Assembly (NCBI GenBank): GCA_030841085.1
Contig: JAVEDP010000020.1
Span: forward strand, 124,001 to 188,000
Length of the DNA: 64,000 nucleotides
Direction: 5' to 3'
Origin: Pyrinomonadaceae bacterium
GTDB lineage: Bacteria > Acidobacteriota > Blastocatellia > Pyrinomonadales > Pyrinomonadaceae
The notes beneath the pieces are model-generated. The model was not told the origin of the DNA, did no database searches, and saw only the letters and a list, made by a program, of their open reading frames with translations. Positions 1 through 64,000 of this stretch are shown here, in pieces; positions within the stretch are counted from its first letter, which is position 1; each line of letters opens with the position of its first letter. Made by a program: the position numbers and the translations under genes.

Positions 1-86
1 AGATACACCGCGCCGCCGCCAAGGATTGTGGCCCAGATGTAGGTCCGAGTTAACTTCTCGTGATTGCTGTCAGGGTTGAAAAACAT
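1..86 (-). CDS. 5' end of a gene cut by the left window edge, hypothetical
   Basis: An open frame starts at an ATG at 86-84 and reads off the left edge without a stop. The 28 residues visible begin MFFNPDSNHEKLTRTYIW and turn hydrophobic and glycine-rich, as at the start of a first membrane helix. It lies on the same strand as the next gene, which ends 28 bp upstream, so the two may be cotranscribed. No clear Shine-Dalgarno is seen. Too short to identify; it could be chance. Confidence 0.35.
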   Translation of the reverse strand, partial: MFFNPDSNHEKLTRTYIWATILGGGAVY

Positions 87-113
87 ATCAATTTACTCAA
101 CTTCGTGACTGCT

Positions 114-1085
114 CTAGACCGCAACCGCCAAGTGGTTCCAGTCAAGCTGACCATCTGCAATTTGCGCAGGACCAAAATTCCCTGATGAAAAATGACTATC
201 GCCGAAGCCAAGCGGAAATAGGTTTGCCAATACGGCCCTCATCCTTACCTGACCCAGCAGCGTTTCCAGGTAGCAGCGAAATTGATGAAGCACGGCCGTT
301 AGTTGTTGCGCATCCTGTTGCGTGTCGATCCTTTCGCAAAGACTCTCGAATTGAGGCCAATCTGAATACATCAGAAGCTCCATGCTTTCATTACGAAACT
401 TCCGGATTCCATTGGTCAGCGCGGCGCCTTCAGCTTGCTTAGGATCGTCTTCGGACGCTGATACGAGTTGAATTAGCCGGCCGAGGTCTTCACACAACTG
501 CAATGATTGGCGAAAGCGCATGTCTGAGTTATTGAAGAGTTGTGCGCCTTCGAGTTCCGGATCAAATACCATGGCCAAGGTGATTGTTGACTGCTGGAGG
601 CAATTCGTAAGCACGTCGTGGGCGCGGTAAAGTCTGCCAACGACAGCATGAGAATTATTGCCTGTTGCCGATATTGTCGGACTTGTTTCAAACACCCGCT
701 GTAAATCGTGATTGACGGCGAATGAGATGCCATCAAGAGTATCAAACAATTCTTGCGTCACGACCTCAGGTCTTAAGCCGTCGCTATGAATGAAATCAAC
801 GAGGACGCGCGCGTCATCGTGAATTAGCTGGAAAAGTTCGAAAGTTTGTTCTGCGAATTCGACCTTGCGCAGGTGAACCTCGATCATATCCAAACATTCC
901 AACAGTCGCAGCAGATCGTCGAAGACCACATCGACAACTTCCCTAATGGCGGGCGACTCGATCCCGCTCACCACAGAGCTTATTTGGGACCGGCAGTCCA
1001 GGGTATACGGTGTGGTCGATCTGAACGTCTGCGTTGAACGAACGATGTTCGTAACGCACGATCTATTTGAAATTAGGTTTGTCAT
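114..1085 (-). CDS. hypothetical protein, 323 aa
   Basis: No family recognised. The protein has no signal peptide or membrane helix. Residues about 45-290 are mostly predicted helix, with many Leu, Glu, Asp and Gln and few glycines, as in an all-helical cytoplasmic protein. Two in-frame ATGs lie six bases apart (1091 and 1085). A GGAA directly touching the first ATG is correctly spaced for the second, so the start at 1085 is preferred. It is co-oriented with the truncated gene at the left edge. That it is coding is likely from its length and composition; its function is unknown. Confidence 0.7.
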   Translation of the reverse strand: MTNLISNRSCVTNIVRSTQTFRSTTPYTLDCRSQISSVVSGIESPAIREVVDVVFDDLLRLLECLDMIEVHLRKVEFAEQTFELFQLIHDDARVLVDFIHSDGLRPEVVTQELFDTLDGISFAVNHDLQRVFETSPTISATGNNSHAVVGRLYRAHDVLTNCLQQSTITLAMVFDPELEGAQLFNNSDMRFRQSLQLCEDLGRLIQLVSASEDDPKQAEGAALTNGIRKFRNESMELLMYSDWPQFESLCERIDTQQDAQQLTAVLHQFRCYLETLLGQVRMRAVLANLFPLGFGDSHFSSGNFGPAQIADGQLDWNHLAVAV

Positions 1086-1172
1086 GGTCATTTCCGCACT
1101 TAGACCTTAATTGATTTGTGACTAGCCCACCGAATCTCAAAGCTTCTGAGCTTTTGCAGCGCTGTCTCAGCC

Positions 1173-3074
1173 TTACTTCATGTAGCCTGTGACATCGCCA
1201 CTGACCAGTAACGAGCTGGCGCCCATGCGATCGGAAAGCAAAACACCATCGCTGAGTAACACGCCGTCGCTGATCAGAACTCCATCCGAGAGCAGCACAC
1301 CGTCAGAAAGCAGCACGCCATCGCTCAATAGAACGCCGGCCGGCAGTAGACCAGGTCCGCTACCGAGGGTTGTGCCATTGCTAATGACAATGTTGTCAGA
1401 GAGGAGTACGCCGCTTGAGATCATCGTTAGATCCGACAACAACACTCCGTTGTTGTAGAGGGTGGCGTCTGACAGAAGAACTCCCAGTCCGTAGATTTTC
1501 TGGTATTGGGTAATCAAAGCCGGACCTTTTGCATAGGCCTGATCGGCAATAATTCCCTGGGCCCAGGAGAAAGTCGTTCCGTCGATTGTTGACTGTGGGG
1601 TCGGGGCAGCAGAGGTAAGGAGGGGCGAGCCGAGGGTGGTGGTACTGTTCAGAGTAGAGCGGACTAGTTTGCTGAGGCGCACAGCACCTTCGATGTTCAG
1701 TTCACCCGCTCCCTGTTCGAGCATATTCATATTAGGGAGTTGTTGCGCCGTGTACATGAGAATCATCTTCACCATGTTGGGCGTCAACTTTGGATTGGCC
1801 TGAAGCAGAAGTGCGGCGGCACCGGAAACTAGGGGAGCAGAGACGGATGTACCGCTCAGATACATCATTTTTTGATTAGTCTTGCCCGGAGCCATGCCGG
1901 TTTCCAATTCCGGATGAGTAGCGACCAGGTAATTATTGGCAGCTTCTGCGAAGATCAATTTGTTGCCCGGAGCCACGACGTCGGGCTTAATCAGATTGTC
2001 GTAGTGGTTAACACCGTAGCGATCGGTCCAATAGCTTCTGGTCGGACCGCGTGAGCTGTAGGACGTGATGGCATCGTCCCCGCGCGAGTTAGTACCAAAA
2101 CTATTCGAAGCGCCGACCGTGATCGCCGCTGGTTCGTTGCCCGGAGAATGAATCGCCCCATATAGCTTGCGACCAAACTCATCCTTGCCATCGTTGCCGG
2201 CAGCGGCGACGACAACCACGCCGGCATTGGAAAGCTTGCGCACTGCCAAACAAAGCGGATCGTTCTTGTACGATGCGATGGCAGGAGCGCCAAGGCTCAA
2301 ATTGGTTACCCGGATGTTGTAAGCCACATGATTGGAATAAATCCAATCAAGGGCAGCGAGAACTTGAGAGGTTACGCCCTGGCCTTGCGAATTCAGCACT
2401 CTCAAATTGATCAAGTTCGCGTTGGGCGCGATACCGACATAATTTCCGTTGTACAAGGATCCGTTACCGGCGGCTGCGGCTGCTACATGAGTACCATGGC
2501 CAAAAGGATCGTCCACGCGATTCTCGCCGGTGAAGTCCTGGCTGTAGATGACGCGTGTGGCGAGTGATTTGTGGTCGTAGTAAATACCCGAATCAACGAT
2601 TGCGATCCCGACGCCTGTTCCGTCCAGAGTATAACTGCCGCCGCTTGAAGTCGTTTGTATGCGCACATCGTCAGCGCCGGTTGTCGAACTGACATGGCCC
2701 ATCGAAACAATCTGATCGTCGAGGCTGAGAAACTGGACCTCATCGTAAGAAGCGAGCTCGTCGATCACACTCACCGGCAGTTGCACAGCAGAAGCGTTGA
2801 AGTTCTTGAAGAGCTGTTTTACATGTACTCCGTTTCTGTTAAGCAGAGCATTGAGTCGACCGCTGGCCGGTCCATTGAGCTGAAGAATCACCGTGAGTGT
2901 TTCTGTGCTACCTGCTGAAACATGTCCGCGCAAATTCGATGCGACTTTGTCGCCCTTCGCGTTCTGATCGACTGAGGCAGCGACCTTTGTCAGGAAGAAG
3001 CCGCCGCCCGAGAGGGACAGCGCCAACATTAGACATGCTGTAAAGGTGAGTGTGTGTGAAAGTTTGGTTCGCAT
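1173..3074 (-). CDS. secreted subtilisin-like serine protease (S8) with C-terminal GVLLSD repeats
   Basis: Peptidase family S8, 633 aa from an ATG at 3074, which places a signal peptide (KLSHTLTFTACLMLALSLSG) at the N-terminus; an upstream ATG at 3155 would add 27 residues before it. Residues about 55-125 look like an I9-type propeptide. The catalytic triad is visible: Asp161 (IVDSGIYYDH), His193 (FGHGTHVA) and Ser410 (SGTSVSAP), with Asn294 (AAGND) as oxyanion residue. The last 100 residues carry nine GVLLSD/GVLISD hexapeptides, the first three spaced 12 residues apart and the last six in tandem. Expected role: extracellular or surface proteolysis. The repeat tail is unusual for S8 and may be a surface-anchoring or beta-solenoid module (inference). 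Confidence 0.9.
   Translation of the reverse strand: MRTKLSHTLTFTACLMLALSLSGGGFFLTKVAASVDQNAKGDKVASNLRGHVSAGSTETLTVILQLNGPASGRLNALLNRNGVHVKQLFKNFNASAVQLPVSVIDELASYDEVQFLSLDDQIVSMGHVSSTTGADDVRIQTTSSGGSYTLDGTGVGIAIVDSGIYYDHKSLATRVIYSQDFTGENRVDDPFGHGTHVAAAAAGNGSLYNGNYVGIAPNANLINLRVLNSQGQGVTSQVLAALDWIYSNHVAYNIRVTNLSLGAPAIASYKNDPLCLAVRKLSNAGVVVVAAAGNDGKDEFGRKLYGAIHSPGNEPAAITVGASNSFGTNSRGDDAITSYSSRGPTRSYWTDRYGVNHYDNLIKPDVVAPGNKLIFAEAANNYLVATHPELETGMAPGKTNQKMMYLSGTSVSAPLVSGAAALLLQANPKLTPNMVKMILMYTAQQLPNMNMLEQGAGELNIEGAVRLSKLVRSTLNSTTTLGSPLLTSAAPTPQSTIDGTTFSWAQGIIADQAYAKGPALITQYQKIYGLGVLLSDATLYNNGVLLSDLTMISSGVLLSDNIVISNGTTLGSGPGLLPAGVLLSDGVLLSDGVLLSDGVLISDGVLLSDGVLLSDRMGASSLLVSGDVTGYMK
1230..1484 (-). 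repeat. 18-bp coding repeat encoding GVLLSD hexapeptides
   Basis: Within the protease gene, nine copies of an 18-bp unit encode GVLLSD (one GVLISD), covering residues 531-615. Six are in direct tandem (residues 580-615) and three sit at 12-residue intervals (531, 543, 555). Synonymous codons vary between copies, which argues for selection on the peptide rather than fresh DNA duplication. Confidence 0.9.
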
Positions 3075-3300
3075 TGTGTTTTCGGCCCTGACTAGGAATC
3101 GACTTTTGGTGCTTGTCCGTTCAAACAAGAATTCCGGACGCGACCCAATTGGCAACGCTTATGCCACTAGGCGATACGCCTCAAAATAATCAAAAACAAG
3201 CGGAATTCCTGGGATTTCTTACTTAACGGCTCCAGCGAATCGGTCAGGCATGCAAGTCAGTCTGATAGACTCACCAGTTCAATTTGATAGGATTTCTGCC

Positions 3301-4113
3301 ATGCGTTTGGTCCAATTACCTGAAACGATAGAGAGCTATCGCGACCGTTCCTGGTGCAGGGAACCAGAGTTGCGCATTGAAGATCCGCTTGAGGCAGAGA
3401 GGTTCATCGAGCGAGTTGGCTTTTGCGCGGCATTAACTGACTCGCGCCGTCCCGGTCCGTCCTTGTATATCGCAGTGTGCGGACGGCGTGATGCGCATAT
3501 GCCGCGCAATGTGCAGAAAGATCCCGAGAGCAGCCTCGCATGGACCATAAAGGATGAGGTTGTGCGGCGTGGTCGAGTTTACTACGGCAAGTTGCGCGGT
3601 AACCGGGCCATCTTTGTCGCGCGCAGACTCCTGCCCTATTTCCACGCGCTGACCGGTGCACAGCGAAGTCGTAACCAGCCCGTCCTCTCCGAGAATGCCC
3701 AGAACATCCTTAAAGTTTTGCGCAAGGAGTGGGAGATGGCGTCGCGCGATTTGCGACGAGCAAGCGGAATGAGCGATCGGTATTCCTTTAATAAGGCGCT
3801 TGATGAGTTACAGAAAGCATTAAAGGTGATACCGAGCGAGATAGTTTATGAGCCTGTGTTTACCTACATCTGGTCGTTGGCGGAGGCGAGATTCCAGGAT
3901 GAGTTGAAGCAAAACGTCGGCAGGGAAGAGGCACTGATTGAAGTGGCCCGTACCTATCTGACGAGCGCAGGCATGACGCTTCGGGGTGAACTAGCGCGCG
4001 CGACAGGGTTATCAAATCCTGATGCGGGCGTGGGAAACTGGGGTCTGGTTGATGAAGATTTTGCCGCCCGTCTGGCGCCTGGCGTTTATCGACTTAAGGG
4101 ATTGGAGAGTTAG
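3301..4113 (+). CDS. AlkZ-related winged-helix protein
   Basis: 270 aa from the ATG at 3301, preceded by GGA eight bases upstream; the ATG at 3250 would add 17 unconvincing residues. The N-terminal part (SWCREPELRIEDPLEAERFIERVGFCAAL) and the central WTIKDEVVRRGRVYYGKLRGNRA block resemble proteins annotated as AlkZ-related, relatives of the YcaQ/AlkZ DNA glycosylases with winged-helix folds. Residues about 140-260 look like two winged-helix repeats. The substrate is unknown; a DNA-repair or DNA-binding role is inference from the family. The gene stands alone, convergent with the next one (17-bp gap). Confidence 0.65.
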   Translation: MRLVQLPETIESYRDRSWCREPELRIEDPLEAERFIERVGFCAALTDSRRPGPSLYIAVCGRRDAHMPRNVQKDPESSLAWTIKDEVVRRGRVYYGKLRGNRAIFVARRLLPYFHALTGAQRSRNQPVLSENAQNILKVLRKEWEMASRDLRRASGMSDRYSFNKALDELQKALKVIPSEIVYEPVFTYIWSLAEARFQDELKQNVGREEALIEVARTYLTSAGMTLRGELARATGLSNPDAGVGNWGLVDEDFAARLAPGVYRLKGLES

Positions 4114-4129
4114 AGCCTTCGTTGCTGTC

Positions 4130-4921
4130 TTACCTTTGATCGCTTAGATCCGGGTTGAGAACCCGCTCCGTGCCGGTTTGGCCGAGAGTTTCTTGTTCCA
4201 GATTGAGCATCTCTAATGCCAAGGGGAACTGTTCCTGAGCAGCGGTGAGGCGGCGCAACATCAACTCCGTTTCACTCTCACTTAGAGAGCGGTTGGCGGC
4301 AGCCTCGATGGTTTGCAGGCGCGCCTTCGCTTCAGACAAGCGCACGGTCGCCTCGCTGCGAATCAGGTCAAACCGCTGACGATCCGAATTCAAATCATTT
4401 AGCAGCGAGCTCGTATCTATTCCGGCAAGGTTTCTCGTGCGAGTTATCTGCCTCTCAACCTTCAGGATTGCGCCGCGGGACCGGGCAACGATTCGCGTTG
4501 CTGTCAGACGTGCGGCCAGCGTTTCGCAGTAGGCATCAGCCAGCATCGGATTTTTCTGTTTCAAGTCTGACCAAACAGTTCGCTCCTCCGACGACAGTTC
4601 CGCCGAAAACCATGGCACCTCGTCGGCCGTGATTCCATCTGTCGCCAGACGGTCGCGAAGCCTCGCCTGCCAACGGCGCCGGTAAACCAAAAGGAGAATA
4701 AGCAACAACAGTCCGACAACTAATCCGGCGCCCAGCGAAACAAAGGAAAGAAGCAGATAGATGGCTGCAGAATCGGTCGTCGCAGCTGCGGCGAACAGCA
4801 ACAGAAAAATCACAGGCAGCGGAAAGGTCACGAGAATGAAGGAAAGCCACGGCGTCCAGGCCAGCACCCGTGCCGTTCGTTCGTCGCTGTGTTTGATTTT
4901 TCCGAGGCTGGAATTATTCAT
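4130..4921 (-). CDS. membrane protein with cytoplasmic coiled coil, unknown function
   Basis: 263 aa. Two hydrophobic helices at about residues 26-48 and 53-78 are followed by an RRRWQARLRDRL basic stretch and then about 180 residues of charged, heptad-like helix (residues 105-250). This suggests a two-pass inner-membrane protein with a long cytoplasmic coiled coil. No family recognised. The start at 4921 lacks a convincing Shine-Dalgarno. It is transcribed away from the VWFA gene. Confidence 0.7.
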   Translation of the reverse strand: MNNSSLGKIKHSDERTARVLAWTPWLSFILVTFPLPVIFLLLFAAAATTDSAAIYLLLSFVSLGAGLVVGLLLLILLLVYRRRWQARLRDRLATDGITADEVPWFSAELSSEERTVWSDLKQKNPMLADAYCETLAARLTATRIVARSRGAILKVERQITRTRNLAGIDTSSLLNDLNSDRQRFDLIRSEATVRLSEAKARLQTIEAAANRSLSESETELMLRRLTAAQEQFPLALEMLNLEQETLGQTGTERVLNPDLSDQR

Positions 4922-5021
4922 ATTCGCTAGGGGGACCGCCGATGGGTACGGATCTTAGCTGGGAAGTCCCTGTCGCGCCAGTTTCAACTGGGAGTGACAA
5001 GCGTACAGAAGCGGATGTTTG

Positions 5022-5027
5022 TATAAT
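5022..5027 (+). promoter_or_regulatory. candidate -10 element (TATAAT) for the VWFA-protein gene
   Basis: A perfect TATAAT lies 30 bp before the start codon at 5058. The best -35-like match (gtgaca, 4994-4999) is 22 bp away, too far for a standard spacer, so only the -10 box is well supported. Confidence 0.45.
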
Positions 5028-5057
5028 GTCTCTAACGCGCAAAGCTAAGGAGATTCC

Positions 5058-6017
5058 ATGAAGCGAGTGAAAAGCGGGAGAGTTAACCAAGTCTGTCTCG
5101 TCGCGATTTTTTCTGTACTTCTGCCGTTCGCCACCAGCCTCAACCTCATGGCCCAGTCAGGCGGGTTATCCCCCGTTACTGCTCTGCCAGTTACTATTCC
5201 AGTGACTATTCGCGTTAAAGGACGTGTGCCGCCGGAGTCGGAGTTGCGTCCTGTCGATTTCACAATAAGCGAAGATGGGCAGCCTCAAACAATACTTTCA
5301 ATCAGGGCGATGGGTACAAACTCGCCGATCAATCTGCTAGTGCTGATCCAGGATGATGTGGTGTCGTCCGTTGGGCTCGAGATAAAGCCGCTCGCGGAGT
5401 TCATTAGAAAATTGCCGCGAGGATCACGCGTGTCGGTGGCCTACATGCGAACGGGCAGTTTGCAAGTGCGCCAGAAATTTACGCCTGATTTGGATAGGGC
5501 GGCCCGCTCGCTTCGGACGCCCCTTGGCCTATCCAGCGCTGCGCCTTACAACCCGTACGTTGAACTCATCGATGCGATCAAGCGTTTCGATTCCCAGCCG
5601 GCCGGACGGCGAGCAGTATTGATGGTTTCGGACGGCGTCGACCTTTCGCGCGGTTTTGAATCAACGTTCCAAAGCATCGACCTTGAGCGGGCCATTACGG
5701 AAGCGCAACGCCGAGCCGTCGCAGTCTACGCGTTTTTCGCGCCAACAGTTGGCGCCTCCGTTAACGGAAATCTGATACCTAACGGACAGAGTTCGTTACA
5801 GAAACTTTCAGATCAAACGGGCGGCCACGCGTATTTCCAGGGCTTTAGTGCGCCCACAAGTTTTGATCCGTTCATCAGAGAACTAAGCGCGGCATTAGAC
5901 AGACAAATCGCGCTGACCTATCTCTCGACACACCCGAAAAAAGGGTTTCATCGAATTAAGATTGTTTCTTTGACTCCGGATGTGGAACTGAATTATCCCG
6001 CGGGCTACAGGCGTTAA
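5058..6017 (+). CDS. exported VWFA-related protein (acidobacterial type)
   Basis: 319 aa with a signal peptide (residues about 12-33, ending LNLMAQ). After a short beta-rich segment that includes DFTISEDGQPQTI comes a von Willebrand A-like domain (residues about 93-300), as in the VWFA-related proteins common in Acidobacteria. The metal-ion site normally reading DxSxS is here LIQDDVVSS, so the MIDAS is degenerate, while the later VSDGVDLS segment is kept. Such proteins are periplasmic or secreted and their role is unknown; protein-protein contact is the usual guess. It is a single gene behind a TATAAT box and convergent with the small gene at 6031. Confidence 0.8.
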   Translation: MKRVKSGRVNQVCLVAIFSVLLPFATSLNLMAQSGGLSPVTALPVTIPVTIRVKGRVPPESELRPVDFTISEDGQPQTILSIRAMGTNSPINLLVLIQDDVVSSVGLEIKPLAEFIRKLPRGSRVSVAYMRTGSLQVRQKFTPDLDRAARSLRTPLGLSSAAPYNPYVELIDAIKRFDSQPAGRRAVLMVSDGVDLSRGFESTFQSIDLERAITEAQRRAVAVYAFFAPTVGASVNGNLIPNGQSSLQKLSDQTGGHAYFQGFSAPTSFDPFIRELSAALDRQIALTYLSTHPKKGFHRIKIVSLTPDVELNYPAGYRR

Positions 6018-6030
6018 ACCTTGCGTTTCG

Positions 6031-6297
6031 CTATTGGACCGTTGCCGGCAGCAGCGAGCCACGTCGATCGGTGGCTGTGGCCCAACCATCGGCCAATCTA
6101 CCAATCATTCCGTGAAAATGAATCTCGCCTTCTGACAGCACAACCACGACATCGCCTGCGTGGTAGCGCGAATCTTCAAGCTGGAAACGAACGACGGTGG
6201 CCTGGCCGTTTTGTTGCTCCAGAGTTTCATAGGAAAACGTGTCAGCATCGACTACGTAGGTTTGGGAATTGTTTGCGACTCTTTGCTCGTCTGGCAC
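6031..6297 (-). CDS. small hypothetical protein, 88 aa
   Basis: The start is taken as GTG at 6297, because a GAGGAG lies six bases upstream (6304-6309). The frame could extend upstream to a TTG at 6381, but that stretch has no ribosome site. The product (MPDEQRVANNSQTYVVDADTF...) is acidic at first and then beta-rich, with GDVVVVLSEGEIHFHGMIGRL reading like a small barrel or SH3-like fold. No family recognised. It is convergent with the VWFA gene, 13 bp between stops. Confidence 0.6.
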   Translation of the reverse strand: MPDEQRVANNSQTYVVDADTFSYETLEQQNGQATVVRFQLEDSRYHAGDVVVVLSEGEIHFHGMIGRLADGWATATDRRGSLLPATVQ

Positions 6298-6480
6298 GTT
6301 GGTCTCCTCGGTTACTGCGTGGTCGTATTCTAGCGGATAAATTGCTTTGATGATTATTGAGGTAAATGCGATATTCGGCAAGCACGCCTATTTCGATCTA
6401 TTCTCATCAGTGGTCAAAACAGGTGAAGGCCGGGACTCGTTCTCTTAGAATTGCAAATCAGTCAGCTGTAAGGGAGCGTT

Positions 6481-6999
6481 ATGGATCTGCATTATGTTAT
6501 CGAGCGCATGGCGGGAAACGCCGGCATGTTCGAGAGTCTTACCAATGGCCTAACTACCGAGCAGGCAAGCTGGAAGCCGGCGCCTGATAAGTGGTCCATT
6601 TTGGAAGTGGTAAATCATCTTTACGACGAGGAGCGGGAAGATTTTCGTCAGCGACTTCAGTTGGTTTTGACGGATCCAGCTTTGCCCTGGCCACCGATTG
6701 CGCCGAAGGAATGGGTTACCGCCCGCGCCTACAGCGAACGTAACGTGGGTCAGTCAGTTGTTAACTTTCTAAGCGAGCGCGAGAAATCATTGACCTGGTT
6801 GAGAACCTTGCGGTCGCCGAAACTCGAAAGCCGCCACGAACGTGAAGCCGGTTCGCTTAGTGCCGGCGATCTTTTGGCGTCGTGGCTCGCGCATGATTTC
6901 CTTCACATTCGCCAACTAACTCGACTGCATTGGCAATATCTGACGGCGAATGCGAATCCCTTCCAAACCGATTACGCCGGGCCATGGAAAGAATCGTAG
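6481..6999 (+). CDS. DinB-like metal-dependent four-helix protein
   Basis: 172 aa, DinB/YfiT superfamily. The family's metal-binding histidine triad can be placed at His46 (VVNHLYDEE), His138 and His142 (WLAHDFLHIRQ), and the WKPAPDKWSILEVVNHL opening is typical. Members act as thiol-dependent transferases or hydrolases (for example bacillithiol or mycothiol S-transferases), but most are uncharacterised, so the substrate is unknown. It starts at ATG 6481, with a purine-rich aaggga just upstream. Confidence 0.8.
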   Translation: MDLHYVIERMAGNAGMFESLTNGLTTEQASWKPAPDKWSILEVVNHLYDEEREDFRQRLQLVLTDPALPWPPIAPKEWVTARAYSERNVGQSVVNFLSEREKSLTWLRTLRSPKLESRHEREAGSLSAGDLLASWLAHDFLHIRQLTRLHWQYLTANANPFQTDYAGPWKES

Positions 7000-7122
7000 G
7001 ACAGTCGCACCACAATGCTGCACCTTTGGTTCAATGCTTTTTCGGACGCGCCGATGTAAACTCAAGTTCGCCAACCCCCAGATGAATACATCCATCCAAA
7101 GCGAATCTCGACGGAGGCCCAG

Positions 7123-8079
7123 ATGAATCACCTCGTTATCAAACAATCAAAACGAAGTGTTGGCGCGATACTCTTGCTTGTGCTTAGTGTGACATTGTTC
7201 TCGGGTTGTGCTGCGGTGCATGAGGCGCATTCCAAATTGCAAAGCGATCATGGCCATGCGGATTCAACTGCGCCTGCTGAGACTCAGGACTGGGCCAAGC
7301 AGCGCCTGGCAAAGTCACCCCGCCATCAGGAATGGGTTAAGATAAAATACAAGCCTGCAAACGCCACCACCGAACGCGAAGTAAACGCTTTCCTTGTTTA
7401 CCCGGAAGTGAAAACCAAGGCGACAGCAATCGTTGTGGTCCATGAAATTTTTGGCATGAGCGATTGGGTTCAGAGTTTGGCTGACCAGCTCGCGGAAGCA
7501 GGTTACATAGCCATTGCACCCGATCTGCTTTCCGGGATGGGACCAAATAAGGGAGGGACCAGCGACGTTGCCACCGGGGGTAGCAATGCGATCGGCATCG
7601 CGATCCGAGCCTTGCCCCCTGACCAGATAACTGCCGATCTCAACGCCGTCGCCGATTATGTCGCTTCGTTACCATCCGCAAATAGCAAGCTAGCGGTCGC
7701 AGGTTTTTGCTGGGGCGGCGGAGAGACGTTTCGTTTTGCAACTAACCGGCCAAGTTTAAAAGCAGCGTTTGTTTTCTATGGCCCGACGCCGATGACTGGC
7801 CCACAAGGGAATCAGGTCATCGATAAAGCTGCGCTGGCGCGTGTTGGCGCGCCCGTCTATGGTTTTTATGCCGAGAACGACATGCGCATTAACGCCACGC
7901 TGCCTGCGACAATCGAGGCAATGAAACAACTGAACAAAAAATTCGAGCCGGTTACATATGCGGGAGCCGGTCACGGTTTTATGCGCGCCGGCGAAGATCC
8001 AAACGACAAGAACCCAGCGAACAAAAAAGCACGCGACGATGCTTGGAAACGTTGGCGAGAAATCCTCGCAAAGATTTGA
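7123..8079 (+). CDS. dienelactone hydrolase family lipoprotein
   Basis: 318 aa. A lipoprotein signal peptide ends in LFSGC (Cys29). The alpha/beta-hydrolase domain (residues about 70-318) carries the dienelactone hydrolase triad Cys196 (GFCWGG), Asp253 (AENDMRI) and His284 (AGHGFMR). Family members cleave dienelactones or related esters; the natural substrate here is unknown. Lipidation suggests it works in the periplasm, tethered to a membrane. An aggccc stretch precedes the ATG. Its stop (8077-8079) abuts the stop of the opposite hydrolase gene with no spacer. Confidence 0.88.
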   Translation: MNHLVIKQSKRSVGAILLLVLSVTLFSGCAAVHEAHSKLQSDHGHADSTAPAETQDWAKQRLAKSPRHQEWVKIKYKPANATTEREVNAFLVYPEVKTKATAIVVVHEIFGMSDWVQSLADQLAEAGYIAIAPDLLSGMGPNKGGTSDVATGGSNAIGIAIRALPPDQITADLNAVADYVASLPSANSKLAVAGFCWGGGETFRFATNRPSLKAAFVFYGPTPMTGPQGNQVIDKAALARVGAPVYGFYAENDMRINATLPATIEAMKQLNKKFEPVTYAGAGHGFMRAGEDPNDKNPANKKARDDAWKRWREILAKI

Positions 8080-8919
8080 TTAAAGTGCAGATTGAGTCAA
8101 CGACTGGCGAGACGAACTTGTCCCCAGAAATTCAGAGATTCTTGCAATGGTTTTTTGCGGTTGCTCCTCTTGAGGGATGTGTCCGCATTCTTCGAATACT
8201 TCCAAAACAGAATTGGGAAGGACCTGGTTGAGCAGTTCGCCTACTTTCAGCGGGATAACTTTGTCATGTCGTCCCCACAATATCAGCGTGGGCACAGAAA
8301 TGCTCTTGAACTTCGTCACCAGTTCGTCAGCGTCCGGAGGGATGCATTGCCGAACTGTTTGCAATAGCGCAGTACGCGCACCTGGATCGTCGAGGGGACC
8401 GGCATAGGCTGCAACTTGTTCTTCGGTGATTTTTGTTTTATCGAAGCAAGAAAGATTCAGCACAAATTTTACACTTCGTCTCGCCGGCAGCAAAAAGATC
8501 ATCAACGTGCCGAGTAAAGTTCTCATCAGTTTTACATATCCGGGGAGATACTCCTTGTAAGCGCCGGCATCAATCAGCACCAACTTCAATAAGCGCGACG
8601 GTTTACTGTCCTCAAGTCGTGCCGCCAAAAGTAAAGACACCGCGCCCCCATAGGAGTTGCCAATCAATGTCAGTTGACGCCAATCGTTTTTGAGGATCAA
8701 TTCATAAACGGCGTCGGCATGATCGTGAAGAGAATAGCGGTCATCGTCGGGCTTTGCGGATTTACCGAATCCCTTTAAATCGACGAGGATCAATTTATTG
8801 TGCCTTGAGAAAGGATATATGAAGTGACGCCAGGTGAAGATATTGGCCCCGAGGCCATGCAAGCACAATATCGGATCACCATCGCCGTGCTCTTCTTTGT
8901 AAAGATATTCAGAAGCCAT
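8080..8919 (-). CDS. alpha/beta hydrolase
   Basis: 279 aa from ATG 8919; the open frame continues upstream but only through tRNA-His, so those residues are not coding. The fold is clear: oxyanion LHGLG (residue 20), nucleophile elbow GNSYGG with Ser89, acid Asp219 (WGRHDKVIPL) and His247 (EECGHIPQEE). It resembles the MhpC/esterase/haloperoxidase group; the substrate is not predictable. It lies downstream of, and in the same direction as, tRNA-Arg and tRNA-His, and end-to-end with the dienelactone hydrolase. Confidence 0.85.
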   Translation of the reverse strand: MASEYLYKEEHGDGDPILCLHGLGANIFTWRHFIYPFSRHNKLILVDLKGFGKSAKPDDDRYSLHDHADAVYELILKNDWRQLTLIGNSYGGAVSLLLAARLEDSKPSRLLKLVLIDAGAYKEYLPGYVKLMRTLLGTLMIFLLPARRSVKFVLNLSCFDKTKITEEQVAAYAGPLDDPGARTALLQTVRQCIPPDADELVTKFKSISVPTLILWGRHDKVIPLKVGELLNQVLPNSVLEVFEECGHIPQEEQPQKTIARISEFLGTSSSRQSLTQSAL

Positions 8920-8990
8920 GCAGACAGTTTGTTGAATGGATCGTAAACCGCGAGGCAAGGAATTAGAGACAGGGAAGTAGAAACTTTGAG

Positions 8991-9068
8991 TGGGGCGGCT
9001 AGTGGGACTCGAACCCACGACCTCTTGATCCACAATCAAGCGTTCTAACCGACTGAACTATAGCCGCC
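8991..9068 (-). tRNA. tRNA-His (GTG)
   Basis: A full cloverleaf reads on the minus strand: the acceptor stem with the extra 5' G(-1) opposite C73 that is the hallmark of tRNA-His, anticodon arm CTTGA-TTGTGGA-TCAAG with anticodon GTG, and T arm GTGGG-TTCGAGT-CCCAC. CCA is encoded at 8993-8991. Confidence 0.97.
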
Positions 9069-9100
9069 ACAATTACGCCAACCTTACTTGCTTTTGGAAA

Positions 9101-9439
9101 TGCCCCTGGCAGGACTCGAACCTGCGGCCCTCTGCTTAGCTTCCAGCATCAAGTTTCCCTGACCGCCTGTAGAAGTACAGGTTTGCTGGCTGGACTATAT
9201 CTTGGACATCCCAGTCCCGGCCCGTATAGTCTCTGAGGATCCCCGTTGGTTCCAATGAAAAACCCAAACAGGTTTCCTGCGGATTACCCAATCCTCCCGG
9301 ATTTTTACTCAGCTTGCGAGTACCGGAGGCTCTAAGGGCGTCCCCGCATATGGGGCCGTCCACTCAATGAGTTCGCTGCAAATCATTCCTCATTAAGGCT
9401 CCTACAAGGCAGATGCTCTATCCGCTGAGCTACAGGGGC
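9101..9439 (-). tRNA. tRNA-Arg (TCT) interrupted by a group I intron
   Basis: The 5' exon is 9439-9406 (34 nt) and the 3' exon 9139-9101 (39 nt); spliced they give a standard 73-nt tRNA. Acceptor GCCCCTG pairs with CAGGGGC; D arm GCTC/GAGC; anticodon stem TCTGC/GCAGA with loop CTTCTAA, so anticodon TCT (Arg, AGA codons); T arm GCAGG-TTCGAGT-CCTGC; discriminator A. CCA is not encoded. The intron lies between anticodon positions 34 and 35. It is 32 bp upstream of tRNA-His and probably cotranscribed with it. Confidence 0.93.
9140..9405 (-). ncRNA. 266-nt group I self-splicing intron in tRNA-Arg
   Basis: The sequence between the tRNA halves has the marks of a small tRNA-borne group I intron. The 5' exon ends in U, and its CCUU can pair with an internal guide GAGG (9388-9391), giving the U-G wobble at the splice site (P1). 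The core strands AGAGACTATA (9226-9235) and AAGATATAGTCC (9191-9202) form P7 and the guanosine-binding region. The intron ends in G (9140), the omega-G. It has no convincing internal ORF, so splicing is expected to be autocatalytic. Its size and core resemble the introns in cyanobacterial tRNA-Leu and proteobacterial tRNA genes. Confidence 0.92.
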
Positions 9440-9502
9440 ACATGCCTGGCGCCCGGATGTTAGCACGTTGACGAGAGGCGCGGTCAATCGCCGGCACAAA
9501 AT

Positions 9503-9534
9503 AAAGAGATCGCCAAAGAACAGGCGATCTCTTT
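9503..9534 (-). terminator. rho-independent terminator of the small gene at 9553
   Basis: A perfect 12-bp stem, AAAGAGATCGCC (9503-9514) with its complement (9523-9534) and an 8-nt loop, lies 18 bp after the stop of the 9553 gene. On the minus strand it is followed by TATTTTG. It also separates that gene from tRNA-Arg. Confidence 0.85.
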
Positions 9535-9552
9535 AAGTTGATTGGCGACGGA

Positions 9553-9801
9553 TTACGCTGCTTGCGTTTGTTCGGTCGTCTCAGCAAACACTCTACGGCC
9601 GTTTATGGCATCGTCGATGATTTCACGAACCGCGGAAGTGTCTGGGTTTACATCCATGCGATCGCAGGCGCGCAAATGACGGAGAATTCCCTCCGTGGCA
9701 ATTTCCGCGGCGACCCCAACAAGTTTAGAATAACGTCTCGCTTGAATATGATCGATTCGAAGAATCCGCTCATCCAGCGGCAAATGTCTATCAAAAGTCA
9801 C
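9553..9801 (-). CDS. small hypothetical protein, 82 aa
   Basis: The GTG start at 9801 has good ribosome-site bases upstream (GGAGGGG and AAAAGG), and a strong terminator follows the stop. The product is soluble, with MTFDRHLPLDERILRIDHIQ followed by helical segments and a single Cys (RACDRM). No family recognised. Independent RBS and terminator signals make it a real monocistronic gene despite its size. Confidence 0.65.
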   Translation of the reverse strand: MTFDRHLPLDERILRIDHIQARRYSKLVGVAAEIATEGILRHLRACDRMDVNPDTSAVREIIDDAINGRRVFAETTEQTQAA

Positions 9802-10214
9802 GATTACCTTTTCCCCTCCAAAAACCGCCGGCGCGGTTAGTTTTAAGTGCGAATCTTAGATGCCTTTGGTGCGCCCCAGGATGCAGATCCCTTGCAATTC
9901 GAAACAATTTCGCTTCCGGAAGAGGTCGCTCTTCCCGTTAGCCACGATTTTGGGGGTGCAGCAAACCAGAGATTATAGCGGAGGATGCAGCGGATTACCA
10001 GACTTTTCTGAGCCTGCTTTTAAGCTCCGTCGTCAAGACGTTTAGCAGATCATTTCACATCGTTTCGCTTTCTGGAAGCAGGGAAACTCTATTGGAACAA
10101 CGCAGTGCAAAACGTTACGCGACTCAACATAAACGTAAGCGCCGCCCGTGTTCACCTGAGATGAACCACTGGACAGCGCTTGTGCTTTGTCCTCGTTAAA
10201 GAGGGTGGACTACA
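9802..10214. other. intergenic region, no gene recognised
   Basis: 413 bp between the 82-aa gene and HU. The only long frame (plus, from 9860) has poor composition and no ribosome site. No tRNA, terminator or repeat is evident. It could hold the promoter of the 9553 gene, but no clear boxes are seen. Confidence 0.5.
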
Positions 10215-10529
10215 TCATTTCCGCGGTAAGACCGTATCTTTCATGCCTTTGCCAACGCGAAACTTAAGGGTGGTCTTCGCGGGAATTTGAATCGTTTCTC
10301 CAGTCGCGGGATTTCGCCCTTCTCGCGCCTTCCTTTCGGACTTCACAAGCTTGCCGAAGCCGGGAAGTACAAATTCACCATTGGACTTCACTTCGCGGGA
10401 AGCCAGGTTATAAAGTTCGTCAAAAAACTCCTTTACCTGTGCACGTTTCATTCCCGTTTTTTCGGCGAAATGGTTGAAGACTTCCGACTGAGTCATGCGC
10501 TTTCTACCTGTCGCGGCTTTGGTCGCCAT
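10215..10529 (-). CDS. HU-family DNA-binding protein
   Basis: 104 aa, HU/IHF family, a nucleoid-associated protein that bends DNA as a dimer. The N-terminal helices (MTQSEVFNHFAEKTGMKRAQVKEFFDEL) and the signature GEFVLPGFGKLVKSERKAREGRNPATGE (residues about 56-83) are complete, including the DNA-intercalating arm RNPATGE. A short Lys/Arg-rich extension (KAATGRKR) precedes the fold. The Shine-Dalgarno GGAGG is 14 bases from the ATG, longer than usual, with no alternative in-frame start between. Confidence 0.92.
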   Translation of the reverse strand: MATKAATGRKRMTQSEVFNHFAEKTGMKRAQVKEFFDELYNLASREVKSNGEFVLPGFGKLVKSERKAREGRNPATGETIQIPAKTTLKFRVGKGMKDTVLPRK

Positions 10530-10852
10530 AGTCTGGTGTAATACCTCCGATGAAACTTAAATTAAAAAGCTGGTCAGGCACTCATATATCACACTCAAGC
10601 ACCAATGTCTGCAAGAAATCTCGATTTCAGGCGGGTTTTTGAAAAATATTTGTCCTCTGGGGCATTGAAGGCCTACGAATCGAGCACTCGGCAATCGCAA
10701 TCAAAGCCACGACCTCTTAGCGGTGACCTACTTCCATGCACTTTTGGTGTTTCCCAGTGTTTCTGGCAGCTCATGCCGCACCGGCAACGATGTCGCCCGT
10801 TCAAGCTCATCAACTTCGTCGTAAAGGTGCTCAGGATCCTTTAAAAGCAAAT
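10530..10852. other. intergenic region upstream of HU
   Basis: About 320 bp between HU and the terminator of tRNA-Pro. It contains an AT-rich stretch (10550-10590) that may hold the HU promoter on the minus strand. Frames here run through tRNA-Pro or lack ribosome sites. No further feature supported. Confidence 0.45.
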
Positions 10853-10874
10853 CGGCCACCCATAATGGTGGCCG
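10853..10874 (-). terminator. terminator after tRNA-Pro
   Basis: A perfect 8-bp stem CGGCCACC/GGTGGCCG with a 6-nt loop, 17 bp after the tRNA 3' end, is followed on the minus strand by ATTTGCTTTT. Confidence 0.75.
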
Positions 10875-10891
10875 TCGCGTTTCAATGTAAA

Positions 10892-10970
<79 letters not shown>

Positions 10971-11006
10971 GCTTATCTCGATGATCGAGAAGTGGCCACG
11001 CGCATT

Positions 11007-11669
11007 CTATGAAGCGCTTCTACCTGCGGTCAAGTTTGGTCCAAGAAAGAGATCTAGTTGCTGGCGCATTGTCTCTGCCGCGCGAGCGCGATGACTGATC
11101 TTTCGCTTGATAGCTTGGTCCAATGCCGCAAAAGGCACGATGTGACCGTTGGGAATGAAGATTGGATCGAATCCGAAACCATCTGTCCCAGTTGGTTCAT
11201 GGGCTAATGAGCCGTCGCAAACGCCTTGGCTCACAGCCAGGAGTTTTGGAGCCGATAATTCTCCTGGTGGCGAAGGCGGCGAACCATACAGCACCATGCA
11301 GCAAACGAATCGCGCGATGCGTGAAGTGGGTGCAATTTGATCCAGCGACGACAGTAAGGTTTTTGTGCGTTCGAGGTCCGTCAGATCAGCTCCGCCGAAA
11401 CGGGCCGACAACACGCCCGGTCCGCCCTGAAGGGCCGCTACTTCAAGTCCTGAATCGTCTGCGAGTGCCGTGATTCCCGTTTGTCGCGCGTAGCTCATCG
11501 CCTTGAGTGTTGCGTTCTCCAGGTAGGTCTTCCCAACTTCTGCGACCTCCGAAATCATTTCAAAATCCTTTAGGAAGCGAAGCCTTACTGGCAATGTGGC
11601 AAAGGCCTGGCGCAGCTCGGCAATCTTTCCTTCGTTGCGAGTTGCGATTAGCAATTCAAATTGAGTCAT
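11007..11669 (-). CDS. rdgB: XTP/dITP pyrophosphatase (RdgB/HAM1)
   Basis: 220 aa. It hydrolyses non-canonical purine NTPs (XTP, dITP/ITP) to monophosphates plus PPi, keeping deaminated bases out of DNA and RNA. All family motifs are visible: ATRNEGK at residues 9-15, ADDSGLEV (about 70-77) with the catalytic Asp, GFGFDPIFIP (about 165-174) and KRKISHRARA (about 188-197). Slightly longer than the E. coli protein because of an insert near residues 125-145 (GSPPSPPGELSAPK). It is 15 bp after the membrane-anchored gene upstream, probably the same transcript. Confidence 0.95.
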   Translation of the reverse strand: MTQFELLIATRNEGKIAELRQAFATLPVRLRFLKDFEMISEVAEVGKTYLENATLKAMSYARQTGITALADDSGLEVAALQGGPGVLSARFGGADLTDLERTKTLLSSLDQIAPTSRIARFVCCMVLYGSPPSPPGELSAPKLLAVSQGVCDGSLAHEPTGTDGFGFDPIFIPNGHIVPFAALDQAIKRKISHRARAAETMRQQLDLFLGPNLTAGRSAS

Positions 11670-11684
11670 GACAACTGCGCGCTT

Positions 11685-13403
11685 CTAGCGGCTCGATCTT
11701 TCATTCGACCTCTTTCGTTCGGGAAAGACCAATGGCAGCAAGCTACTGAACTGACCGAGGGATGACCGCGTAACGCGCACGATGCCATGTTCTCCTAAAT
11801 TCGTTTCGGTAACCGAATAGGGCAATAATCTCAGGCCCTGTTCTGTTTTATCCGACCAAAGCGCTGTGCTGCCTCCTACTTCAGCCGCAGTTGATACAAA
11901 TGCGCGGACCCGCTCCGAGTCATTCGCGTAAGTCAAGACACATGCTCCGTTGGACGAAGGAGTCGAGCGAACGCGGGGTGAAGCGCTCGATTGATCAGGC
12001 GAAGCGGAAACCGCATTTTCAGTAGAGCGAGCGACATCGGTAGGGGAGCCGATTGCGACGAAGCCGTTTACAAAACCGGCGACAAATTCGCCATCTGAAT
12101 TACTGAAAATCTCGTCGGTTTGCTTGGCATTGATTAGCCGAAATCCCATTCCCGCGATCAGGAACTCACGCATTGCAGGTTCATCGCGCACTTTTGCGAT
12201 AAGCATTGAACCGGCGGTGTCAGGGTCCAAACGCGAAGTGATTACCGGTCCCTCGACCAAGTTCAGAAATTTGTCCGGCTCATTGATTCCAAAAGGCAAT
12301 AACGCTGATTTTAGTAACGAAGAAAAAAATATGGCGGACAGCGCGTCCACCTGAGATGCGACCGACGTCTTTAGACCTTGCCAGGCCATGGTTGGATTCT
12401 GAAACCTGTAATAAGTAACGGAAGAAAAGTTGTCAGGTAACCTTGGGTTCGAAGCTGGGTCAGCTCGCTGACATGAAAAGCTTTCTTTGAGTTTCGCCAC
12501 CATCGCAGGCTGGAGATCAATTCGGTAGCGGTCTTCGATGCCGTCCATAAAGGACAGCGAACTCCATCCCAGGCTGGCGACAATTTTCGCAGAGGCAGAA
12601 TCAATCAGGCGCTCAAATTCACTATTGCCCGGGGCCCGGCCCAAAAGCATCGGCACCGCCACCGAAAGTAAGCGGCCGCTGCTTTTCGCAGGCACGTAAC
12701 CAAAAGCTAGTGCTTGATCTGCCTGAAGATCAAGTCGCAGCCGCTTCAAGTCCTCATCGTCTTTCAGGCTCGGCTGACGATGTGACGCGACCGCCAAACT
12801 CTTTTGCACTGCCCGCTCGGTATTCCCGACGATGACGAGAGTCCCCACGAAAGTTGCTACAACTTGGCGCGAGCCACCAGGGGCAATCCATTCAATGAAT
12901 TCAAAACCGTCTACGTTAGTTCGCCTCAGAGTCGGCTGACCATACGCGGTCTCGGCAAACTTCTTTAACGCTTGTTCCACTGGAGATTTGATGCGGCTGG
13001 CTGCGGTATGAGTTTCGACCAGTAAGGCACCTTCCGGCTTCACGGTGAGACTTTCACCGTCTTGCGACACGCCCAGGTCGGTTACAACCACAGCAAGCTG
13101 TGCGCGTGTCACAATCACTGAATTGGTCGGACCGATACCGGTCCACCTCACGAACTTCGTTGACCAGTTGTCTTTGCCCGTTCGCCACTTATTTCCAGTC
13201 AGTTCATCCACTAATTTCCACGCATCAGTTTTGGCTAAAGCTGCTGCGACATCTGTTGGGTTGTTTGATTCGAGATAGAGCAGGGAATCGGCGGGCGCAT
13301 AGGCTGCCATATCAACGGCTCGAGGCCTAACCCACCATAGCCAGGCACCAAGAACTGCAAGCAGCAGCAGGACGATAATGAGAAACCAACGAGTTCGTGC
13401 CAT
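11685..13403 (-). CDS. membrane-anchored extracytoplasmic protein, unknown function
   Basis: 572 aa from ATG 13403; upstream ATGs (13412, 13439) would add only a short unlikely leader. One N-terminal transmembrane helix (WFLIIVLLLLAVLGAWLWWV) is followed by a large periplasmic part of alternating strands and helices. It opens with AAYAPADSLLYLESNNPTDVA, a theme seen in DUF3352-type proteins, and has two related halves (around residues 35-330 and 340-560). No catalytic motif seen. Co-oriented with rdgB (15-bp gap). Confidence 0.7.
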   Translation of the reverse strand: MARTRWFLIIVLLLLAVLGAWLWWVRPRAVDMAAYAPADSLLYLESNNPTDVAAALAKTDAWKLVDELTGNKWRTGKDNWSTKFVRWTGIGPTNSVIVTRAQLAVVVTDLGVSQDGESLTVKPEGALLVETHTAASRIKSPVEQALKKFAETAYGQPTLRRTNVDGFEFIEWIAPGGSRQVVATFVGTLVIVGNTERAVQKSLAVASHRQPSLKDDEDLKRLRLDLQADQALAFGYVPAKSSGRLLSVAVPMLLGRAPGNSEFERLIDSASAKIVASLGWSSLSFMDGIEDRYRIDLQPAMVAKLKESFSCQRADPASNPRLPDNFSSVTYYRFQNPTMAWQGLKTSVASQVDALSAIFFSSLLKSALLPFGINEPDKFLNLVEGPVITSRLDPDTAGSMLIAKVRDEPAMREFLIAGMGFRLINAKQTDEIFSNSDGEFVAGFVNGFVAIGSPTDVARSTENAVSASPDQSSASPRVRSTPSSNGACVLTYANDSERVRAFVSTAAEVGGSTALWSDKTEQGLRLLPYSVTETNLGEHGIVRVTRSSLGQFSSLLPLVFPERKRSNERSSR

Positions 13404-13578
13404 CGGCCGCATCCTAACCGCGACCCAGGGGATGCGCAAGCATCAGAGTTTTTTCCTCCCTTCGTTTCTGGAATTAGCGGGGCGGGTTCCAGAAAAGTTG
13501 TCGAAATAGGCAGAATTACTACCGCAGTACCGACTGTAAACTAGACGGAATATAGAGTTAAACCATGGAAAATAGGGG

Positions 13579-13606
13579 TTGACATTGTTTGGGCCCATGC
13601 TGTAGT
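13579..13606 (+). promoter_or_regulatory. candidate sigma-70 promoter of the pil operon
   Basis: TTGACA (13579-13584), a 16-bp spacer, then TGTAGT (13601-13606). It is the best promoter-like pair in the 490-bp gap before pilM and would give a leader of about 315 nt. Confidence 0.5.
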
Positions 13607-13928
13607 CTGCTTGACGTTGGCAGTGAGGATGCTGCCCCGATCAAACTCTTGCCACGCTCCTCGTCCTCGTTTCAGCGGCCTTCATTTTTCGGAAGGCAAA
13701 AATCCCTGAAAACTCCTGATTGTTGAATGCAGCGCTCAACGCGCGTCCCCCCTCGGAGTCATTAACCCGCCGCAGAAGCCTATCTAAGGAATTAGCCTTG
13801 AAAATCGACAAGCCAGCAACTCCTGCGAAAACAGCCAAAAGCCGGGTTTCAAGAGCATTGAAAGCTCGCGCCCGCCTGCGGCAACAGCACAGAATGCGTT
13901 CTCTCTTCGCCGTGAGGAATAAATAAAC
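13607..13928 (+). other. long untranslated leader before pilM
   Basis: About 320 bp between the candidate promoter and pilM. A basic frame starting at a TTG (13797), read to 13926, has an aagga upstream and Lys/Arg-rich content, but support as a gene is weak. No terminator or known riboswitch recognised. Confidence 0.4.
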
Positions 13929-14993
13929 ATGTTTAAGAAAAGTATGGGCAAAAAGAATCTCGTCGGACTCGACATCGGTTCCAGCTCGGTCAAAGCCGTC
14001 GAGCTACAAAGGAAGGGAAGTAGCCTTCATTTGGTGAATCTTGGTTTTGAGAACCTTCAGGCCGACACCATCGTCGATGGTCAGATCATGGAGTTGAACA
14101 ACGTGTCTGACGTTATCAACAGCATCTTCAACGAGCACCAGATTAGAACCTCGAGGGTTGCAGCCGGCGTCAGCGGGCATTCAGTGATCGTTAAAAACAT
14201 TGTGCTTCCCCAGATGAGCGAAGACGAACTGCAGGAGTCGTTCAGCTGGCACGCGGAAGAACATATCCCTTTCGACATATCTGACGTGAACCTCGATTAC
14301 CAGGTCACCAGCAGTTCTTCCGACGCGCTAAACGTTCTCATGGCGGCCTGCAAGAGTGACAAGATCGCCAACGTCAAACAGGCGATTCAATTGGCCGGCA
14401 AACAGCCAGTAGTTATCGACGTCGATTCGTTCGCACTGCAAAACTGTTACGAGATGAACTACCAGCCGAAAGCGGGCGAGGTCGTGGCGTTGCTAAATAT
14501 TGGCGCTTCGACGATGAACATCAACATATTGAATGGCACACGTTCAGTCTTCGCGCGGGACGCTTCGGTAGGTGGCAGCCAATACACCAGTTTGCTTCAG
14601 AAAGAGCTGGGTCTGACATTCGAACAGGCGGAAGCCGTGAAACGTGGATACCCACTGCCCGAAGGCATTGAACCGCGTCCGATACAACCGATTATTGAAA
14701 CCGTTTCCGACATTCTCGCTCTGGAAATTCGCAAGACAATGGATTTTTACCGAGCAACTGCCGAAGAAAGCGAAGAAGCCATTCAGAAGATTCTAATTTC
14801 GGGGGGCGGTTCAAAGCTTCCCGGTCTGCCTGAGTATCTTGCGAAGCGGTTCGAAATTCCCGTCGAATTATTCGATCCCTTCCGGCAAGTGCAGGTTGAC
14901 GGTCGAAAGTTTGATCCGGATTACATGAAAGAGATCGTCCCGGACATGGCAATTGCCGTCGGTCTCGCCTTGAGAGGAGTTGAAACGGCATGA
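13929..14993 (+). CDS. pilM: type IV pilus assembly protein PilM
   Basis: 354 aa, actin/FtsA-like ATPase of the inner-membrane pilus platform; it binds the cytoplasmic tail of PilN. ATP-site motifs are present: GLDIGSSSVKAVEL (residues 13-26, phosphate 1), LLNIGASTMNINIL (about 187-200, phosphate 2) and ILISGGGSKLPGL (about 289-301, adenosine). Length is typical. The stop overlaps the pilN start as ATGA, so translation is coupled. Confidence 0.96.
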   Translation: MFKKSMGKKNLVGLDIGSSSVKAVELQRKGSSLHLVNLGFENLQADTIVDGQIMELNNVSDVINSIFNEHQIRTSRVAAGVSGHSVIVKNIVLPQMSEDELQESFSWHAEEHIPFDISDVNLDYQVTSSSSDALNVLMAACKSDKIANVKQAIQLAGKQPVVIDVDSFALQNCYEMNYQPKAGEVVALLNIGASTMNINILNGTRSVFARDASVGGSQYTSLLQKELGLTFEQAEAVKRGYPLPEGIEPRPIQPIIETVSDILALEIRKTMDFYRATAEESEEAIQKILISGGGSKLPGLPEYLAKRFEIPVELFDPFRQVQVDGRKFDPDYMKEIVPDMAIAVGLALRGVETA

Positions 14994-15664
14994 TCAAGAT
15001 CAATTTGCTTGAATCAATTACAGACCGCCCGACCGGCGCCGCGATGGTTGAAGCACGGGTAGCAAGCCCGCGCATGCAAACCCTCCTGTTGGCGGTAACG
15101 GTGTCTGGTCTATTGGTCCTGGGCGTGGGCTATGACTACGTTAGCTCAAAGTCCAACCACGAAACCGCACGCGTGGAACTTGAAAAGCAGAGAGCCATCA
15201 ACTTACAGATGCTGGCTGTGAACAAGGAACAGGTAGAACTCGAAAAGAAGGCGCAGGAAATTCAGAGCCGCATCGACGCTATCAAGAACCTGCGCGAATC
15301 CCAACAGGGTCCGAGCGCAGTGCTTCGCGAAATCAAAGCGCGATTTGATGGCGTGCCTGGATTGTATTTGAAGAGCCTGGAACAGAAAGACGGTGAACTC
15401 ACCATCAAGGGTCTTTCGCCCAACGAATCGGCAGTGACTCGGTTTGGTCAAAGCCTGGAGTTCTCATCAGGGTTGTTTACGAACCTCAACATCGAGACTT
15501 CGCGCGAAACGGCGCAAGCGACCGCTACAGCCGGGACAGCCTCAGCCGATGCCGCCGTAGTGCTTCCTGAAGTCGTTGCGTTTACAGTGAAGTGCAATTA
15601 CGGCAAGAAACCTCAAGCACAAGCAGGCGCGCCAGCCTCCAACCAGGTGGCATTGAAGAAGTAA
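14990..15664 (+). CDS. pilN: type IV pilus assembly protein PilN
   Basis: 224 aa. The N-terminus MIKINLLE is the conserved PilN motif that docks into PilM. One transmembrane helix (about residues 34-54) is followed by a coiled coil (about 60-105) and a ferredoxin-like periplasmic domain that pairs with PilO. The last 40 residues are Ala/Thr/Gln-rich. The start overlaps the pilM stop by 4 bp. Confidence 0.94.
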   Translation: MIKINLLESITDRPTGAAMVEARVASPRMQTLLLAVTVSGLLVLGVGYDYVSSKSNHETARVELEKQRAINLQMLAVNKEQVELEKKAQEIQSRIDAIKNLRESQQGPSAVLREIKARFDGVPGLYLKSLEQKDGELTIKGLSPNESAVTRFGQSLEFSSGLFTNLNIETSRETAQATATAGTASADAAVVLPEVVAFTVKCNYGKKPQAQAGAPASNQVALKK

Positions 15665-15710
15665 CCTACCGAAGGTAATCCCGAAAACGATCGGGGAAGG
15701 AACTAAACAG

Positions 15711-16346
15711 ATGAAAATAGGTAATCTTAAAGCACTGCCCTGGTACCTGCGGCTAGCGATCTTCGTTGGCGTCGCTGCGGTCCTGTATGGCGGTTTCTGG
15801 TATTTGGTCACCAGGCCGACACGCGCCGAAACGCAGCAATTCAATGACGAGATTGCGCAACTGCTGCCAAAGAACGCGCAAGCCCAAATCGCTTCACAAC
15901 GGTTGAACGAATTTCGCGCGGTTTATAAAGCGCGTCAGGAAGAATACGAAGAGTTAAAGGCGTTGCTGCCCGAGCAGCGTGAGATCACGATGGTATTACA
16001 GGGTGTGCAGGATCGAGCTCGCGGCAACGGGTTAGTGCTCAAGAAGTTTTTGCCTAAAGAAGACGTGCAGGAAGGAAACTACAGCGGGAAGAAGATCGAG
16101 GTGAGCGTTACCAGCTCGTTCGCGTCGCTGCGCTCTTTCTTTGAACAGTTGGCCCACTACCAGCGCATTGTTTCAATCAGCAACTTTCAGATCAAGCAGG
16201 TCGATAACCAGACGTCAATGAAAACGGTCGACGCCACTTTCGATCTGACCGCGTATTACGTGTCTGCAGAGAAACTGAGTTCCCCGGCGGCACAGCCCGC
16301 CGGCTCTGGCCAGGTTCCACCCGCAGCCGCACCGCCGAAGAAGTAA
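15711..16346 (+). CDS. pilO: type IV pilus assembly protein PilO
   Basis: 211 aa. A short cytoplasmic tail, a transmembrane helix (about residues 9-30), a coiled coil with the LPEQREI element typical of PilO (about 84-90), and a C-terminal periplasmic domain. It forms the PilN-PilO heterodimer that links the PilM ring to PilP and PilQ. The C-terminus ends in a Pro/Ala tail. It sits 46 bp after pilN; gggaagg precedes the start. Confidence 0.93.
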   Translation: MKIGNLKALPWYLRLAIFVGVAAVLYGGFWYLVTRPTRAETQQFNDEIAQLLPKNAQAQIASQRLNEFRAVYKARQEEYEELKALLPEQREITMVLQGVQDRARGNGLVLKKFLPKEDVQEGNYSGKKIEVSVTSSFASLRSFFEQLAHYQRIVSISNFQIKQVDNQTSMKTVDATFDLTAYYVSAEKLSSPAAQPAGSGQVPPAAAPPKK

Positions 16347-16383
16347 GCCTCTTGCTAAACGCCAACCAGGAAAAATAATCATC

Positions 16384-17001
16384 ATGAAATATCAAGCGAA
16401 AACCCTTCAAAGTGCGTTAGTCATGTTTCTATGCGCTATTGCCTTGGCATTCACCGCGAGCATTTCCGCCAAGGCGCAAGACAGCGTTGACGACAAGGCA
16501 CCGATGCGAACTAATTCAGGCGGCCGCGATCCATTCAGGAAATATGAACCACCGCGCGTCACAGTCAAGAAAAAGGGACCGCTCGTGCCCCCCTCCGTTC
16601 AAGTCAGAATTGAGCAGTACCGGGCGCAGAAACTGGCGGCGATGAGTGCGCATATTGCGGCACCCAAACCGACAACCGCGTTTCTGCTAGATGAAATCCA
16701 GGTAGTCGGCATTTCACGCTCGCCGCGTGGTTATGCAGCGATCGTTGAAGCCTCGCCAATCAAACTTGCCTACGTTATCTATCCTGGCGAACGGTTTTAC
16801 GATGGTCAGTTAGTAGCTATTGAAGACAACCGTTTGATCTTCCGTCGCGAAGTAGTTTTTTCTGACGGTCGACACGAGCGTTCGGTTGAAATGAAGCCGT
16901 TGCGTCAACCAACCACCGTCGATGCACTTGCCTCCGTGAAAACGGCCCCTGCCAGTTCCGCGCCTGTCGAAGAAAAGAAGCCTGTCGCCGACAAGCCGTA
17001 G
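16384..17001 (+). CDS. pilP: type IV pilus assembly protein PilP
   Basis: 205 aa. A cleavable Sec signal ending ISAKAQ is seen rather than a lipobox, which differs from the lipoprotein PilP of Pseudomonas and Neisseria. RDPFRKYEPP (about residues 42-51) is the conserved linker that contacts PilN/PilO, and residues about 85-160 form the beta-sandwich HR domain that binds PilQ. The Pro/Lys/Ala tail is probably disordered. An aaccaggaa stretch precedes it. Confidence 0.88.
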   Translation: MKYQAKTLQSALVMFLCAIALAFTASISAKAQDSVDDKAPMRTNSGGRDPFRKYEPPRVTVKKKGPLVPPSVQVRIEQYRAQKLAAMSAHIAAPKPTTAFLLDEIQVVGISRSPRGYAAIVEASPIKLAYVIYPGERFYDGQLVAIEDNRLIFRREVVFSDGRHERSVEMKPLRQPTTVDALASVKTAPASSAPVEEKKPVADKP

Positions 17002-17190
17002 TTTTCGGTTTCGAATCATTTCTACCGGTTCGAAACCATTCCCCGCGTAGTCACCCATCAGTACCAATTCTGCTACGCAGTTTGACAATCAACCGCGGAC
17101 GAGTCGCATGTGCGGCGCGCGCTTCAGGCTGAAGGCAGCACGAGCGTAGCGTGTGGCGGCTAGCGTTCCGCAATTCCCCAGGAGGGAAAG

Positions 17191-19104
17191 ATGCTTTATC
17201 TGCCTCTAATTCAAAAAGCAACCAAGAGGGCCACGCTCGTCCTCGTCTTTATTTGTCTGTGCGGCGTGCAGAGTTTTGCTGCCGGCGATGCAGCGGCAGT
17301 GCCGACTGCATCTTCTGTCGACGCCACGGCGACGACCGAGGTAACAGCCGCCCAACAGATGCCTTCGCCTGTACCGGCGCCGACCAGCAACATTTCGCCG
17401 GCGTCGAATCAAGCGACACAGTCGCAGCAGGGCAGGCAGTATGGCCAGCCCGGGTTTGTCGGCGAACCGATCAATCTGAACGTCGTTAACGCAGACATTC
17501 GCGACATTCTCAATTACATCACCGAACAGTATGGCGTGAACTTTGTCATTGATAGTTCAGTTGCCGCCGTGCCCGTTACGGTCAATGTTCAGGATGTGCC
17601 CTGGAACGTTGCGCTGGACGCAGTCTTAAAGGCTAACCGTCTGGGCATCGAATCAAGTGGTAACATTCTGCGAGTAGCGACCACGGAAGTGCTTGCTAAA
17701 GAATCAGAGACGCAGAAAGTTATCAACGATTCGCGTTTGGACGCGTCGCCATTGGTGACTGAGTTCATTCGTCTAAACTATGCACGCGCTTCGGGCACGT
17801 TGGCCCAGGCTGCCGGTTCAACCGGTGCATTCTCGGGTGGATCGACCAACCTCAGCTTCAGCGGTGGAGCAGGTGGGGACGCAACCGGAGGCAGCGGCGA
17901 TCAAGGCTTGCTACCGATTATCTCGCGCCGACTTTCACGCCGTGGCTCGATCGAAGTCGATGGCCGCAGCAACACGCTCATCATTACTGACGTGAAAGAA
18001 AACATCGAAGCGATTCGTCAACTGGCCGCGATTCTGGATCAACCGGAACCGCAAGTTGAAATCGAAACAAGAATCGTTATTGCGCAGCACAACTTCAGCC
18101 GCGACCTCGGCGCCCAACTTTCGGCAGGTGTCGTTAACCTGGGCACCGGCGGTTTGGCAAATATTTCTTCACTGCCGGCAACTTCAACCAGCTCTTCCGG
18201 CAGTGGCGGTACTGGCGGCAGTGCAAGTAGCGGTGTCAAGAGTGGTCCAAACCCGTTCGGTGTCTTCGGTGGCCTGAGCGGCACCACTCAACCGCTCGGT
18301 TCGCTGGGCGCGGCCGCGGCGAGCACCGTCATCGGATTAACGACAGGTCTTATCGGTACGGCGCAAATCAGCTTACTGATAAGCGCGGCAGAATCGCGAG
18401 GCGAAGCGAAGACAGTTGCAACGCCGCGCGTCACTGCTTTGAATAACCGGCCGGCGCAAATTGAAAGCGGCTCGCAGATTCCTGTGCAAACCACACAGGC
18501 TGCCAGCGGCACCGCGGTTGTGACCACGACCTTCGTTTCAGTTCCTCTGCGTCTTTCGATTACGCCGCAGATTACTGATGTTGGTACTGTTATTCTTCGC
18601 GTCACAATCGAAAACAACACAATCAATACCGGTATTGCCGTGGGCGGCGTCCCCGGCATCGACACTCAACGCATGCAGACTGAAGTGCTGGTGCCAGATG
18701 GTGGAACCACCGTTATGGGTGGCGTGTTAGCCGACACCGAAGGCGAAACGCGACAAAGAACGCCAGGCCTCGCTTCAATTCCTATCGTTGGCAACATGTT
18801 CAAGCGCAAACTTACGACGCGCCAGAGCAGCGAGATCCTGTTCTTCATCACGCCGCACATCTATCGGCCTGACTATCAGGGTCGTCCAACTGCGGGAACC
18901 ATCAGCACTGGACCGCGAACCAAAACCATCTCGCAGCCAGTTCCGTTGGGCAATCCTTCCAGCAACACGCCAACGCCGACGCAATTGCAGCAACAGCAGC
19001 AGCCACAGTCCGTGCCACAGGGCCTGAACGCGCCGGCGCCAAATGCACCGCCAGCAAACGCGCCTAGTGCACGTCCTGGCACCCTTGGCGGTCAGCGTCC
19101 ATAA
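17191..19104 (+). CDS. pilQ: type IV pilus secretin PilQ
   Basis: 637 aa outer-membrane secretin, the pore through which the pilus exits. Signal peptide at about residues 12-31. An STN/N0 domain (about 90-170: INLNVVNADIRDILNYI) and an N1 domain with a glycine/serine-rich insert (about 205-240) follow. The secretin core runs about 290-575, with VPDGGTTVMGGVL and the signature near IPIVGNMFKRKLTTRQSSEILFFITPHI. No AMIN domains, so it is shorter than proteobacterial PilQ. The tail is Pro/Gln/Asn-rich. AGGAGGGAAAG gives a strong ribosome site. The 190-bp gap after pilP may hold an extra promoter. Confidence 0.95.
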   Translation: MLYLPLIQKATKRATLVLVFICLCGVQSFAAGDAAAVPTASSVDATATTEVTAAQQMPSPVPAPTSNISPASNQATQSQQGRQYGQPGFVGEPINLNVVNADIRDILNYITEQYGVNFVIDSSVAAVPVTVNVQDVPWNVALDAVLKANRLGIESSGNILRVATTEVLAKESETQKVINDSRLDASPLVTEFIRLNYARASGTLAQAAGSTGAFSGGSTNLSFSGGAGGDATGGSGDQGLLPIISRRLSRRGSIEVDGRSNTLIITDVKENIEAIRQLAAILDQPEPQVEIETRIVIAQHNFSRDLGAQLSAGVVNLGTGGLANISSLPATSTSSSGSGGTGGSASSGVKSGPNPFGVFGGLSGTTQPLGSLGAAAASTVIGLTTGLIGTAQISLLISAAESRGEAKTVATPRVTALNNRPAQIESGSQIPVQTTQAASGTAVVTTTFVSVPLRLSITPQITDVGTVILRVTIENNTINTGIAVGGVPGIDTQRMQTEVLVPDGGTTVMGGVLADTEGETRQRTPGLASIPIVGNMFKRKLTTRQSSEILFFITPHIYRPDYQGRPTAGTISTGPRTKTISQPVPLGNPSSNTPTPTQLQQQQQPQSVPQGLNAPAPNAPPANAPSARPGTLGGQRP

Positions 19105-19115
19105 GGATACAAACT

Positions 19116-19481
19116 ATGTTCAAGGACGTCTTGGAAAAAATAATTGAGCGCACCGAGGGCAGCCTCGGTGCACTCATTATGGGAATCGACGGCATCGCCG
19201 TTGAGCGCTCGCTCAAGCAGGCGGGCGACGAAGCAAACCTGGACATTGCGGCGGCTGAGTTTACTTCGCTGGTTCGAAACGCACAGAAAGCTGGCAACGA
19301 TACCGGTTTGGGAGCGTTGCGTGAGCTGGTGATTTCGCTCGACGACGCAATCCTGCTGGTGCGCTTGTTAGGCAAGGAATATTTTGTCGTGCTCGCTATC
19401 AGTCCCGAAGGCAACCTCGGTCGCGCGCGCTTTGAATTGCGCAAGGCTGAATTACAAATCGCGGGTGAGTTTGCGATGTAA
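19116..19481 (+). CDS. Roadblock/LC7 domain protein (MglB-like)
   Basis: 121 aa, a complete Roadblock/LC7 domain: FKDVLEKIIERTEGSLGALIMGIDGIAVE at the start and the RELVISLDDAILLVRLLGKEYFVVLAI core. In Myxococcus and Thermus such proteins (MglB) are GTPase-activating partners of the polarity GTPase MglA, which controls type IV pili. It starts 12 bp after pilQ, so a pilus-control role is likely. No mglA lies in the window, so its GTPase partner is not shown here. Confidence 0.88.
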   Translation: MFKDVLEKIIERTEGSLGALIMGIDGIAVERSLKQAGDEANLDIAAAEFTSLVRNAQKAGNDTGLGALRELVISLDDAILLVRLLGKEYFVVLAISPEGNLGRARFELRKAELQIAGEFAM

Positions 19482-19507
19482 GTAAATTCGCCTTCACTAT
19501 CTAAAAC

Positions 19508-19538
19508 GCCGCTTCCCACGAAGCGGCTTTTTTATTGT
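19508..19538 (+). terminator. terminator of the pil operon
   Basis: Stem GCCGCTT/AAGCGGC with a 6-nt loop followed by a T-rich run (TTTTTTATTG), 27 bp after the Roadblock stop. Confidence 0.85.
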
Positions 19539-19562
19539 CACGCGCTCCGAATCGAACGTTAG

Positions 19563-20315
19563 TTACGGCGACCGAACGTAAGGCATGCCGCGCAGAATGA
19601 TTCTTTGGCGGCGTGCAACGCGGCGTGCATTAACCTGGGGATTGAAGACGGTGCGGGGGTTAGGAATCATCGCGGCAAGGAAGGCAGCTTCATTCGCGCT
19701 AAGCGCCGATGCGGGCTTATGAAAGTAATGTTGGGCTGCAGCTTCAGCGCCATAAATGCCATCGCCCCATTCAATCACGTTCAGATAAAGTTCAAGGATG
19801 CGTCGCTTGTTCAGTTCGCGCTCGAGGAAAATAGTCAGAATCGCTTCTTCGCCTTTGCGAAAAAATGATTTCTGCGAAGAGAGATAAAGATTCTTAGCCA
19901 GTTGCTGCGAGATTGTTGAAGCCCCACGTTTAAAGTCAGGCAGGTTCGGCAGCCAGTCATCGTTTTCGCCTTCCTTCTTTGCTTCCCTGGCAGCTTCGCG
20001 CATGCCCTGGTCCCAAACCTTCTGAATCGCGCCGTAGTCAAAGCCATGGTGCGTCACAAAGTTTGTATCCTCGCCCGCGAGCACCGCGCGTTGTAGGTTC
20101 GGGGAAATTCTATCGAGCGGAACCCACAACTGTTCGCGCTTAGGTTCTCTACCTTGCGAGCGGGCTTCGTCCGCCCGGGTTTCGATAAGAGAAGTTGACA
20201 GTGGAGTTTCCGTCTTCAATCGCGATATGCGAATGAACATGATCACTTGATAGGCGAGAAAGCCCACCAAAATTCCGGCAAAGATCAGGACTAGAGTCTT
20301 GAAGATCTTTCGCAT
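19563..20315 (-). CDS. mtgA: monofunctional biosynthetic peptidoglycan transglycosylase
   Basis: 250 aa, glycosyltransferase family 51 without a transpeptidase domain; it polymerises lipid II into glycan strands at the inner membrane. One N-terminal transmembrane anchor (about residues 7-27). Motifs: AVLAGEDTNFVTHHGFD with the catalytic Glu (about 83), RGASTISQQLAKNLYL (about 130-145), RKGEEAILTIFLERELNKRRILELYLN (about 153-179). An acidic insert (EAKKEGENDDWLPNLPDFK) lies between the first two. It follows the permease gene by 2 bp on the same strand. Confidence 0.93.
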   Translation of the reverse strand: MRKIFKTLVLIFAGILVGFLAYQVIMFIRISRLKTETPLSTSLIETRADEARSQGREPKREQLWVPLDRISPNLQRAVLAGEDTNFVTHHGFDYGAIQKVWDQGMREAAREAKKEGENDDWLPNLPDFKRGASTISQQLAKNLYLSSQKSFFRKGEEAILTIFLERELNKRRILELYLNVIEWGDGIYGAEAAAQHYFHKPASALSANEAAFLAAMIPNPRTVFNPQVNARRVARRQRIILRGMPYVRSP

Positions 20316-20317
20316 GT

Positions 20318-21133
20318 TTAGCGGGAGCGTTGGCGGGGATCGAGATACTCGCGCAACCCGTCGCCGATGAAATTGAAGGCCAGCACCGTCAGCGCGATTG
20401 CTATTCCCGGGAATATCAAGGCGTGTGGCGCCGCCTGAAGTGTGGAGAGGTCGCGTGCTTCTTCAATCATAACTCCCCAGGACGGCGCTGGTGGCGGCAC
20501 GCCCAATCCGAGAAATGAGAGAGCTGCTTCTGAAAGGACTGCGCCGGCCATGCCCAGGCTGGCCTGGACGATCAACGGTTGAATGGCGTTTGGCAAAATG
20601 TGAATCATCAATATGCGCGTGTCACTCGCTCCCAGTGCTCGCGCTGCCTGCACAAAATCGTATTCGCGGACTTTCAAAACCTGTCCCCGGATTAATCGTG
20701 CGTAACCGACCCACCCAATAATGCACAGCGCGAACATCAATTTATTCAGGCCGGCGCCCAAAAACGCAACCATCGCGATCGCCAACAGCAAACCGGGAAA
20801 AGCGAGAAAGACATTAAAGACATAGCCGGAGACAATTCGATCAAGCCAGCCGCCGTAATAGCCGGCCAGCGCCCCGAGAATTGTTCCAACGAAGGTGGAA
20901 ACAGAGACAACGACTATTCCGACTTCAAGCGAGATGCGCGCGCCAAAGACAACGCGCGAGAAAATATCGCGACCAGTGGAGTCAGTTCCGAAAAAGAATT
21001 GCGCCGAAGGAGGAAGATAGCGAAGCGGGAGGTTGGTTGCGCCGACGTCATGGGTGGCGATCCACGGCGCGAATATGGCGACGATGACGAGCACCGCGAC
21101 GATCACGAGACCAACAATAGTTAACCGATTCAT
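20318..21133 (-). CDS. peptide/nickel-type ABC transporter permease (DppC/OppC family)
   Basis: 271 aa inner-membrane permease with five to six helices. The N-terminal APWIATHDV...FFGTDSTGRDIFSRVVFGAR block is the DppC/OppC signature, and the coupling-helix EAA loop reads EAALSFLGLGVPPPAPSWGVMI (about 207-228). It pairs with the DppB-like gene upstream, 118 bp away across a heptamer repeat. No substrate-binding protein or ATPase gene is in the window, so the substrate (di/oligopeptide or other) cannot be set. Confidence 0.9.
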   Translation of the reverse strand: MNRLTIVGLVIVAVLVIVAIFAPWIATHDVGATNLPLRYLPPSAQFFFGTDSTGRDIFSRVVFGARISLEVGIVVVSVSTFVGTILGALAGYYGGWLDRIVSGYVFNVFLAFPGLLLAIAMVAFLGAGLNKLMFALCIIGWVGYARLIRGQVLKVREYDFVQAARALGASDTRILMIHILPNAIQPLIVQASLGMAGAVLSEAALSFLGLGVPPPAPSWGVMIEEARDLSTLQAAPHALIFPGIAIALTVLAFNFIGDGLREYLDPRQRSR

Positions 21134-21136
21134 AAT

Positions 21137-21250
21137 CTCTTGGTCTTTGGTCTTTGGTCTTTGGCCTTTGGTCTTTGTCTTTGGCCTTAGGTCTTGAGCG
21201 CTGTTACTGCCGGCCGTTCAAAGACCAAAGACCTAAGCCCCAAGTCCAGG
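21137..21250. repeat. heptamer repeat H (ggtcttt) with inverted arm
   Basis: A run of ggtcttt/ggccttt heptamers (21141-21195) and an inverted run (aaagaccaaagacctaag, 21221-21238) flank a 25-bp GC-rich centre. It fills the gap between the two permease genes and can form a long hairpin. Confidence 0.85.
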
Positions 21251-21251
21251 T

Positions 21252-22256
21252 CTAAGAAACTCGAATCCGCGGATCTAACCATCGATAGACCATGTCGGTA
21301 AGCATGTTCGCGACGATGTAGGTAATGCTAATCACAAGCACGCATCCCTGGACCACGCGGTAATCACGTTTGCCAATTCCGTCTTCAACCAGCAGCAGTC
21401 CCAAACCGGGCCAGCCAAATATTTTTTCAGTAATGATTGCGCCGGCCAGCAAAACACCAAGCTGCAAACCAAGAATTGTAACTACCGGGATCAAGCCATT
21501 CTTGAGGACGTGTTTGTAGACGACTTTGGTTTCGCTTAACCCTTTTGCTCGGGCCGTGCGGACGTAGTCTTCGCCCAATTCCTCAATTACCGACGAACGA
21601 ACCATCCGCGTCAGGATAGCAGCCAGGGCCGCTCCCAGAGTGAATGAAGGCAAAATGAAATCAGTCCAATCAAAACGGCCGGACGGCGCCAGCCAACCGA
21701 GTTTCACGGCGAAAACGTAGACCAGCATTGGCCCAATAACGAAACCGGGCAGACTAATCCCAATGAGCGCGACAATCGATGCCACGTTATCGATCCACGT
21801 TCCACGATTCTTGCCGGCGATGACCCCGAGCGGAATGGCTATCAGTATCGCAATCAACAACGCCGAGAGCGCGAGTTGAATGGTTGCCGGATAACGCTCA
21901 AGTATTAGCTCGATAACCGGGCGGTCAGTGCGGAACGAACGGCCCATATCACCGTGAAGCAAACGAACCCAATAATCCGTATAGCGATTCTTGACGCCGT
22001 GCCATTGAAAGTGTCGATTGTTCTGCGCGTCGCGGGGAAATGAAAAGAAGAATGGCGGTTGGTCAAGACCGTGTAATTGGCGAAACTGCTCGATCTGTTC
22101 CGGCGTCGCTTGTTCACCGAGCACCGCAACTGCCGGATCGCCCGGAACTAGTTCAATTAAAAGAGTGACCAAAGAGACGACGGTCCAAACGACGAGCAGA
22201 AAGATTGCGAAACGCCGCAGCGCCGAAAAAACTTTATGCTTGAAAACTGAACGCAC
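21252..22256 (-). CDS. peptide/nickel-type ABC transporter permease (DppB/OppB family)
   Basis: 334 aa, six predicted helices. DppB features: FAIFLLVVWTVVSLVTLLIELVPGDPA at the start, the GLDQP segment, and the EAA-type loop in YVRTARAKGLSETKVVYKHVLKNG (about 229-252). An insert (about 66-92, aromatic and basic) enlarges the first periplasmic loop. It is first of the dppB-dppC-mtgA transcription unit. Confidence 0.9.
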   Translation of the reverse strand: MRSVFKHKVFSALRRFAIFLLVVWTVVSLVTLLIELVPGDPAVAVLGEQATPEQIEQFRQLHGLDQPPFFFSFPRDAQNNRHFQWHGVKNRYTDYWVRLLHGDMGRSFRTDRPVIELILERYPATIQLALSALLIAILIAIPLGVIAGKNRGTWIDNVASIVALIGISLPGFVIGPMLVYVFAVKLGWLAPSGRFDWTDFILPSFTLGAALAAILTRMVRSSVIEELGEDYVRTARAKGLSETKVVYKHVLKNGLIPVVTILGLQLGVLLAGAIITEKIFGWPGLGLLLVEDGIGKRDYRVVQGCVLVISITYIVANMLTDMVYRWLDPRIRVS

Positions 22257-22591
22257 TTTGGCGTGTCTCGATTAACGGAAGGATCAAATTCGTGAGGATA
22301 ATAGCATATGGGTAGGACAGACATTCCTGTCTGTTCTCTGCCGGAATCCAGGAGTGGCCGACCATGAACCAGGTCGCAAAAAATAAGAACGTAGCCTAAG
22401 AGGAAACTGAAATGAGTTCGTGGCCCCGACAACCGCGCACTCGCCAGGAAATCCCTCCAGGCTACGCTCTTAAATGGTTCCAAACACGATGTGCTTGCAA
22501 CCAATCCTGTGTAGGACAGACATTCCTGTCTGTCCTTTTATGTATCAGGACAGGCAGGAATGCCTGTCCTACGCAGGCACGAATGCCTATC
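22257..22591. repeat. intergenic region with repeat family M
   Basis: 335 bp with no credible gene. It holds one copy of the ggacagacattcctgtctgt palindrome (22314-22334) and a compound copy (22511-22595) in which the palindrome occurs twice more, followed by a decayed half (caggcacgaatgcctatcct). The second copy begins right after the ubiE stop. Confidence 0.8.
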
Positions 22592-23323
22592 CTACAAATT
22601 CGGCCGCTTACCCGTATGCAGCGCCGCGATTCCGCCGGTAAGGTTCTGAAACGTTACCTCACTAAAGCCGGCTTGCTGCAACAGCGCCGCGAGTGAACCT
22701 TGATCCGGAAAACGCGACACAGAGTCCGGCAGATACTCGTAGGCGCTTTTGGAGCCGCTTATCAAACCGCCGAGCAACGGCAACAGCTTCGTAAAGTAAA
22801 CTCGAAACAAGGACCGCAAAATTGGCATTCGAGGGGTTGAAAACTCTAAAACAGCAACCGTTCCACCGGGTCGCAAGATTCTGAATAACTCGTTCAATCC
22901 GCTTTCAAAGCTCGCCAGATTTCGCAGACCAAAAGCGATCGATACTCCATCGAACGACTGATCGCGAAAGGGAAGCTTCAGCGCATCGCCTTCCACAAAA
23001 GGAATCGCCAAGCCACGCTCCGCTGCCTTGACGGCCGCGACGTCGAGCATCGGACGGCAAAAATCGACACCAATAACTCGCGCCTTCATCCCGCCAGCTA
23101 ATGCCAGTGAAAGATCGCCCGTGCCGCACGCGACATCGAGAACGCGAGCCCCAGTCGCGGTAAGATTCGCGGCCATCGTCTTCACAACCAAACGTCGCCA
23201 CCGCTGATCGATGTTTCCTGAAAGCAGATGATTTAAAAGATCGTAACGAGTTGCGATCGCCGCAAACATTTCGCGGACGCGCTGCGCTTGCTCGCGTTTG
23301 GTGGCGCTCTCTTCGTCAGACAC
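22592..23323 (-). CDS. ubiE: demethylmenaquinone/ubiquinone C-methyltransferase
   Basis: 243 aa SAM-dependent methyltransferase that makes the last C-methylation in menaquinone (and ubiquinone) synthesis. Motifs: VREMFAAIATRYDLLNHLLS (about 16-35, UbiE signature 1), VLDVACGTGDLSLAL (SAM site, about 61-75), and FDGVSIAFGLRNLASFESGL (about 127-146), followed by LRPGGTVAVLEFS. In a bacterium with the respiratory chain seen at 35-52 kb, menaquinone is the likely product (the symbol menG would also fit). Confidence 0.94.
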   Translation of the reverse strand: MSDEESATKREQAQRVREMFAAIATRYDLLNHLLSGNIDQRWRRLVVKTMAANLTATGARVLDVACGTGDLSLALAGGMKARVIGVDFCRPMLDVAAVKAAERGLAIPFVEGDALKLPFRDQSFDGVSIAFGLRNLASFESGLNELFRILRPGGTVAVLEFSTPRMPILRSLFRVYFTKLLPLLGGLISGSKSAYEYLPDSVSRFPDQGSLAALLQQAGFSEVTFQNLTGGIAALHTGKRPNL

Positions 23324-23388
23324 AGTTAAGCGAATGTTGCTGTCGATATGGTTGCAGGCAGATTGCGAATGATTTGTGATTGCTCAGG

Positions 23389-24801
23389 TTAAGGGGTTGG
23401 TTTTTTCTGTTGCCTGGAAGTTGCAGGATCCTTTTTCTCGTTTGCCGCAGCAGGAAGTTCACCAAAGAGTTCTATCTTTCCATAACGTTCGAGCTGTGGT
23501 TTCAAGACTTCGGAGTTTCCAATTACTGCCAACGCAATCGGAACATCCCAGAATAACCGGTTCGCCGCGCGTTTGAGATCGCTCGAAGAAATTTTCGCGA
23601 GCTCGCGCAATAGATCGTCTCCTGATTTGGCAGAATAAGTATCAACGTCGAGCCACGCGTCGGCTGTTCCATCTTTAGCATCGAGTTGCTTGCCCAGCGC
23701 GGCGATGGCCTGGCCCCTCGCTGCCTCGAGCTCTGGTTCGGTTGCCGGCTGGCTGATTAAAGACTTAACTACCTCGCGCGCGGTCGAAAGACTTTTCGTG
23801 GCCAAAAGATTGTCCACTGTGGCGCCCATCACAAACATTCCGGGCAGCACAAAGGAATCGTGCCGGACAAAAACCGGGTTATGAGCCAGGTCCGGAAATA
23901 GCGTCTCCCAACGCTTGCGCGCGATGAGCGCCAACAATTCCGCTGCCTGCGAATCAGGGTCGCTGCGCGCAAAGCCTCGCACCGCCAATCTGACTTCAGC
24001 GCTCTGTTCTGTTGGTGCATTCATGATGAGAATGCGCGCATCGGGAACCGCAGGCTGCTGAAATGTTGCGGGGATAACTCTTTCACTCTTCCGCCAACCA
24101 CCCAGCAACTGTCGCAGGGCGCGGCTGGCTCGGTTTCGTTCGACGCCGCCGATAATCACCAGCGTGGCATTGTTGGGATTCAGAAAGCGTTCGCGCGCCA
24201 GCATTAGATCGCCGCGCTCGATCCGCTCCAGCGATTCCGGGGTTCCGGTGGACGGACGGCCATAAGGGAAATCGCCGAACAGTCTGGCGGCGATAGCCCG
24301 ATCGGCCAAAGTGCTGGAAGAAATGCTGGTGTCCTTTATGATTTTGATGCGGCCACTGCGCGCTTTGGTCACATTTTCTGGTGTCAGTTGGGTCGTTACC
24401 AAAGCCGTTCGAAGAATCTCAACAATCTTTTCAAACTCGCGTGTCCGGCCTTGCAGGATAATTGTTATTGAGTCGTAATCAGTAACCACGTTGAGTCGTC
24501 CCTGCATTTCCTCGGTGAAGAATTCTCGCGTGGCCGGGTCCGGAAAGAGTAAATCCCCGAGCAACGCCATGCTGCCGCCCTTGCCTGCGAGGTCAAACGC
24601 AGCGCCGCTATGGATTCTGAGTTTCAACAGAACATCCTGATCGCCCGGTCGGGAAAGCAACAGGACGCGCAATCCATTCAAAAGCTCGAATCGCTCGGGA
24701 GGCGTCAAAAGCTGCCCCTGGACCGGCGCCTGAAACACTGTCGCCAGCGCGAGTACGAGAGCCATCTTTGTCAGAAAACGGTTAAATACAGGAAGTTTCA
24801 T
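23389..24801 (-). CDS. M16-family peptidase homologue lacking the zinc motif, exported
   Basis: 470 aa from ATG 24801, which gives a clean signal peptide (KLPVFNRFLTKMALVLALATVFQAPVQGQ); an ATG at 24837 would add 12 residues. The fold is M16/insulinase-like: an N-terminal half (about 30-220) and a C-terminal half (about 225-440) with ERIERGDLMLARERFLNPNNATLVIIGG. Where active members have HxxEH, this protein has GGSMALLGDLL, so the zinc ligands are lost. Inactive M16 subunits normally pair with an active one, but none is next to it. It may be a structural partner of a distant protease (inference). Confidence 0.8.
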   Translation of the reverse strand: MKLPVFNRFLTKMALVLALATVFQAPVQGQLLTPPERFELLNGLRVLLLSRPGDQDVLLKLRIHSGAAFDLAGKGGSMALLGDLLFPDPATREFFTEEMQGRLNVVTDYDSITIILQGRTREFEKIVEILRTALVTTQLTPENVTKARSGRIKIIKDTSISSSTLADRAIAARLFGDFPYGRPSTGTPESLERIERGDLMLARERFLNPNNATLVIIGGVERNRASRALRQLLGGWRKSERVIPATFQQPAVPDARILIMNAPTEQSAEVRLAVRGFARSDPDSQAAELLALIARKRWETLFPDLAHNPVFVRHDSFVLPGMFVMGATVDNLLATKSLSTAREVVKSLISQPATEPELEAARGQAIAALGKQLDAKDGTADAWLDVDTYSAKSGDDLLRELAKISSSDLKRAANRLFWDVPIALAVIGNSEVLKPQLERYGKIELFGELPAAANEKKDPATSRQQKKPTP

Positions 24802-25115
24802 AGAGGTTTGCAAAGCGAACCGCTCCAACTCGCTCATGATTAGGCCAAAAAAAGGGGAGGGCGAAAACATCTTAGAGGCCCGATATTTAGCCGTCAACCG
24901 TTTGGCTTCTAAATGCATCCAAAGCCTCGGGTTGAACAGTATTGGCCGGCTGTTAAGCTTGAACAAGCTCACAAACACAGTGCGGCTGTGCGCAGCTTTG
25001 TCGGTTCGGTATTTGAAATGGCGCCCGTGCGAACGAAAGTTGACGGAAGGCCGTATCCTTTATCTGTTTGTCGGTAATACTAGTAGGAAGCGATTCCTGC
25101 AGAATCGAGCGGCGA

Positions 25116-25703
25116 TTGCCAGACAGAAACACAGACGAACTTTTGCTTGAATCCGCAGGAGCCGGCGACGCGGCCGCTTTCCACCAGTTGTACGAACGGC
25201 ATCGAAATGCAGTCTTTCGCTTTGCCTATCGCTTGTCAGGCAGCGTGGAAAACGCCGAAGACCTAACCCACGACTGTTTTCTGAGTTTGATAAAAAGGGT
25301 CGCGAGTTTCGAGCCAGGGCGCGCATCGTTGCGGACTTATCTTTTGGCGGCCACTCGCAATCTGTGGTTGAAGCAGTTGCGCACAATTGGTCGAGAGTCG
25401 GCGCTCGATGAGTTTGATGAAAATGATTTCGTCGCTCCAAATAGGGCGCCACTCGGCAGATTGCTTGATAACGAAATGTCATTGAAGGTCGCCGAAGCAG
25501 TTGCGAGCTTGCCTCCTTTACAGCGTGAGGCGCTAGTTCTTTTTGAGTATGAAGGCATCTCGCTAAGCGAAATTGCGAGCATGGTCGGCAGCGATGTCGG
25601 GGCCGTAAAAGCGCGGCTGCATCGGGGCCGCGAACGTTTGAGGAAAGCGCTGCATCCTTATTTGAATAGCCACAGGGAAATTGTTACTTTGGAGAAGGCT
25701 TGA
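25116..25703 (+). CDS. ECF-type RNA polymerase sigma factor
   Basis: 195 aa from a TTG at 25116; a TTG at 25068 would add 16 residues. Region 2 (AFHQLYERHRNAVFRFAYRLSGSVENAEDLTHDCFL, about 20-55) and region 4 (LPPLQREALVLFEYEGISLSEIASMVGSDVGAVKARLHRGRERLR, about 130-175) are both intact. It directs transcription of an unknown stress or envelope regulon. The stop is one base before the ATG of the next gene, whose N-terminus resembles an ECF-partner segment, so the two are expected to act together. Confidence 0.92.
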   Translation: MPDRNTDELLLESAGAGDAAAFHQLYERHRNAVFRFAYRLSGSVENAEDLTHDCFLSLIKRVASFEPGRASLRTYLLAATRNLWLKQLRTIGRESALDEFDENDFVAPNRAPLGRLLDNEMSLKVAEAVASLPPLQREALVLFEYEGISLSEIASMVGSDVGAVKARLHRGRERLRKALHPYLNSHREIVTLEKA

Positions 25704-25704
25704 A

Positions 25705-27189
25705 ATGAGTAGCATTGAACCGGGAGACAGCTTTATCTCGGAAGATGATTTGAAGAGTTTGCTGGATCAATGGATTGCGCCAGATCCTTCAAGAGTACTC
25801 GATCAGCGAGTAGCAAACAGTTATCATAGGGAGTTTGGAAACGCAGATGCTGCTGCCAATTCAGTACTGCTCCCCCAAAGCCAAAATGAGGTACGTGCGA
25901 TGAAGTTGTGTTCCACTTGCAAAGAAGAGTTTGCTGACAAGTTCAGTTTTTGTCCCGTCGATGGCACGCCCCTGGTAGCACCGGTTATCCCGGTCGCGGA
26001 ACCAGAGAAGAGGGTTGTCAGTAGCTCGACCTTTAACGAGAGCGTCGCGGCGCCGGTTCTTGCCGGAGCGGCGGGTGCTGCCATCTTGCCGCGTGGCGAA
26101 TATCACCTGACGTTTATGGATGACGCGGGATTGGTGTCGCGCCTCAGCGGGGCGTTACGCGAAGTGGCCCATGAGTCGGAGTTGACCTGGCCCGAATTCA
26201 AGCGCGACCCGTTTGGTTTCTCAAAGCGGATGATCGTGGGTTACAGCCAGGCAGGCTGGCGATTTCTTTCGCAGCCGAATGTGGCTACCGGCGTGCTGAC
26301 AGCACTGCTCGTAATGATCACCGCGGTGTTTGGACTGTTCTGGCTTGATCGAGTGCAAGCGCGTCATGCTCAGGAACAGGCAGCCGCGGAAGAATTGGTT
26401 GTCGAAAATTTGATCGATATTCCTGCGGACCAGCCGACGCCTGACGAAGGGACGGCAGGACAGGCCAAAGGTAACGGCGGCGGCAGCAAGCCGAAACAGG
26501 AAAAGGCCGGCGGCGGTGGGGGCGGCGGACGCCAGGAAGAGAAACCCGCATCGTTCGGAAAGACTCCGCAAGTTTCGCTAACGGTTCCGCAGGTAGTCGC
26601 GCCAGACCCGCACCCGCCCGCGATAAAGAATCCGTCATTGCCAGTGGCGGCCACGCTGGTTGCCGATCCAATGTTATTTCCACCAGATACGCGCAATCTT
26701 AATTACGGTCTGCGCGAGTCAAAAAGTACTGATCCATCGTCAGGTTCCGGCACCGGGAATGGCATGGGCACCGGCACTGGTGGCGGTATGGGACCCGGCG
26801 AAGACGGTGGTTACGGACCGGGCCGCGGCGGCAACACCGGTGGTGGTGATCGCAACGATGGCGGTGGTGGACTCGGCGGCGGCGGTACTGACTACAACAA
26901 GGTGTTTAGCGGTAAAGACGTGAATTCGAAAGCGCGCGTTCTTTCCAAGCCGGAACCGCAGTACACCGAAGAGGCACGAAAGAACCAAATAACCGGGACC
27001 GTGATCCTGCGGGCGGTGTTCACGTCCGGGGGACAGGTGACCAACATCAGTGCTCGGTCTGGTTTGCCATTTGGTTTGACTGAGCGGGCGATTGCAGCCG
27101 CGCGGCAAATTAAGTTTGTGCCGGCAACAAAAGATGGACGTCCCGTATCGATGTATATCCAACTGGAATACAACTTCAACCTCTACTAA
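25705..27189 (+). CDS. zinc-ribbon, single-pass membrane protein with TonB C-terminal domain
   Basis: 494 aa. Residues 1-50 (DDLKSLLDQWIAPDPSRVLDQRVANSY) resemble the partner segment found beside acidobacterial ECF sigma factors. A zinc-ribbon-like CSTC...FCPVDG follows at 69-87, then one membrane helix (about 193-214), a long Gly/Pro/Gln-rich periplasmic spacer (about 235-410, with GGGGGGG runs), and a TonB C-terminal domain (about 415-494: KPEPQYTEEARKNQITGTVILRAVF). The topology suggests energy or signal transduction from the inner membrane to an outer-membrane receptor. A second possible start is ATG 25900 with GAGG upstream. Cotranscribed with the sigma factor. Confidence 0.85.
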   Translation: MSSIEPGDSFISEDDLKSLLDQWIAPDPSRVLDQRVANSYHREFGNADAAANSVLLPQSQNEVRAMKLCSTCKEEFADKFSFCPVDGTPLVAPVIPVAEPEKRVVSSSTFNESVAAPVLAGAAGAAILPRGEYHLTFMDDAGLVSRLSGALREVAHESELTWPEFKRDPFGFSKRMIVGYSQAGWRFLSQPNVATGVLTALLVMITAVFGLFWLDRVQARHAQEQAAAEELVVENLIDIPADQPTPDEGTAGQAKGNGGGSKPKQEKAGGGGGGGRQEEKPASFGKTPQVSLTVPQVVAPDPHPPAIKNPSLPVAATLVADPMLFPPDTRNLNYGLRESKSTDPSSGSGTGNGMGTGTGGGMGPGEDGGYGPGRGGNTGGGDRNDGGGGLGGGGTDYNKVFSGKDVNSKARVLSKPEPQYTEEARKNQITGTVILRAVFTSGGQVTNISARSGLPFGLTERAIAAARQIKFVPATKDGRPVSMYIQLEYNFNLY

Positions 27190-27207
27190 GGTTGACTACG
27201 AAGTAGC

Positions 27208-27250
27208 AAAAGGGCGACGACTGATTTCAGTCGCCGCCCTTTTGTATTTT
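27208..27250 (+). terminator. strong terminator after the TonB-domain gene
   Basis: A 17-bp stem with one mismatch (27208-27224 with 27227-27243) and a T-rich end (TTTTGTATTTT). The arms start with AAAA, so it may also work in reverse. Confidence 0.9.
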
Positions 27251-27372
27251 GCCGCGGATTAATGCGGATACGCGCGGATCAGATAACAAGATCAAAAAGA
27301 GAACCGAACGCGGGTGCTGAGTCGCAGTTTGTTCTTGGTTCGTATCCGCGTGTATCTGCGTTAATCCGCGGC
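27251..27372. repeat. repeat family N, inverted arms
   Basis: Arms 27251-27282 and 27342-27372 (gccgcggattaatgcggata and its approximate complement) enclose a 59-bp spacer. The element lies between the terminator and the 3' end of the aminotransferase gene. Confidence 0.8.
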
Positions 27373-27385
27373 TAAAATCCTCTTG

Positions 27386-28588
27386 CTAAGCCCCTAGTCG
27401 CTCGACGAAGCGCTTGATGCGTGTCACGCCCTCGCGCAATTGTTCCATCGAGGTAGCGTAAGAAATCCGAATACAGCCATCAGCGCCAAAGCCGGCGCCG
27501 TCCGTTACCACGGTCTGTTCCTCGGCCAGCAAACGCATAGCAAACTCACCTGAGTTTTTTACCTCGGCGTTCAAACAGTTCCGCACGTTGGGAAAAACGT
27601 AGAACGCGCCTTCAGGCTCCGCGCAACTCAGGCCCGGGATTTCTTTCAACGCGTGCAGCAGCCAGGCGCGTCGCGCTGTGTATTCATTCAACATCGCGGC
27701 TACTGATTCCTGTGGGCCATTCAAGGCTTCGACTGCAGCGCTTTGCGCGATCGAGTTTGCGTTGCTGGTCGAGTGTCCCTGGACCGTGAGCATTGCGCTG
27801 GTCCATTCGCGCGACGCCAACGCATAACCAACGCGCCAGCCTGTCATCGCATACGTTTTCGAAAAAGAGCCGGCAATGCATAGCCGCTGACGCAGCCTTT
27901 CGGGTAAACCAGCCGCACTGAAAACCTCAGCCGGTGGGTAAACGAAACGCAGATAGCATTCGTCGGAAATCACATAGATGCCGCGATCGGCAAGCAGTGC
28001 CATGATCCGTTCGAATTCGGCGGGCGGAATCACGCGGCCTGACGGATTGTTCGGTGAGTTAAGAATTATCAACTTGGTGCGCGGTGTTATTGCCTTCTCA
28101 ACCTGCGCGGCCGTCAGCAGAAAATTGGTTTCTTCCGTATCGATGAAGACCGGCGTCGCGCCCGCGAAAATCACAATCTCAGGAAAAGTTACCCAATAAG
28201 GTTTTGCCAGCAAGACTTCGTCGCCGGGATTTACCAGCGTGACTACCGCGTTGAAGATCGCCTGCTTGCCGCCTGAGGTGGCCATCACTTCCGGGCGTTC
28301 ATAGCCCGCACCAAATTGCCGTTGGTAAAAATCAATGATTGCTTGTTGCAGCTCGCGCGTGCCGGCGGTGGCCGTGTACTTCGTGCGGCCCGCGGCCATG
28401 GCCCGGCCGGCAGCTTGTTTGATGTTCTCGGGAGTATCAAAATCCGGCTCGCCGGCACCAAAGTCCACCACGCTCACGCCCTGCGCGCGCAAAGCTTCAG
28501 CGGCTTGCATGGCCGCAAGAGTTGCAGACGCCTGCATCTTCGCGACGTTCTGTGAACCTGGAAATAGCGATGGGGCTGGCTTAGTCAT
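27386..28588 (-). CDS. pyridoxal-phosphate aminotransferase, class I (aspartate aminotransferase type)
   Basis: 400 aa. Probably aspartate (possibly also prephenate) aminotransferase, linking oxaloacetate/glutamate with aspartate/2-oxoglutarate. Family I-gamma signs: [19 protein letters not shown] (about 40-58), [16 protein letters not shown] (about 69-84), the [11 protein letters not shown] loop (about 177-187) and the PLP lysine in [18 protein letters not shown] (about 240-257). Substrate specificity cannot be fixed from sequence reading alone. Its start overlaps the 3' end of coaD by 8 bp, indicating coupled translation. Confidence 0.92.
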
Positions 28589-29084
28589 TTGCGGCTGGTC
28601 TTACTTTCTGCTTCATGCGCGCTTCCACCGCGGGCGGGACCAACCCATCCAGCGTGCCGCCTAATTGGAAAACCTCTTTCACCAGGCGCGAGCTAACGTA
28701 TGAATACGTTTCGGCGGGCATCATGAAGACAGTTTCGATTGATGGTTCTAATCGCCGGTTCATTAAAGCCATTTGTAGTTCATACTCATAGTCAGAAATC
28801 GCGCGAATGCCGCGCACGATTGCATTCGCCTGTTGCGCCAAAGCGTATTGGACCAGCAAACCTTCGAAGTGGTCCACGCGAACTTTGCACGAGGCGCGAT
28901 CAATTTGTTGCAGTACCTGCGACAGCATTTCGCGTCGTTCATCAATCGTAAAGAAGGGCTGCTTTTCGGGATGGACCAGGATGGCTACGATGATTTCATC
29001 AAACAGTTTGCAACCACGCTCGATGATGTCGAGATGTCCGTTGGTGACTGGATCGAATGAGCCGGGATAGATTGCGCGTCGCAT
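28581..29084 (-). CDS. coaD: phosphopantetheine adenylyltransferase
   Basis: 167 aa, normal length. It makes dephospho-CoA from 4'-phosphopantetheine and ATP, the penultimate step of CoA synthesis. Motifs: [16 protein letters not shown] with the HxGH-like nucleotidyl-transfer site (about 6-21), [20 protein letters not shown] (about 90-109) and the [23 protein letters not shown]-terminal block (about 117-138). It overlaps the aminotransferase gene by 8 bp. Confidence 0.97.
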
Positions 29085-29162
29085 TGGGGCAAATGGTAAA
29101 GGCTAAAGCGCGAAATGGGAAATGAAAATTCGGTTGGCTTAATTGTGCCGCTGACGTTGTGC

Positions 29163-29191
29163 TTGACAGCCCTGCGGTGCGATGCTTCAAT
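29163..29191 (+). promoter_or_regulatory. candidate sigma-70 promoter of metH
   Basis: A perfect TTGACA (29163-29168), a 17-bp spacer and TTCAAT (29186-29191, 4 of 6 to the -10 consensus). Transcription from it would give a leader of about 250 nt before metH. Confidence 0.6.
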
Positions 29192-29197
29192 AACTGC

Positions 29198-29330
29198 CGG
29201 ACCAACGTGGTGAGTTAAGGCGACTTGCGGCCACGTAAAACAATCGGCTAAACAGCTCGGCGAGTCTTACTTAATAAGACTGACGAAAAGGCTTTGGCAA
29301 GCCCCGCGTTGTTTGGCGCGGGGCTTTCTC
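29198..29330 (+). promoter_or_regulatory. structured metH leader ending in a terminator; riboswitch or attenuator candidate
   Basis: Reading down from the candidate promoter: hairpin CGTGG...CCACG (29206-29235), hairpin AGTCTTA/TAAGACT (29263-29281), and a 10-bp GC stem AAGCCCCGCG/CGCGGGGCTT (29299-29326) followed by TCTCATT. A terminator inside a 5' leader is the classic layout of an attenuating riboswitch. I do not recognise the SAM-I, SAM-II, SAH, THF or cobalamin consensus, so the ligand is not assigned. Confidence 0.5.
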
Positions 29331-29447
29331 ATTGCCGATTGCCAATTTCCGATTGCCGATTTATAAGGCAATGACGGAGACAAGTGAATGGCATGGCGAC
29401 AATTGATTAGTCTTAGCAAAGCGCAAATCGGCAATTGGCAATTGGCA
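29331..29447. repeat. heptamer repeat I (gattgcc) with inverted arm
   Basis: A direct run gattgccaatttccgattgc (29337-29356 and flanks) and an inverted run (aaatcggcaattggcaattg, 29425-29444) flank 60 bp. The inverted arm ends 6 bp before the metH ATG and so supplies its ribosome-site region. Confidence 0.8.
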
Positions 29448-29452
29448 CGGAA

Positions 29453-32400
29453 ATGAATAAGTTTCTCGACACTCTAAACCAGCGCATTGTCGTCTTTGAT
29501 GGCGCGATGGGCACCAATATTCAGGTGCAGAACTTGACGCCCGAAGACTTCGGCGGCCTCGACGGCTGCAATGAATATTTGGTCGTTACTAAACCCGAAG
29601 CTGTCGAGAAAGTACATGCCGGATTTTTGGAAGCCGGCTGCGACGTTATCGAGACTGATACTTTTGGCGCCGCTTCGATCGTTCTGGTCGAATACGATAT
29701 TGCCGACAAAGCTTATGAGCTGAACTTAAAAGCAGCTCAGCTTGCGAAACGAGTCGCTGCCGATTTTTCAACGAAAGAAAAGCCGCGCTGGGTGGCCGGC
29801 TCGATGGGTCCCACGACCAAACTTCCGTCGCTCGGTCACATTTCATTCCTCGCCATGAAGCAGTCCTACTACGATCAAGTGCGTGGACTGATCGATGGTG
29901 GCGCCGACTTGCTGATCGTCGAAACTTGCCAGGACTTATTGCAAACGAAGTCTGCGCTGTCTGCAATTTTCAAATACTTTGAAGAGATCAAACGTCGTGT
30001 CCCAGTTATCGCACAAGTTACGATCGAAGCTTTCGGCACGATGTTGATGGGCACGGAGATTGGCGCGGCATTAACCGCGCTCGAGCCTTTTCCTATCGAC
30101 GTTATCGGCATGAACTGCGCAACCGGTCCAAAGCAGATGAGCGAAAACGTTCGTTATCTTTGCCAGAACGCGACGCTGCCCGTCTCGGTGATCCCCAACG
30201 CGGGCATTCCTGAAAATGTCGGTGGCCACGCTCATTATAAGGAAACGCCGGAATCGCTGGCCGCCGATCTCGCACACTTCGCGCGTGACCTTGGCGTCAA
30301 CATTGTCGGCGGGTGTTGCGGCACGACGCCGGCTCATTTGCGCGCAGTCGTTGAAGCCGTAAAGGACATTACGCCCGGCAGACGAACCGGCGAAAGGTTG
30401 GCGGCGGCTTCTTCAAACTTTATGCAGCAGCCTTATCGGCAGGACACTTCGTTCCTGATTGTAGGAGAGCGTGTGAATGCCAGCGGCTCGAGAAAGATGC
30501 GAGATCTGTTGGGCGCCGAAGACTGGGATGGTCTTGTTTCTTTGGCGAAAGAACAAGAGCGCGAAGGCGCGCACGTGCTCGACGTAAACGTTGACTACGT
30601 CGGCCGGAATGGTGAAGCCGACATGCACGAGCTGGCATCGCGCCTTTCGACCAACATCAAAATTCCGCTGATGTTCGACTCGACTGAATGGCAGAAGATG
30701 GAAGCGGGACTGCAACACGCCGGAGGCAAGTGCATTCTGAACTCGACTAACTACGAAGACGGCGTGCCGCGTTTTACGAAAGTTATTGATCTTGCGAAAC
30801 GCTATGGCGCAAGCGTCGTCATCGGCACGATTGACGAAGAAGGAATGGCCCGGACTGCGGACGGCAAGTTGAAGATTGCGACGCGCGCCTTCGAACAAGC
30901 CACCAGCGAACTCGATTTGCCGGCGTCCGACATCTTTTTCGATCCGCTTGCGCTGCCGATTTCGACCGGTATTGAAGAAGACCGTCGCAATGCCCTGGAA
31001 ACGATTGAAGGAATTCGCCGCATCAAGAACGAGCTGCCGGGTTGTTTCACCATCCTGGGCGTCTCGAACATTTCTTTCGGTTTGAATCCCGCGTCGCGCG
31101 TGGTGCTCAACTCCGTGTTCCTGCATGACGCAGTTGAAGCCGGACTCGACGCGGCAATAGTCAACGCCAGTAAGATTGAACCGCTTAATCGTATTGGTGA
31201 AAAGGAACTTCAGGTCGCGCGTGAGTTGATCTACGACCAGCGCAAATTCGAGGGCGACGTCTGCACTTACGATCCGTTAATCGAGTTCACCAAACTTTTT
31301 GAAGGCGTAACTGCGAAGTCCAAAAAGAAAGCCTCGAAAGGCGAAACCGTCGAAGAGCGTTTGAAGAACCACATCATCGACGGCGAAAAAATCGGCCTCG
31401 AGGCTGAACTGAAGACCGCGCTCGAAAGTTATCCCGCGCTCGACATCGTCAACAATATTCTGCTGGAAGGCATGAAGGTCGTTGGCGATCTCTTCGGCAG
31501 CGGCCAAATGCAGTTGCCGTTTGTACTGCAGTCGGCCGAAGCGATGAAGGCTGCGGTGCGTTTTCTCGAACCATTCATGGAAAAGAAGGGTGGGGCTACC
31601 GCGAAGGGCACGATGGTGCTGGCGACCGTCAAGGGCGACGTCCATGACATTGGCAAGAATTTGGTCGACATCATCCTGACCAACAACGGTTACAAGGTGA
31701 TCAATCTCGGCATCAAGCAGCCCATCGAAAATATTCTGCAGGCCCATGACGAGCACAAGGCCGACGCCATCGGCATGAGTGGCCTGCTCGTTAAATCGAC
31801 GCTGGTGATGAAAGAGAATCTGGAGTTGATGAACGAGCGCGGGATCAATGTGCCGGTCGTGCTTGGCGGCGCGGCGCTCAATCGCCGTTATGTCGACGAA
31901 GATCTAAAGCCTGTTTATAAAGGACAACTCTTTTATGCGCGCGATGCGTTTGCCGGTCTGCACACAATGGACAAGCTGGCAAGCGGGAATGGCGCGGAAG
32001 TAATTGCTGGTGAGCTGGCAAAGGCCGCAGGTGCGTCGGCTGGCGACGATGTTGAACCGGCGGAAGACACGGAAGATCTGGTTGGCGAGGAAGCGAAGCT
32101 TGGTGTTCGCAAGGCTGCCCAGCCGCGCGCTATTAGAACGATTGGCGACACGACGCACACGAAGCGCTCGAACATAAGTCCTGCGGTTCCCATTCCCCAG
32201 CCGCCGTTTTATGGCTCGCGCGTGGTTAAAGACATTGCGCTGGATGACGTCTTTTCGTTTGTTAATGAGAATGCGCTCTTCAAAGGACAGTGGCAATTCA
32301 AACAGGGAAGACGACCAGCGGAAGAATACCAATCGTTGGTGCGGGACACCGTGCGCCCAATTTATGAGGAATTAAAAGAACGCAGCAAGCGCGAGCGGCT

Positions 32401-32986
32401 GTTGCTGCCAAAGGTTGTTTACGGATATTTTCCGGCGCAATCGGCAGGCAACGATTTAATTATTTATCAAGACGATCAGAAAACTGAGCGACTGCGTTTT
32501 AGTTTTCCGCGCCAGCCCGAGTCAAAACATCTTTGTCTCGCTGACTTTTTTGCTTCTGTAGAATCGGAACGCATGGACGTTGTTGCATTTCATCTGGTGA
32601 CGATGGGCCGCCGTGCCAGCGAATACGCGCACGAGTTGTTCAAAGGCGATAACTACGCCGACTATCTTTATTTCCATGGGCTGAGCGTTGAAGGCGCGGA
32701 AGCGTTGGCTGAGTTTTGGCACAAACGGATTCGCGAGGAGCTTGGAATTGCCGGCGACGATGCAGCCGACATCAACAAACTGTTCCGCCAGCAATATCAG
32801 GGCTCGCGTTTTAGTTTTGGTTATCCGGCGTGTCCGGACCTGGAAGACCAGGCGAAACTATTTGAGCTGCTCGAGCCGGGCCGCATTGATGTGGAACTGA
32901 GTGAAGAGTTTCAATTGGAGCCTGAACAGTCGACCTCTGCGATCATTGTTCATCACCCGGAAGCGAAATACTTTTCAATCGACTGA
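29453..32986 (+). CDS. metH: cobalamin-dependent methionine synthase
   Basis: 1177 aa from ATG 29453; a TTG six codons upstream lies in a repeat and is unlikely. It transfers the methyl group of methyltetrahydrofolate to homocysteine via cobalamin. All modules are present: homocysteine domain (1-320) with zinc cysteines NC and GGCCGTTP (about 286), pterin domain (about 335-600), B12 cap (about 625-715), B12 domain with DVHDIGK (His731 as cobalt ligand) and an activation domain (about 900-1177, YGYFPAQSAGND). A charged linker lies near 850-890. Monocistronic, behind a promoter and terminator-bearing leader. Confidence 0.97.
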   Translation: MNKFLDTLNQRIVVFDGAMGTNIQVQNLTPEDFGGLDGCNEYLVVTKPEAVEKVHAGFLEAGCDVIETDTFGAASIVLVEYDIADKAYELNLKAAQLAKRVAADFSTKEKPRWVAGSMGPTTKLPSLGHISFLAMKQSYYDQVRGLIDGGADLLIVETCQDLLQTKSALSAIFKYFEEIKRRVPVIAQVTIEAFGTMLMGTEIGAALTALEPFPIDVIGMNCATGPKQMSENVRYLCQNATLPVSVIPNAGIPENVGGHAHYKETPESLAADLAHFARDLGVNIVGGCCGTTPAHLRAVVEAVKDITPGRRTGERLAAASSNFMQQPYRQDTSFLIVGERVNASGSRKMRDLLGAEDWDGLVSLAKEQEREGAHVLDVNVDYVGRNGEADMHELASRLSTNIKIPLMFDSTEWQKMEAGLQHAGGKCILNSTNYEDGVPRFTKVIDLAKRYGASVVIGTIDEEGMARTADGKLKIATRAFEQATSELDLPASDIFFDPLALPISTGIEEDRRNALETIEGIRRIKNELPGCFTILGVSNISFGLNPASRVVLNSVFLHDAVEAGLDAAIVNASKIEPLNRIGEKELQVARELIYDQRKFEGDVCTYDPLIEFTKLFEGVTAKSKKKASKGETVEERLKNHIIDGEKIGLEAELKTALESYPALDIVNNILLEGMKVVGDLFGSGQMQLPFVLQSAEAMKAAVRFLEPFMEKKGGATAKGTMVLATVKGDVHDIGKNLVDIILTNNGYKVINLGIKQPIENILQAHDEHKADAIGMSGLLVKSTLVMKENLELMNERGINVPVVLGGAALNRRYVDEDLKPVYKGQLFYARDAFAGLHTMDKLASGNGAEVIAGELAKAAGASAGDDVEPAEDTEDLVGEEAKLGVRKAAQPRAIRTIGDTTHTKRSNISPAVPIPQPPFYGSRVVKDIALDDVFSFVNENALFKGQWQFKQGRRPAEEYQSLVRDTVRPIYEELKERSKRERLLLPKVVYGYFPAQSAGNDLIIYQDDQKTERLRFSFPRQPESKHLCLADFFASVESERMDVVAFHLVTMGRRASEYAHELFKGDNYADYLYFHGLSVEGAEALAEFWHKRIREELGIAGDDAADINKLFRQQYQGSRFSFGYPACPDLEDQAKLFELLEPGRIDVELSEEFQLEPEQSTSAIIVHHPEAKYFSID

Positions 32987-33003
32987 CAAACAAATGAACT
33001 GCA

Positions 33004-33196
33004 GTCCGCAAAGCGGACGATTGAAAATAGCCCAGCGATTCATCGCTGGGACTCACCAAATAATTAATTAAGTCCCGTAGGGACGACTGAACCTGCAACG
33101 AGTGTTCCGGTCAGTCGTCCCTACGGGACTTGTTGTTTGTTTTGTTCGCGCCCCACCGATGAATCGGTGGGCTATTCTCAACAGTCCCTACGGGAC
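33004..33196. repeat. repeat family K cluster (tcgtccctacgggac)
   Basis: The gap after metH is built of palindromes: cccagcgattcatcgctggg (33033-33052), perfect 20-bp inverted arms at 33071-33090 and 33111-33130 containing gtcccgtagggacgac, cccaccgatgaatcggtggg (33152-33171), and a final solitary half tccctacgggac. No gene is present. Confidence 0.85.
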
Positions 33197-33229
33197 AATT
33201 GATGAAGTCCGCAGTATCTTGGACATTGC

Positions 33230-34147
33230 ATGTCCACCCAAATACCTAAGTCTAAAATCCGAGAGACGGTTGTTAATCAGAACAGCGCGGACATTGAACA
33301 TTGGACATTGGACATTGGACCGTTCCCTGAACCTACGCCTGAAGAATTCAACGTCTTATCATCGTTCGAACAGTTCTCGTTTCATCTTGTCAGTCGTATG
33401 AACCGGGGAAACTGGAAACGGTTTTGGACCTGGTGTCAGAAAGTCTTTGGCGCTGGCTGGATTCATTTTGCCACGTACAATCTAATGCGGGTTTACGGTT
33501 TGGAGAATGTTCACGCCCTGTCTCCCGAACGTCCCATCCTGTTGGTGGCCAATCATCGTTCGTTTTTCGACATGTATACCGTGTCAACGGTACTCTTCCG
33601 TAATACCAAGTGGCGCAAGCAACTTTTTTTTCCGGTGCGCGGCCGTTTCTTTTACCAGGGACCGTTGGGGTTGTTTGTAAATCTGGTGATGGGCTGGTGG
33701 TCCATGTACCCGCCGTTTTTTGCTTCAGGTGAGAAACCGCTGATTGAAAAGCGCGCGTTCGATAAGTACTCGTTCGCGCTGCTGGCCAGTCTTTGCCGAG
33801 AGGGCGCGGGGAATGTTATCGGTTTTCACCCCGAGGGCACGCGCAACAAAAGTTTTGATCCCTATTCCTTTCTGCCGGCGCAGCCCGGCGTCGGTAAGTT
33901 AATCAAAGATGCCGCGCCGCAAGTCATTCCAGTTTTTATTGCCGGACTGGGAAACGATTTGCCTAAGCAAGTGCTGGGTAATTGGACCGGCGGCGAAAAG
34001 ATTCGTATTCACTTTGGACCACAGCTTGATCTGACAGATTATTTGCTGCGCAAAGATCAGGCGAGAACGTATCTGGAGATTTCCAGATTCGCGATGAGCA
34101 AGATTGCGGAGTTGGGTGAACAGGATCGTCGGTTGAACTCTGCTTGA
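33230..34147 (+). CDS. 1-acyl-sn-glycerol-3-phosphate acyltransferase-like (PlsC family)
   Basis: 305 aa. The LPLAT domain has NHRSFFDM (HX4D catalytic motif, about residues 103-110) and FHPEGTRNKSF (about 201-211). It acylates lysophosphatidate or a related lysolipid at the inner membrane; the acceptor is uncertain. The first 35 residues come partly from an acattgg heptamer run (33296-33318), and no ribosome site precedes ATG 33230, so the true start may be downstream, for example near the ATG of SRMNRGNWKRFW (33398). It precedes a diacylglycerol kinase-like gene, also in lipid metabolism. Confidence 0.8.
   Translation: MSTQIPKSKIRETVVNQNSADIEHWTLDIGPFPEPTPEEFNVLSSFEQFSFHLVSRMNRGNWKRFWTWCQKVFGAGWIHFATYNLMRVYGLENVHALSPERPILLVANHRSFFDMYTVSTVLFRNTKWRKQLFFPVRGRFFYQGPLGLFVNLVMGWWSMYPPFFASGEKPLIEKRAFDKYSFALLASLCREGAGNVIGFHPEGTRNKSFDPYSFLPAQPGVGKLIKDAAPQVIPVFIAGLGNDLPKQVLGNWTGGEKIRIHFGPQLDLTDYLLRKDQARTYLEISRFAMSKIAELGEQDRRLNSA
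33289..33319 (+). repeat. heptamer repeat J (acattgg) inside the acyltransferase frame
   Basis: Four near-identical heptamers (acattga, then three acattgg) in tandem, encoding EHWTLDIG in the proposed frame. A further cttggacattgcatgtcc lies at 33219-33236, over the annotated start. Confidence 0.75.
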
Positions 34148-34155
34148 AAGATCAA

Positions 34156-34296
34156 AGAGCGGGGGCAAGCCCACCTTCCCAACCTTGAGCTGATCAGAGT
34201 TGAATTTTGCGATCGTGATGGAGAGTCTTTCAACACGAAATCAGGCAAGCGAGTAAAGAGTCTCACAGGTCGGGAAGGGCGGCTTGCCCCCGCTCT
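34156..34296. repeat. repeat family L, copy 1
   Basis: 25-bp arms at 34156-34180 and 34272-34296 (agagcgggggcaagcc.. and its complement) differ at one position and enclose 91 bp. The element lies between the acyltransferase and the lipid kinase. Confidence 0.85.
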
Positions 34297-34311
34297 TAGC
34301 GCGTACAAAAA

Positions 34312-35262
34312 ATGTCTCTGCCACTTGTAATAATTAATCCTGAATCGGCAGGAGGTGCGACTCGCAAAGCATGGCCCAAGATCGCCAGCGAGTTGGCAAC
34401 TCACTTCGGCCCTTTCCAGCCCGCCTTTACGACGCGGCCAGCAGAGGCGATCGAAATCGCCGCCGAAGCCGCGCGCCAGGGAACGAAACTGATCATCGCT
34501 TGCGGCGGGGACGGCACGATTTCGGAAGTTGCTAATGGAATCCTCGCTTCCGGACGCGATGCGGAGCTGGGAATTCTACCCAGCGGCACTGGCGGCGATT
34601 TTCGTCGCAGCCTTAACATTCCAGCCCGGACAAGAGAAGCAGCCATAATTTTGCGGGATGGCCAGACGCGCAGCATTGACGTCGGTCGAGCATCGTATGC
34701 AACCGACGCAGTCGAACAAGAGACGCGTTATTTTCTTGGCGTTGCATCGTTCGGAATGAGTGCGGATGTTATCTCGCGAGTAAAAACCGGTCAGCCCGAT
34801 TGGCTGCCGGTAAAAACGCCTCGTTGGCTAAGCGGCCGGGTTTCTTTCGGCGCCGCGATGCTGCAAAGCGCTGTAAGAATGAAACCGACGAGGGTCCTGG
34901 TCCAGCTCGACGACAAATCCGCGCAGCGCACGACGGTCGCAAATTTATGCATAGCGAATGCTCGCTACTTCGGCGGCGGAATGAAGATAGCGCCTAACGC
35001 AAAACTCACTGATGGAAAGTTTGATGTCGTTAGTATCGGCGACCTCGGCTTTACGCGCATACTTTCCAATGCGCCGCGATCATATTTTGGTGCGCATTTA
35101 AGTATGTCTGAAGTTCAACATGCGCTGGCTGCGAAAATTACAGCCAGCCCAATTGATAAGGATCAGCGCATTGCGCTGGAGTTGGACGGGGAGCTTCCCG
35201 GGTTTCTGCCTGCGACTTTTCAGATCATTCCGCGCGCTCTGCGCATTCGTTGTCCGCGCTAG
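34312..35262 (+). CDS. diacylglycerol kinase-like lipid kinase (DagK/YegS family)
   Basis: 316 aa. The N-terminal catalytic domain carries VIINPESAGGATRKAW (residues 6-21), IIACGGDGTISEVANGI (about 61-77, GGDGT nucleotide loop) and LGILPSGTGGDFRRSL (about 86-101). The C-terminal beta-sandwich runs about 130-316 (NARYFGGGMKIAPNAKLTDGKFD). It would phosphorylate diacylglycerol or a sphingoid/long-chain base at the membrane; the substrate cannot be told from sequence. ATG 34312 follows repeat L directly, with no clear Shine-Dalgarno. Confidence 0.9.
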   Translation: MSLPLVIINPESAGGATRKAWPKIASELATHFGPFQPAFTTRPAEAIEIAAEAARQGTKLIIACGGDGTISEVANGILASGRDAELGILPSGTGGDFRRSLNIPARTREAAIILRDGQTRSIDVGRASYATDAVEQETRYFLGVASFGMSADVISRVKTGQPDWLPVKTPRWLSGRVSFGAAMLQSAVRMKPTRVLVQLDDKSAQRTTVANLCIANARYFGGGMKIAPNAKLTDGKFDVVSIGDLGFTRILSNAPRSYFGAHLSMSEVQHALAAKITASPIDKDQRIALELDGELPGFLPATFQIIPRALRIRCPR

Positions 35263-35286
35263 CATCCACGCAAATCAGAAAACTTC

Positions 35287-35316
35287 TTGCCAGTAATTCG
35301 CAAAACAGGTTATAAA
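35287..35316 (+). promoter_or_regulatory. candidate promoter of the respiratory cluster
   Basis: TTGCCA (35287-35292), an 18-bp spacer and TATAAA (35311-35316), about 170 bp before the Rieske gene. The following 160 bp has no gene. Confidence 0.5.
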
Positions 35317-35487
35317 TACGCACCGCGCCCCGATTCATAAGTTATTATTTGGCACGGGTTATTCATGTATAGACGAATATCGTGTTCGTGCGCAGAGGGT
35401 GATCCCTGCATGGCGGGGAATTGTATATTTCACTCTGCGACTCGCGTTGAAGTGTATGCGTAAGTCAATTGACGGAGGTCGAGCGTA

Positions 35488-36150
35488 GTGGATAGCGTGA
35501 AAGATCCACAATCATCCGCCGAAGTGCCGAGCACGCCTACAGCCCAGGCGCCCGCAGGTGCCGGGCCCGCTGCGCCTGGACCGCCGCCCGCTGCTGCGCC
35601 GCCTGCTCGTGTGGTTACCGCCAGCGCTGCTAAGCCGGTTGGCGCGGTTGTTGAAAGCACGCCTGATCCGCCGGTAAACAAGATGCGGCGCCGCATTGTT
35701 TGGGCCAGCATCGTCGGATTTCTAACTACGTGCTTCCTGATGTTTCTGCGGTTCTTCCTGCCGCGCTCTATTCTTGAACCGTCCAGCAAGTTTTCCGTCG
35801 GCTTTCCTTCCGACTATGCGCTGGGAGTAGACACGAAGTGGCAGCAGCAATACCGCATCTGGGTTGACAAGACTTCCGATCGGATTTTTGTGATCTATGC
35901 GCGCTGCACGCACCTCGGTTGCACACCCGATTGGAAGGCGAGCGAGAATAAGTTCAAGTGTCCCTGTCACGGCAGTGGCTATGACAGTGAAGGAATTAAC
36001 TTTGAAGGTCCCGCACCGCGACCAATGGACCGCGCATCGGTAGAACTGGACGCTGAAGGGCAAATCGTGGTGGACGTCGGCAAGCTGCACTCGTGGCCCA
36101 AAGGCGGAACGAATCAATTCAACGACAAGGACGCCTACATTCCGTTGTAA
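35488..36150 (+). CDS. Rieske [2Fe-2S] subunit of a quinol:cytochrome c reductase
   Basis: 220 aa from GTG 35488, with GGAGG nine bases upstream. A disordered Pro/Ala-rich N-terminus (residues about 8-60) precedes a membrane anchor (RRIVWASIVGFLTTCFLMFL, about 68-88) and the Rieske domain. Its cluster ligands are CTHLGC (about 146-151) and CPCHGSGY (about 165-172), each giving one Cys and one His; the second Cys of each box forms the disulfide. It accepts electrons from quinol at the Qo site of the b-subunit encoded next, 26 bp downstream. Confidence 0.95.
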   Translation: MDSVKDPQSSAEVPSTPTAQAPAGAGPAAPGPPPAAAPPARVVTASAAKPVGAVVESTPDPPVNKMRRRIVWASIVGFLTTCFLMFLRFFLPRSILEPSSKFSVGFPSDYALGVDTKWQQQYRIWVDKTSDRIFVIYARCTHLGCTPDWKASENKFKCPCHGSGYDSEGINFEGPAPRPMDRASVELDAEGQIVVDVGKLHSWPKGGTNQFNDKDAYIPL

Positions 36151-36176
36151 TTCTGTTTCGAATCGTTAAGAGGAAT

Positions 36177-37103
36177 ATGGACGAAAAGCCCGAACAAAAA
36201 GAGACGAAGCAACTAACCGGCGATGAAAAAGCCGGCGCGGGCCTCGTTGAGAAAATGAAAGAGGGCGGCACCGCACTCACCAAGCGGGCTATCGAAGAAG
36301 CCAAAGGCTATAAAGACGTTCAGGATACTCAACTCTGGAAATCAATTTTTCGCGTCTCGCACGATCGTTCCGATCCGCGCAACCGTTCGCTCGCCGTACT
36401 CTCCAACGTCTTCCTGCATCTCCATCCGGCAAAAATTAATCGCGACGCGGTTCGCTACAGGTACACCTGGGGAATGGGCGGCATAACTTTTTATCTGTTC
36501 ATCGTGTTGACCTTTACGGGCGTGCTGTTGATGTTTTATTACCACCCAACGAAGGTCGACGCGTTTCGCGACATTCTTTATCTCGAGCATGACGTTCCGT
36601 TCGGCAAACTTCTACGCAACATGCATCGTTGGGCCGCGCACTTAATGGTCATCACGACATGGCTGCATATGTTTCGCGTGGTGCTGACGGGATCGTACAA
36701 ACGACCGCGCGAATTTAACTGGGGCGTGGGCGTGGTGTTGCTTGTTTTGACGCTGCTGCTTTCGTTTACCGGATATTTGTTGCCGGACGATCAACTTGGG
36801 TTCTGGGCGGTAACGGTGGGCACGAACATGGCGCGCGCTACTCCGATGTTTGGTTCGGAAGGACCATTCGGTGCGCAGCTGGGCATGACGCCTTTTAACG
36901 ACGTGCGATTTGGACTGCTCGGCGGATCGATAGTCGATTCGAATGCGTTGTTGCGTTCGTACATTTGGCACTGCATCGGCATTCCGCTGGTCGCGTCGAT
37001 CTTTATGGCAGTGCATTTCTGGCGCATTAGAAAAGACGGCGGCATTTCCGGGCCGGCGCCGGTGATGCTTGAATCGGAAATGAAAGCGATTAAGAAGAAG
37101 TAG
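36177..37103 (+). CDS. cytochrome b N-terminal (b6-like) subunit
   Basis: 308 aa from ATG 36177 with AGAGGAAT upstream. A charged cytoplasmic N-terminus (about residues 1-75) precedes four transmembrane helices. Helix B holds HRWAAHLMVITTWLH with the heme histidines 14 residues apart. Helix D holds a pair with 14 residues between them (WHCIGIPLVASIFMAVHFW), the spacing of cytochrome b6 rather than bc1. It binds two b hemes and makes the Qo and Qi sites together with the next gene. The N-terminal extension is unusually long. Confidence 0.93.
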   Translation: MDEKPEQKETKQLTGDEKAGAGLVEKMKEGGTALTKRAIEEAKGYKDVQDTQLWKSIFRVSHDRSDPRNRSLAVLSNVFLHLHPAKINRDAVRYRYTWGMGGITFYLFIVLTFTGVLLMFYYHPTKVDAFRDILYLEHDVPFGKLLRNMHRWAAHLMVITTWLHMFRVVLTGSYKRPREFNWGVGVVLLVLTLLLSFTGYLLPDDQLGFWAVTVGTNMARATPMFGSEGPFGAQLGMTPFNDVRFGLLGGSIVDSNALLRSYIWHCIGIPLVASIFMAVHFWRIRKDGGISGPAPVMLESEMKAIKKK

Positions 37104-37161
37104 CGCAAAGTTCGGAACGGGGAGAGAGGCACAGTCGAAGAAATGGTTCAAGACAGAAAAG

Positions 37162-37249
37162 CTCGAGGTCGGGAAGGGTGGCGTGCCCCCGCCTCGGTTG
37201 GATACCACTCAGTCTAAGCGGGGGCAAGCCACCCTTCCCAACCTCGAGG
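37162..37249. repeat. repeat family L, copy 2
   Basis: Arms 37162-37191 and 37218-37249 (gaggtcgggaagggtggc.. and its complement) enclose 26 bp. Same family as 34156-34296. It sits between the two cytochrome b genes. Confidence 0.85.
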
Positions 37250-37296
37250 TTTCGGATCTTGAGTGTTAACCAATTGCAGTAAGTTGACCCTAACTA

Positions 37297-38400
37297 ATGG
37301 CAAGTCGATTCAAACTCAGCAAAGGTAAATTGATTGGGCTCGTCGCGCTGGTGATCCTGGTGCTGCTGGCTGTCTTCTTCGTAGAAGACTGGCATCAGCT
37401 TTGGATCATTTCGTCCGCGCCTGACAACATCCCCATCGTGGCGATGTTGTTCCTGGTGCCATTCTTTACCTGGCTCGGAATCAAGCAGTCGCGCGCGAAC
37501 GATCGTTTGATCGTGGCGCTCGAGGCAGATCCGAAACTTGCGAAAACCAGCCATCGCAAAGCTGAACCATGGCGTCCGGGTTGGGCCAAAGAAATTCATG
37601 TCTGGCCCTATCTCGTTCGCATCGAATTTCTGGCGGCGGTGATTGTTACCGTCGTCCTTTTTGTGTGGTCCATAGTTCTCAACGCGCCTTTGGAAGAACC
37701 CGCCAATCCGAATCTGACGATGAATCCTTCCAAGGCGCCGTGGTATTTCCTCGGCTTGCAGGAGATGCTGGTTTATTTCGATCCCTGGATTGCCGGCGTG
37801 GTGATGCCGTCGATCATCATGGTTGGGTTGATGGTTTTTCCCTATGTCGATTCCAATCCGCTCGGGAACGGGTACTACACGCTCAAGCAACGCCGCTTTG
37901 CCGTCGGCATGTTTTGCTGGGGCTTCCTGATGTGGATTCTTCTGATTGTTATCGGGACTTTTATCAGGGGGCCGGGTTGGATCTGGTTCTGGCCGGGCCA
38001 AACTTGGGACCACAACGCGGTGGTGTTTGATAAAAACGTCGACTTGCACGATTGGATTGCGACCAGCCGCATCGGCAAGGCGCTGCATCTCGGGTTCCTG
38101 TCAACGAATCCCTTCAAATTTATTTTTGGCTTACTGGTGGTGAGCGGCTTCTATATTTTAGGCGCGCTGTTTTTCCATTGGCTGATGACCGTGGATTTCA
38201 AGAAGCTGTCGCTGCGTCCGCTGCGTTTGTTTCCGCAGGACGCGTTTGAGCAAAAGCTTTTGGCCAGAACCAGCGTGCTGCAATACCTGACGTTCCAGTT
38301 TTTCGCGGTCAGCGTTTTGTTGGCGATGCCGGTGAAACTCATTTTGCGGTTGGCGCTGACGATTAAGTACGTTTGGGTTACGCCCTGGTTCAACATTTGA
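37297..38400 (+). CDS. cytochrome b C-terminal (subunit IV-like) subunit
   Basis: 367 aa. Eight or so hydrophobic stretches. PSKAPWYFLGLQEMLVYF (about 143-160) matches the Qo-site PEWYFL motif, but the usual Pro-Glu is Ala-Pro here, so the glutamate thought to take part in quinol deprotonation is absent at that place. The helix before it and the C-terminal extension (about 245-367, with three more helices) make it longer than cytochrome b6f subunit IV. It completes the split cytochrome b with the preceding gene. Confidence 0.9.
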   Translation: MASRFKLSKGKLIGLVALVILVLLAVFFVEDWHQLWIISSAPDNIPIVAMLFLVPFFTWLGIKQSRANDRLIVALEADPKLAKTSHRKAEPWRPGWAKEIHVWPYLVRIEFLAAVIVTVVLFVWSIVLNAPLEEPANPNLTMNPSKAPWYFLGLQEMLVYFDPWIAGVVMPSIIMVGLMVFPYVDSNPLGNGYYTLKQRRFAVGMFCWGFLMWILLIVIGTFIRGPGWIWFWPGQTWDHNAVVFDKNVDLHDWIATSRIGKALHLGFLSTNPFKFIFGLLVVSGFYILGALFFHWLMTVDFKKLSLRPLRLFPQDAFEQKLLARTSVLQYLTFQFFAVSVLLAMPVKLILRLALTIKYVWVTPWFNI

Positions 38401-38401
38401 G

Positions 38402-38505
38402 GTGGCATAGACTTTGTAGCATAGACTTTAGTCTGTGTTGTTTCAGTTACCACAGACTGAAGTCTATGCCACTTACAGAACACAGACTGAAGTCTGTGCT
38501 ACTTA
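38402..38505. repeat. repeat family A, copy 1
   Basis: Three halves of the cagactgaagtctgtg palindrome in alternating orientation (38407-38437, 38449-38472, 38478-38505), filling the gap before the octaheme gene. Confidence 0.85.
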
Positions 38506-38530
38506 AGAACGGCGAGGGGAGACTCGTTTA

Positions 38531-41500
38531 GTGGCCGATGGTCCCGAAAGCACCGATTCGTTGGTGAAAAAAGAGCCCGACATCCCGGCGCATGATCCGA
38601 TCGTGAGCCGTTCGACGAGCGGCATCATGCTTGTGTGTGCGCTGCTGCTCACGTTCTCGCTCGCCTGGTCTTTGTACGATGAAGCGATCGGCCAGCGTCC
38701 CTGGAAAGGAATTCAACGGGAATTTGTCAGCCGCTACACACGTTATCTGAAAAGTATTAAGCCGCAGGCCGGCAAGACGGAAGCAGAAGTAAAGCAGGAT
38801 CCCGAATACCAAAAGCTTGACGACGAGGCCAAGGCAGCGATCGAAGCAGTCGCACCGCAAACAAAAGAGATCGATCAGCAGGTCGTACAAATACAAGCCA
38901 AGCTTGATGCGGTAACCGATCCCTTTCAGAACCAGCGCGGCAAACTTACGGTCATTAATTACAACGTCGAAATCGCGCCACCTGCCAGGAAAGATAAATA
39001 TCGGAAGCAGGCCGAGCAAAAGCGCGCCGAGTCGGTCGAGGTAGAGCTGCCCGCAGCCGATGGCTCGAATCGCAAAACGACCCAGAAGATGAATTACGAG
39101 CAGCTCGAAAAGTTTTACAACGACCTGCGCGACGAGAAAGCCCGGCTACTTGGTCAAAAAGCGGAAGTGCTCAAAGAGCCGACAGAACTTGCTCGCAAGC
39201 GAGACGATTACCTCAAGCATCACATGCCCGGCTTAGGCGCGAGTCAGATCGACGGGCTGATTCGCAAAACGGAAAAATTTGATTACTCGATCCTGCCGCA
39301 CCAGATCAGCGTCAACGAATTCAACATCGTCGACCGTTGCGAAGTTTGCCATGTCGGCATTCGCGAGCCGCTCGACATCCGTCCGGAAGACTTAGCGCCG
39401 GGCGGCCCGGGCAAGAAACCTGACAGCCTGTCACGCGCGTTCGTCAGTCATCCCAACAAAGAGCTGCTGCAAATTCACAACCCGGATCGCTTTGGATGTT
39501 CCAGTTGTCATTGGGGCAATGGCCGCGCGACGACCGGCGACCTGAAGGCCCACGGCCAAAATAAATTCTGGCTCTGGCCGATGTTTGAAAAAGAAAACAC
39601 CGAAGCCGGTTGCCAGCAGTGTCACGGAAAGGACCGTGTGACGCAGGGCGCCGACACGTTGAATCTCGGCCGCGACCTTTTCTATCAACGCGGCTGCGTG
39701 GGTTGCCATCGTTACGAAGGCTTCGATCGCGAAGCTGACAACCTGGGGAGCACGCGGCAAAGTATCAGCGCGCTCGATGATCAAATCAGCGCTAACCAAA
39801 AACAGATTCGCCTCGACGAAAATCCGCCCGAGGGCACCAGCGACGACGACGCGCATAAGATGCTGGCTGAATCGGAGGCGTTGAAAGTAACGAACAGCAT
39901 TCTGGCGGCGCGCATCGATCAGTTGAACCTGCAATCCAAATATTTGATGCAGGATCAGAAGAAGGTTGGACCAAACTTGAAAGACGTGCGCCTGAAACTG
40001 CGCAAGGAATGGATTCCGGTTTGGCTCTCGGACCCGCAAGCTTTTCGGCCCGGCACGAAGATGCCGACGTTCTGGCGCTTCGCTAATCCCAGCGGCCATG
40101 GCCCGCCGATGCGCGACAAAGATGGTCAGGATCAAATCAACGCAATTGCCGCGTACCTTTGGCAGGACAGTTTTGATGGCAAGTTGCCCGAGCAGCAGCG
40201 CGGCAATGCCGGCCACGGTAAAGAACTGTTTGAAACCAAGGGTTGTCTTGGGTGCCACTCGATCGGCGACGAAGAGAACAAGTTGGGCGGCACGTTTGCC
40301 GCGAATCTGCAAAAGGTTGGCGAGAAAGCAAACTTCGATTACATCGTTCGCTGGGTTCACAATCCGCGCGAACGCTTTGCGCCTTATTGCCCGAAAGAAA
40401 AACGCGATCTAACTGCGGACGATTACGCGAAGCACAACCTGCCATACGTTTTTGATACTGAACTACACTCGCGTTGTCCGAACGACGGTACCGAGCTGCA
40501 AGTGCAGAACATGACCGTGATGCCGAACTTCCGTTTGCCGGAATCAGACGCGCGGGACATTGCCACTTATCTTTTCTCTTTATCAGCGCCGCCGCAGTAT
40601 CCGGACGCTTCGTTCATGGACAGTCCGGAACTGAAGGAAAAAGGGCGCGTGCTCATCAAGCAGTATGGCTGCGCCGGTTGTCACGAGATTCAAGGGTTTG
40701 AAGACGAACAAAGAATCGGTAAGGAACTAACGGTTGAAGGCGCGACGCCGATTGAACGTCTCGACTTTGCTTTGCATACGAAGCACGCAGAAGAGGGAAC
40801 TGATCCCCTGGGTCTCCATCCACAAGAGAAAGAAAAACCCTGGTATAACCATAAGGGATTTTTCGAACACAAGATTACCCAGCCGTCTATCTATGATGAG
40901 GGCAAAGAAAAAGATCCCAAAGATCGTTTGCGCATGCCGCAGCCGTTTTTGACGCCGGAGTGGCGCAACGCGCTGACAACTTTTCTGCTTGGCAGCGTTG
41001 GCTCGGAAGGCGCGAACGTGCCGTCGTCGCTCTTCTACAATCCCGAAGACCAGCGGCGCCAGGATATTCAAAACGGTTGGTGGGTGATAAAGAAATATAA
41101 CTGCGTTGGTTGCCATCAGGTTCAGGTGGGCCAGCGTTCAGTCGTGATGGATTTGCCTTTCTACCAAACTCCGGAAGGTAAAGATTTGCTGCCGCCGCGT
41201 CTGTCGAGTGAAGGTGCGCGCGTCGATCCGAACTGGCTGTTGAGGTTTCTGCACGATCCATCTCTCAGTGGAGAGAAGACGCCGGAACAAACCGCGGCGA
41301 TTGATAATGCGGCTCGGGCAACACCGTCGCCGAGCGCCTTGCCGGCCACTGCGCCCGTTAGCTCGCCGAAACCCGCAGCGGGTCAGGCAGCAGCGCAAAC
41401 AATCGGGCACTTGAAACCACAGCCCGGTCTGGATCGCAACGGCGTTCGTCCGTACCTTAAGTTCCGCATGCCGACGTTTAATTTCTCGCCCAACGAATTG

Positions 41501-42103
41501 CAGACGCTGGTGCGATTCTTCATGGCCATGTCCGGCCAGCAGGAGCCGTACATTAAAGAGCCGTTGCAGCCACTGACCGAACAGGAGAAGCTGACCGCGC
41601 GACAGATGTTCACCTCAGGAACGCCTTGTTTGAAGTGTCACATCACTGGCGATCCGGCCCACGATGCGACGGCGATTGCGCCAAACTTCCTTTTGGCAGG
41701 CGAGCGCTTAAAGCCGGAGTGGACCTTCCGCTGGTTGCTGGATCCATCGCAGATTAGCCCGGGCACCGCGATGCCAACCGGCTTGTTTAGAAAAGAGGAC
41801 GAGCGCTGGGTGATCAATCTGCCGAATCCGCCGGCTAGTGCGACCGCCTATCATGACGATCATGCGCGATTGCTGGTGCGTTATATGTTCCTGCTGACGC
41901 CTGACGAGCAAAGGAAATTGTTGGCGACGGCGCCTGCAGCGACCGCTGGGCCACCGCCGACGCCGCCGCCCGTAAGCAAGGCGCAAAATAGATTCAAGCG
42001 CAAAGGTGGAGAGACGGCGCTGAATAGACTGCGACGATCAAGACGCAGTCCGCTGGCGCTTAATAGAAGCGGTCGCGCGAATTTGAGAGCGCCGGGAATG
42101 TAG
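38531..42103 (+). CDS. membrane-anchored octaheme cytochrome c of the quinol reductase
   Basis: 1190 aa from GTG 38531 (GGGGA upstream). One N-terminal helix (about residues 31-50) anchors it; no cleavable signal. A coiled coil (about 85-245) precedes eight CXXCH heme motifs at 270, 323, 361, 389, 572, 714, 858 and 1033. The spacing fits a tetraheme cluster followed by four single-heme cytochrome c domains. A Pro/Ala linker (about 920-965) precedes the last heme domain, and the C-terminus is strongly basic. Its position after Rieske and split b suggests it replaces cytochrome c1 and passes electrons on. Function is inferred from context. Confidence 0.92.
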   Translation: MADGPESTDSLVKKEPDIPAHDPIVSRSTSGIMLVCALLLTFSLAWSLYDEAIGQRPWKGIQREFVSRYTRYLKSIKPQAGKTEAEVKQDPEYQKLDDEAKAAIEAVAPQTKEIDQQVVQIQAKLDAVTDPFQNQRGKLTVINYNVEIAPPARKDKYRKQAEQKRAESVEVELPAADGSNRKTTQKMNYEQLEKFYNDLRDEKARLLGQKAEVLKEPTELARKRDDYLKHHMPGLGASQIDGLIRKTEKFDYSILPHQISVNEFNIVDRCEVCHVGIREPLDIRPEDLAPGGPGKKPDSLSRAFVSHPNKELLQIHNPDRFGCSSCHWGNGRATTGDLKAHGQNKFWLWPMFEKENTEAGCQQCHGKDRVTQGADTLNLGRDLFYQRGCVGCHRYEGFDREADNLGSTRQSISALDDQISANQKQIRLDENPPEGTSDDDAHKMLAESEALKVTNSILAARIDQLNLQSKYLMQDQKKVGPNLKDVRLKLRKEWIPVWLSDPQAFRPGTKMPTFWRFANPSGHGPPMRDKDGQDQINAIAAYLWQDSFDGKLPEQQRGNAGHGKELFETKGCLGCHSIGDEENKLGGTFAANLQKVGEKANFDYIVRWVHNPRERFAPYCPKEKRDLTADDYAKHNLPYVFDTELHSRCPNDGTELQVQNMTVMPNFRLPESDARDIATYLFSLSAPPQYPDASFMDSPELKEKGRVLIKQYGCAGCHEIQGFEDEQRIGKELTVEGATPIERLDFALHTKHAEEGTDPLGLHPQEKEKPWYNHKGFFEHKITQPSIYDEGKEKDPKDRLRMPQPFLTPEWRNALTTFLLGSVGSEGANVPSSLFYNPEDQRRQDIQNGWWVIKKYNCVGCHQVQVGQRSVVMDLPFYQTPEGKDLLPPRLSSEGARVDPNWLLRFLHDPSLSGEKTPEQTAAIDNAARATPSPSALPATAPVSSPKPAAGQAAAQTIGHLKPQPGLDRNGVRPYLKFRMPTFNFSPNELQTLVRFFMAMSGQQEPYIKEPLQPLTEQEKLTARQMFTSGTPCLKCHITGDPAHDATAIAPNFLLAGERLKPEWTFRWLLDPSQISPGTAMPTGLFRKEDERWVINLPNPPASATAYHDDHARLLVRYMFLLTPDEQRKLLATAPAATAGPPPTPPPVSKAQNRFKRKGGETALNRLRRSRRSPLALNRSGRANLRAPGM

Positions 42104-42107
42104 TTTT

Positions 42108-42202
42108 CTCTGTGCGTCCTTTGTGTTCTCTGTGTCTTCGTGGTGAATCTTTCTGGCACAGTTGCTCACCACTGAGGCACAAAGAACACAAAGGTCGCAC
42201 TG
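42108..42202. repeat. repeat family D, copy 1
   Basis: Inverted arms built on tgtgttctctgtgtcttcgt (42118-42137) and its complement (42166-42198) in the gap after the octaheme gene. Confidence 0.85.
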
Positions 42203-42303
42203 AGATTAATTCGAAACCAAAACCTGCCGGGCGCAGTTCTGCTTAGAATAGCGTCCCGTGCTAAAGTTAAGCTGAAAGTTATTCTGATTTGGAGGAACTG
42301 ATT

Positions 42304-43185
42304 ATGTCTATGAAGCAGACTAAGGTCTGGCTGATTCTGACGATTGCTCTTTCGCTGCTGGGCCTGGCTTCGGCTTGCAGTAAGACTCCTGAAGGCACAA
42401 GCGACAACGGTGCGCCCACAACAACCGGCAAGGCCTTCACGCCCAAAGGCGACGAAGGGACCATAACCGGCACGATTGCTTATAACGGCACGCCGCCGGC
42501 GGCAAAGAAGATCGATACTTCTGCTGACCCGGTATGCGGCCAAAAGAGCCCGAACCTTGCCACAGAAGACAATGTCATAACGAACGGCAAGCTCGGCTAT
42601 GCTTTTGTTTATATCAAAGACGGCGCGACGACTGATGGCACGAAGGTGGGTGATTACACTTTTACCGCCCCTTCAGACACCGTGACATTGGATCAGAACG
42701 GCTGTCACTACCGGCCACACGTGTTGGGTGCAATGGTCAACCAAAAGTTGAACATCACCAACAGTGATCCGACGCAGCACAACATCCATTTCACGCCAAA
42801 GAACAATCCTGACTGGAACCAATCGCAGCCAAACGGCGCGCCGCCACTGACGCATTCGTTTGCTCGCTCGGAAGTATTAGTGCCGGTCAAGTGTAACCAG
42901 CACCCCTGGATGAAGGCATACGTCGGCGTGTTAAAGCACCCATTCTTTGCGGTTAGCGCCGAAGACGGCACGTTCACGATCAAGGGTGTACCGCCGGGAA
43001 CTTATACTGTCGCCGCGTGGCACGAAGGCGGCGCCACCGGAACAGAAAAAACGATGTCGGTCACCGTGCCCGCAAGTGGCAGTGCAAAAGCGGACTTCGC
43101 ATTCGGCGAAGGCGCAAGTGCTGCAGGCGCGCCAAGCCTGGAGATGATGCCGGCGATCGAAGTTCCGGTAGTCGGTCATCACTGA
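42304..43185 (+). CDS. cupredoxin-like lipoprotein with carboxypeptidase-regulatory-like domain
   Basis: 293 aa from ATG 42304, with GGAGGAA eight bases upstream. The signal peptide ends in a lipobox (LASAC). The middle part is a cupredoxin-like beta-sandwich with the type 1 copper ligand pattern: His159/His162 (QHNIHF), Cys197, His200 and Met203 (KCNQHPWM). The C-terminal 70 residues (GTFTIKGVPPGTYTVAAWHEGG) form a small regulatory-like domain. Placed between the octaheme cytochrome and the heme A and oxidase genes, it could carry electrons between the complexes or deliver copper (inference). Confidence 0.82.
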   Translation: MSMKQTKVWLILTIALSLLGLASACSKTPEGTSDNGAPTTTGKAFTPKGDEGTITGTIAYNGTPPAAKKIDTSADPVCGQKSPNLATEDNVITNGKLGYAFVYIKDGATTDGTKVGDYTFTAPSDTVTLDQNGCHYRPHVLGAMVNQKLNITNSDPTQHNIHFTPKNNPDWNQSQPNGAPPLTHSFARSEVLVPVKCNQHPWMKAYVGVLKHPFFAVSAEDGTFTIKGVPPGTYTVAAWHEGGATGTEKTMSVTVPASGSAKADFAFGEGASAAGAPSLEMMPAIEVPVVGHH

Positions 43186-43189
43186 TTGT

Positions 43190-43301
43190 AATTTCCGATT
43201 GCCAATTTCCGATTGCCGATTAAAAATTAAGTAGTTCAGAGTACAACCTCAGGTTGCTCTTAGCTCGGTGAGAAGCAAGCCAAAGCGTGGACTCTAAACT
43301 A
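43190..43301. repeat. heptamer repeat I (copy 2) followed by repeat family C (copy 1)
   Basis: 43190-43222 carries gattgccaatttccgattgc like that before metH. 43232-43301 carries a C element (gttcagagtacaacctcagg ... aagcaagccaaagcgtggac). The two families are abutted. Confidence 0.8.
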
Positions 43302-43358
43302 TTGATCTTTTCACCAGAAGTCGGCAGTCGGAGATTGGTGAATCGCTTGACGTTTTGA

Positions 43359-44282
43359 ATGAGTAAAGGTTTGCATCGATTCGCGCTTCTCGTCGCTTGC
43401 GCGACTTTTTTCTTGATCATTGCCGGCGCTTTGGTGACGAGTCACGACGCCGGGTTAGCGACAAACGACTGGCCACTTTCAAACGGTCAGGTGTTTCCGA
43501 AAATGGTGGGTAACCTTTTTTGGGAACACGGGCACCGCATGGTCGCCACCACCGTTGGATTATTGACAATTGCTTTAGTCGTTTTTCTGTTTGCAAAAGA
43601 GAAGCGGCGCTGGGTGCGGCGGTTGGGGTTGCTGGCTCTGTTTGGCGTTATCGCGCAGGGACTGCTGGGCGGACTGACCGTAAAGCTGAACCTGCCGCTC
43701 GCTGTTTCGGCGGCCCATGCGACGTTGGCCCAACTATTTTTTTGCACCACGGTCAGCCTGGCGGTTTTTACTTCGCAAAGCTGGATGGCAAACAGGCCAC
43801 TGTTGGATGAGCGTCCCGGGCCACCGCTTAGATATATCTGTAGTGCAGCGGCGGCAACGATCTTTTTGCAATTGATAATTGGCGCGACTCTGCGGCACTC
43901 GGCAACCTGGGACAAGCCGCTGCCAACTGATCTTTTATTGACGCATATAGCCGGCGCGTTCGCAGTCACGTTGTTATTGGGCAGTGCGTCATTGCTGGTC
44001 CTGCGGCGTTATCGCGACGAGGCGTTTCTGACCCGACCGGCCCTGGTCGCTCTGGCACTGTTACTGGTCCAGTTGTCCCTCGGCGTCGCCGCTTATATCG
44101 TGCGCGCGGCTTCGCCGAACGATCCGCAGCCGCTGAACCCGATGGTGGGAGTTACGGTTGCGCACGTCGCCTGCGGCGCATTGGTTTTCGCGACCACAAT
44201 AGTTTTGACATTGAGGGTATTTAAGGTGTTGCGACCGGCCGAACAGGCGTTAAAGTTTTCCGCGGCAACGCAACGCGGTTAA
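43359..44282 (+). CDS. ctaA: heme A synthase (COX15/CtaA family)
   Basis: 307 aa, eight predicted helices. It oxidises the C8 methyl of heme O to make heme A for the aa3 oxidase. Heme-ligating histidines are seen in WEHGHRMVATTVG (about 56-68), SAAHATLAQLFF (about 117-128), HSATWDKPLPTDLLLTHIAG and VAHVACGAL. Upstream, a repeat-filled gap holds no clear ribosome site. It is followed by the farnesyltransferase gene, as in many cox clusters. Confidence 0.92.
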   Translation: MSKGLHRFALLVACATFFLIIAGALVTSHDAGLATNDWPLSNGQVFPKMVGNLFWEHGHRMVATTVGLLTIALVVFLFAKEKRRWVRRLGLLALFGVIAQGLLGGLTVKLNLPLAVSAAHATLAQLFFCTTVSLAVFTSQSWMANRPLLDERPGPPLRYICSAAAATIFLQLIIGATLRHSATWDKPLPTDLLLTHIAGAFAVTLLLGSASLLVLRRYRDEAFLTRPALVALALLLVQLSLGVAAYIVRAASPNDPQPLNPMVGVTVAHVACGALVFATTIVLTLRVFKVLRPAEQALKFSAATQRG

Positions 44283-44290
44283 AGTTCAAG

Positions 44291-44379
44291 CAGTTCAGAG
44301 TACAACCTTCAGGTGGCTCTTCGGTTAGTAAGAAGCAAGCTAAAGCTTGGACTCCGAACTACTTTGGCTCTGAACTGCG
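44291..44379. repeat. repeat family C, copy 2
   Basis: gcagttcagagtacaacctt and an inverted partner (aagctaaagcttggactccg), with a further tctgaactgc half, in the ctaA-ctaB gap. Confidence 0.8.
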
Positions 44380-44398
44380 GGCATTTCAAAAAGATTAG

Positions 44399-45310
44399 AT
44401 GGAAGAATTCGCAATCGAACTTAATCCAGCGGCAGTTCAACTCGAGCGTTTGAGCGCGCGCGATCGTTTGGCCGCGTATCTTGAGTTAACCAAACCGCGC
44501 ATTACTTTTTTGATTGTGCTGACTGCGGCCGCCGGCTTTTCACTGGCCTCGCCGGGCCGCGTCGACTACCGGGCGATGTTGACCGCAATGGTTGGCATCG
44601 CTCTTTTGTCTTCGGGCATCGCTACGCTCAACCAGTACATGGAGAAGGATCTCGACGCGCTGATGCGGCGCACCGCAAACCGGCCGTTGCCAACCGGAAA
44701 ACTTCTCCCCTGGGAAGCGCTAGCCTTTGGCGTTGGTCTAACGGTACTCGCCGAAATGTACCTGGTAGTTTTAGTGAACCCGCTGAGCGCGGTATTGGGG
44801 TTGACTGTCATAGCCGGATATTTATTCGCCTACACACCGCTGAAGACCAGAACGTCACTTTCAACTTTCGTTGGCGCTTTTCCCGGCGCCGTGCCGCCGC
44901 TTATTGGTTGGGCGAGCGCGCGCGGGACAATCGGCGTCGAGGCCTGGGTGCTGTTCGCCATTCTCTTTCTCTGGCAGTTTCCACATTTCCTGGCGATTGC
45001 CTGGATGTACCGCGAAGACTACACCCGCGCGGGCATTCTCATGTTGCCGGTAGTCGAGCCCGACGGCCGCGTCACCGGCCAACAAATCGTTTTATATACC
45101 GTCATGCTCCTGCCGGTTAGCCTGCTGCCAACACTGCTGGGAACTGCGGGTAAGACTTATTTTGTAGGCGCAATCGTTTTAGGGTTGCTATTCCTGTACT
45201 TCAGTCTGCGGGCCGCGTTTTCAAAATCGCGCCAGGCAGCGCGACAGTTGCTGCTCGCTTCAGTGATTTATCTACCGCTCTTATTTATCTTGATGGTTTT
45301 GGATAGGTAG
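44399..45310 (+). CDS. ctaB: protoheme IX farnesyltransferase (heme O synthase)
   Basis: 303 aa UbiA-type prenyltransferase with nine helices. It adds the farnesyl group to heme B, giving heme O for CtaA. Motifs: ELTKPRITFLIVLTAAAGF (about 28-46), NQYMEKDLDALMRRTANRPLPTGK (about 78-101, Asp-rich site) and YTPLKTRTSLSTFVGAFPGAVPPLIGW (about 145-171). Normal length. Confidence 0.95.
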   Translation: MEEFAIELNPAAVQLERLSARDRLAAYLELTKPRITFLIVLTAAAGFSLASPGRVDYRAMLTAMVGIALLSSGIATLNQYMEKDLDALMRRTANRPLPTGKLLPWEALAFGVGLTVLAEMYLVVLVNPLSAVLGLTVIAGYLFAYTPLKTRTSLSTFVGAFPGAVPPLIGWASARGTIGVEAWVLFAILFLWQFPHFLAIAWMYREDYTRAGILMLPVVEPDGRVTGQQIVLYTVMLLPVSLLPTLLGTAGKTYFVGAIVLGLLFLYFSLRAAFSKSRQAARQLLLASVIYLPLLFILMVLDR

Positions 45311-45380
45311 CACAGACTTCAGTCTGTGATTTCAATTTCCGATAGGCATACCCGCACCGACTAAAGTCTGTGCTACTTAA
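45305..45380. repeat. repeat family A, copy 2
   Basis: gtagcacagacttcagtctg (45308-45327) and the inverted half (gactaaagtctgtgctac, 45359-45376), starting at the ctaB stop and ending just before the coxB ribosome site. Confidence 0.85.
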
Positions 45381-45392
45381 GGAGCGTAACCG

Positions 45393-46238
45393 ATGGGACG
45401 AGCTCTTGCGGTTATTATCTGGATCCTGACACTGGGTTCAGTGAGTCTCTTTTTCGTTAAGCAGTGGTGGTTTCCGACCGCCATTTCTTCCCACGCCGCG
45501 GCACTCGATCGGCAATTCCTGATCACGATCATCGTGGTGGGAATTTCGTTTGCAGCGGCCCAGGTAGCACTGGGCTACATGGTTTGGAAGTATCGCGAAC
45601 GCCCGACAAACGACCGGGCAGTCTACACGCATGGCAGCAATCGGCTCGAGGTTATTTGGACCATTGTAACGGCCGTCATTTTTATCGGACTCGCCGTGAT
45701 GGGCCAAAGTGTTTGGGCTTCGCTGCACTTTAGTAAAGCGCCCGCGGGCTCTTTCCAGGTTGAAGTGGTAGCGCAGCAGTTTCAATGGAATTTTCACTAC
45801 GCGGGTAACGACGGCGTCTTTGGCCGCACCGATCCCAACTTGATAGACGATTCCGCGCTCAACTTCATCGGCCTCGATGAAACCGATCCGAACGCCAAAG
45901 ACGATCAGACCCACAGCGTCATTGCAATTCCCGTCAATCGGCCCGTGGAATTGATCCTGCGCTCAAAGGACGTGATTCACAATTTCTGGGTGCCGCAACT
46001 TCGGTTCAAGCAGGACCTGGTTCCCGGCATGGCGATTCGAGTCCACTTCACCGCAAATCAAACGGGCAAATATGAACTTGCCTGCGCGGAACTTTGCGGC
46101 CAGCTCCACTTTAAGATGAAGAGCTACATGCTGGTGCTTCCCGAAGCTGAGCATCAGGCGTTGATGGCGCTGCCGCAGGAGCAGTTTCAGAGTCGTATCA
46201 CCGAATTGTTAGCCAAATATCCGTTGCCGACTTACTAG
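45393..46238 (+). CDS. coxB: cytochrome c oxidase subunit II
   Basis: 281 aa. Two transmembrane helices (about residues 5-24 and 40-64, plus a further hydrophobic stretch near 86-110) precede the CuA domain. CuA ligands: His near DVIHNFWVPQL (about 195) and CAELCGQLHFKM (about 230-241). QFQWNFHY (about 131) is the conserved aromatic docking patch. There is no fused cytochrome c domain, so the enzyme is aa3- rather than caa3-type. AAGGAGC precedes the ATG. Confidence 0.95.
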   Translation: MGRALAVIIWILTLGSVSLFFVKQWWFPTAISSHAAALDRQFLITIIVVGISFAAAQVALGYMVWKYRERPTNDRAVYTHGSNRLEVIWTIVTAVIFIGLAVMGQSVWASLHFSKAPAGSFQVEVVAQQFQWNFHYAGNDGVFGRTDPNLIDDSALNFIGLDETDPNAKDDQTHSVIAIPVNRPVELILRSKDVIHNFWVPQLRFKQDLVPGMAIRVHFTANQTGKYELACAELCGQLHFKMKSYMLVLPEAEHQALMALPQEQFQSRITELLAKYPLPTY

Positions 46239-46287
46239 ACGAAAAAGAAATATTCCAGCTCATTCGTTCCCTACGAGGAGATTAGAG

Positions 46288-48129
46288 ATGTCAGCTGAAA
46301 CGCACGAAGCAGTCCATCGACACGAGCCGCCGACCAGCTTCATTCGTAAGTACATCTTCAGTCTGGACCACAAAGTAATTGGCATCCAGTACATCATCCT
46401 GGCGCTGGTCGCGGTGATTGTCGGCATGACGATGTCGGTGCTGATGCGCATGAACTTGTCCTGGCCCGGCACGAACTGGCCCATCCTGGCGACGCTGTTT
46501 CCCGGTGGCGCGCCCGGCGGCGTGATCAATCCGGAATTTTACCTGTCGCTGGTGACGATGCACGGGACCATCATGGTCTTCTTTGTGCTGACGACTGCGC
46601 CGCAGGGCGGCTTTGGCAACTACTTTCTGCCAATCCAAATTGGCGCCGAAGACATGGCGTTTCCGGTGCTGAACATGTTGTCGTTCTGGGTAACGCTGGT
46701 CGGCTTCATCGTGATCCTGTCCGCGATTTTCTTTTCCGGATCTGCTTCGACGATCGGGCCGATTGGAGGTTGGACCGGTTACGCGCCTTTGAGTGCCCTG
46801 GGCCAAATAGCCGGGCCGGGGCAGGGAATGGGCATGAACCTATGGATCATAAGTATCGCAATTTTTTGCGTGGGTTCATTGCTGGGCGCGCTCAACTTCA
46901 TTACTACACTTTTGAACATGCGCACCAGAGGCATGTCGCTGATGCGCATGCCGCTTACCTGTTGGGCCTGGTTCACTACGGCTGTGCTTGCGCTGCTCTC
47001 GTTTCCAGTGCTGCTCGGCGGCGGCATTCTGTTGTTGCTAGATCGCCTGGCGGGTACCAGTTTCTTTATTCCCGGTGGGCTCTACGTCAGCGGTATTCTC
47101 TCAGGAACGACCCCAAGCTTTCCAATCCACACCGGGGGCTCGCCGATTCTGTGGCAACATTTGTTTTGGTTTTTCGGCCATCCGGAAGTTTATATCGCAA
47201 TCCTGCCAGGCATGGGCGCAACGTCACATATCTTGTCGACGTTCGCGCGCAAGCCGGTCTTCGGTTACCGCGCGATGGTATTTGCAATCTTCGCGATCGG
47301 GCTGCTGGGATTTTTCGTGTGGGGACATCACATGTTCATCAGCGGCATGAGTCCCTACTCGGCGATGACTTTTTCGATTCTGACGCTTTCTATCGGCGTG
47401 CCTTCAGCAGTTAAGACTTTCAACTGGCTGGGCACTTTATGGGGGGCGAGAATTCGCTTTACGACGCCGATGCTTTTTGCGATCGGCTTTGTGTCGCTGT
47501 TTGTTGCCGGCGGCATTACTGGGCTGGTGCTGGGCCAGACTTCACTCGATTTGCCGATGCACGATACTTATTTCGTGCTGGCGCATTTCCATTTAGTGAT
47601 GGGCGTGGCCTCAATCTTCGGAATGTTTGCGGCGACTTATTTTTGGTTTCCTAAAATGTTTGGTCGCATGATGAGCGAAAGGCTCGGCAAGATTCATTTC
47701 TGGATAACGTTCGTAGGCGTCTACTGCATCTTCGTTCCGATGCACGTGATGGGACTGGTAGGCATGCCGCGTCGTTATGCGCAGTTTACTGAATACACGT
47801 TTCTCTCGCGACTGCATCCATTGGTGGTGTTTGTTTCCGTCGTGGCCATCATCACGGTGCTGACGCAGTTTATATTTTACTTCAACCTGATCTGGAGCAT
47901 TTTCAAAGGCAAGAAGGCCGGCGCGAATCCCTGGGAAGCCACCACACTCGAATGGACCACCGCCAGCCCGCCGCCGCACGACAATTTTGCGGGAGTGCTG
48001 CCCGTTGTTTATCGCGGTCCTTATGAATTCGCAGTGCCCGGCGCGCCAAACGATTTTGTAATGCAAACCGAACCAGAAACCGAAACCGAAAGGGTAGGTG
48101 GGAATGGCCACAACGGTCACCGGCACTAA
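46288..48129 (+). CDS. coxA: cytochrome c oxidase subunit I
   Basis: 613 aa with 12 core helices. It holds low-spin heme a, heme a3 and CuB. Visible: GGFGNYFLPIQIGAEDMAFP (D-channel), FGHPEVYIAILPG (CuB His, the channel Glu and the cross-linked Tyr; A-type), GHHMFISGM (CuB His pair) and MHDTYFVLAHFHLVMG (heme ligands). An ACGAGGAGA ribosome site lies before ATG 46288. The 3' end overlaps the next gene by 26 bp. Confidence 0.97.
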   Translation: MSAETHEAVHRHEPPTSFIRKYIFSLDHKVIGIQYIILALVAVIVGMTMSVLMRMNLSWPGTNWPILATLFPGGAPGGVINPEFYLSLVTMHGTIMVFFVLTTAPQGGFGNYFLPIQIGAEDMAFPVLNMLSFWVTLVGFIVILSAIFFSGSASTIGPIGGWTGYAPLSALGQIAGPGQGMGMNLWIISIAIFCVGSLLGALNFITTLLNMRTRGMSLMRMPLTCWAWFTTAVLALLSFPVLLGGGILLLLDRLAGTSFFIPGGLYVSGILSGTTPSFPIHTGGSPILWQHLFWFFGHPEVYIAILPGMGATSHILSTFARKPVFGYRAMVFAIFAIGLLGFFVWGHHMFISGMSPYSAMTFSILTLSIGVPSAVKTFNWLGTLWGARIRFTTPMLFAIGFVSLFVAGGITGLVLGQTSLDLPMHDTYFVLAHFHLVMGVASIFGMFAATYFWFPKMFGRMMSERLGKIHFWITFVGVYCIFVPMHVMGLVGMPRRYAQFTEYTFLSRLHPLVVFVSVVAIITVLTQFIFYFNLIWSIFKGKKAGANPWEATTLEWTTASPPPHDNFAGVLPVVYRGPYEFAVPGAPNDFVMQTEPETETERVGGNGHNGHRH

Positions 48130-48796
48130 GCCACTTACAAAAACGGGACTTGGCGGCGGCTCGAAAGGTCGCGGCCCGAACGGCAATGGTTCGCCGAAAC
48201 GCAACGGGCATCGCGATGCGTTTTTCGACGCGCGCTCCGCGGCTAACCGCTATCGCATCGGAATGTGGGTGGCGATGGCGTCAATTCTGATGCTGTTCAC
48301 TGCGCTCAGCAGTGCCTACATCGTTCGTGCGGCCTCCGCCAACGATTGGCAGCCGCTGCGCATGCCGCGTGTTTTACTATTGAGCACGGCACTAATCATT
48401 GTCAGCAGCATCACTTTGGAATTCGCGCGCCGCAAGTTGAAAGCCGGCCAGCAGAGCGCGCACAAAAGTTTGCTCGTGTTGACCACGTTGCTGGGACTTG
48501 GTTTTCTCGGGTCGCAAGTGTTTGCCTGGAAGGAACTGGCGCAACAGGGAATTTACATCACTTCAAATCCGCACAGTTCGTTCTTCTATCTCTTGACAGC
48601 AACGCATGGAGCGCATCTGTTGGGCGGGCTTGCCGGGCTCGGCTTTTTGACGTTGCGCTCTCGTCTCAGAACTGACGACGAGTTGGCGGCCACGAAAAGC
48701 CAGGCACAAACCGACGCGGTTTCGCTTTACTGGCATTTCATGGACGTCTTGTGGATCTATTTGTTCGTACTGCTTTTCTTTTGGCGGCAGGTGTAG
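48104..48796 (+). CDS. cytochrome c oxidase subunit III-like protein, first copy
   Basis: 230 aa from ATG 48104 inside the end of coxA (a GTG at 48098 is also possible). A Gly/Asn/Lys-rich N-terminus (about residues 1-40) precedes five helices of the subunit III fold, ending SLYWHFMDVLWIYLFVLLFF, the conserved C-terminal signature. Translation is coupled to coxA. Confidence 0.9.
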   Translation: MATTVTGTKPLTKTGLGGGSKGRGPNGNGSPKRNGHRDAFFDARSAANRYRIGMWVAMASILMLFTALSSAYIVRAASANDWQPLRMPRVLLLSTALIIVSSITLEFARRKLKAGQQSAHKSLLVLTTLLGLGFLGSQVFAWKELAQQGIYITSNPHSSFFYLLTATHGAHLLGGLAGLGFLTLRSRLRTDDELAATKSQAQTDAVSLYWHFMDVLWIYLFVLLFFWRQV

Positions 48797-48955
48797 CACA
48801 GGCTTTAGTGGTGTAAAGCAAACTGTTAGTTTGCGGCGGTACGTTATGATCCAACGTAGAGTTTAGGGTACCAACGCAAACTAACAGTTTGCTTTACAAA
48901 CCAGCGGACGAATTTTGGAATTTCAAAACGCGCAGACTGGAATCTGCGCCACTTG
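48795..48955. repeat. repeat families A and B between the two subunit III genes
   Basis: A short A remnant (48793-48812) is followed by a B element with perfect 22-bp inverted arms (48813-48834 and 48876-48897, core aaactgttagttt) around 41 bp, then a further A-like palindrome (cgcagactggaatctgcg, 48930-48947). Confidence 0.9.
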
Positions 48956-48965
48956 GAGGTGATAG

Positions 48966-49646
48966 GTGAGTACTGAAGCACGCGCAGTACATTTTCCCGC
49001 AGCCGATTGGGATGGTGGTGTGCACCCATATCGTGTTGGTCATCGCAAGCTGGGAATGTGGTTGTTCATCGTTTCCGACTCGCTGACGTTTTCCGCGCTG
49101 CTGATGGGTTACGCCTATCTGCGCGCCTCAAACGTGTGGCCCACGCCATTTCCTTTTTACCCCAGCATCGTTTTTTCGTCGGTCATGACATTCTGCCTGC
49201 TGTCATCCAGCCTGACGATGGTGTTCGGCGTGTCAGCGTCCAGCCGCGGCGATAAGGTATTGGCCCGCAAATGGATCCTGGCAACCATATTTTTTGGCGT
49301 AGCGTTTATTGTGCTGCACTTGATCGAGTGGAACCACTTGATTAGTGAAGGCCTGCGGCCATTCAGTTTGCCCGCGCATTGGGTTTCGACCTTTACTACA
49401 ACCGACGGAAAACTGCCGTCGCCTTTGTTCGGGGCTACGTTTTTCACCATCACCGGCCTGCACATGTTTCACGTTGCGACCGGCGCGATTTACTTGAGCG
49501 TAGTCGCAGCGCGTGTAAAGAAACTGAAGCACGAGGACATCGAGATCAGCGGGCTCTACTGGCACTTTGTCGATCTGGTCTGGATGTTTGTATTCCCGCT
49601 TATTTACATTCTGTCCGTCGACGTTGGCGGACATCTGGCGAAGTAG
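48966..49646 (+). CDS. coxC: cytochrome c oxidase subunit III, second copy
   Basis: 226 aa from GTG 48966, with GGAGGTGATA just upstream. It has the full subunit III signature: HRKLGMWLFIVSDSLTFSALL (about 22-42), TFFTITGLHMFHVATGAIYL (about 159-178) and ISGLYWHFVDLVWMFVFPLIYI (about 197-218). It is closer to the standard CoxC than the first copy and probably the main subunit. Confidence 0.93.
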   Translation: MSTEARAVHFPAADWDGGVHPYRVGHRKLGMWLFIVSDSLTFSALLMGYAYLRASNVWPTPFPFYPSIVFSSVMTFCLLSSSLTMVFGVSASSRGDKVLARKWILATIFFGVAFIVLHLIEWNHLISEGLRPFSLPAHWVSTFTTTDGKLPSPLFGATFFTITGLHMFHVATGAIYLSVVAARVKKLKHEDIEISGLYWHFVDLVWMFVFPLIYILSVDVGGHLAK

Positions 49647-49649
49647 CTG

Positions 49650-49672
49650 GTAGAGCAAGCTGTTAGTTTGCG
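49650..49672 (+). repeat. repeat family B, single half
   Basis: gtagagcaagctgttagttt at 49650-49669 is one decayed arm of the B element, with no inverted partner nearby. Confidence 0.7.
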
Positions 49673-49697
49673 ATGGCGAGAAGTGGAGGAATCAAAG

Positions 49698-50045
49698 ATG
49701 AGCACACATGTTGAGGAAGAGCACTTTGCCGGCAGTAACAAACTGTTTACATCCATCTGGGTTTGGCTGGTCCTGTTGACGCTGGTGGAAATCGGGCTTG
49801 CTTACAAGCCGATGGCCCTCCACCTTATGTTGACGATCCTACTCGGTCTTTCAATCATCAAAGCCGCTTTGATCGTCGCGTATTTTATGCATTTGAAGTT
49901 TGAGCGCCTGAGTTTGATTCTGACCATCGTGCCCATGTTGGTAATCTGCATCTGCCTGCTGTTTGTGTTTTTCCCTGATAGCTTCCGATCAGCTGGATTG
50001 CGTTATGAGTTTAAAGAGCAGCCGCCGGCCGCCGAGGAACATTGA
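49698..50045 (+). CDS. cytochrome c oxidase subunit IV (CoxD-like)
   Basis: 115 aa from ATG 49698 with GGAGG ten bases upstream. Three helices: about residues 18-36, 40-62 and 71-92, with the AYFMHLKFER motif common to prokaryotic subunit IV and CyoD-type proteins. It stabilises the oxidase. Its TGA shares its last base with the ATG of the next gene. Confidence 0.88.
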   Translation: MSTHVEEEHFAGSNKLFTSIWVWLVLLTLVEIGLAYKPMALHLMLTILLGLSIIKAALIVAYFMHLKFERLSLILTIVPMLVICICLLFVFFPDSFRSAGLRYEFKEQPPAAEEH

Positions 50046-50320
50046 TGACCGTTAGTTCGATAAGGCTGGTGTTACTGAGCGTGGCAGCAGCGATAACTCT
50101 ACTGTTGATCGCGTCGCCGTTGTCAGCGCAGTGTTCGATGTGCCGCGCGGCGCTGGTCGGATCGAACAATGCTTTTTTTATCAGGAATTTCAACATCGGG
50201 GTGCTGGTCCTGTTAGTGCCGCCCGTTACGATGTTCTGCTCAATCTTTGTGGTGCTGAAACGTTATCATCGTGATGACCAGCAGTCCGAGTCTGCAGTAA
50301 AAGGAAAAGAAGAAGACTAG
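50045..50320 (+). CDS. small exported membrane protein with CSMC motif
   Basis: 91 aa. A signal peptide (about residues 5-27, ending PLSAQ) is followed directly by CSMCRAAL and one transmembrane helix (about 45-68), then a charged tail. The CxxC next to the cleavage site might be redox-active or hold a metal. It starts on the coxD stop (TGATG) and ends next to the zinc-ribbon gene, so it is part of the oxidase operon. No family name recognised. Confidence 0.75.
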   Translation: MTVSSIRLVLLSVAAAITLLLIASPLSAQCSMCRAALVGSNNAFFIRNFNIGVLVLLVPPVTMFCSIFVVLKRYHRDDQQSESAVKGKEED

Positions 50321-50536
50321 ATGCCGGAAGAGAATTTGCTGAGGATCGACGTTGGGAAAAGGACCACGCGCGGGCGGGTTTGTCCGCGTTGCGGCGGCAA
50401 GATCATTCCTTCCGACCGCGCTATTTACCAGAGCACGGCTTCGCCCGGCGATGTTTTTCCGATTTGGCAATGCGAACGATGCGGCTACGAAGAGATGTCA
50501 GAAAAGCCAAAACCGGCGGGCAAGGTGAAACACTAA
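50321..50536 (+). CDS. small zinc-ribbon protein
   Basis: 71 aa, cytoplasmic. Two knuckles, CPRCGGKI (about residues 21-28) and CERCGYEE (about 51-58), form a zinc ribbon. The start follows the previous stop without a gap, with AAAGGAAAAGAAG upstream. Role unknown; it is co-transcribed with the oxidase genes. Confidence 0.78.
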   Translation: MPEENLLRIDVGKRTTRGRVCPRCGGKIIPSDRAIYQSTASPGDVFPIWQCERCGYEEMSEKPKPAGKVKH

Positions 50537-50645
50537 GGAGTTTCAAGTTCCATGTTTCAGGTTTCAAGTAGCAAGCATGACGTCGCGGTCGTTTGGTTAG
50601 AATTGAAACTTGAAACTTGAAACTTGAAACTTGAAACTTGAAACT
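50537..50645. repeat. heptamer repeat E (tttcaag), copy 1
   Basis: ttcaag heptamers (50540-50570) and an inverted run of five aaacttg units (50604-50645) flank about 35 bp. Confidence 0.9.
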
Positions 50646-50659
50646 AAGGATGGGTTGAT

Positions 50660-51046
50660 TTGGCTGAAGCGAAAACCGGTGTAATGGAAATGAAGGGCGA
50701 AGTTCGACTCTTAAATTTCATCTGTATCGTAGTCGCCCTCGTTTTCGTTGCGCTGGCGGTCTTGAACGCCTTGTTCTCCGGAGACTTCCTGTCGACGGAT
50801 AACCTGTTTATTACGGCGGTCTGTTTTTTGATGGCCCTGATGTTTGCGGCAAACCCGCTGCTCTATTTGAAGTCGGAAGGAAAGCTGCCCATTCCTTTTA
50901 TGAAACGCTCGGCAGTGCCCGCCGGCGCCGAAGCTCGCGCCTTTCCCAGGGCGCCGGCGTCGCCGCCGTTATTGGATGCTCGTGGCCGCGCAGTCCCGCC
51001 TGATGTAAAGTCTATGATGGCTAACATGAAACAGAAGCAGCCATAA
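50660..51046 (+). CDS. hypothetical two-helix membrane protein
   Basis: 128 aa from TTG 50660, with AAGGATGGG upstream. Two helices (about residues 18-38 and 49-68) are followed by a Pro/Ala-rich cytoplasmic tail ending PPDVKSMMANMKQKQP. No family recognised; position suggests a link with the oxidase cluster. Confidence 0.65.
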   Translation: MAEAKTGVMEMKGEVRLLNFICIVVALVFVALAVLNALFSGDFLSTDNLFITAVCFLMALMFAANPLLYLKSEGKLPIPFMKRSAVPAGAEARAFPRAPASPPLLDARGRAVPPDVKSMMANMKQKQP

Positions 51047-51069
51047 GCCATCTCTTTAGCAATCCTGCC

Positions 51070-51294
51070 GTGAATGAAATAACCAAACGCGTACTCAACA
51101 GCTTCGCTCGCTGGAACAAAGAGAAGCTCGATCTGCACGAACTGTTTGAGGCGGGCGGCAACGATCCCGATCAGCGCACGGCGGTTTTCGATGCCGTTGA
51201 AAAGCTGGTGCGTGACGGACTACTCAACGAAGAGGGAAACGATTTCTATTCATTAACGGAAAAGGGAAAGGAAGCGACGGCGAGTAATGAGTGA
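51070..51294 (+). CDS. small winged-helix-like protein
   Basis: 74 aa from GTG 51070. The sequence VLNSFARWNKEKLDLHELF...AVEKLVRDGLLNEEGNDFYSLTEKGKEA reads as a winged helix-turn-helix with its wing at YSLTEKGKE, as in small transcription regulators of the PadR/MarR style. It is 23 bp after the preceding gene. DNA binding is inference. Confidence 0.68.
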   Translation: MNEITKRVLNSFARWNKEKLDLHELFEAGGNDPDQRTAVFDAVEKLVRDGLLNEEGNDFYSLTEKGKEATASNE

Positions 51295-51306
51295 AGTGCG
51301 AGCGTG

Positions 51307-51383
51307 AAGAAGTTCAGAGTACAAGCTTTGGCTTGCTTCTCGCGAGCGCAAGAGCAACCTAAAGGTTGTACTCTGAACTTCTT
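51307..51383. repeat. repeat family C, copy 3 (perfect arms)
   Basis: Perfect 18-bp arms aagaagttcagagtacaa (51307-51324) and complement (51366-51383) enclose 41 bp, itself partly palindromic (caagctttggcttg ... caacctaaaggttg). Confidence 0.9.
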
Positions 51384-51426
51384 GACTGTCACAACAGAAG
51401 CCCTCATTAACTGATCGATTTATCTA

Positions 51427-51855
51427 ATGCCTGAATTCGTCCCTTATCTGCCGCACGTAAACGCAATCCTGAATTCCACCAGCGCGATTCTCTTAATTGC
51501 CGGATATTTTTTTATTCGCAAGGGAAGAATTAATGCGCACCGCAATTGCCAGCTAACGGCGTTCACGACGTCCACGCTGTTTCTAATCAGCTATCTGACC
51601 TATCACTACTATCATGGCGCGACGCGTTTCCCCGCGCAGGGAATTGTGCGCACACTCTATTTTACCATTCTGATAACACATACCATCCTCGCCGTCGTGA
51701 TTGTCCCGATGATTCTGTTGACGCTTTACCGGGCGGCGCGAATGGATTTCATCAGGCATCGCCGCATCGCCCGCTGGACGCTGCCGTTGTGGTTATATGT
51801 TTCAGTTACGGGTGTCGTTGTATATCTAATGTTGTATCACCTTTATCCTTCGTGA
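51427..51855 (+). CDS. DUF420 membrane protein (CtaM-like oxidase assembly factor)
   Basis: 142 aa, four helices. The text matches the DUF420 family: LPHVNAILNSTSAILLIAGYFFIRKGRINAHRNCQLTAF near the start, YHYYHGATRF, and HRRIARWTLPLWLYVSVTGVVVY. The Bacillus/Staphylococcus member CtaM is needed for maturing a heme A oxidase, fitting this neighbourhood. An assembly role here is inference from family and context. Confidence 0.85.
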   Translation: MPEFVPYLPHVNAILNSTSAILLIAGYFFIRKGRINAHRNCQLTAFTTSTLFLISYLTYHYYHGATRFPAQGIVRTLYFTILITHTILAVVIVPMILLTLYRAARMDFIRHRRIARWTLPLWLYVSVTGVVVYLMLYHLYPS

Positions 51856-51885
51856 TGACGGGTTCAGTCTGAATGTGTGGTGGTC

Positions 51886-51990
51886 TTAGTTGGCGTCCTC
51901 TATGTTCTCTGTGACTCTGGGGTGGATCCTTTTAGCGAGCGCGCTCACCACAAAGGCACAGAAAACACAGAGGACGCACAGAGAAAACTG
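51886..51990. repeat. repeat family D, copy 2
   Basis: cctctatgttctctgtgact (51898-51917) and the inverted arm (caaaggcacagaaaacacag, 51952-51971) enclose a short AT/GC mixed spacer. Confidence 0.85.
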
Positions 51991-52011
51991 AAATTAAGCT
52001 GTGTACTTTGA

Positions 52012-52896
52012 ATGACCGGCAACGGAAACAATCCTGAAGTAAAGATCGTCACTCCCCCGGCGAAACGCATTCGCGCCTCTGGTCCAATCCTCATTCTTGC
52101 GGTTCTGTTCGTGGTGGCGTCTTTTCTTACCTGGTACCTGACCTGGTTTGGCCGCGGCCTTTCAGATGCCGAGATCACAAAATACTTGTCTGACTATGGC
52201 CACCCGCGCCACGTTCAGCATGCGCTGCTGCAAGTCCAGGAACGCATCGAGCGAAGAGATCCGGCCGCGCCGCAATGGTATTCGCAGATTGTAGCGCTGG
52301 CTGATAATTCAGAAATAGAATTCCGCCTTACCGCCGCGTGGGTCATGGGCTCTGACAACAAATCCGAAGAATTTCACACTGCGTTGAAAAAATTGTTGAT
52401 GGATCCGCAGCCGATCGTCAGAAGAAACTCCGCGCTGGCGTTGGTGAGATTCAACGACGCGAGTGGCCGTGCAGAACTGACGGCGATGCTCACTCCTTTC
52501 ACCGTAAATGCGCCGGTTGCTGGAACGCTGGAAAGTAGTCTGTTGAAAGCGGCCTCGATAAGCCGAGGTACTTTGCTCGCCCGCATTCGAGAAGCCAATA
52601 ATGAGGTGGCGGCAATGCGTTCGCCACTCTCGGGATCGATAGAAAGCATCATCGCCGCGACCGGCTCGCCCGTCACAATCGGCCAGGCGATTTTGACGAT
52701 CAAGTCTGACGAGCAAAGTATTTGGGAAGCATTGCGCGCCCTGGCGGTGGTGGGAACGCCTGATGATCTGCCGCTGATTGAAAACTACGCGAGCGGAGTC
52801 GCGACAAACAGCGACCGTCTAAAACAACAAGCGGCTCTGACAGCCAACGCCATCAAGAGCCGCATGAGTATTAACGAGAAGAGTACTAAGCAGTAG
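52012..52896 (+). CDS. membrane-anchored HEAT-repeat protein with inserted barrel-sandwich domain
   Basis: 294 aa. One helix (about residues 25-45) anchors the protein. Residues about 55-165 are HEAT-like repeats (WYSQIVALADNSEIEFRLTAAWVMG..., LLMDPQPIVRRNSALALVRF). Residues about 175-230 read as a biotinyl/lipoyl-type barrel (GTLLARIREANNEVAAMRSPLSGSI...GSPVTIGQAILTIK), but the position of the modified Lys is Arg-Ser, so it is probably not modified. A last HEAT unit follows. The 3' end overlaps the opposite ferredoxin gene by 11 bp. No function assigned. Confidence 0.72.
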   Translation: MTGNGNNPEVKIVTPPAKRIRASGPILILAVLFVVASFLTWYLTWFGRGLSDAEITKYLSDYGHPRHVQHALLQVQERIERRDPAAPQWYSQIVALADNSEIEFRLTAAWVMGSDNKSEEFHTALKKLLMDPQPIVRRNSALALVRFNDASGRAELTAMLTPFTVNAPVAGTLESSLLKAASISRGTLLARIREANNEVAAMRSPLSGSIESIIAATGSPVTIGQAILTIKSDEQSIWEALRALAVVGTPDDLPLIENYASGVATNSDRLKQQAALTANAIKSRMSINEKSTKQ

Positions 52897-53260
52897 GCGG
52901 CGACGGTGGTAAGTCGGGAAGCGTAATGCCGTGCACCGCTTCCCAGTCGTCGGTCGGCACCATTTCAATCGCATCCCAGGGACACCCGTCGAGGAAAGCG
53001 CCATCCGGCCCTTTGCTAATGCATTTCTGGCAGCCGATGCAGAGATAAGGATCGACCTCGATGCGGCCAAACGGCGGATGGTCTTCGTCGGGCACCCAGA
53101 ACATGCAGGCTTCAATCGGGCAATACTCGATGCAGGCCGGCGAGCCCGCGCAGCCTGTGCAGCAGTCCGTCGTGATAGCCAGTATGCGCGGCCTCTTTTT
53201 GCGAGCTGCTTTGCCGTCGCCTTCCGACATGGGCCAATGTTTTTCTACGATGTCGAACAT
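52886..53260 (-). CDS. 4Fe-4S ferredoxin, two clusters
   Basis: 124 aa. Two cluster motifs: CTGCAGSPACIEYCP (about residues 33-47) and CIGCQKCISKGPDGAFLDGCP (about 74-94), the second with an 11-residue gap before its last Cys. A basic stretch (KAARKKRPR) lies near the N-terminus and a Pro-rich tail at the end. It is a soluble electron carrier; its partner is not evident. Tail-to-tail overlap of 11 bp with the HEAT-repeat gene. Confidence 0.85.
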   Translation of the reverse strand: MFDIVEKHWPMSEGDGKAARKKRPRILAITTDCCTGCAGSPACIEYCPIEACMFWVPDEDHPPFGRIEVDPYLCIGCQKCISKGPDGAFLDGCPWDAIEMVPTDDWEAVHGITLPDLPPSPPTA

Positions 53261-53269
53261 ATGATAAGT

Positions 53270-53396
53270 CAGAACCCAGAATACAGAATACAGAATACAG
53301 AATACAGAATTAGGAATTTAATACTCGAAAACTAAGAAAGTGATAACTTCTGTTTCCTGAATTCTGACTTCTGAATTCTCACTTTTAGAATTCTCA
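53270..53396. repeat. heptamer repeat F (cagaata) with inverted arm
   Basis: Four cagaata heptamers in tandem (53281-53308) and an inverted run (gaattctgacttctgaattc, 53359-53378) flank about 50 bp, upstream of both the ferredoxin and the stress-protein genes. Confidence 0.88.
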
Positions 53397-53519
53397 ATCT
53401 AACATAGCTCTGCTAAATTCCTCAACGATTTGTGTCGTTAACGACTTAGCCTTGCCGATAAAGCTTCGAAGGTTTACAACGTTTGCGAAACAAAGGAGAC
53501 AGTTAGAGGAGGAACCGAG

Positions 53520-54278
53520 ATGGAAACAGTCGCAGGGATCTTTCAAACGCGTGAGCAAGCCGAGCGAGCCATAAAACAAATTCATTCGCTTGGTATCCGC
53601 AACGATCGAATCGCGTTGCTGACGCCGGACACAGACGTTCCAACAGCCGAGCGCGCCGTGCCCACTTCGGATACCGAACAACCGGGCATGGGAAAAGCGA
53701 TGGGAGGCACGGTCGGCGGCGCGATGGGTGTCGCCGGCGGTGCGACGCTGGGCGCAGCTGCGGCGAGTGTTTTGATACCCGGGGTTGGGCCAGTTATTGC
53801 CGGGGCGATTCTTGGCGCGGCGATTTTGGGCGCCGGCGGAACTGCAGCCGGAATGGCGGCGGGCGAGGCTTTGGAAGAGGGACTCGTTACCGGCCTGCCG
53901 CATGACGAGTTATATCTCTACGAGCACGCCGTAAGAAAAGGCCGCTCGGTCGTGATCGCGTTTGCGGAGGATGAGGAATTGGAGCAGAAGGCGCGCGCGG
54001 CGATGGCAAACGCAGGCGCGGAAAGCATTGATGCAGCGCGCGAAGATTGGTGGCTGGGTTTGCGAGACGCCGAGGCCGAGGACTATCACGCAACCGGAAA
54101 ACAATTTGCCAACGATGAGCCAAGCTATCGCCGCGGTTTTGAAACTGCCTTGCGGAATCGCGGTGAAGATATCGCGAAATTGTCTAGTTCCGGCGATGTG
54201 TTAGACGATGCCTTTCGCCACGGGTATAAACGCGGCTGCGCTTATCACCGGAGCGTGCGGGAGAACTACAAAGCTTGA
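53520..54278 (+). CDS. general-stress-like protein with glycine-zipper domain
   Basis: 252 aa, with GAGGAGGAACC before the ATG. The N-terminus (VAGIFQTREQAERAIKQIHSLGIRNDRIALLTP) matches the general stress protein 17M/YflT-type domain. Residues about 55-125 form a Gly/Ala-rich hydrophobic stretch (glycine zipper, GGTVGGAMGVAGGATLGAAAA) that may insert in a membrane. The C-terminal 80 residues are charged and helical. The stop overlaps the TTG of a 57-aa gene. Confidence 0.8.
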   Translation: METVAGIFQTREQAERAIKQIHSLGIRNDRIALLTPDTDVPTAERAVPTSDTEQPGMGKAMGGTVGGAMGVAGGATLGAAAASVLIPGVGPVIAGAILGAAILGAGGTAAGMAAGEALEEGLVTGLPHDELYLYEHAVRKGRSVVIAFAEDEELEQKARAAMANAGAESIDAAREDWWLGLRDAEAEDYHATGKQFANDEPSYRRGFETALRNRGEDIAKLSSSGDVLDDAFRHGYKRGCAYHRSVRENYKA

Positions 54279-54448
54279 AAGATTTGCTCTTGAACCTGCT
54301 GGTGCTGGTCGCGATACTCGGGGTGCCGGCGATCATCACCGGCTGGTTTGCGCGCACGATGTACATTCGTTGCTTAGGCTGTGGCACTCTGAACGCGCGC
54401 CGGCGCTCGCAGTGCCGTTCGTGCGAACAGGATCTTTTCCGCGCTTAG
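54275..54448 (+). CDS. 57-aa membrane zinc-ribbon protein
   Basis: Read from a TTG at 54275 that overlaps the previous stop (TTGA). The product MKDLLLNLLVLVAILGVPAI... has one helix (about residues 4-24) and then a zinc ribbon with CLGCG (Cys33/Cys36) and CRSCE (Cys48/Cys51). The coupled start and a complete ribbon argue that it is real. Function unknown; the order membrane helix then zinc ribbon recalls small regulatory or assembly proteins. Confidence 0.7.
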   Translation: MKDLLLNLLVLVAILGVPAIITGWFARTMYIRCLGCGTLNARRRSQCRSCEQDLFRA

Positions 54449-54497
54449 AGTTCGTTGCGAGACATTTAGAATCGGTGGCGGCCGGATTTTTTTTCTT

Positions 54498-54592
54498 TGT
54501 GAGTACTTTGTGTTCTCTGTGTCTCTGTGGTGAATCTTGATGAATGAAACGCGGCACCACAAAGGCACAGAGAACACAAAGTACGCGCAAAG
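54498..54592. repeat. repeat family D, copy 3, overlapping an N-terminus
   Basis: actttgtgttctctgtgtct (54505-54524) and the inverted arm (caaaggcacagagaacacaa, 54558-54577) enclose a 33-bp spacer. The second arm lies inside the frame assigned to the M14 peptidase. Confidence 0.88.
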
Positions 54593-56390
54593 AAATTCAA
54601 CAGAACATTTTCCTCTAGTTCTTGTCTTCTTGTTGGTCTTTCCAATTATCGTAATGTCACAACAGCAACATCCTCCTGTTCCTTCCGAGTGGCGTACTTA
54701 TGCCGAGCAAACCGACTATCGCGAAACGCCGCGCTACGATCCGACCATCGATTACGCGAAACGACTCGACCGCGCTTCATCGCTGATCAAGTACGAAACT
54801 TTTGGCAAAAGCGGTGAAGGCCGTGACCTACCGCTGCTGATCGCGTCGGAAGGCGAGACGTTTACACCGGAGTCAGCCAAGCGGGGTCACAAGGCGGTGA
54901 TTCTGATCCAGGCATGCATTCACGCTGGCGAGCCCGACGGCAAAGACGCCGGTCTGGCACTGCTGCGCGATATCGCCATCACAAAGACGCGCGCCGGCTT
55001 GTTAAAGAATATCGTCGTGCTCTTCATTCCGATCTACAGTCCTGACGGTCATGAACGCGTCAGTCCTTACAATCGCATCAATCAAAATGGTCCGGCGGAA
55101 ATGGGTTGGCGCACCACCAGCACCTATCAAAATCTAAATCGTGATTACATGAAAGCGGACACGCCGGAAACACGCGCGTGGCTGGCACTCTGGAACAAAT
55201 GGCATCCCGATCTGTTCATCGACTGTCACGTCACGGACGGCGCCGACTATCAGTACAACATCACTTTCCAACACGAGCACCATGCGGGCGTGGACGCCGG
55301 CGTGCTCGCCTGGGAAAGAGCAGTGTTCGATCAACGCGTGGCCGCGAAAACTGAAGCGGCGGGAAACGCGGTGTCTTGGTATCTCGAGTTTATCGACAAT
55401 CGCGAACTGACGAAGGGCATCCGGGACTTCAACGGTAGCCCGCGATTCTCGACCGGTTACGTGCCGCTGCGAAACCGGCCGGCGATTCTGATCGAAACGC
55501 ACATGCTGAAGGACTATCGCTCGCGCGTGATCGGCACCTACGATGTTCTGCGCTCAGCTTTGGAAGAAGTGAGCAGCGATCCACAAAGTTTGCTCAAGGT
55601 CGTAAAAGAAGCAGACGAGAAAACGACAGCCGCCGGACGCAGCTACGACCCGGCTCATCCGTACCCGCTTGATTTCGAGTTAACGGATAAGGCCACGCCT
55701 TATCACCTGCGTGCGGTTGAGTCGCACACCGAAATGAGCGATGTCTCGGGAGCGCCTTATGTGACGTTTGGAACGAAGCCGATCGACGTCACGGTACCGC
55801 TTTATAATGAGTTTCGTGTGACTGCGGCTGTGGCGCCGCCGCTCTACTACATCGTGCCGGTACAGTGGAAAGAAGCAGTCGAGGTTATCAAGGCGCATGG
55901 TCTAAATTTTGTTGCGCTGCCACACGCAACTGCGATCGATATCGAAAGCTACCGCTTCACCGACGTAAAGTGGCCGGGCGGACCTTTTGAAGGACGACTG
56001 ATGCCTTCGTTCAAAACCGTGCCGGTACGCGAGCGTCGAACTTTTCCCGCAGGCTCGGTTCTTATTCCTTTAGCACAACCTGCCGCGCGGGTTGCGATCA
56101 ATTTGCTTGAGCCGGACGCGCCAGACTCGCTGGTCCATTGGGGATTCTTCGATGCGATTTTCGAGCAGAAGGAATATGGCGAGAATTACGTATTGGAGAA
56201 GCTGGCGCGCGAGATGCTCGCCAAAGATTCGAAACTGCTTGACGAGTACCAACAAAAACTGGCAAGCGATCCAAAGTTTGCCGCCAGTCCGCGGGCGCGG
56301 CTTGAATTCTTTTATCGCCGTTCGCCTTACTGGGACTCGCAAATGAATCTCTACCCCGTTGGCCGCATTGTCACGCCGCTTGATTTTTGA
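54540..56390 (+). CDS. M14-family zinc carboxypeptidase, exported
   Basis: 616 aa from ATG 54540, but the first 18 or so codons come from repeat D (MNETRHHKGTENTKYAQR), and the hydrophobic signal (HFPLVLVFLLVFPIIVMSQ) follows only after them, so the true start may be a later TTG near 54627-54636. Zinc ligands: His-Ala-Gly-Glu in ACIHAGEPDGKDAG (about 113-126) and His in IDCHVTDG (about 227-234); the catalytic Glu fits ILIETHMLKDYRSR (about 318-331). C-terminal residues 360-616 form a beta-rich region. It would trim C-terminal residues from extracytoplasmic peptides. Confidence 0.85.
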   Translation: MNETRHHKGTENTKYAQRNSTEHFPLVLVFLLVFPIIVMSQQQHPPVPSEWRTYAEQTDYRETPRYDPTIDYAKRLDRASSLIKYETFGKSGEGRDLPLLIASEGETFTPESAKRGHKAVILIQACIHAGEPDGKDAGLALLRDIAITKTRAGLLKNIVVLFIPIYSPDGHERVSPYNRINQNGPAEMGWRTTSTYQNLNRDYMKADTPETRAWLALWNKWHPDLFIDCHVTDGADYQYNITFQHEHHAGVDAGVLAWERAVFDQRVAAKTEAAGNAVSWYLEFIDNRELTKGIRDFNGSPRFSTGYVPLRNRPAILIETHMLKDYRSRVIGTYDVLRSALEEVSSDPQSLLKVVKEADEKTTAAGRSYDPAHPYPLDFELTDKATPYHLRAVESHTEMSDVSGAPYVTFGTKPIDVTVPLYNEFRVTAAVAPPLYYIVPVQWKEAVEVIKAHGLNFVALPHATAIDIESYRFTDVKWPGGPFEGRLMPSFKTVPVRERRTFPAGSVLIPLAQPAARVAINLLEPDAPDSLVHWGFFDAIFEQKEYGENYVLEKLAREMLAKDSKLLDEYQQKLASDPKFAASPRARLEFFYRRSPYWDSQMNLYPVGRIVTPLDF

Positions 56391-56530
56391 GTTTCAAGTT
56401 CCAAGTTTCAAGTTTCAACTTCACGGTTCCGGTTTCAACCTGTGGAACAGATATAATCCAGACTCGAAAAGTCGTTGTCGAAAGTTGAAACCAGGAACTT
56501 TGAAACCTGGAACTTGAAACTTGAAACTCT
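56391..56530. repeat. heptamer repeat E (tttcaag), copy 2
   Basis: Direct heptamers ttcaagttccaagtttcaag (56393-56412) and inverted ones (gaaacctggaacttgaaact, 56504-56523) flank about 85 bp between convergent genes. Confidence 0.88.
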
Positions 56531-57476
56531 AATGTGACATCGCCTCGGGATCTTCTGACACTTCCTCAACCGCGCGGCTGCGACTCTTGATTGTCACGAC
56601 GGCTACGCCAGCGAAAATCAAAACGCACGACAACAGTGTTCGCGAGTTTAGTGTCTCGCCCAGGATTGCCGGGGCCAAACCAAACGCGACCAGCGGTTGC
56701 AGATAGATGTAAACCGCGACGATCGTCGGTGCGACTTTCGTCAGCGCCCAGGCATTGAGATAGTAAACAAGCACGGTTGGCAGCAACACGATGTAGACGA
56801 TTGCCAGCCAGGCACTGCCGGGAACATTGCCCAGACCGTCAGTGCTCCAGGAATAGATTGCGAGCGGCAGCATGATTATGGCGCTCACGAGAAATAGCCA
56901 GGTGATTACATTGAATGCGCCATACCGCTTCACTAAATCTCGCGAGACAGCTATGTACGCGCCGTATGAAAACGAGTTTGCGACGATCAGGAGGTTGCCG
57001 CGCGTCGTCGACGCGGAGAACGTGGCCCGGAATGGATCGACCAGGTAGATAACGCCGACGGCCGCGAGCACGATTCCCAAAATATGCCGCAGCGAGGCGC
57101 GGTCATGGCCCATCGCAATGCTGATAACCAAGGTGAAAACCGGGATCGTCGTCGTCAACAGTGTGGCGTTGATTACGGTCGTGTATGACAGGCCTTTAAC
57201 AAATAGAAGCTGATTGACAACCACACCCAGCAAAGCCGAGAGCACAACCCACGCCAGGACACGCTTTGGCAAATGACGAAGCGGTCCGAACCTTCTGCGA
57301 AGCAAAGCAAAGATGAGCGCTGCGCCGACAATGCGAAACCCCACCAGGCTGGTACTTGAGACCGAGCGCAAGGCGATTTTTCCAAAGATGGGCCACGTAC
57401 CAAAAAATATTTGCACGATCACCAGCGCAACGTGAGGCGCAATACCACGGTCCTTGAATGAAGTTTCAGAATGCAT
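56529..57476 (-). CDS. EamA/DMT-family transporter
   Basis: 315 aa from ATG 57476; an upstream ATG lies in repeat A and is less likely. Ten predicted helices in two EamA halves (about 15-145 and 160-290), with GTWPIFGKIALRSVSSTSLVGFR in the first and YYLNAWALTKVAPTIVAVYIYLQPL in the second. Members export amino acids or other metabolites, or import sugars; the substrate is unknown. Confidence 0.88.
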   Translation of the reverse strand: MHSETSFKDRGIAPHVALVIVQIFFGTWPIFGKIALRSVSSTSLVGFRIVGAALIFALLRRRFGPLRHLPKRVLAWVVLSALLGVVVNQLLFVKGLSYTTVINATLLTTTIPVFTLVISIAMGHDRASLRHILGIVLAAVGVIYLVDPFRATFSASTTRGNLLIVANSFSYGAYIAVSRDLVKRYGAFNVITWLFLVSAIIMLPLAIYSWSTDGLGNVPGSAWLAIVYIVLLPTVLVYYLNAWALTKVAPTIVAVYIYLQPLVAFGLAPAILGETLNSRTLLSCVLIFAGVAVVTIKSRSRAVEEVSEDPEAMSH

Positions 57477-57484
57477 TAGTGATC

Positions 57485-57600
57485 GTGGCATAGACTTTAG
57501 TCTGGGGCGATTCGCAATCACAGACTAACGTCTTTACTAGAGAGTGGTACAAATTCTAGTCTGTGCCCGCCACGCACACACAGACTGAAGTCTGTGCTAC
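57485..57600. repeat. repeat family A, copy 3
   Basis: Several cagactgaagtctgtg-type halves in both orientations (57489-57505, 57520-57535, 57551-57566, 57579-57600), some decayed, in the gap before the transporter. Confidence 0.85.
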
Positions 57601-57666
57601 AACAAAGTCACAATAAAAAAGATCGGGTTGCCCCGATCCCACGTTAAGCCGGCGTTGCTGCTGGTC

Positions 57667-59022
57667 TCAAACAACCAGGAACAGCGGGTTCTCGAGAATC
57701 TTCTTGAAAGTTTGTAGAAACTTAGCGCCGGTGGCGCCGTCGATCACGCGATGATCGCAGGACATGGTCACCCGCATCATCTGCCGCACTACGATCTCGT
57801 TGTCTCTAACTACCGGCTTCGGAGACATAGCGCCGATTGCAAGGATTGCTCCCTCGGGCGGGTTAATCACGGCGGTGAATTCATCGATACCAAACATACC
57901 AAGGTTGCTGATTGAAAAAGTCGCGCCTATGAATTCTTCAGGCTTCAGTTTGCGTTCACGGGCACGGCCTGCAAGTTCACGCACCTCGTTGGCAATTTCG
58001 CTCAGTGACTTCTGATCTGCCGCTCGAACAATCGGCGTAATCAATCCTTCTTCAATCGCCACAGCGACGCCGATGTCGGCGTGTTCGTAATAGCGTACGA
58101 CCTTGTCTTGATAAGAAGCATTGACCTGCGGATGTTGCAGCAGCGCGGCGGCGGCAACTTTGATAATGATATCGTTGATGCTGATCTTGAGTCCCGGATC
58201 GAGCGCGTTGATCCCGCTGCGCATTTCCGCGGCGCGATCCATTTCGATTTCCGTGGTCAGAAAAAAGTGTGGAACTGGTCCAAGCGAAGTCACTAAACGT
58301 TTGGCGATAGTGCGGCGCATTTCGCTAGCTGGTTCGTCGCGATAAGCCGATGGTGCGTTAATCGCTGATTTCTGGCCTGGACTGGGAACTGCGCGCAGTT
58401 GCGTTTGCTTCTTTGCAGCAGTCGGCGCGGCTGAGCCTTGCTGGGTAATCAATCCTTCGACATCGCGCTTAATGATTCTGCCACCTGGCCCGCTGCCATT
58501 CACTGAACGCAAATCGATTCCGGACTCCGCCGCCATACGCGCGGCCAATGGGGAAACGATTAGCCGGCCACTTGCCGGTTGCGCGGCGGGTGCGGGGGTG
58601 TGACTGCCATTCCCGCTGGCAGGCGTCTCAGTTTCAGCAGGCTTCGCAGGTTTCGGTTCCTCGGCTTCTTCTTTCTTTTCGACGATGGGAGCGTCAGCTT
58701 CTGCAGGCGCATCGGCGACGGGCGCGTCGGCTTTTGCAGCCGCACTGGCGGGTGCCTGGTTCGTAAACGAGGAGATGTCCTCGTCTGGCTCGCCGATGAT
58801 GGCAATCAACTGGCCGAGCGGCGCGGACTCACCTTCCTGGATAAAAATCTTGCGCAGCACGCCGTTGCCGAGCGCCTGCATTTCCATGGTGGCTTTATCG
58901 GTGTCAATCTCCGCGAGCGGCTCACCCATTGACACCTTATCGCCCTCTTTCTTGAGCCAGCGAGAGAGTTGGCCCTCTTCCATGGTTGGAGAGAGCTTGG
59001 GCATGATCACCTGAGTTGCCAT
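57667..59022 (-). CDS. pdhC: pyruvate dehydrogenase E2, dihydrolipoamide acetyltransferase
   Basis: 451 aa from ATG 59022 with AAAGGA upstream. One lipoyl domain (1-80; lipoyl Lys43 in DTDKATMEM), an Ala/Pro/Glu linker (about 95-165), a peripheral subunit-binding domain (about 172-212: VSPLAARMAAESGIDLRSV) and the catalytic domain (about 235-451) ending in DHRVIDGATGAKF, with the active-site His and Asp. It transfers acetyl from E1 to CoA. Third gene of pdhA-pdhB-pdhC. Confidence 0.95.
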   Translation of the reverse strand: MATQVIMPKLSPTMEEGQLSRWLKKEGDKVSMGEPLAEIDTDKATMEMQALGNGVLRKIFIQEGESAPLGQLIAIIGEPDEDISSFTNQAPASAAAKADAPVADAPAEADAPIVEKKEEAEEPKPAKPAETETPASGNGSHTPAPAAQPASGRLIVSPLAARMAAESGIDLRSVNGSGPGGRIIKRDVEGLITQQGSAAPTAAKKQTQLRAVPSPGQKSAINAPSAYRDEPASEMRRTIAKRLVTSLGPVPHFFLTTEIEMDRAAEMRSGINALDPGLKISINDIIIKVAAAALLQHPQVNASYQDKVVRYYEHADIGVAVAIEEGLITPIVRAADQKSLSEIANEVRELAGRARERKLKPEEFIGATFSISNLGMFGIDEFTAVINPPEGAILAIGAMSPKPVVRDNEIVVRQMMRVTMSCDHRVIDGATGAKFLQTFKKILENPLFLVV

Positions 59023-59036
59023 TCGGGTTCGTCCTT

Positions 59037-59113
59037 TGTCAGTTGTCAGTGGTTCGTTGCGGAGTTTTGCTCGGACCACCACCACATTGCAACTGACAAC
59101 TAACAACTAACAG
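59037..59113. repeat. heptamer repeat G (ttgtcag) with inverted arm
   Basis: tttgtcagttgtcagtgg (59036-59053) and an inverted run caactgacaactaacaacta (59091-59110) flank 37 bp in the pdhB-pdhC gap. Confidence 0.88.
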
Positions 59114-59116
59114 TCT

Positions 59117-60097
59117 CTACAAATACGAAACTTCTTTAACAGCGGCGACGATCTGTTCGACCTTAGGAATTGCCGCGTCCTCGAGATTCTTCGCGTAGGG
59201 CATTGGGACGTCGACGCCGGAAACGCGTTTGACGGGCGCGTCGAGATAATCAAAAGCACGCTCCATAATCTCGGAAGCGATCTCGGCGGCAACGCCGCAG
59301 AACGGATGCGACTCTTCGGCAATGACGACGCGATTAGTTTTCTTGACCGATTCGACGATGGTCTTGATGTCCAAAGGCCTTATGGTCCGCGGATCGATTA
59401 CCTCACACGAGATGCCTTCCTTCTCAAGCGCTTCCGCCGCCTTCAATGCCACCGGAACCATTAACGACCGCGCCACGATCGTCGCATCTTTGCCTTCGCG
59501 TTTGATGTCGGCAACGCCCAGCGGAATGGTGAACTCGGGATCGTCTGAAACTTCGCCCTTGTTGCCATACATTCTTTCCTGTTCAATAAAAATGACGGGG
59601 TCGTTGTCGCGAATGGCTGATTTTAACAATCCTTTAGCGTCGGCGGGCGTGGACGGCATAACGACCTTCAACCCGGGAAAATAAGCGAACCACGATTCGA
59701 GCGCTTGCGAATGCTGCGACGAAACCTGGAACGCAGAACCTCCGGGGCCGCGAAACACAATAGGGATATTGAACTGGCCGCCCGACATGTACAGCATCTT
59801 GGCGGCGGAGTTGATGATTTGATCGGTTGCGAGTATCGAGAAATTGAACGTCATAAACTCGACGATTGGCCGCAGTCCCGCCATCGCCGCGCCCACCCCG
59901 AGTCCCGCAAATCCAAGTTCGGTGATGGGCGTGTCGATTACTCGCTTAGGTCCCAACTCTTCGAGCAGGCCTTTGGTAACTTTGTATGCGCCCTGATAGG
60001 CCCCGACTTCTTCGCCCATCAGAAAAACATTTTTGTCGCGCTGCATCTCTTCTCTCAGTGCCTGATTGAGCGCCTCGCGCATTGTTACGATAGCCAT
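59117..60097 (-). CDS. pdhB: pyruvate dehydrogenase E1 component, beta subunit
   Basis: 326 aa, the thiamine-diphosphate enzyme's beta chain. MREALNQALREEMQRDKNVFLMGEEVGAYQGAYKVTKGL opens the protein (about residues 5-43), and PITELGFAGLGVGAAMAGLRPIVEFMTFNF (about 57-86) and the VEQERMYG-like IEQERMYGNKGEV segment are the usual signatures. Forms an alpha2beta2 enzyme with PdhA. 36 bp after pdhA. Confidence 0.95.
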   Translation of the reverse strand: MAIVTMREALNQALREEMQRDKNVFLMGEEVGAYQGAYKVTKGLLEELGPKRVIDTPITELGFAGLGVGAAMAGLRPIVEFMTFNFSILATDQIINSAAKMLYMSGGQFNIPIVFRGPGGSAFQVSSQHSQALESWFAYFPGLKVVMPSTPADAKGLLKSAIRDNDPVIFIEQERMYGNKGEVSDDPEFTIPLGVADIKREGKDATIVARSLMVPVALKAAEALEKEGISCEVIDPRTIRPLDIKTIVESVKKTNRVVIAEESHPFCGVAAEIASEIMERAFDYLDAPVKRVSGVDVPMPYAKNLEDAAIPKVEQIVAAVKEVSYL

Positions 60098-60133
60098 TGA
60101 ACTAGATCCTGTTTGACTGTCAGGTGAAACTAT

Positions 60134-61312
60134 CTATTCGTTTTTCGGTATCGGATCAGCATAGATGTTGGTGAACAATTCTTCGGCCGCGGGCAGCGGA
60201 CTTTCTTCGGCGAAGCGCACGGCATGCTCAACTTCCTCACGCACCTCGTCGTCGACGTTCTTCATTTCTTCGTCGCTCATGATCCGTTCTTCTTTCAAGC
60301 TTGTTGAGAACAGCTTGAGCGGGTCGCGTTCCTGATGGCGTTCGATTTCGGCGCGCGTCCGATAATTTCCCGGGTCGGACATTGAGTGGCCCATAAAGCG
60401 ATAGGTGCGGACTTCCAACAGCGTCGGCAAATAAGTTTTTCGCGCGCGCTCAACAGCTCTCAAGGTTGCTTCGCGAACCGCCAGAACATCCATCCCGTCA
60501 ACAAACTCGGAAGCTATTTCATAAGCGCAGGCCTTTTGAGAAATATCCTGAAAAGACATGGCACGCTCGAGGGAAGTGCCCATTCCATATTGATTGTTTT
60601 CGCAAATGTAAATGCATGGCAGTTTCCAAAGCTGGGCCATATTCATCGACTCGTGAAATGCGCCCTGGTTCACCGCCGCTTCGCCGAAAAAACAAAGTGT
60701 CACTTGATCGGTTTCCTTGTACTTGGTGGCAAAGGCGACTCCGGTCGCTAAAGGAATTTGTCCGCCGACGATTCCATGCCCGCCGAGGAAATTTACCTCT
60801 TTATCAAACATGTGCATGGAACCGCCCTTGCCATGCGAGCAGCCACCCGCCTTGCCATACAGCTCGGCCATCACGGAATCGGGAGACATCCCTTTCGCGA
60901 TCGCGTGCGCGTGCTCGCGATAACTCGTCAGCACATAATCGTCTTTGCGAATCGCTGAAATGGCGCCGATGGCGACGGCTTCCTGCCCAATGTAAAGATG
61001 GCAAAAGCCGCCAATCTTGCCAGCGCTGTAGGCTACCGCAGATTTTTCTTCAAAGCGACGGACCAGCAACATCTGGCGGTAAATATCTATCAGCGTCGCT
61101 CGATCGAGTTCAGCAAAGCGGCGCTTCTGAGCGTCCTTAACGGCTTGAGTTGGATCAAGGCGCGCGTCAACTTCCTCGGCCGCGTCGTGGTCCATGACAC
61201 CAGCCGCACTCGTGTCCTCAGCGCCTAGACGTGAAGGCTCGGGCGTTCGCTTTCTCATATCCTGGGTTGACTTTGCCACGATCGGATTCGCTTTGAACTG
61301 ATTAGCCGCCAT
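60134..61312 (-). CDS. pdhA: pyruvate dehydrogenase E1 component, alpha subunit
   Basis: 392 aa from ATG 61312 (a TTG at 61327 is also in frame). An N-terminal extension of about 75 residues precedes the conserved core RQMLLVRRFEEKSAVAYSAG. The thiamine-diphosphate motif, usually GDG...NN, reads GEAAVNQGAFHES...ENN here (about 224-254) with normal spacing, so the Mg-binding Asp is Glu. SHGKGGSMHMF and YRFMGHSMSDPGNYR (phosphorylation-loop-like) are kept. First gene of the operon; decarboxylates pyruvate and passes the hydroxyethyl group to E2. Confidence 0.93.
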   Translation of the reverse strand: MAANQFKANPIVAKSTQDMRKRTPEPSRLGAEDTSAAGVMDHDAAEEVDARLDPTQAVKDAQKRRFAELDRATLIDIYRQMLLVRRFEEKSAVAYSAGKIGGFCHLYIGQEAVAIGAISAIRKDDYVLTSYREHAHAIAKGMSPDSVMAELYGKAGGCSHGKGGSMHMFDKEVNFLGGHGIVGGQIPLATGVAFATKYKETDQVTLCFFGEAAVNQGAFHESMNMAQLWKLPCIYICENNQYGMGTSLERAMSFQDISQKACAYEIASEFVDGMDVLAVREATLRAVERARKTYLPTLLEVRTYRFMGHSMSDPGNYRTRAEIERHQERDPLKLFSTSLKEERIMSDEEMKNVDDEVREEVEHAVRFAEESPLPAAEELFTNIYADPIPKNE

Positions 61313-61327
61313 CAAGGCGGCCCACAA

Positions 61328-61541
61328 ACTGCATAAAAAACAGGAGAACGGAATTATACGCGAGGATTGCGAAAGCGCGCAAAAGCCGATTTATTTCTAA
61401 GCTAAAAGGCATGACGCAAACGTTAGTTTGCGTTCCTCGTAAAGCAAACTGTTAGTTTGCGTTGGTTCGTTGCCACTCAACTGGATGTTACCAACCACCG
61501 CAAACTAACAGTTTGCTTTACGTATAAGGTGCGCAATAAAA
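61328..61541. repeat. intergenic region with repeat family B
   Basis: About 210 bp upstream of pdhA without a gene. It carries a single B half (gcaaacgttagtttgc, 61416-61431) and a complete element with perfect 22-bp arms at 61439-61460 and 61500-61521 enclosing 39 bp. The arms are identical to those at 48813-48897. Confidence 0.9.
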
Positions 61542-61567
61542 AAGCACGCCGCACACGCAGCGTGCTT
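61542..61567 (-). terminator. terminator of the HD-GYP/GGDEF gene
   Basis: Stem AAGCACGC/GCGTGCTT with a 10-nt loop, 24 bp after the stop; on the minus strand it runs into TTTTTATTG. Confidence 0.85.
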
Positions 61568-61590
61568 GATTTCAATGTTTGCCTGCGTGA

Positions 61591-63999
61591 CTAGCGCAAG
61601 GCATCCAGGTTCGTAACCGGCAGGTTTGCCAGACTTATGACCGTCTTTCGCGAGTGCTTGTTGGTCTGCATTTTTCGGGCGGCAGCCGTCAACAATTCTT
61701 CGGTGGTCTCGCCTTGATCGGGATAACAAGCGACGCCCATGCTGATGCCGACTTGAACGAATGTACCTGGGCGCACTGAGAATTTCTGAGACTCGACCGC
61801 ACTGCGGATTCGTTCGCTCACTGCCTGGGCCATACTGCCCGACGCCATTGGCATGATGGCTACAAATTCGTCCCCGGCATAACGGGTAAGAATGTCCATT
61901 TGTCTGAACTCTTTGCGAATGACCGCCGCCAAACTCGCCAGCACCCGATCGCCAACAGTGTGGCCATACTGGTCATTGATCGCTTTAAAGTCGTCCACGT
62001 CCATGCTCATTACCGCCAGTGATTCGTTGCTCATACGCTGGCACTCCGCCAGCCGCTGTTCCAGCATCATGTAAAAGCCACGCGCGTTTGGCAGGTTGGT
62101 CAGCGAATCAACCAGCGCACTCTCTTTCGTCTTCTCGAAAGTCATCGCATTGTTAAGCGCGGTTGAGGCGTGCTGACAAACAGACTCCAACAAGCGAACG
62201 TGTTCAGTGGTGTATGAAGTGCGGCTCTTTGAATAGAGAGTCAGTGCGCCAAACGCGCCGTCTTCCCTCAGCAGCGGCGAAACCAATACGCCCTTGTAAC
62301 TCTTCGCTAATTCTTCAGGCACGCCCACCAGGTCGAGTTCCGGAGAGGCATTACACATCGACCGCTCGTTGGCTATTACCCAACCAGTAATACCATCCCC
62401 GATGTTCATGCGGCGCTCGCTGAATGCGGCGGCGTCTTCGCCGACGGCGTGTGCCGATACGGCTTTTCCGGACTTTTCATCAACAATAAAAATAATGCAC
62501 GTATCAAACGGAACGATCGCTTTCAATTTGTTTGAGATAAGCGTCACCGTATCGTTCATATTTAGCGACGAACCGATCGTCTGCGCGATCTCATGAAGAG
62601 CAAATACTTCGCGTTGTGCGTCGGTGATCGATCGGAACCCCGCTTGATCGTCGTCTGACGTACCCACCAGGTTAGAGGCAAGACCAGCGTCCGGCTTAGT
62701 CTTGGTCTCATAGTCATGTGCCGCAGTTTCGGCGGGCACTTGCTCCTGAATATCCTCGGCATCGATCAACCGGTCGAATTCTTCGACGTGCTCGATAAAC
62801 TTGTCCACTACTTTCGGATCGAAAGCGCTTCCCGACATCCCTCTTAACAGGGCAAGCGAGTCTTCGCGCTTCATCCCTTTGCGATATGGTCGATCGCAAC
62901 GCGTGGCATCGTAGAAGTCCACGACCGAAATAATTCTCGCAACGAGCGGAATACCTTCACCTTTCAGACCCTTCGGATAGCCGCTGCCGTCCCATTTTTC
63001 GTGATGGAAACGAACGATGTCTTCCACCGGATAGGGAAAATTGACGCGCCGCAGAATATCGCCACCCACTGTGGGATGGATCTTCATCTTTGCGAATTCC
63101 GCTTCGGTAAGTTTCCCCGGCTTGTTCAGAATGTATTCAGGCACGGCTAACTTGCCGATGTCATGCAGCAAAGCGCCGGCAAAGAGCGCTTGCAGTTCCT
63201 GGCCTCCGACCTTGCAGAGTTTACCCATTTCGGAAGCGTAAATTTGAGTGCGTCGCACGTGCCCATGAGTCGTCTGATCCTTTGCGTCAATCGCAATCGC
63301 CAGGGACTCAATGGTGTTCATGTGGATGGTTGCCATCTCTTCAACGTGCTTGCGATTTTCAACCTCGGCGCGTCTTACTTCATTCAAGCGCTTTTCGTTG
63401 AAGCGATATAACAGGTGCACCATGGTCGTAATCAACAGTCCGAGCAGGATGAACGCAAAACCGCCGCCGGTCAGGGCCGAATAAAAGAGAACTGCCGAAG
63501 CAGCGCCGGCGACTTGCGTCGTCAGCGTCCAAACGAGACTCTCCTGTGAAGGAAGAGCACGCGGATTATCGTCAAGCAAATTCAAAAAGTGCATCGTTGC
63601 CAGCGTGCTAAAGAAATATTGGAGCACTGCCAGCACGCAAAGCGGTACGAGGAAGACGCTCAAAGGCAATCCTTGCGCTGCGCTCTTTGGAAGATCGTCG
63701 GCGAAAACTGTAGCGAGAAACCCATAGCAAGAAGCCGACAGAAATGTGGAGATGATGGCGATGGCGGTAGTCGCGATTGATTCGCGCCGCCCGGCGAGAC
63801 CATAGGTGGATACGAATGCGACGATCGCCGCAAGTAAAGTCGCCGGGCCGGCGGTGTCCGCCGGAGGCACTGCGTAAAGAATCACCGCAAAGAAGACCAA
63901 GGCATCGGCAACCGATTTGCGGCTTTGGTGCGCACCAAGATTTGAGGTGATAGAAACTGTGAAGCGGCTGGCGACTACTGTCAGGACAAGTAGCACCAA
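61591..63999 (-). CDS. membrane HD-GYP, GAF and GGDEF domain protein, 5' end cut by window
   Basis: At least 802 aa, open at the right edge. Six or so helices (residues about 1-215) lead to an HD-GYP domain (about 225-405; HDIGK and HHEKWDGSGYPKGLKG, intact), a GAF domain (about 465-625) and a GGDEF domain (about 635-790; RYAGDEF, an accepted active variant). Cyclic-di-GMP could be both made and degraded, with switching by the membrane part or the GAF ligand. No RxxD inhibitory site is obvious. The terminator follows at 61542. Confidence 0.92.
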   Translation of the reverse strand: MVLLVLTVVASRFTVSITSNLGAHQSRKSVADALVFFAVILYAVPPADTAGPATLLAAIVAFVSTYGLAGRRESIATTAIAIISTFLSASCYGFLATVFADDLPKSAAQGLPLSVFLVPLCVLAVLQYFFSTLATMHFLNLLDDNPRALPSQESLVWTLTTQVAGAASAVLFYSALTGGGFAFILLGLLITTMVHLLYRFNEKRLNEVRRAEVENRKHVEEMATIHMNTIESLAIAIDAKDQTTHGHVRRTQIYASEMGKLCKVGGQELQALFAGALLHDIGKLAVPEYILNKPGKLTEAEFAKMKIHPTVGGDILRRVNFPYPVEDIVRFHHEKWDGSGYPKGLKGEGIPLVARIISVVDFYDATRCDRPYRKGMKREDSLALLRGMSGSAFDPKVVDKFIEHVEEFDRLIDAEDIQEQVPAETAAHDYETKTKPDAGLASNLVGTSDDDQAGFRSITDAQREVFALHEIAQTIGSSLNMNDTVTLISNKLKAIVPFDTCIIFIVDEKSGKAVSAHAVGEDAAAFSERRMNIGDGITGWVIANERSMCNASPELDLVGVPEELAKSYKGVLVSPLLREDGAFGALTLYSKSRTSYTTEHVRLLESVCQHASTALNNAMTFEKTKESALVDSLTNLPNARGFYMMLEQRLAECQRMSNESLAVMSMDVDDFKAINDQYGHTVGDRVLASLAAVIRKEFRQMDILTRYAGDEFVAIMPMASGSMAQAVSERIRSAVESQKFSVRPGTFVQVGISMGVACYPDQGETTEELLTAAARKMQTNKHSRKTVISLANLPVTNLDALR

Positions 64000-64000
64000 C

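Follow-up and report, generated by a model that had tools for sequence, protein, structure and literature searches.

A group I intron within the anticodon of a Pyrinomonadaceae tRNA-Arg(UCU) gene and its counterparts at the same site in other bacteria

Group I introns of bacterial tRNA genes

The introns of Azoarcus tRNA-Ile(CAU) and Agrobacterium tRNA-Arg(CCU) are small, of the IC3 kind, and inserted after the anticodon. In the Anabaena intron, P1 is formed by the exon sequence CUU and the intron sequence GAG. The Synechocystis tRNA-fMet intron encodes I-Ssp6803I, which we take to belong to the PF11645 (PDDEXK_5) family. The intron described here interrupts a tRNA-Arg(UCU) gene of a Pyrinomonadaceae bacterium, within a stretch of 64,000 nucleotides that was analysed as a whole (the window; contig JAVEDP010000020.1, positions 124,001 to 188,000). 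Like the Azoarcus and Agrobacterium introns it is a small bacterial tRNA intron; however, it lies within the anticodon and in another tRNA. It shares with the Anabaena intron an insertion point after U34 and a P1 of similar plan, while the host tRNA differs and the P5 extension is larger. In contrast to the Synechocystis intron, the present copy is without a recognizable endonuclease gene and occupies a different tRNA; it is the long relatives at the tRNA-Arg site that encode PF11645 proteins.

The closest precedent with respect to the host comes from giant sulfur bacteria of the Gammaproteobacteria, as introns in tRNA-Arg-TCT, putatively of group I, were reported in Beggiatoa 'Orange Guaymas' and Thiomargarita nelsonii (PMC4853749). 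The structure and type of these introns were not worked out in that report, and they are likened to the present intron by description only. A table of bacterial group I tRNA introns from 2014 is limited to cyanobacteria, alphaproteobacteria and betaproteobacteria (PMC4033280). By its own statement, tRNAscan-SE 2.0 is not designed for detecting such introns (PMC8450103).

Gene boundaries and conserved fold

The gene occupies positions 9439–9101 on the minus strand of the window and is interrupted between U34 and C35 (Table 1). With introns disabled, ARAGORN missed tRNA-Arg(UCU) and reported tRNA-His and tRNA-Pro as the only tRNAs in the window, as might be expected from the warning in the first-pass annotation that standard tRNA finders may miss the gene. 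With introns enabled, tRNA-Arg(tct) was returned with an intron of exactly 266 nt, and the joined exons gave a complete cloverleaf. The insertion between positions 34 and 35, its length, the tRNA-Arg(UCU) host and the perfect tRNA after splicing in silico had all been described from the letters of the sequence and are borne out. The terminal G of the intron was also placed correctly and is the same in relatives. The first base of the intron (G) differs from the first base of the 3' exon (C), and the last base of the intron (G) differs from the last base of the 5' exon (U). Since the bases are mismatched at both ends and any shift would break the anticodon loop, the splice boundary cannot be slid.

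Table 1. Window coordinates of the exons, the intron and its helices.
Feature	Position	Strand	Evidence
5' exon, tRNA-Arg(UCU) positions 1–34	9406–9439	-	ARAGORN with introns; exon-joined cloverleaf
Group I intron, 266 nt, terminal G at 9140	9140–9405	-	RF00028 match; conserved in 13-genome set
3' exon, tRNA-Arg(UCU) positions 35–73, without encoded CCA	9101–9139	-	ARAGORN with introns
P1 3' strand GAG, probably pairing with exon CUU 9408–9406, U34·G at splice site	9399–9401	-	Invariant in 13
P2 5' strand, pairs with 9371–9363	9389–9397	-	98.3% paired; double changes in 2 pairs
P2 3' strand	9363–9371	-	13-genome pair count
P3 5' strand, pairs with 9223–9218	9353–9358	-	100% paired; double changes in 2 pairs
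P3 3' strand	9218–9223	-	13-genome pair count
P4 5' strand, pairs with 9283–9278	9343–9348	-	Invariant, fully paired
P4 3' strand	9278–9283	-	13-genome pair count
P5 5' strand, pairs with 9289–9286	9336–9339	-	Invariant, fully paired
P5 3' strand	9286–9289	-	13-genome pair count
P6 and P6a hairpin; site of endonuclease gene in long relatives	9237–9277	-	Double changes in 4 pairs
P7 5' strand GACUA, guanosine-binding helix, pairs with 9197–9193	9227–9231	-	Invariant, fully paired
P7 3' strand UAGUC	9193–9197	-	13-genome pair count
P8 hairpin, 9217–9214 with 9207–9204	9204–9217	-	100% paired; double change in 1 pair
P9 domain with P9a and P9b	9143–9189	-	P9 invariant; P9a with double changes in 3 pairs

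The assignment to group I follows from a full-length Rfam match and a conserved P1–P9 fold. In the Infernal search that had been proposed in the first-pass annotation, cmscan matched RF00028 (Intron_gpI) over the full model (9422–9178, 36.2 bits, E = 9e-8), and this intron was the only RF00028 match in the genome. The score lies under the curated cut-off of 50 bits, as do those of other members at the same site; this cut-off serves detection and does not define group I introns. At E 0.01, Rfam flagged only two introns when eight relatives were taken together. The general Rfam group I model is weak for this intron family.

A P1–P9 structure was written by hand from one aligned sequence and scored on an alignment of 13 introns, one per genome, from members of the genus and two other genera of the family. 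Across these genomes 97.2% of the pair cells are formed, and each of the 13 helices drawn is 84–100% paired. Control structures obtained by sliding were 29–49% paired, although drawing the structure from one member favors the unslid version in pairing percentage and less so in double changes. Fifteen pairs (38 cells) have changed at both positions, a value reached by none of 500 shuffles, which argues that the fold is under selection. Covariation was found in P2, P3, P5a, P5b, P6, P8 and P9a. Since P1, P4, P5 and P7 are fully paired and without variation, they are neutral with respect to the fold in these 13 sequences. On this comparative evidence, chance pairing is excluded as an account of the predicted structure.

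The hallmarks of group I are present, namely a P3–P9 core with the P3/P7 pseudoknot, in which both helices are 100% paired, and a U·G wobble at the 5' splice site (U34 with G9401 in 13 of 13 genomes). With respect to subgroup IC3, an extra hairpin was observed in P5 as well as kinship with tRNA-Leu introns, in a comparison that included no subgroup model. This kinship was seen with an HMM of the Arg introns, which matches one Pyrinomonadaceae intron in tRNA-Leu(UAA) (E = 2e-24) and one in tRNA-Lys(CUU) (E = 5e-23); these introns thus share an origin.

The P7 strands agree with their first description. In contrast, a P1 of CCUU with GAGG, proposed at the same time, was dropped as GAGG pairs and covaries in P2 (CUUAAUGAG/CUCAUUGAG). 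P1 is probably the exon CUU paired with an intron GAG that begins at intron base 5. The GGAGCC that follows the splice site is also present in relatives with another intron type. As these were found by plain BLAST, its conservation is no artefact of the later pattern search.

Descent and predicted splicing

Searches with BLAST identified the same intron type (258–275 nt) in a further ten members of the genus, in partial form in an eleventh, and once in a different genus; each full copy found in this way adjoins tRNA-His. A further copy is present in G128, from another genus of Pyrinomonadaceae. Four members of the genus (G002, G008, G011 and G013), two of which are 97–98% complete, yielded neither the intron nor an intact gene. 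Intact genes occur in other genera and families of the class (for example, L086, L090, L092, L097 and L098), and a second intron type is found elsewhere in the class at 218–237 nt, or at 645–718 nt with an open reading frame. In trees of the trimmed introns, the present type groups with introns of Omnitrophota (98/86), apart from the other acidobacterial type. The AU test retains a single acidobacterial clade (p = 0.055), and the trees contain long branches; given both, two separate acquisitions in Acidobacteriota were not adopted as an interpretation. Two further loci of the class are irregular. In a 718-nt copy (L093), the 3' half of the tRNA pairs poorly with the 5' half and the gene is perhaps decaying. 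At L092, the intact tRNA-Arg(UCU) is followed by a second 3' half, the two starting 126 bases apart; an integrated element may have left this duplicate as a scar.

Judged from its sequence, the intron almost certainly cuts itself out of the tRNA-Arg(UCU) precursor. The precursor would be transcribed with the intron in place from the minus-strand gene, and P1, formed by exon CUU and intron GAG, would present the U34·G wobble. A guanosine bound in P7 would attack after U34, the freed U34 would attack after the terminal G, and U34 would be ligated to C35 to restore tRNA-Arg(UCU). Taken as a whole, the locus is very probably best explained by a group I intron that we infer to splice out of tRNA-Arg(UCU), either alone or with helper proteins. 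Since the exons, the splice-site bases and the core are intact and conserved, a working intron may be argued.

There is a small chance that a mobile intron entered the gene only lately. The related introns at the same site that carry PD-(D/E)XK or LAGLIDADG genes would suit such a recent arrival by homing, as would the intact genes in several other genera of Pyrinomonadaceae. However, no endonuclease gene was found in this copy, and its genus-wide presence at the same locus beside tRNA-His, at ~76–83% identity, fits a long vertical descent. The copy was probably inherited with its gene within the genus. Since homing endonucleases are encoded by relatives that occupy this site, the ancestor was probably mobile. 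A smaller chance still is given to a dead remnant that no longer splices, with decoding left to another tRNA-Arg(UCU). No second tRNA-Arg(UCU) was found in this assembly, where the other arginine tRNAs read TCG, CCG, ACG and CCT. A dense tRNA array is common to two members of the genus, on contig C21 of the present genome (G000, positions 1–2900, L254) and on contig C5 of the sister genome G014 (L243/L255), and in G014 it contains a second, divergent and intronless tRNA-Arg(UCU). Since the array runs off the start of contig C21, such a gene could lie in the part that is missing, and the claim that the interrupted gene is the sole decoder of AGA was withheld. Against a remnant, G014 retains the array and a well-conserved copy of the intron together, and compensatory change keeps the helices in 13 genomes whose exons, splice-site bases and core are intact. 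The first-pass annotation would have read a second intact gene together with a missing P3–P8 fold as the sign of a dead remnant; the fold is present and conserved.

Removal by a protein endonuclease at a bulge-helix-bulge, in the archaeal style, or a group II intron has a negligible probability. Protein-spliced introns of archaea and eukaryotes usually lie in the anticodon loop (PMC4033280), but the host is a bacterium, and both the full-length group I match and the conserved P3–P7–P8 core speak against these two possibilities.

Endonucleases and spread of the 34/35 site

The homing endonuclease expected of a mobile intron is encoded in relatives only. In this intron no recognizable endonuclease gene was found, the only frame being one of 75 amino acids with an implausible Pfam match below the cut-off. 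The gene of the long relatives sits in P6, which in this intron is a short hairpin. The long copies scanned were found to encode PF11645 (PDDEXK_5) proteins, LAGLIDADG_1 proteins in the case of some Blastocatellia, and HNH_3 proteins in that of viral contigs; most of the remaining endonucleases were assigned by eye through shared motifs. The PDDEXK_5 proteins of the long relatives had no sequence match to a solved structure at E 0.001. Several introns contain truncated frames with a PDDEXK_5-type start. Such a pattern is what one would expect of a homing site at which endonuclease genes are gained, exchanged and lost.

A pattern made of the 5' exon and the start of the intron was scanned against one genome per species and returned at least 114 stretches. 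The 5' exon is given by the search pattern itself, and in the last filtering step hits had to show a 3' exon of the CUA/CUG type and an intron ending in G; UCU was likewise obtained with an earlier filter in which the anticodon was unconstrained. At least 103 complete introns were found at 34/35 of tRNA-Arg(UCU) in at least seven phyla, a lower bound that refers to this site of this tRNA, other sites being outside the scan. They are distributed among Bacilli (at least 32), Gammaproteobacteria (at least 23), Omnitrophota (at least 17), Acidobacteriota (at least 13), Bacteroidota (at least 11), Chloroflexota (at least 3), Thermodesulfobacteriota (at least 2) and other Pseudomonadota (at least 2). 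The suggestion that a UCU host is rarely or not described in this phylum does not hold in view of the Acidobacteriota records and the earlier reports in sulfur bacteria. An intron in tRNA-Arg(UCU) is real but not rare.

It is likely that position 34/35 of tRNA-Arg(UCU) is a bacteria-wide hot spot for group I introns that is sustained by the swapping of unrelated homing endonucleases (PD-(D/E)XK, LAGLIDADG and HNH) and is common to phage tRNA arrays. Under this reading the Pyrinomonadaceae would be a center with hosts that include tRNA-Lys(CUU) and tRNA-Asn(GUU), and the site would be largely overlooked by annotation because tRNA programs skip such genes. Introns of this kind explain the apparent absence of tRNA-Arg(UCU) in some bacterial annotations. 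Acidobacteriota are added to the bacteria with tRNA introns, and the occupancy of many phyla with differing endonucleases provides an extensive natural data set on which to test how homing genes are acquired, lost and swapped. The kind of intron was already known, and the interest lies more in how widely the site is occupied; an earlier broad survey outside the open-access literature could exist.

Several other tRNA genes of Pyrinomonadaceae are interrupted. Group I introns of 218–714 nt were observed at 35/36 of tRNA-Lys(CUU) with a P1 of CUCU/GGAG (L249, L251, L257–L263, L265 and L266), and three long copies contain a frame judged by eye to be PD-(D/E)XK-like; at L268 the tRNA-Lys(CUU) gene is intact. 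Introns at 35/36 of tRNA-Asn(GUU) were found at L247 and L248, and others lie in tRNA-Leu(UAA) (L252), in a tRNA with a 3' exon that begins with CAU (L250) and in 23S rRNA (L253).

Phage introns known by 2014 were all in protein genes according to a review (PMC3984707). In IMG/VR viral contigs (L217–L229), tRNA-Arg(UCU) genes with a group I intron were observed mostly near other tRNA genes, and four long copies have HNH-like genes. Group I introns also interrupt an apparent phage tRNA-Leu(UAA) in Agrobacterium phage Atu_ph07 (L234), where part of the intron is annotated as a hypothetical protein, and in two huge uncultured phages (L231 and L232). In Pelagibacter phage HTVC120P (L230) and a deep-sea phage (L233), a related group I core is flanked by two pieces that both carry a capsid-protein annotation, pointing to an intron within the capsid gene.

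Two other kinds of structured RNA were observed in the window. A SAM-II (SAM_alpha) riboswitch is located at 29197–29272 on the plus strand (42.3 bits), here in an acidobacterium, and two Acido-Lenti-1 RNAs are located ~100 bases apart on opposite strands (33003–33050, minus; 33152–33197, plus).
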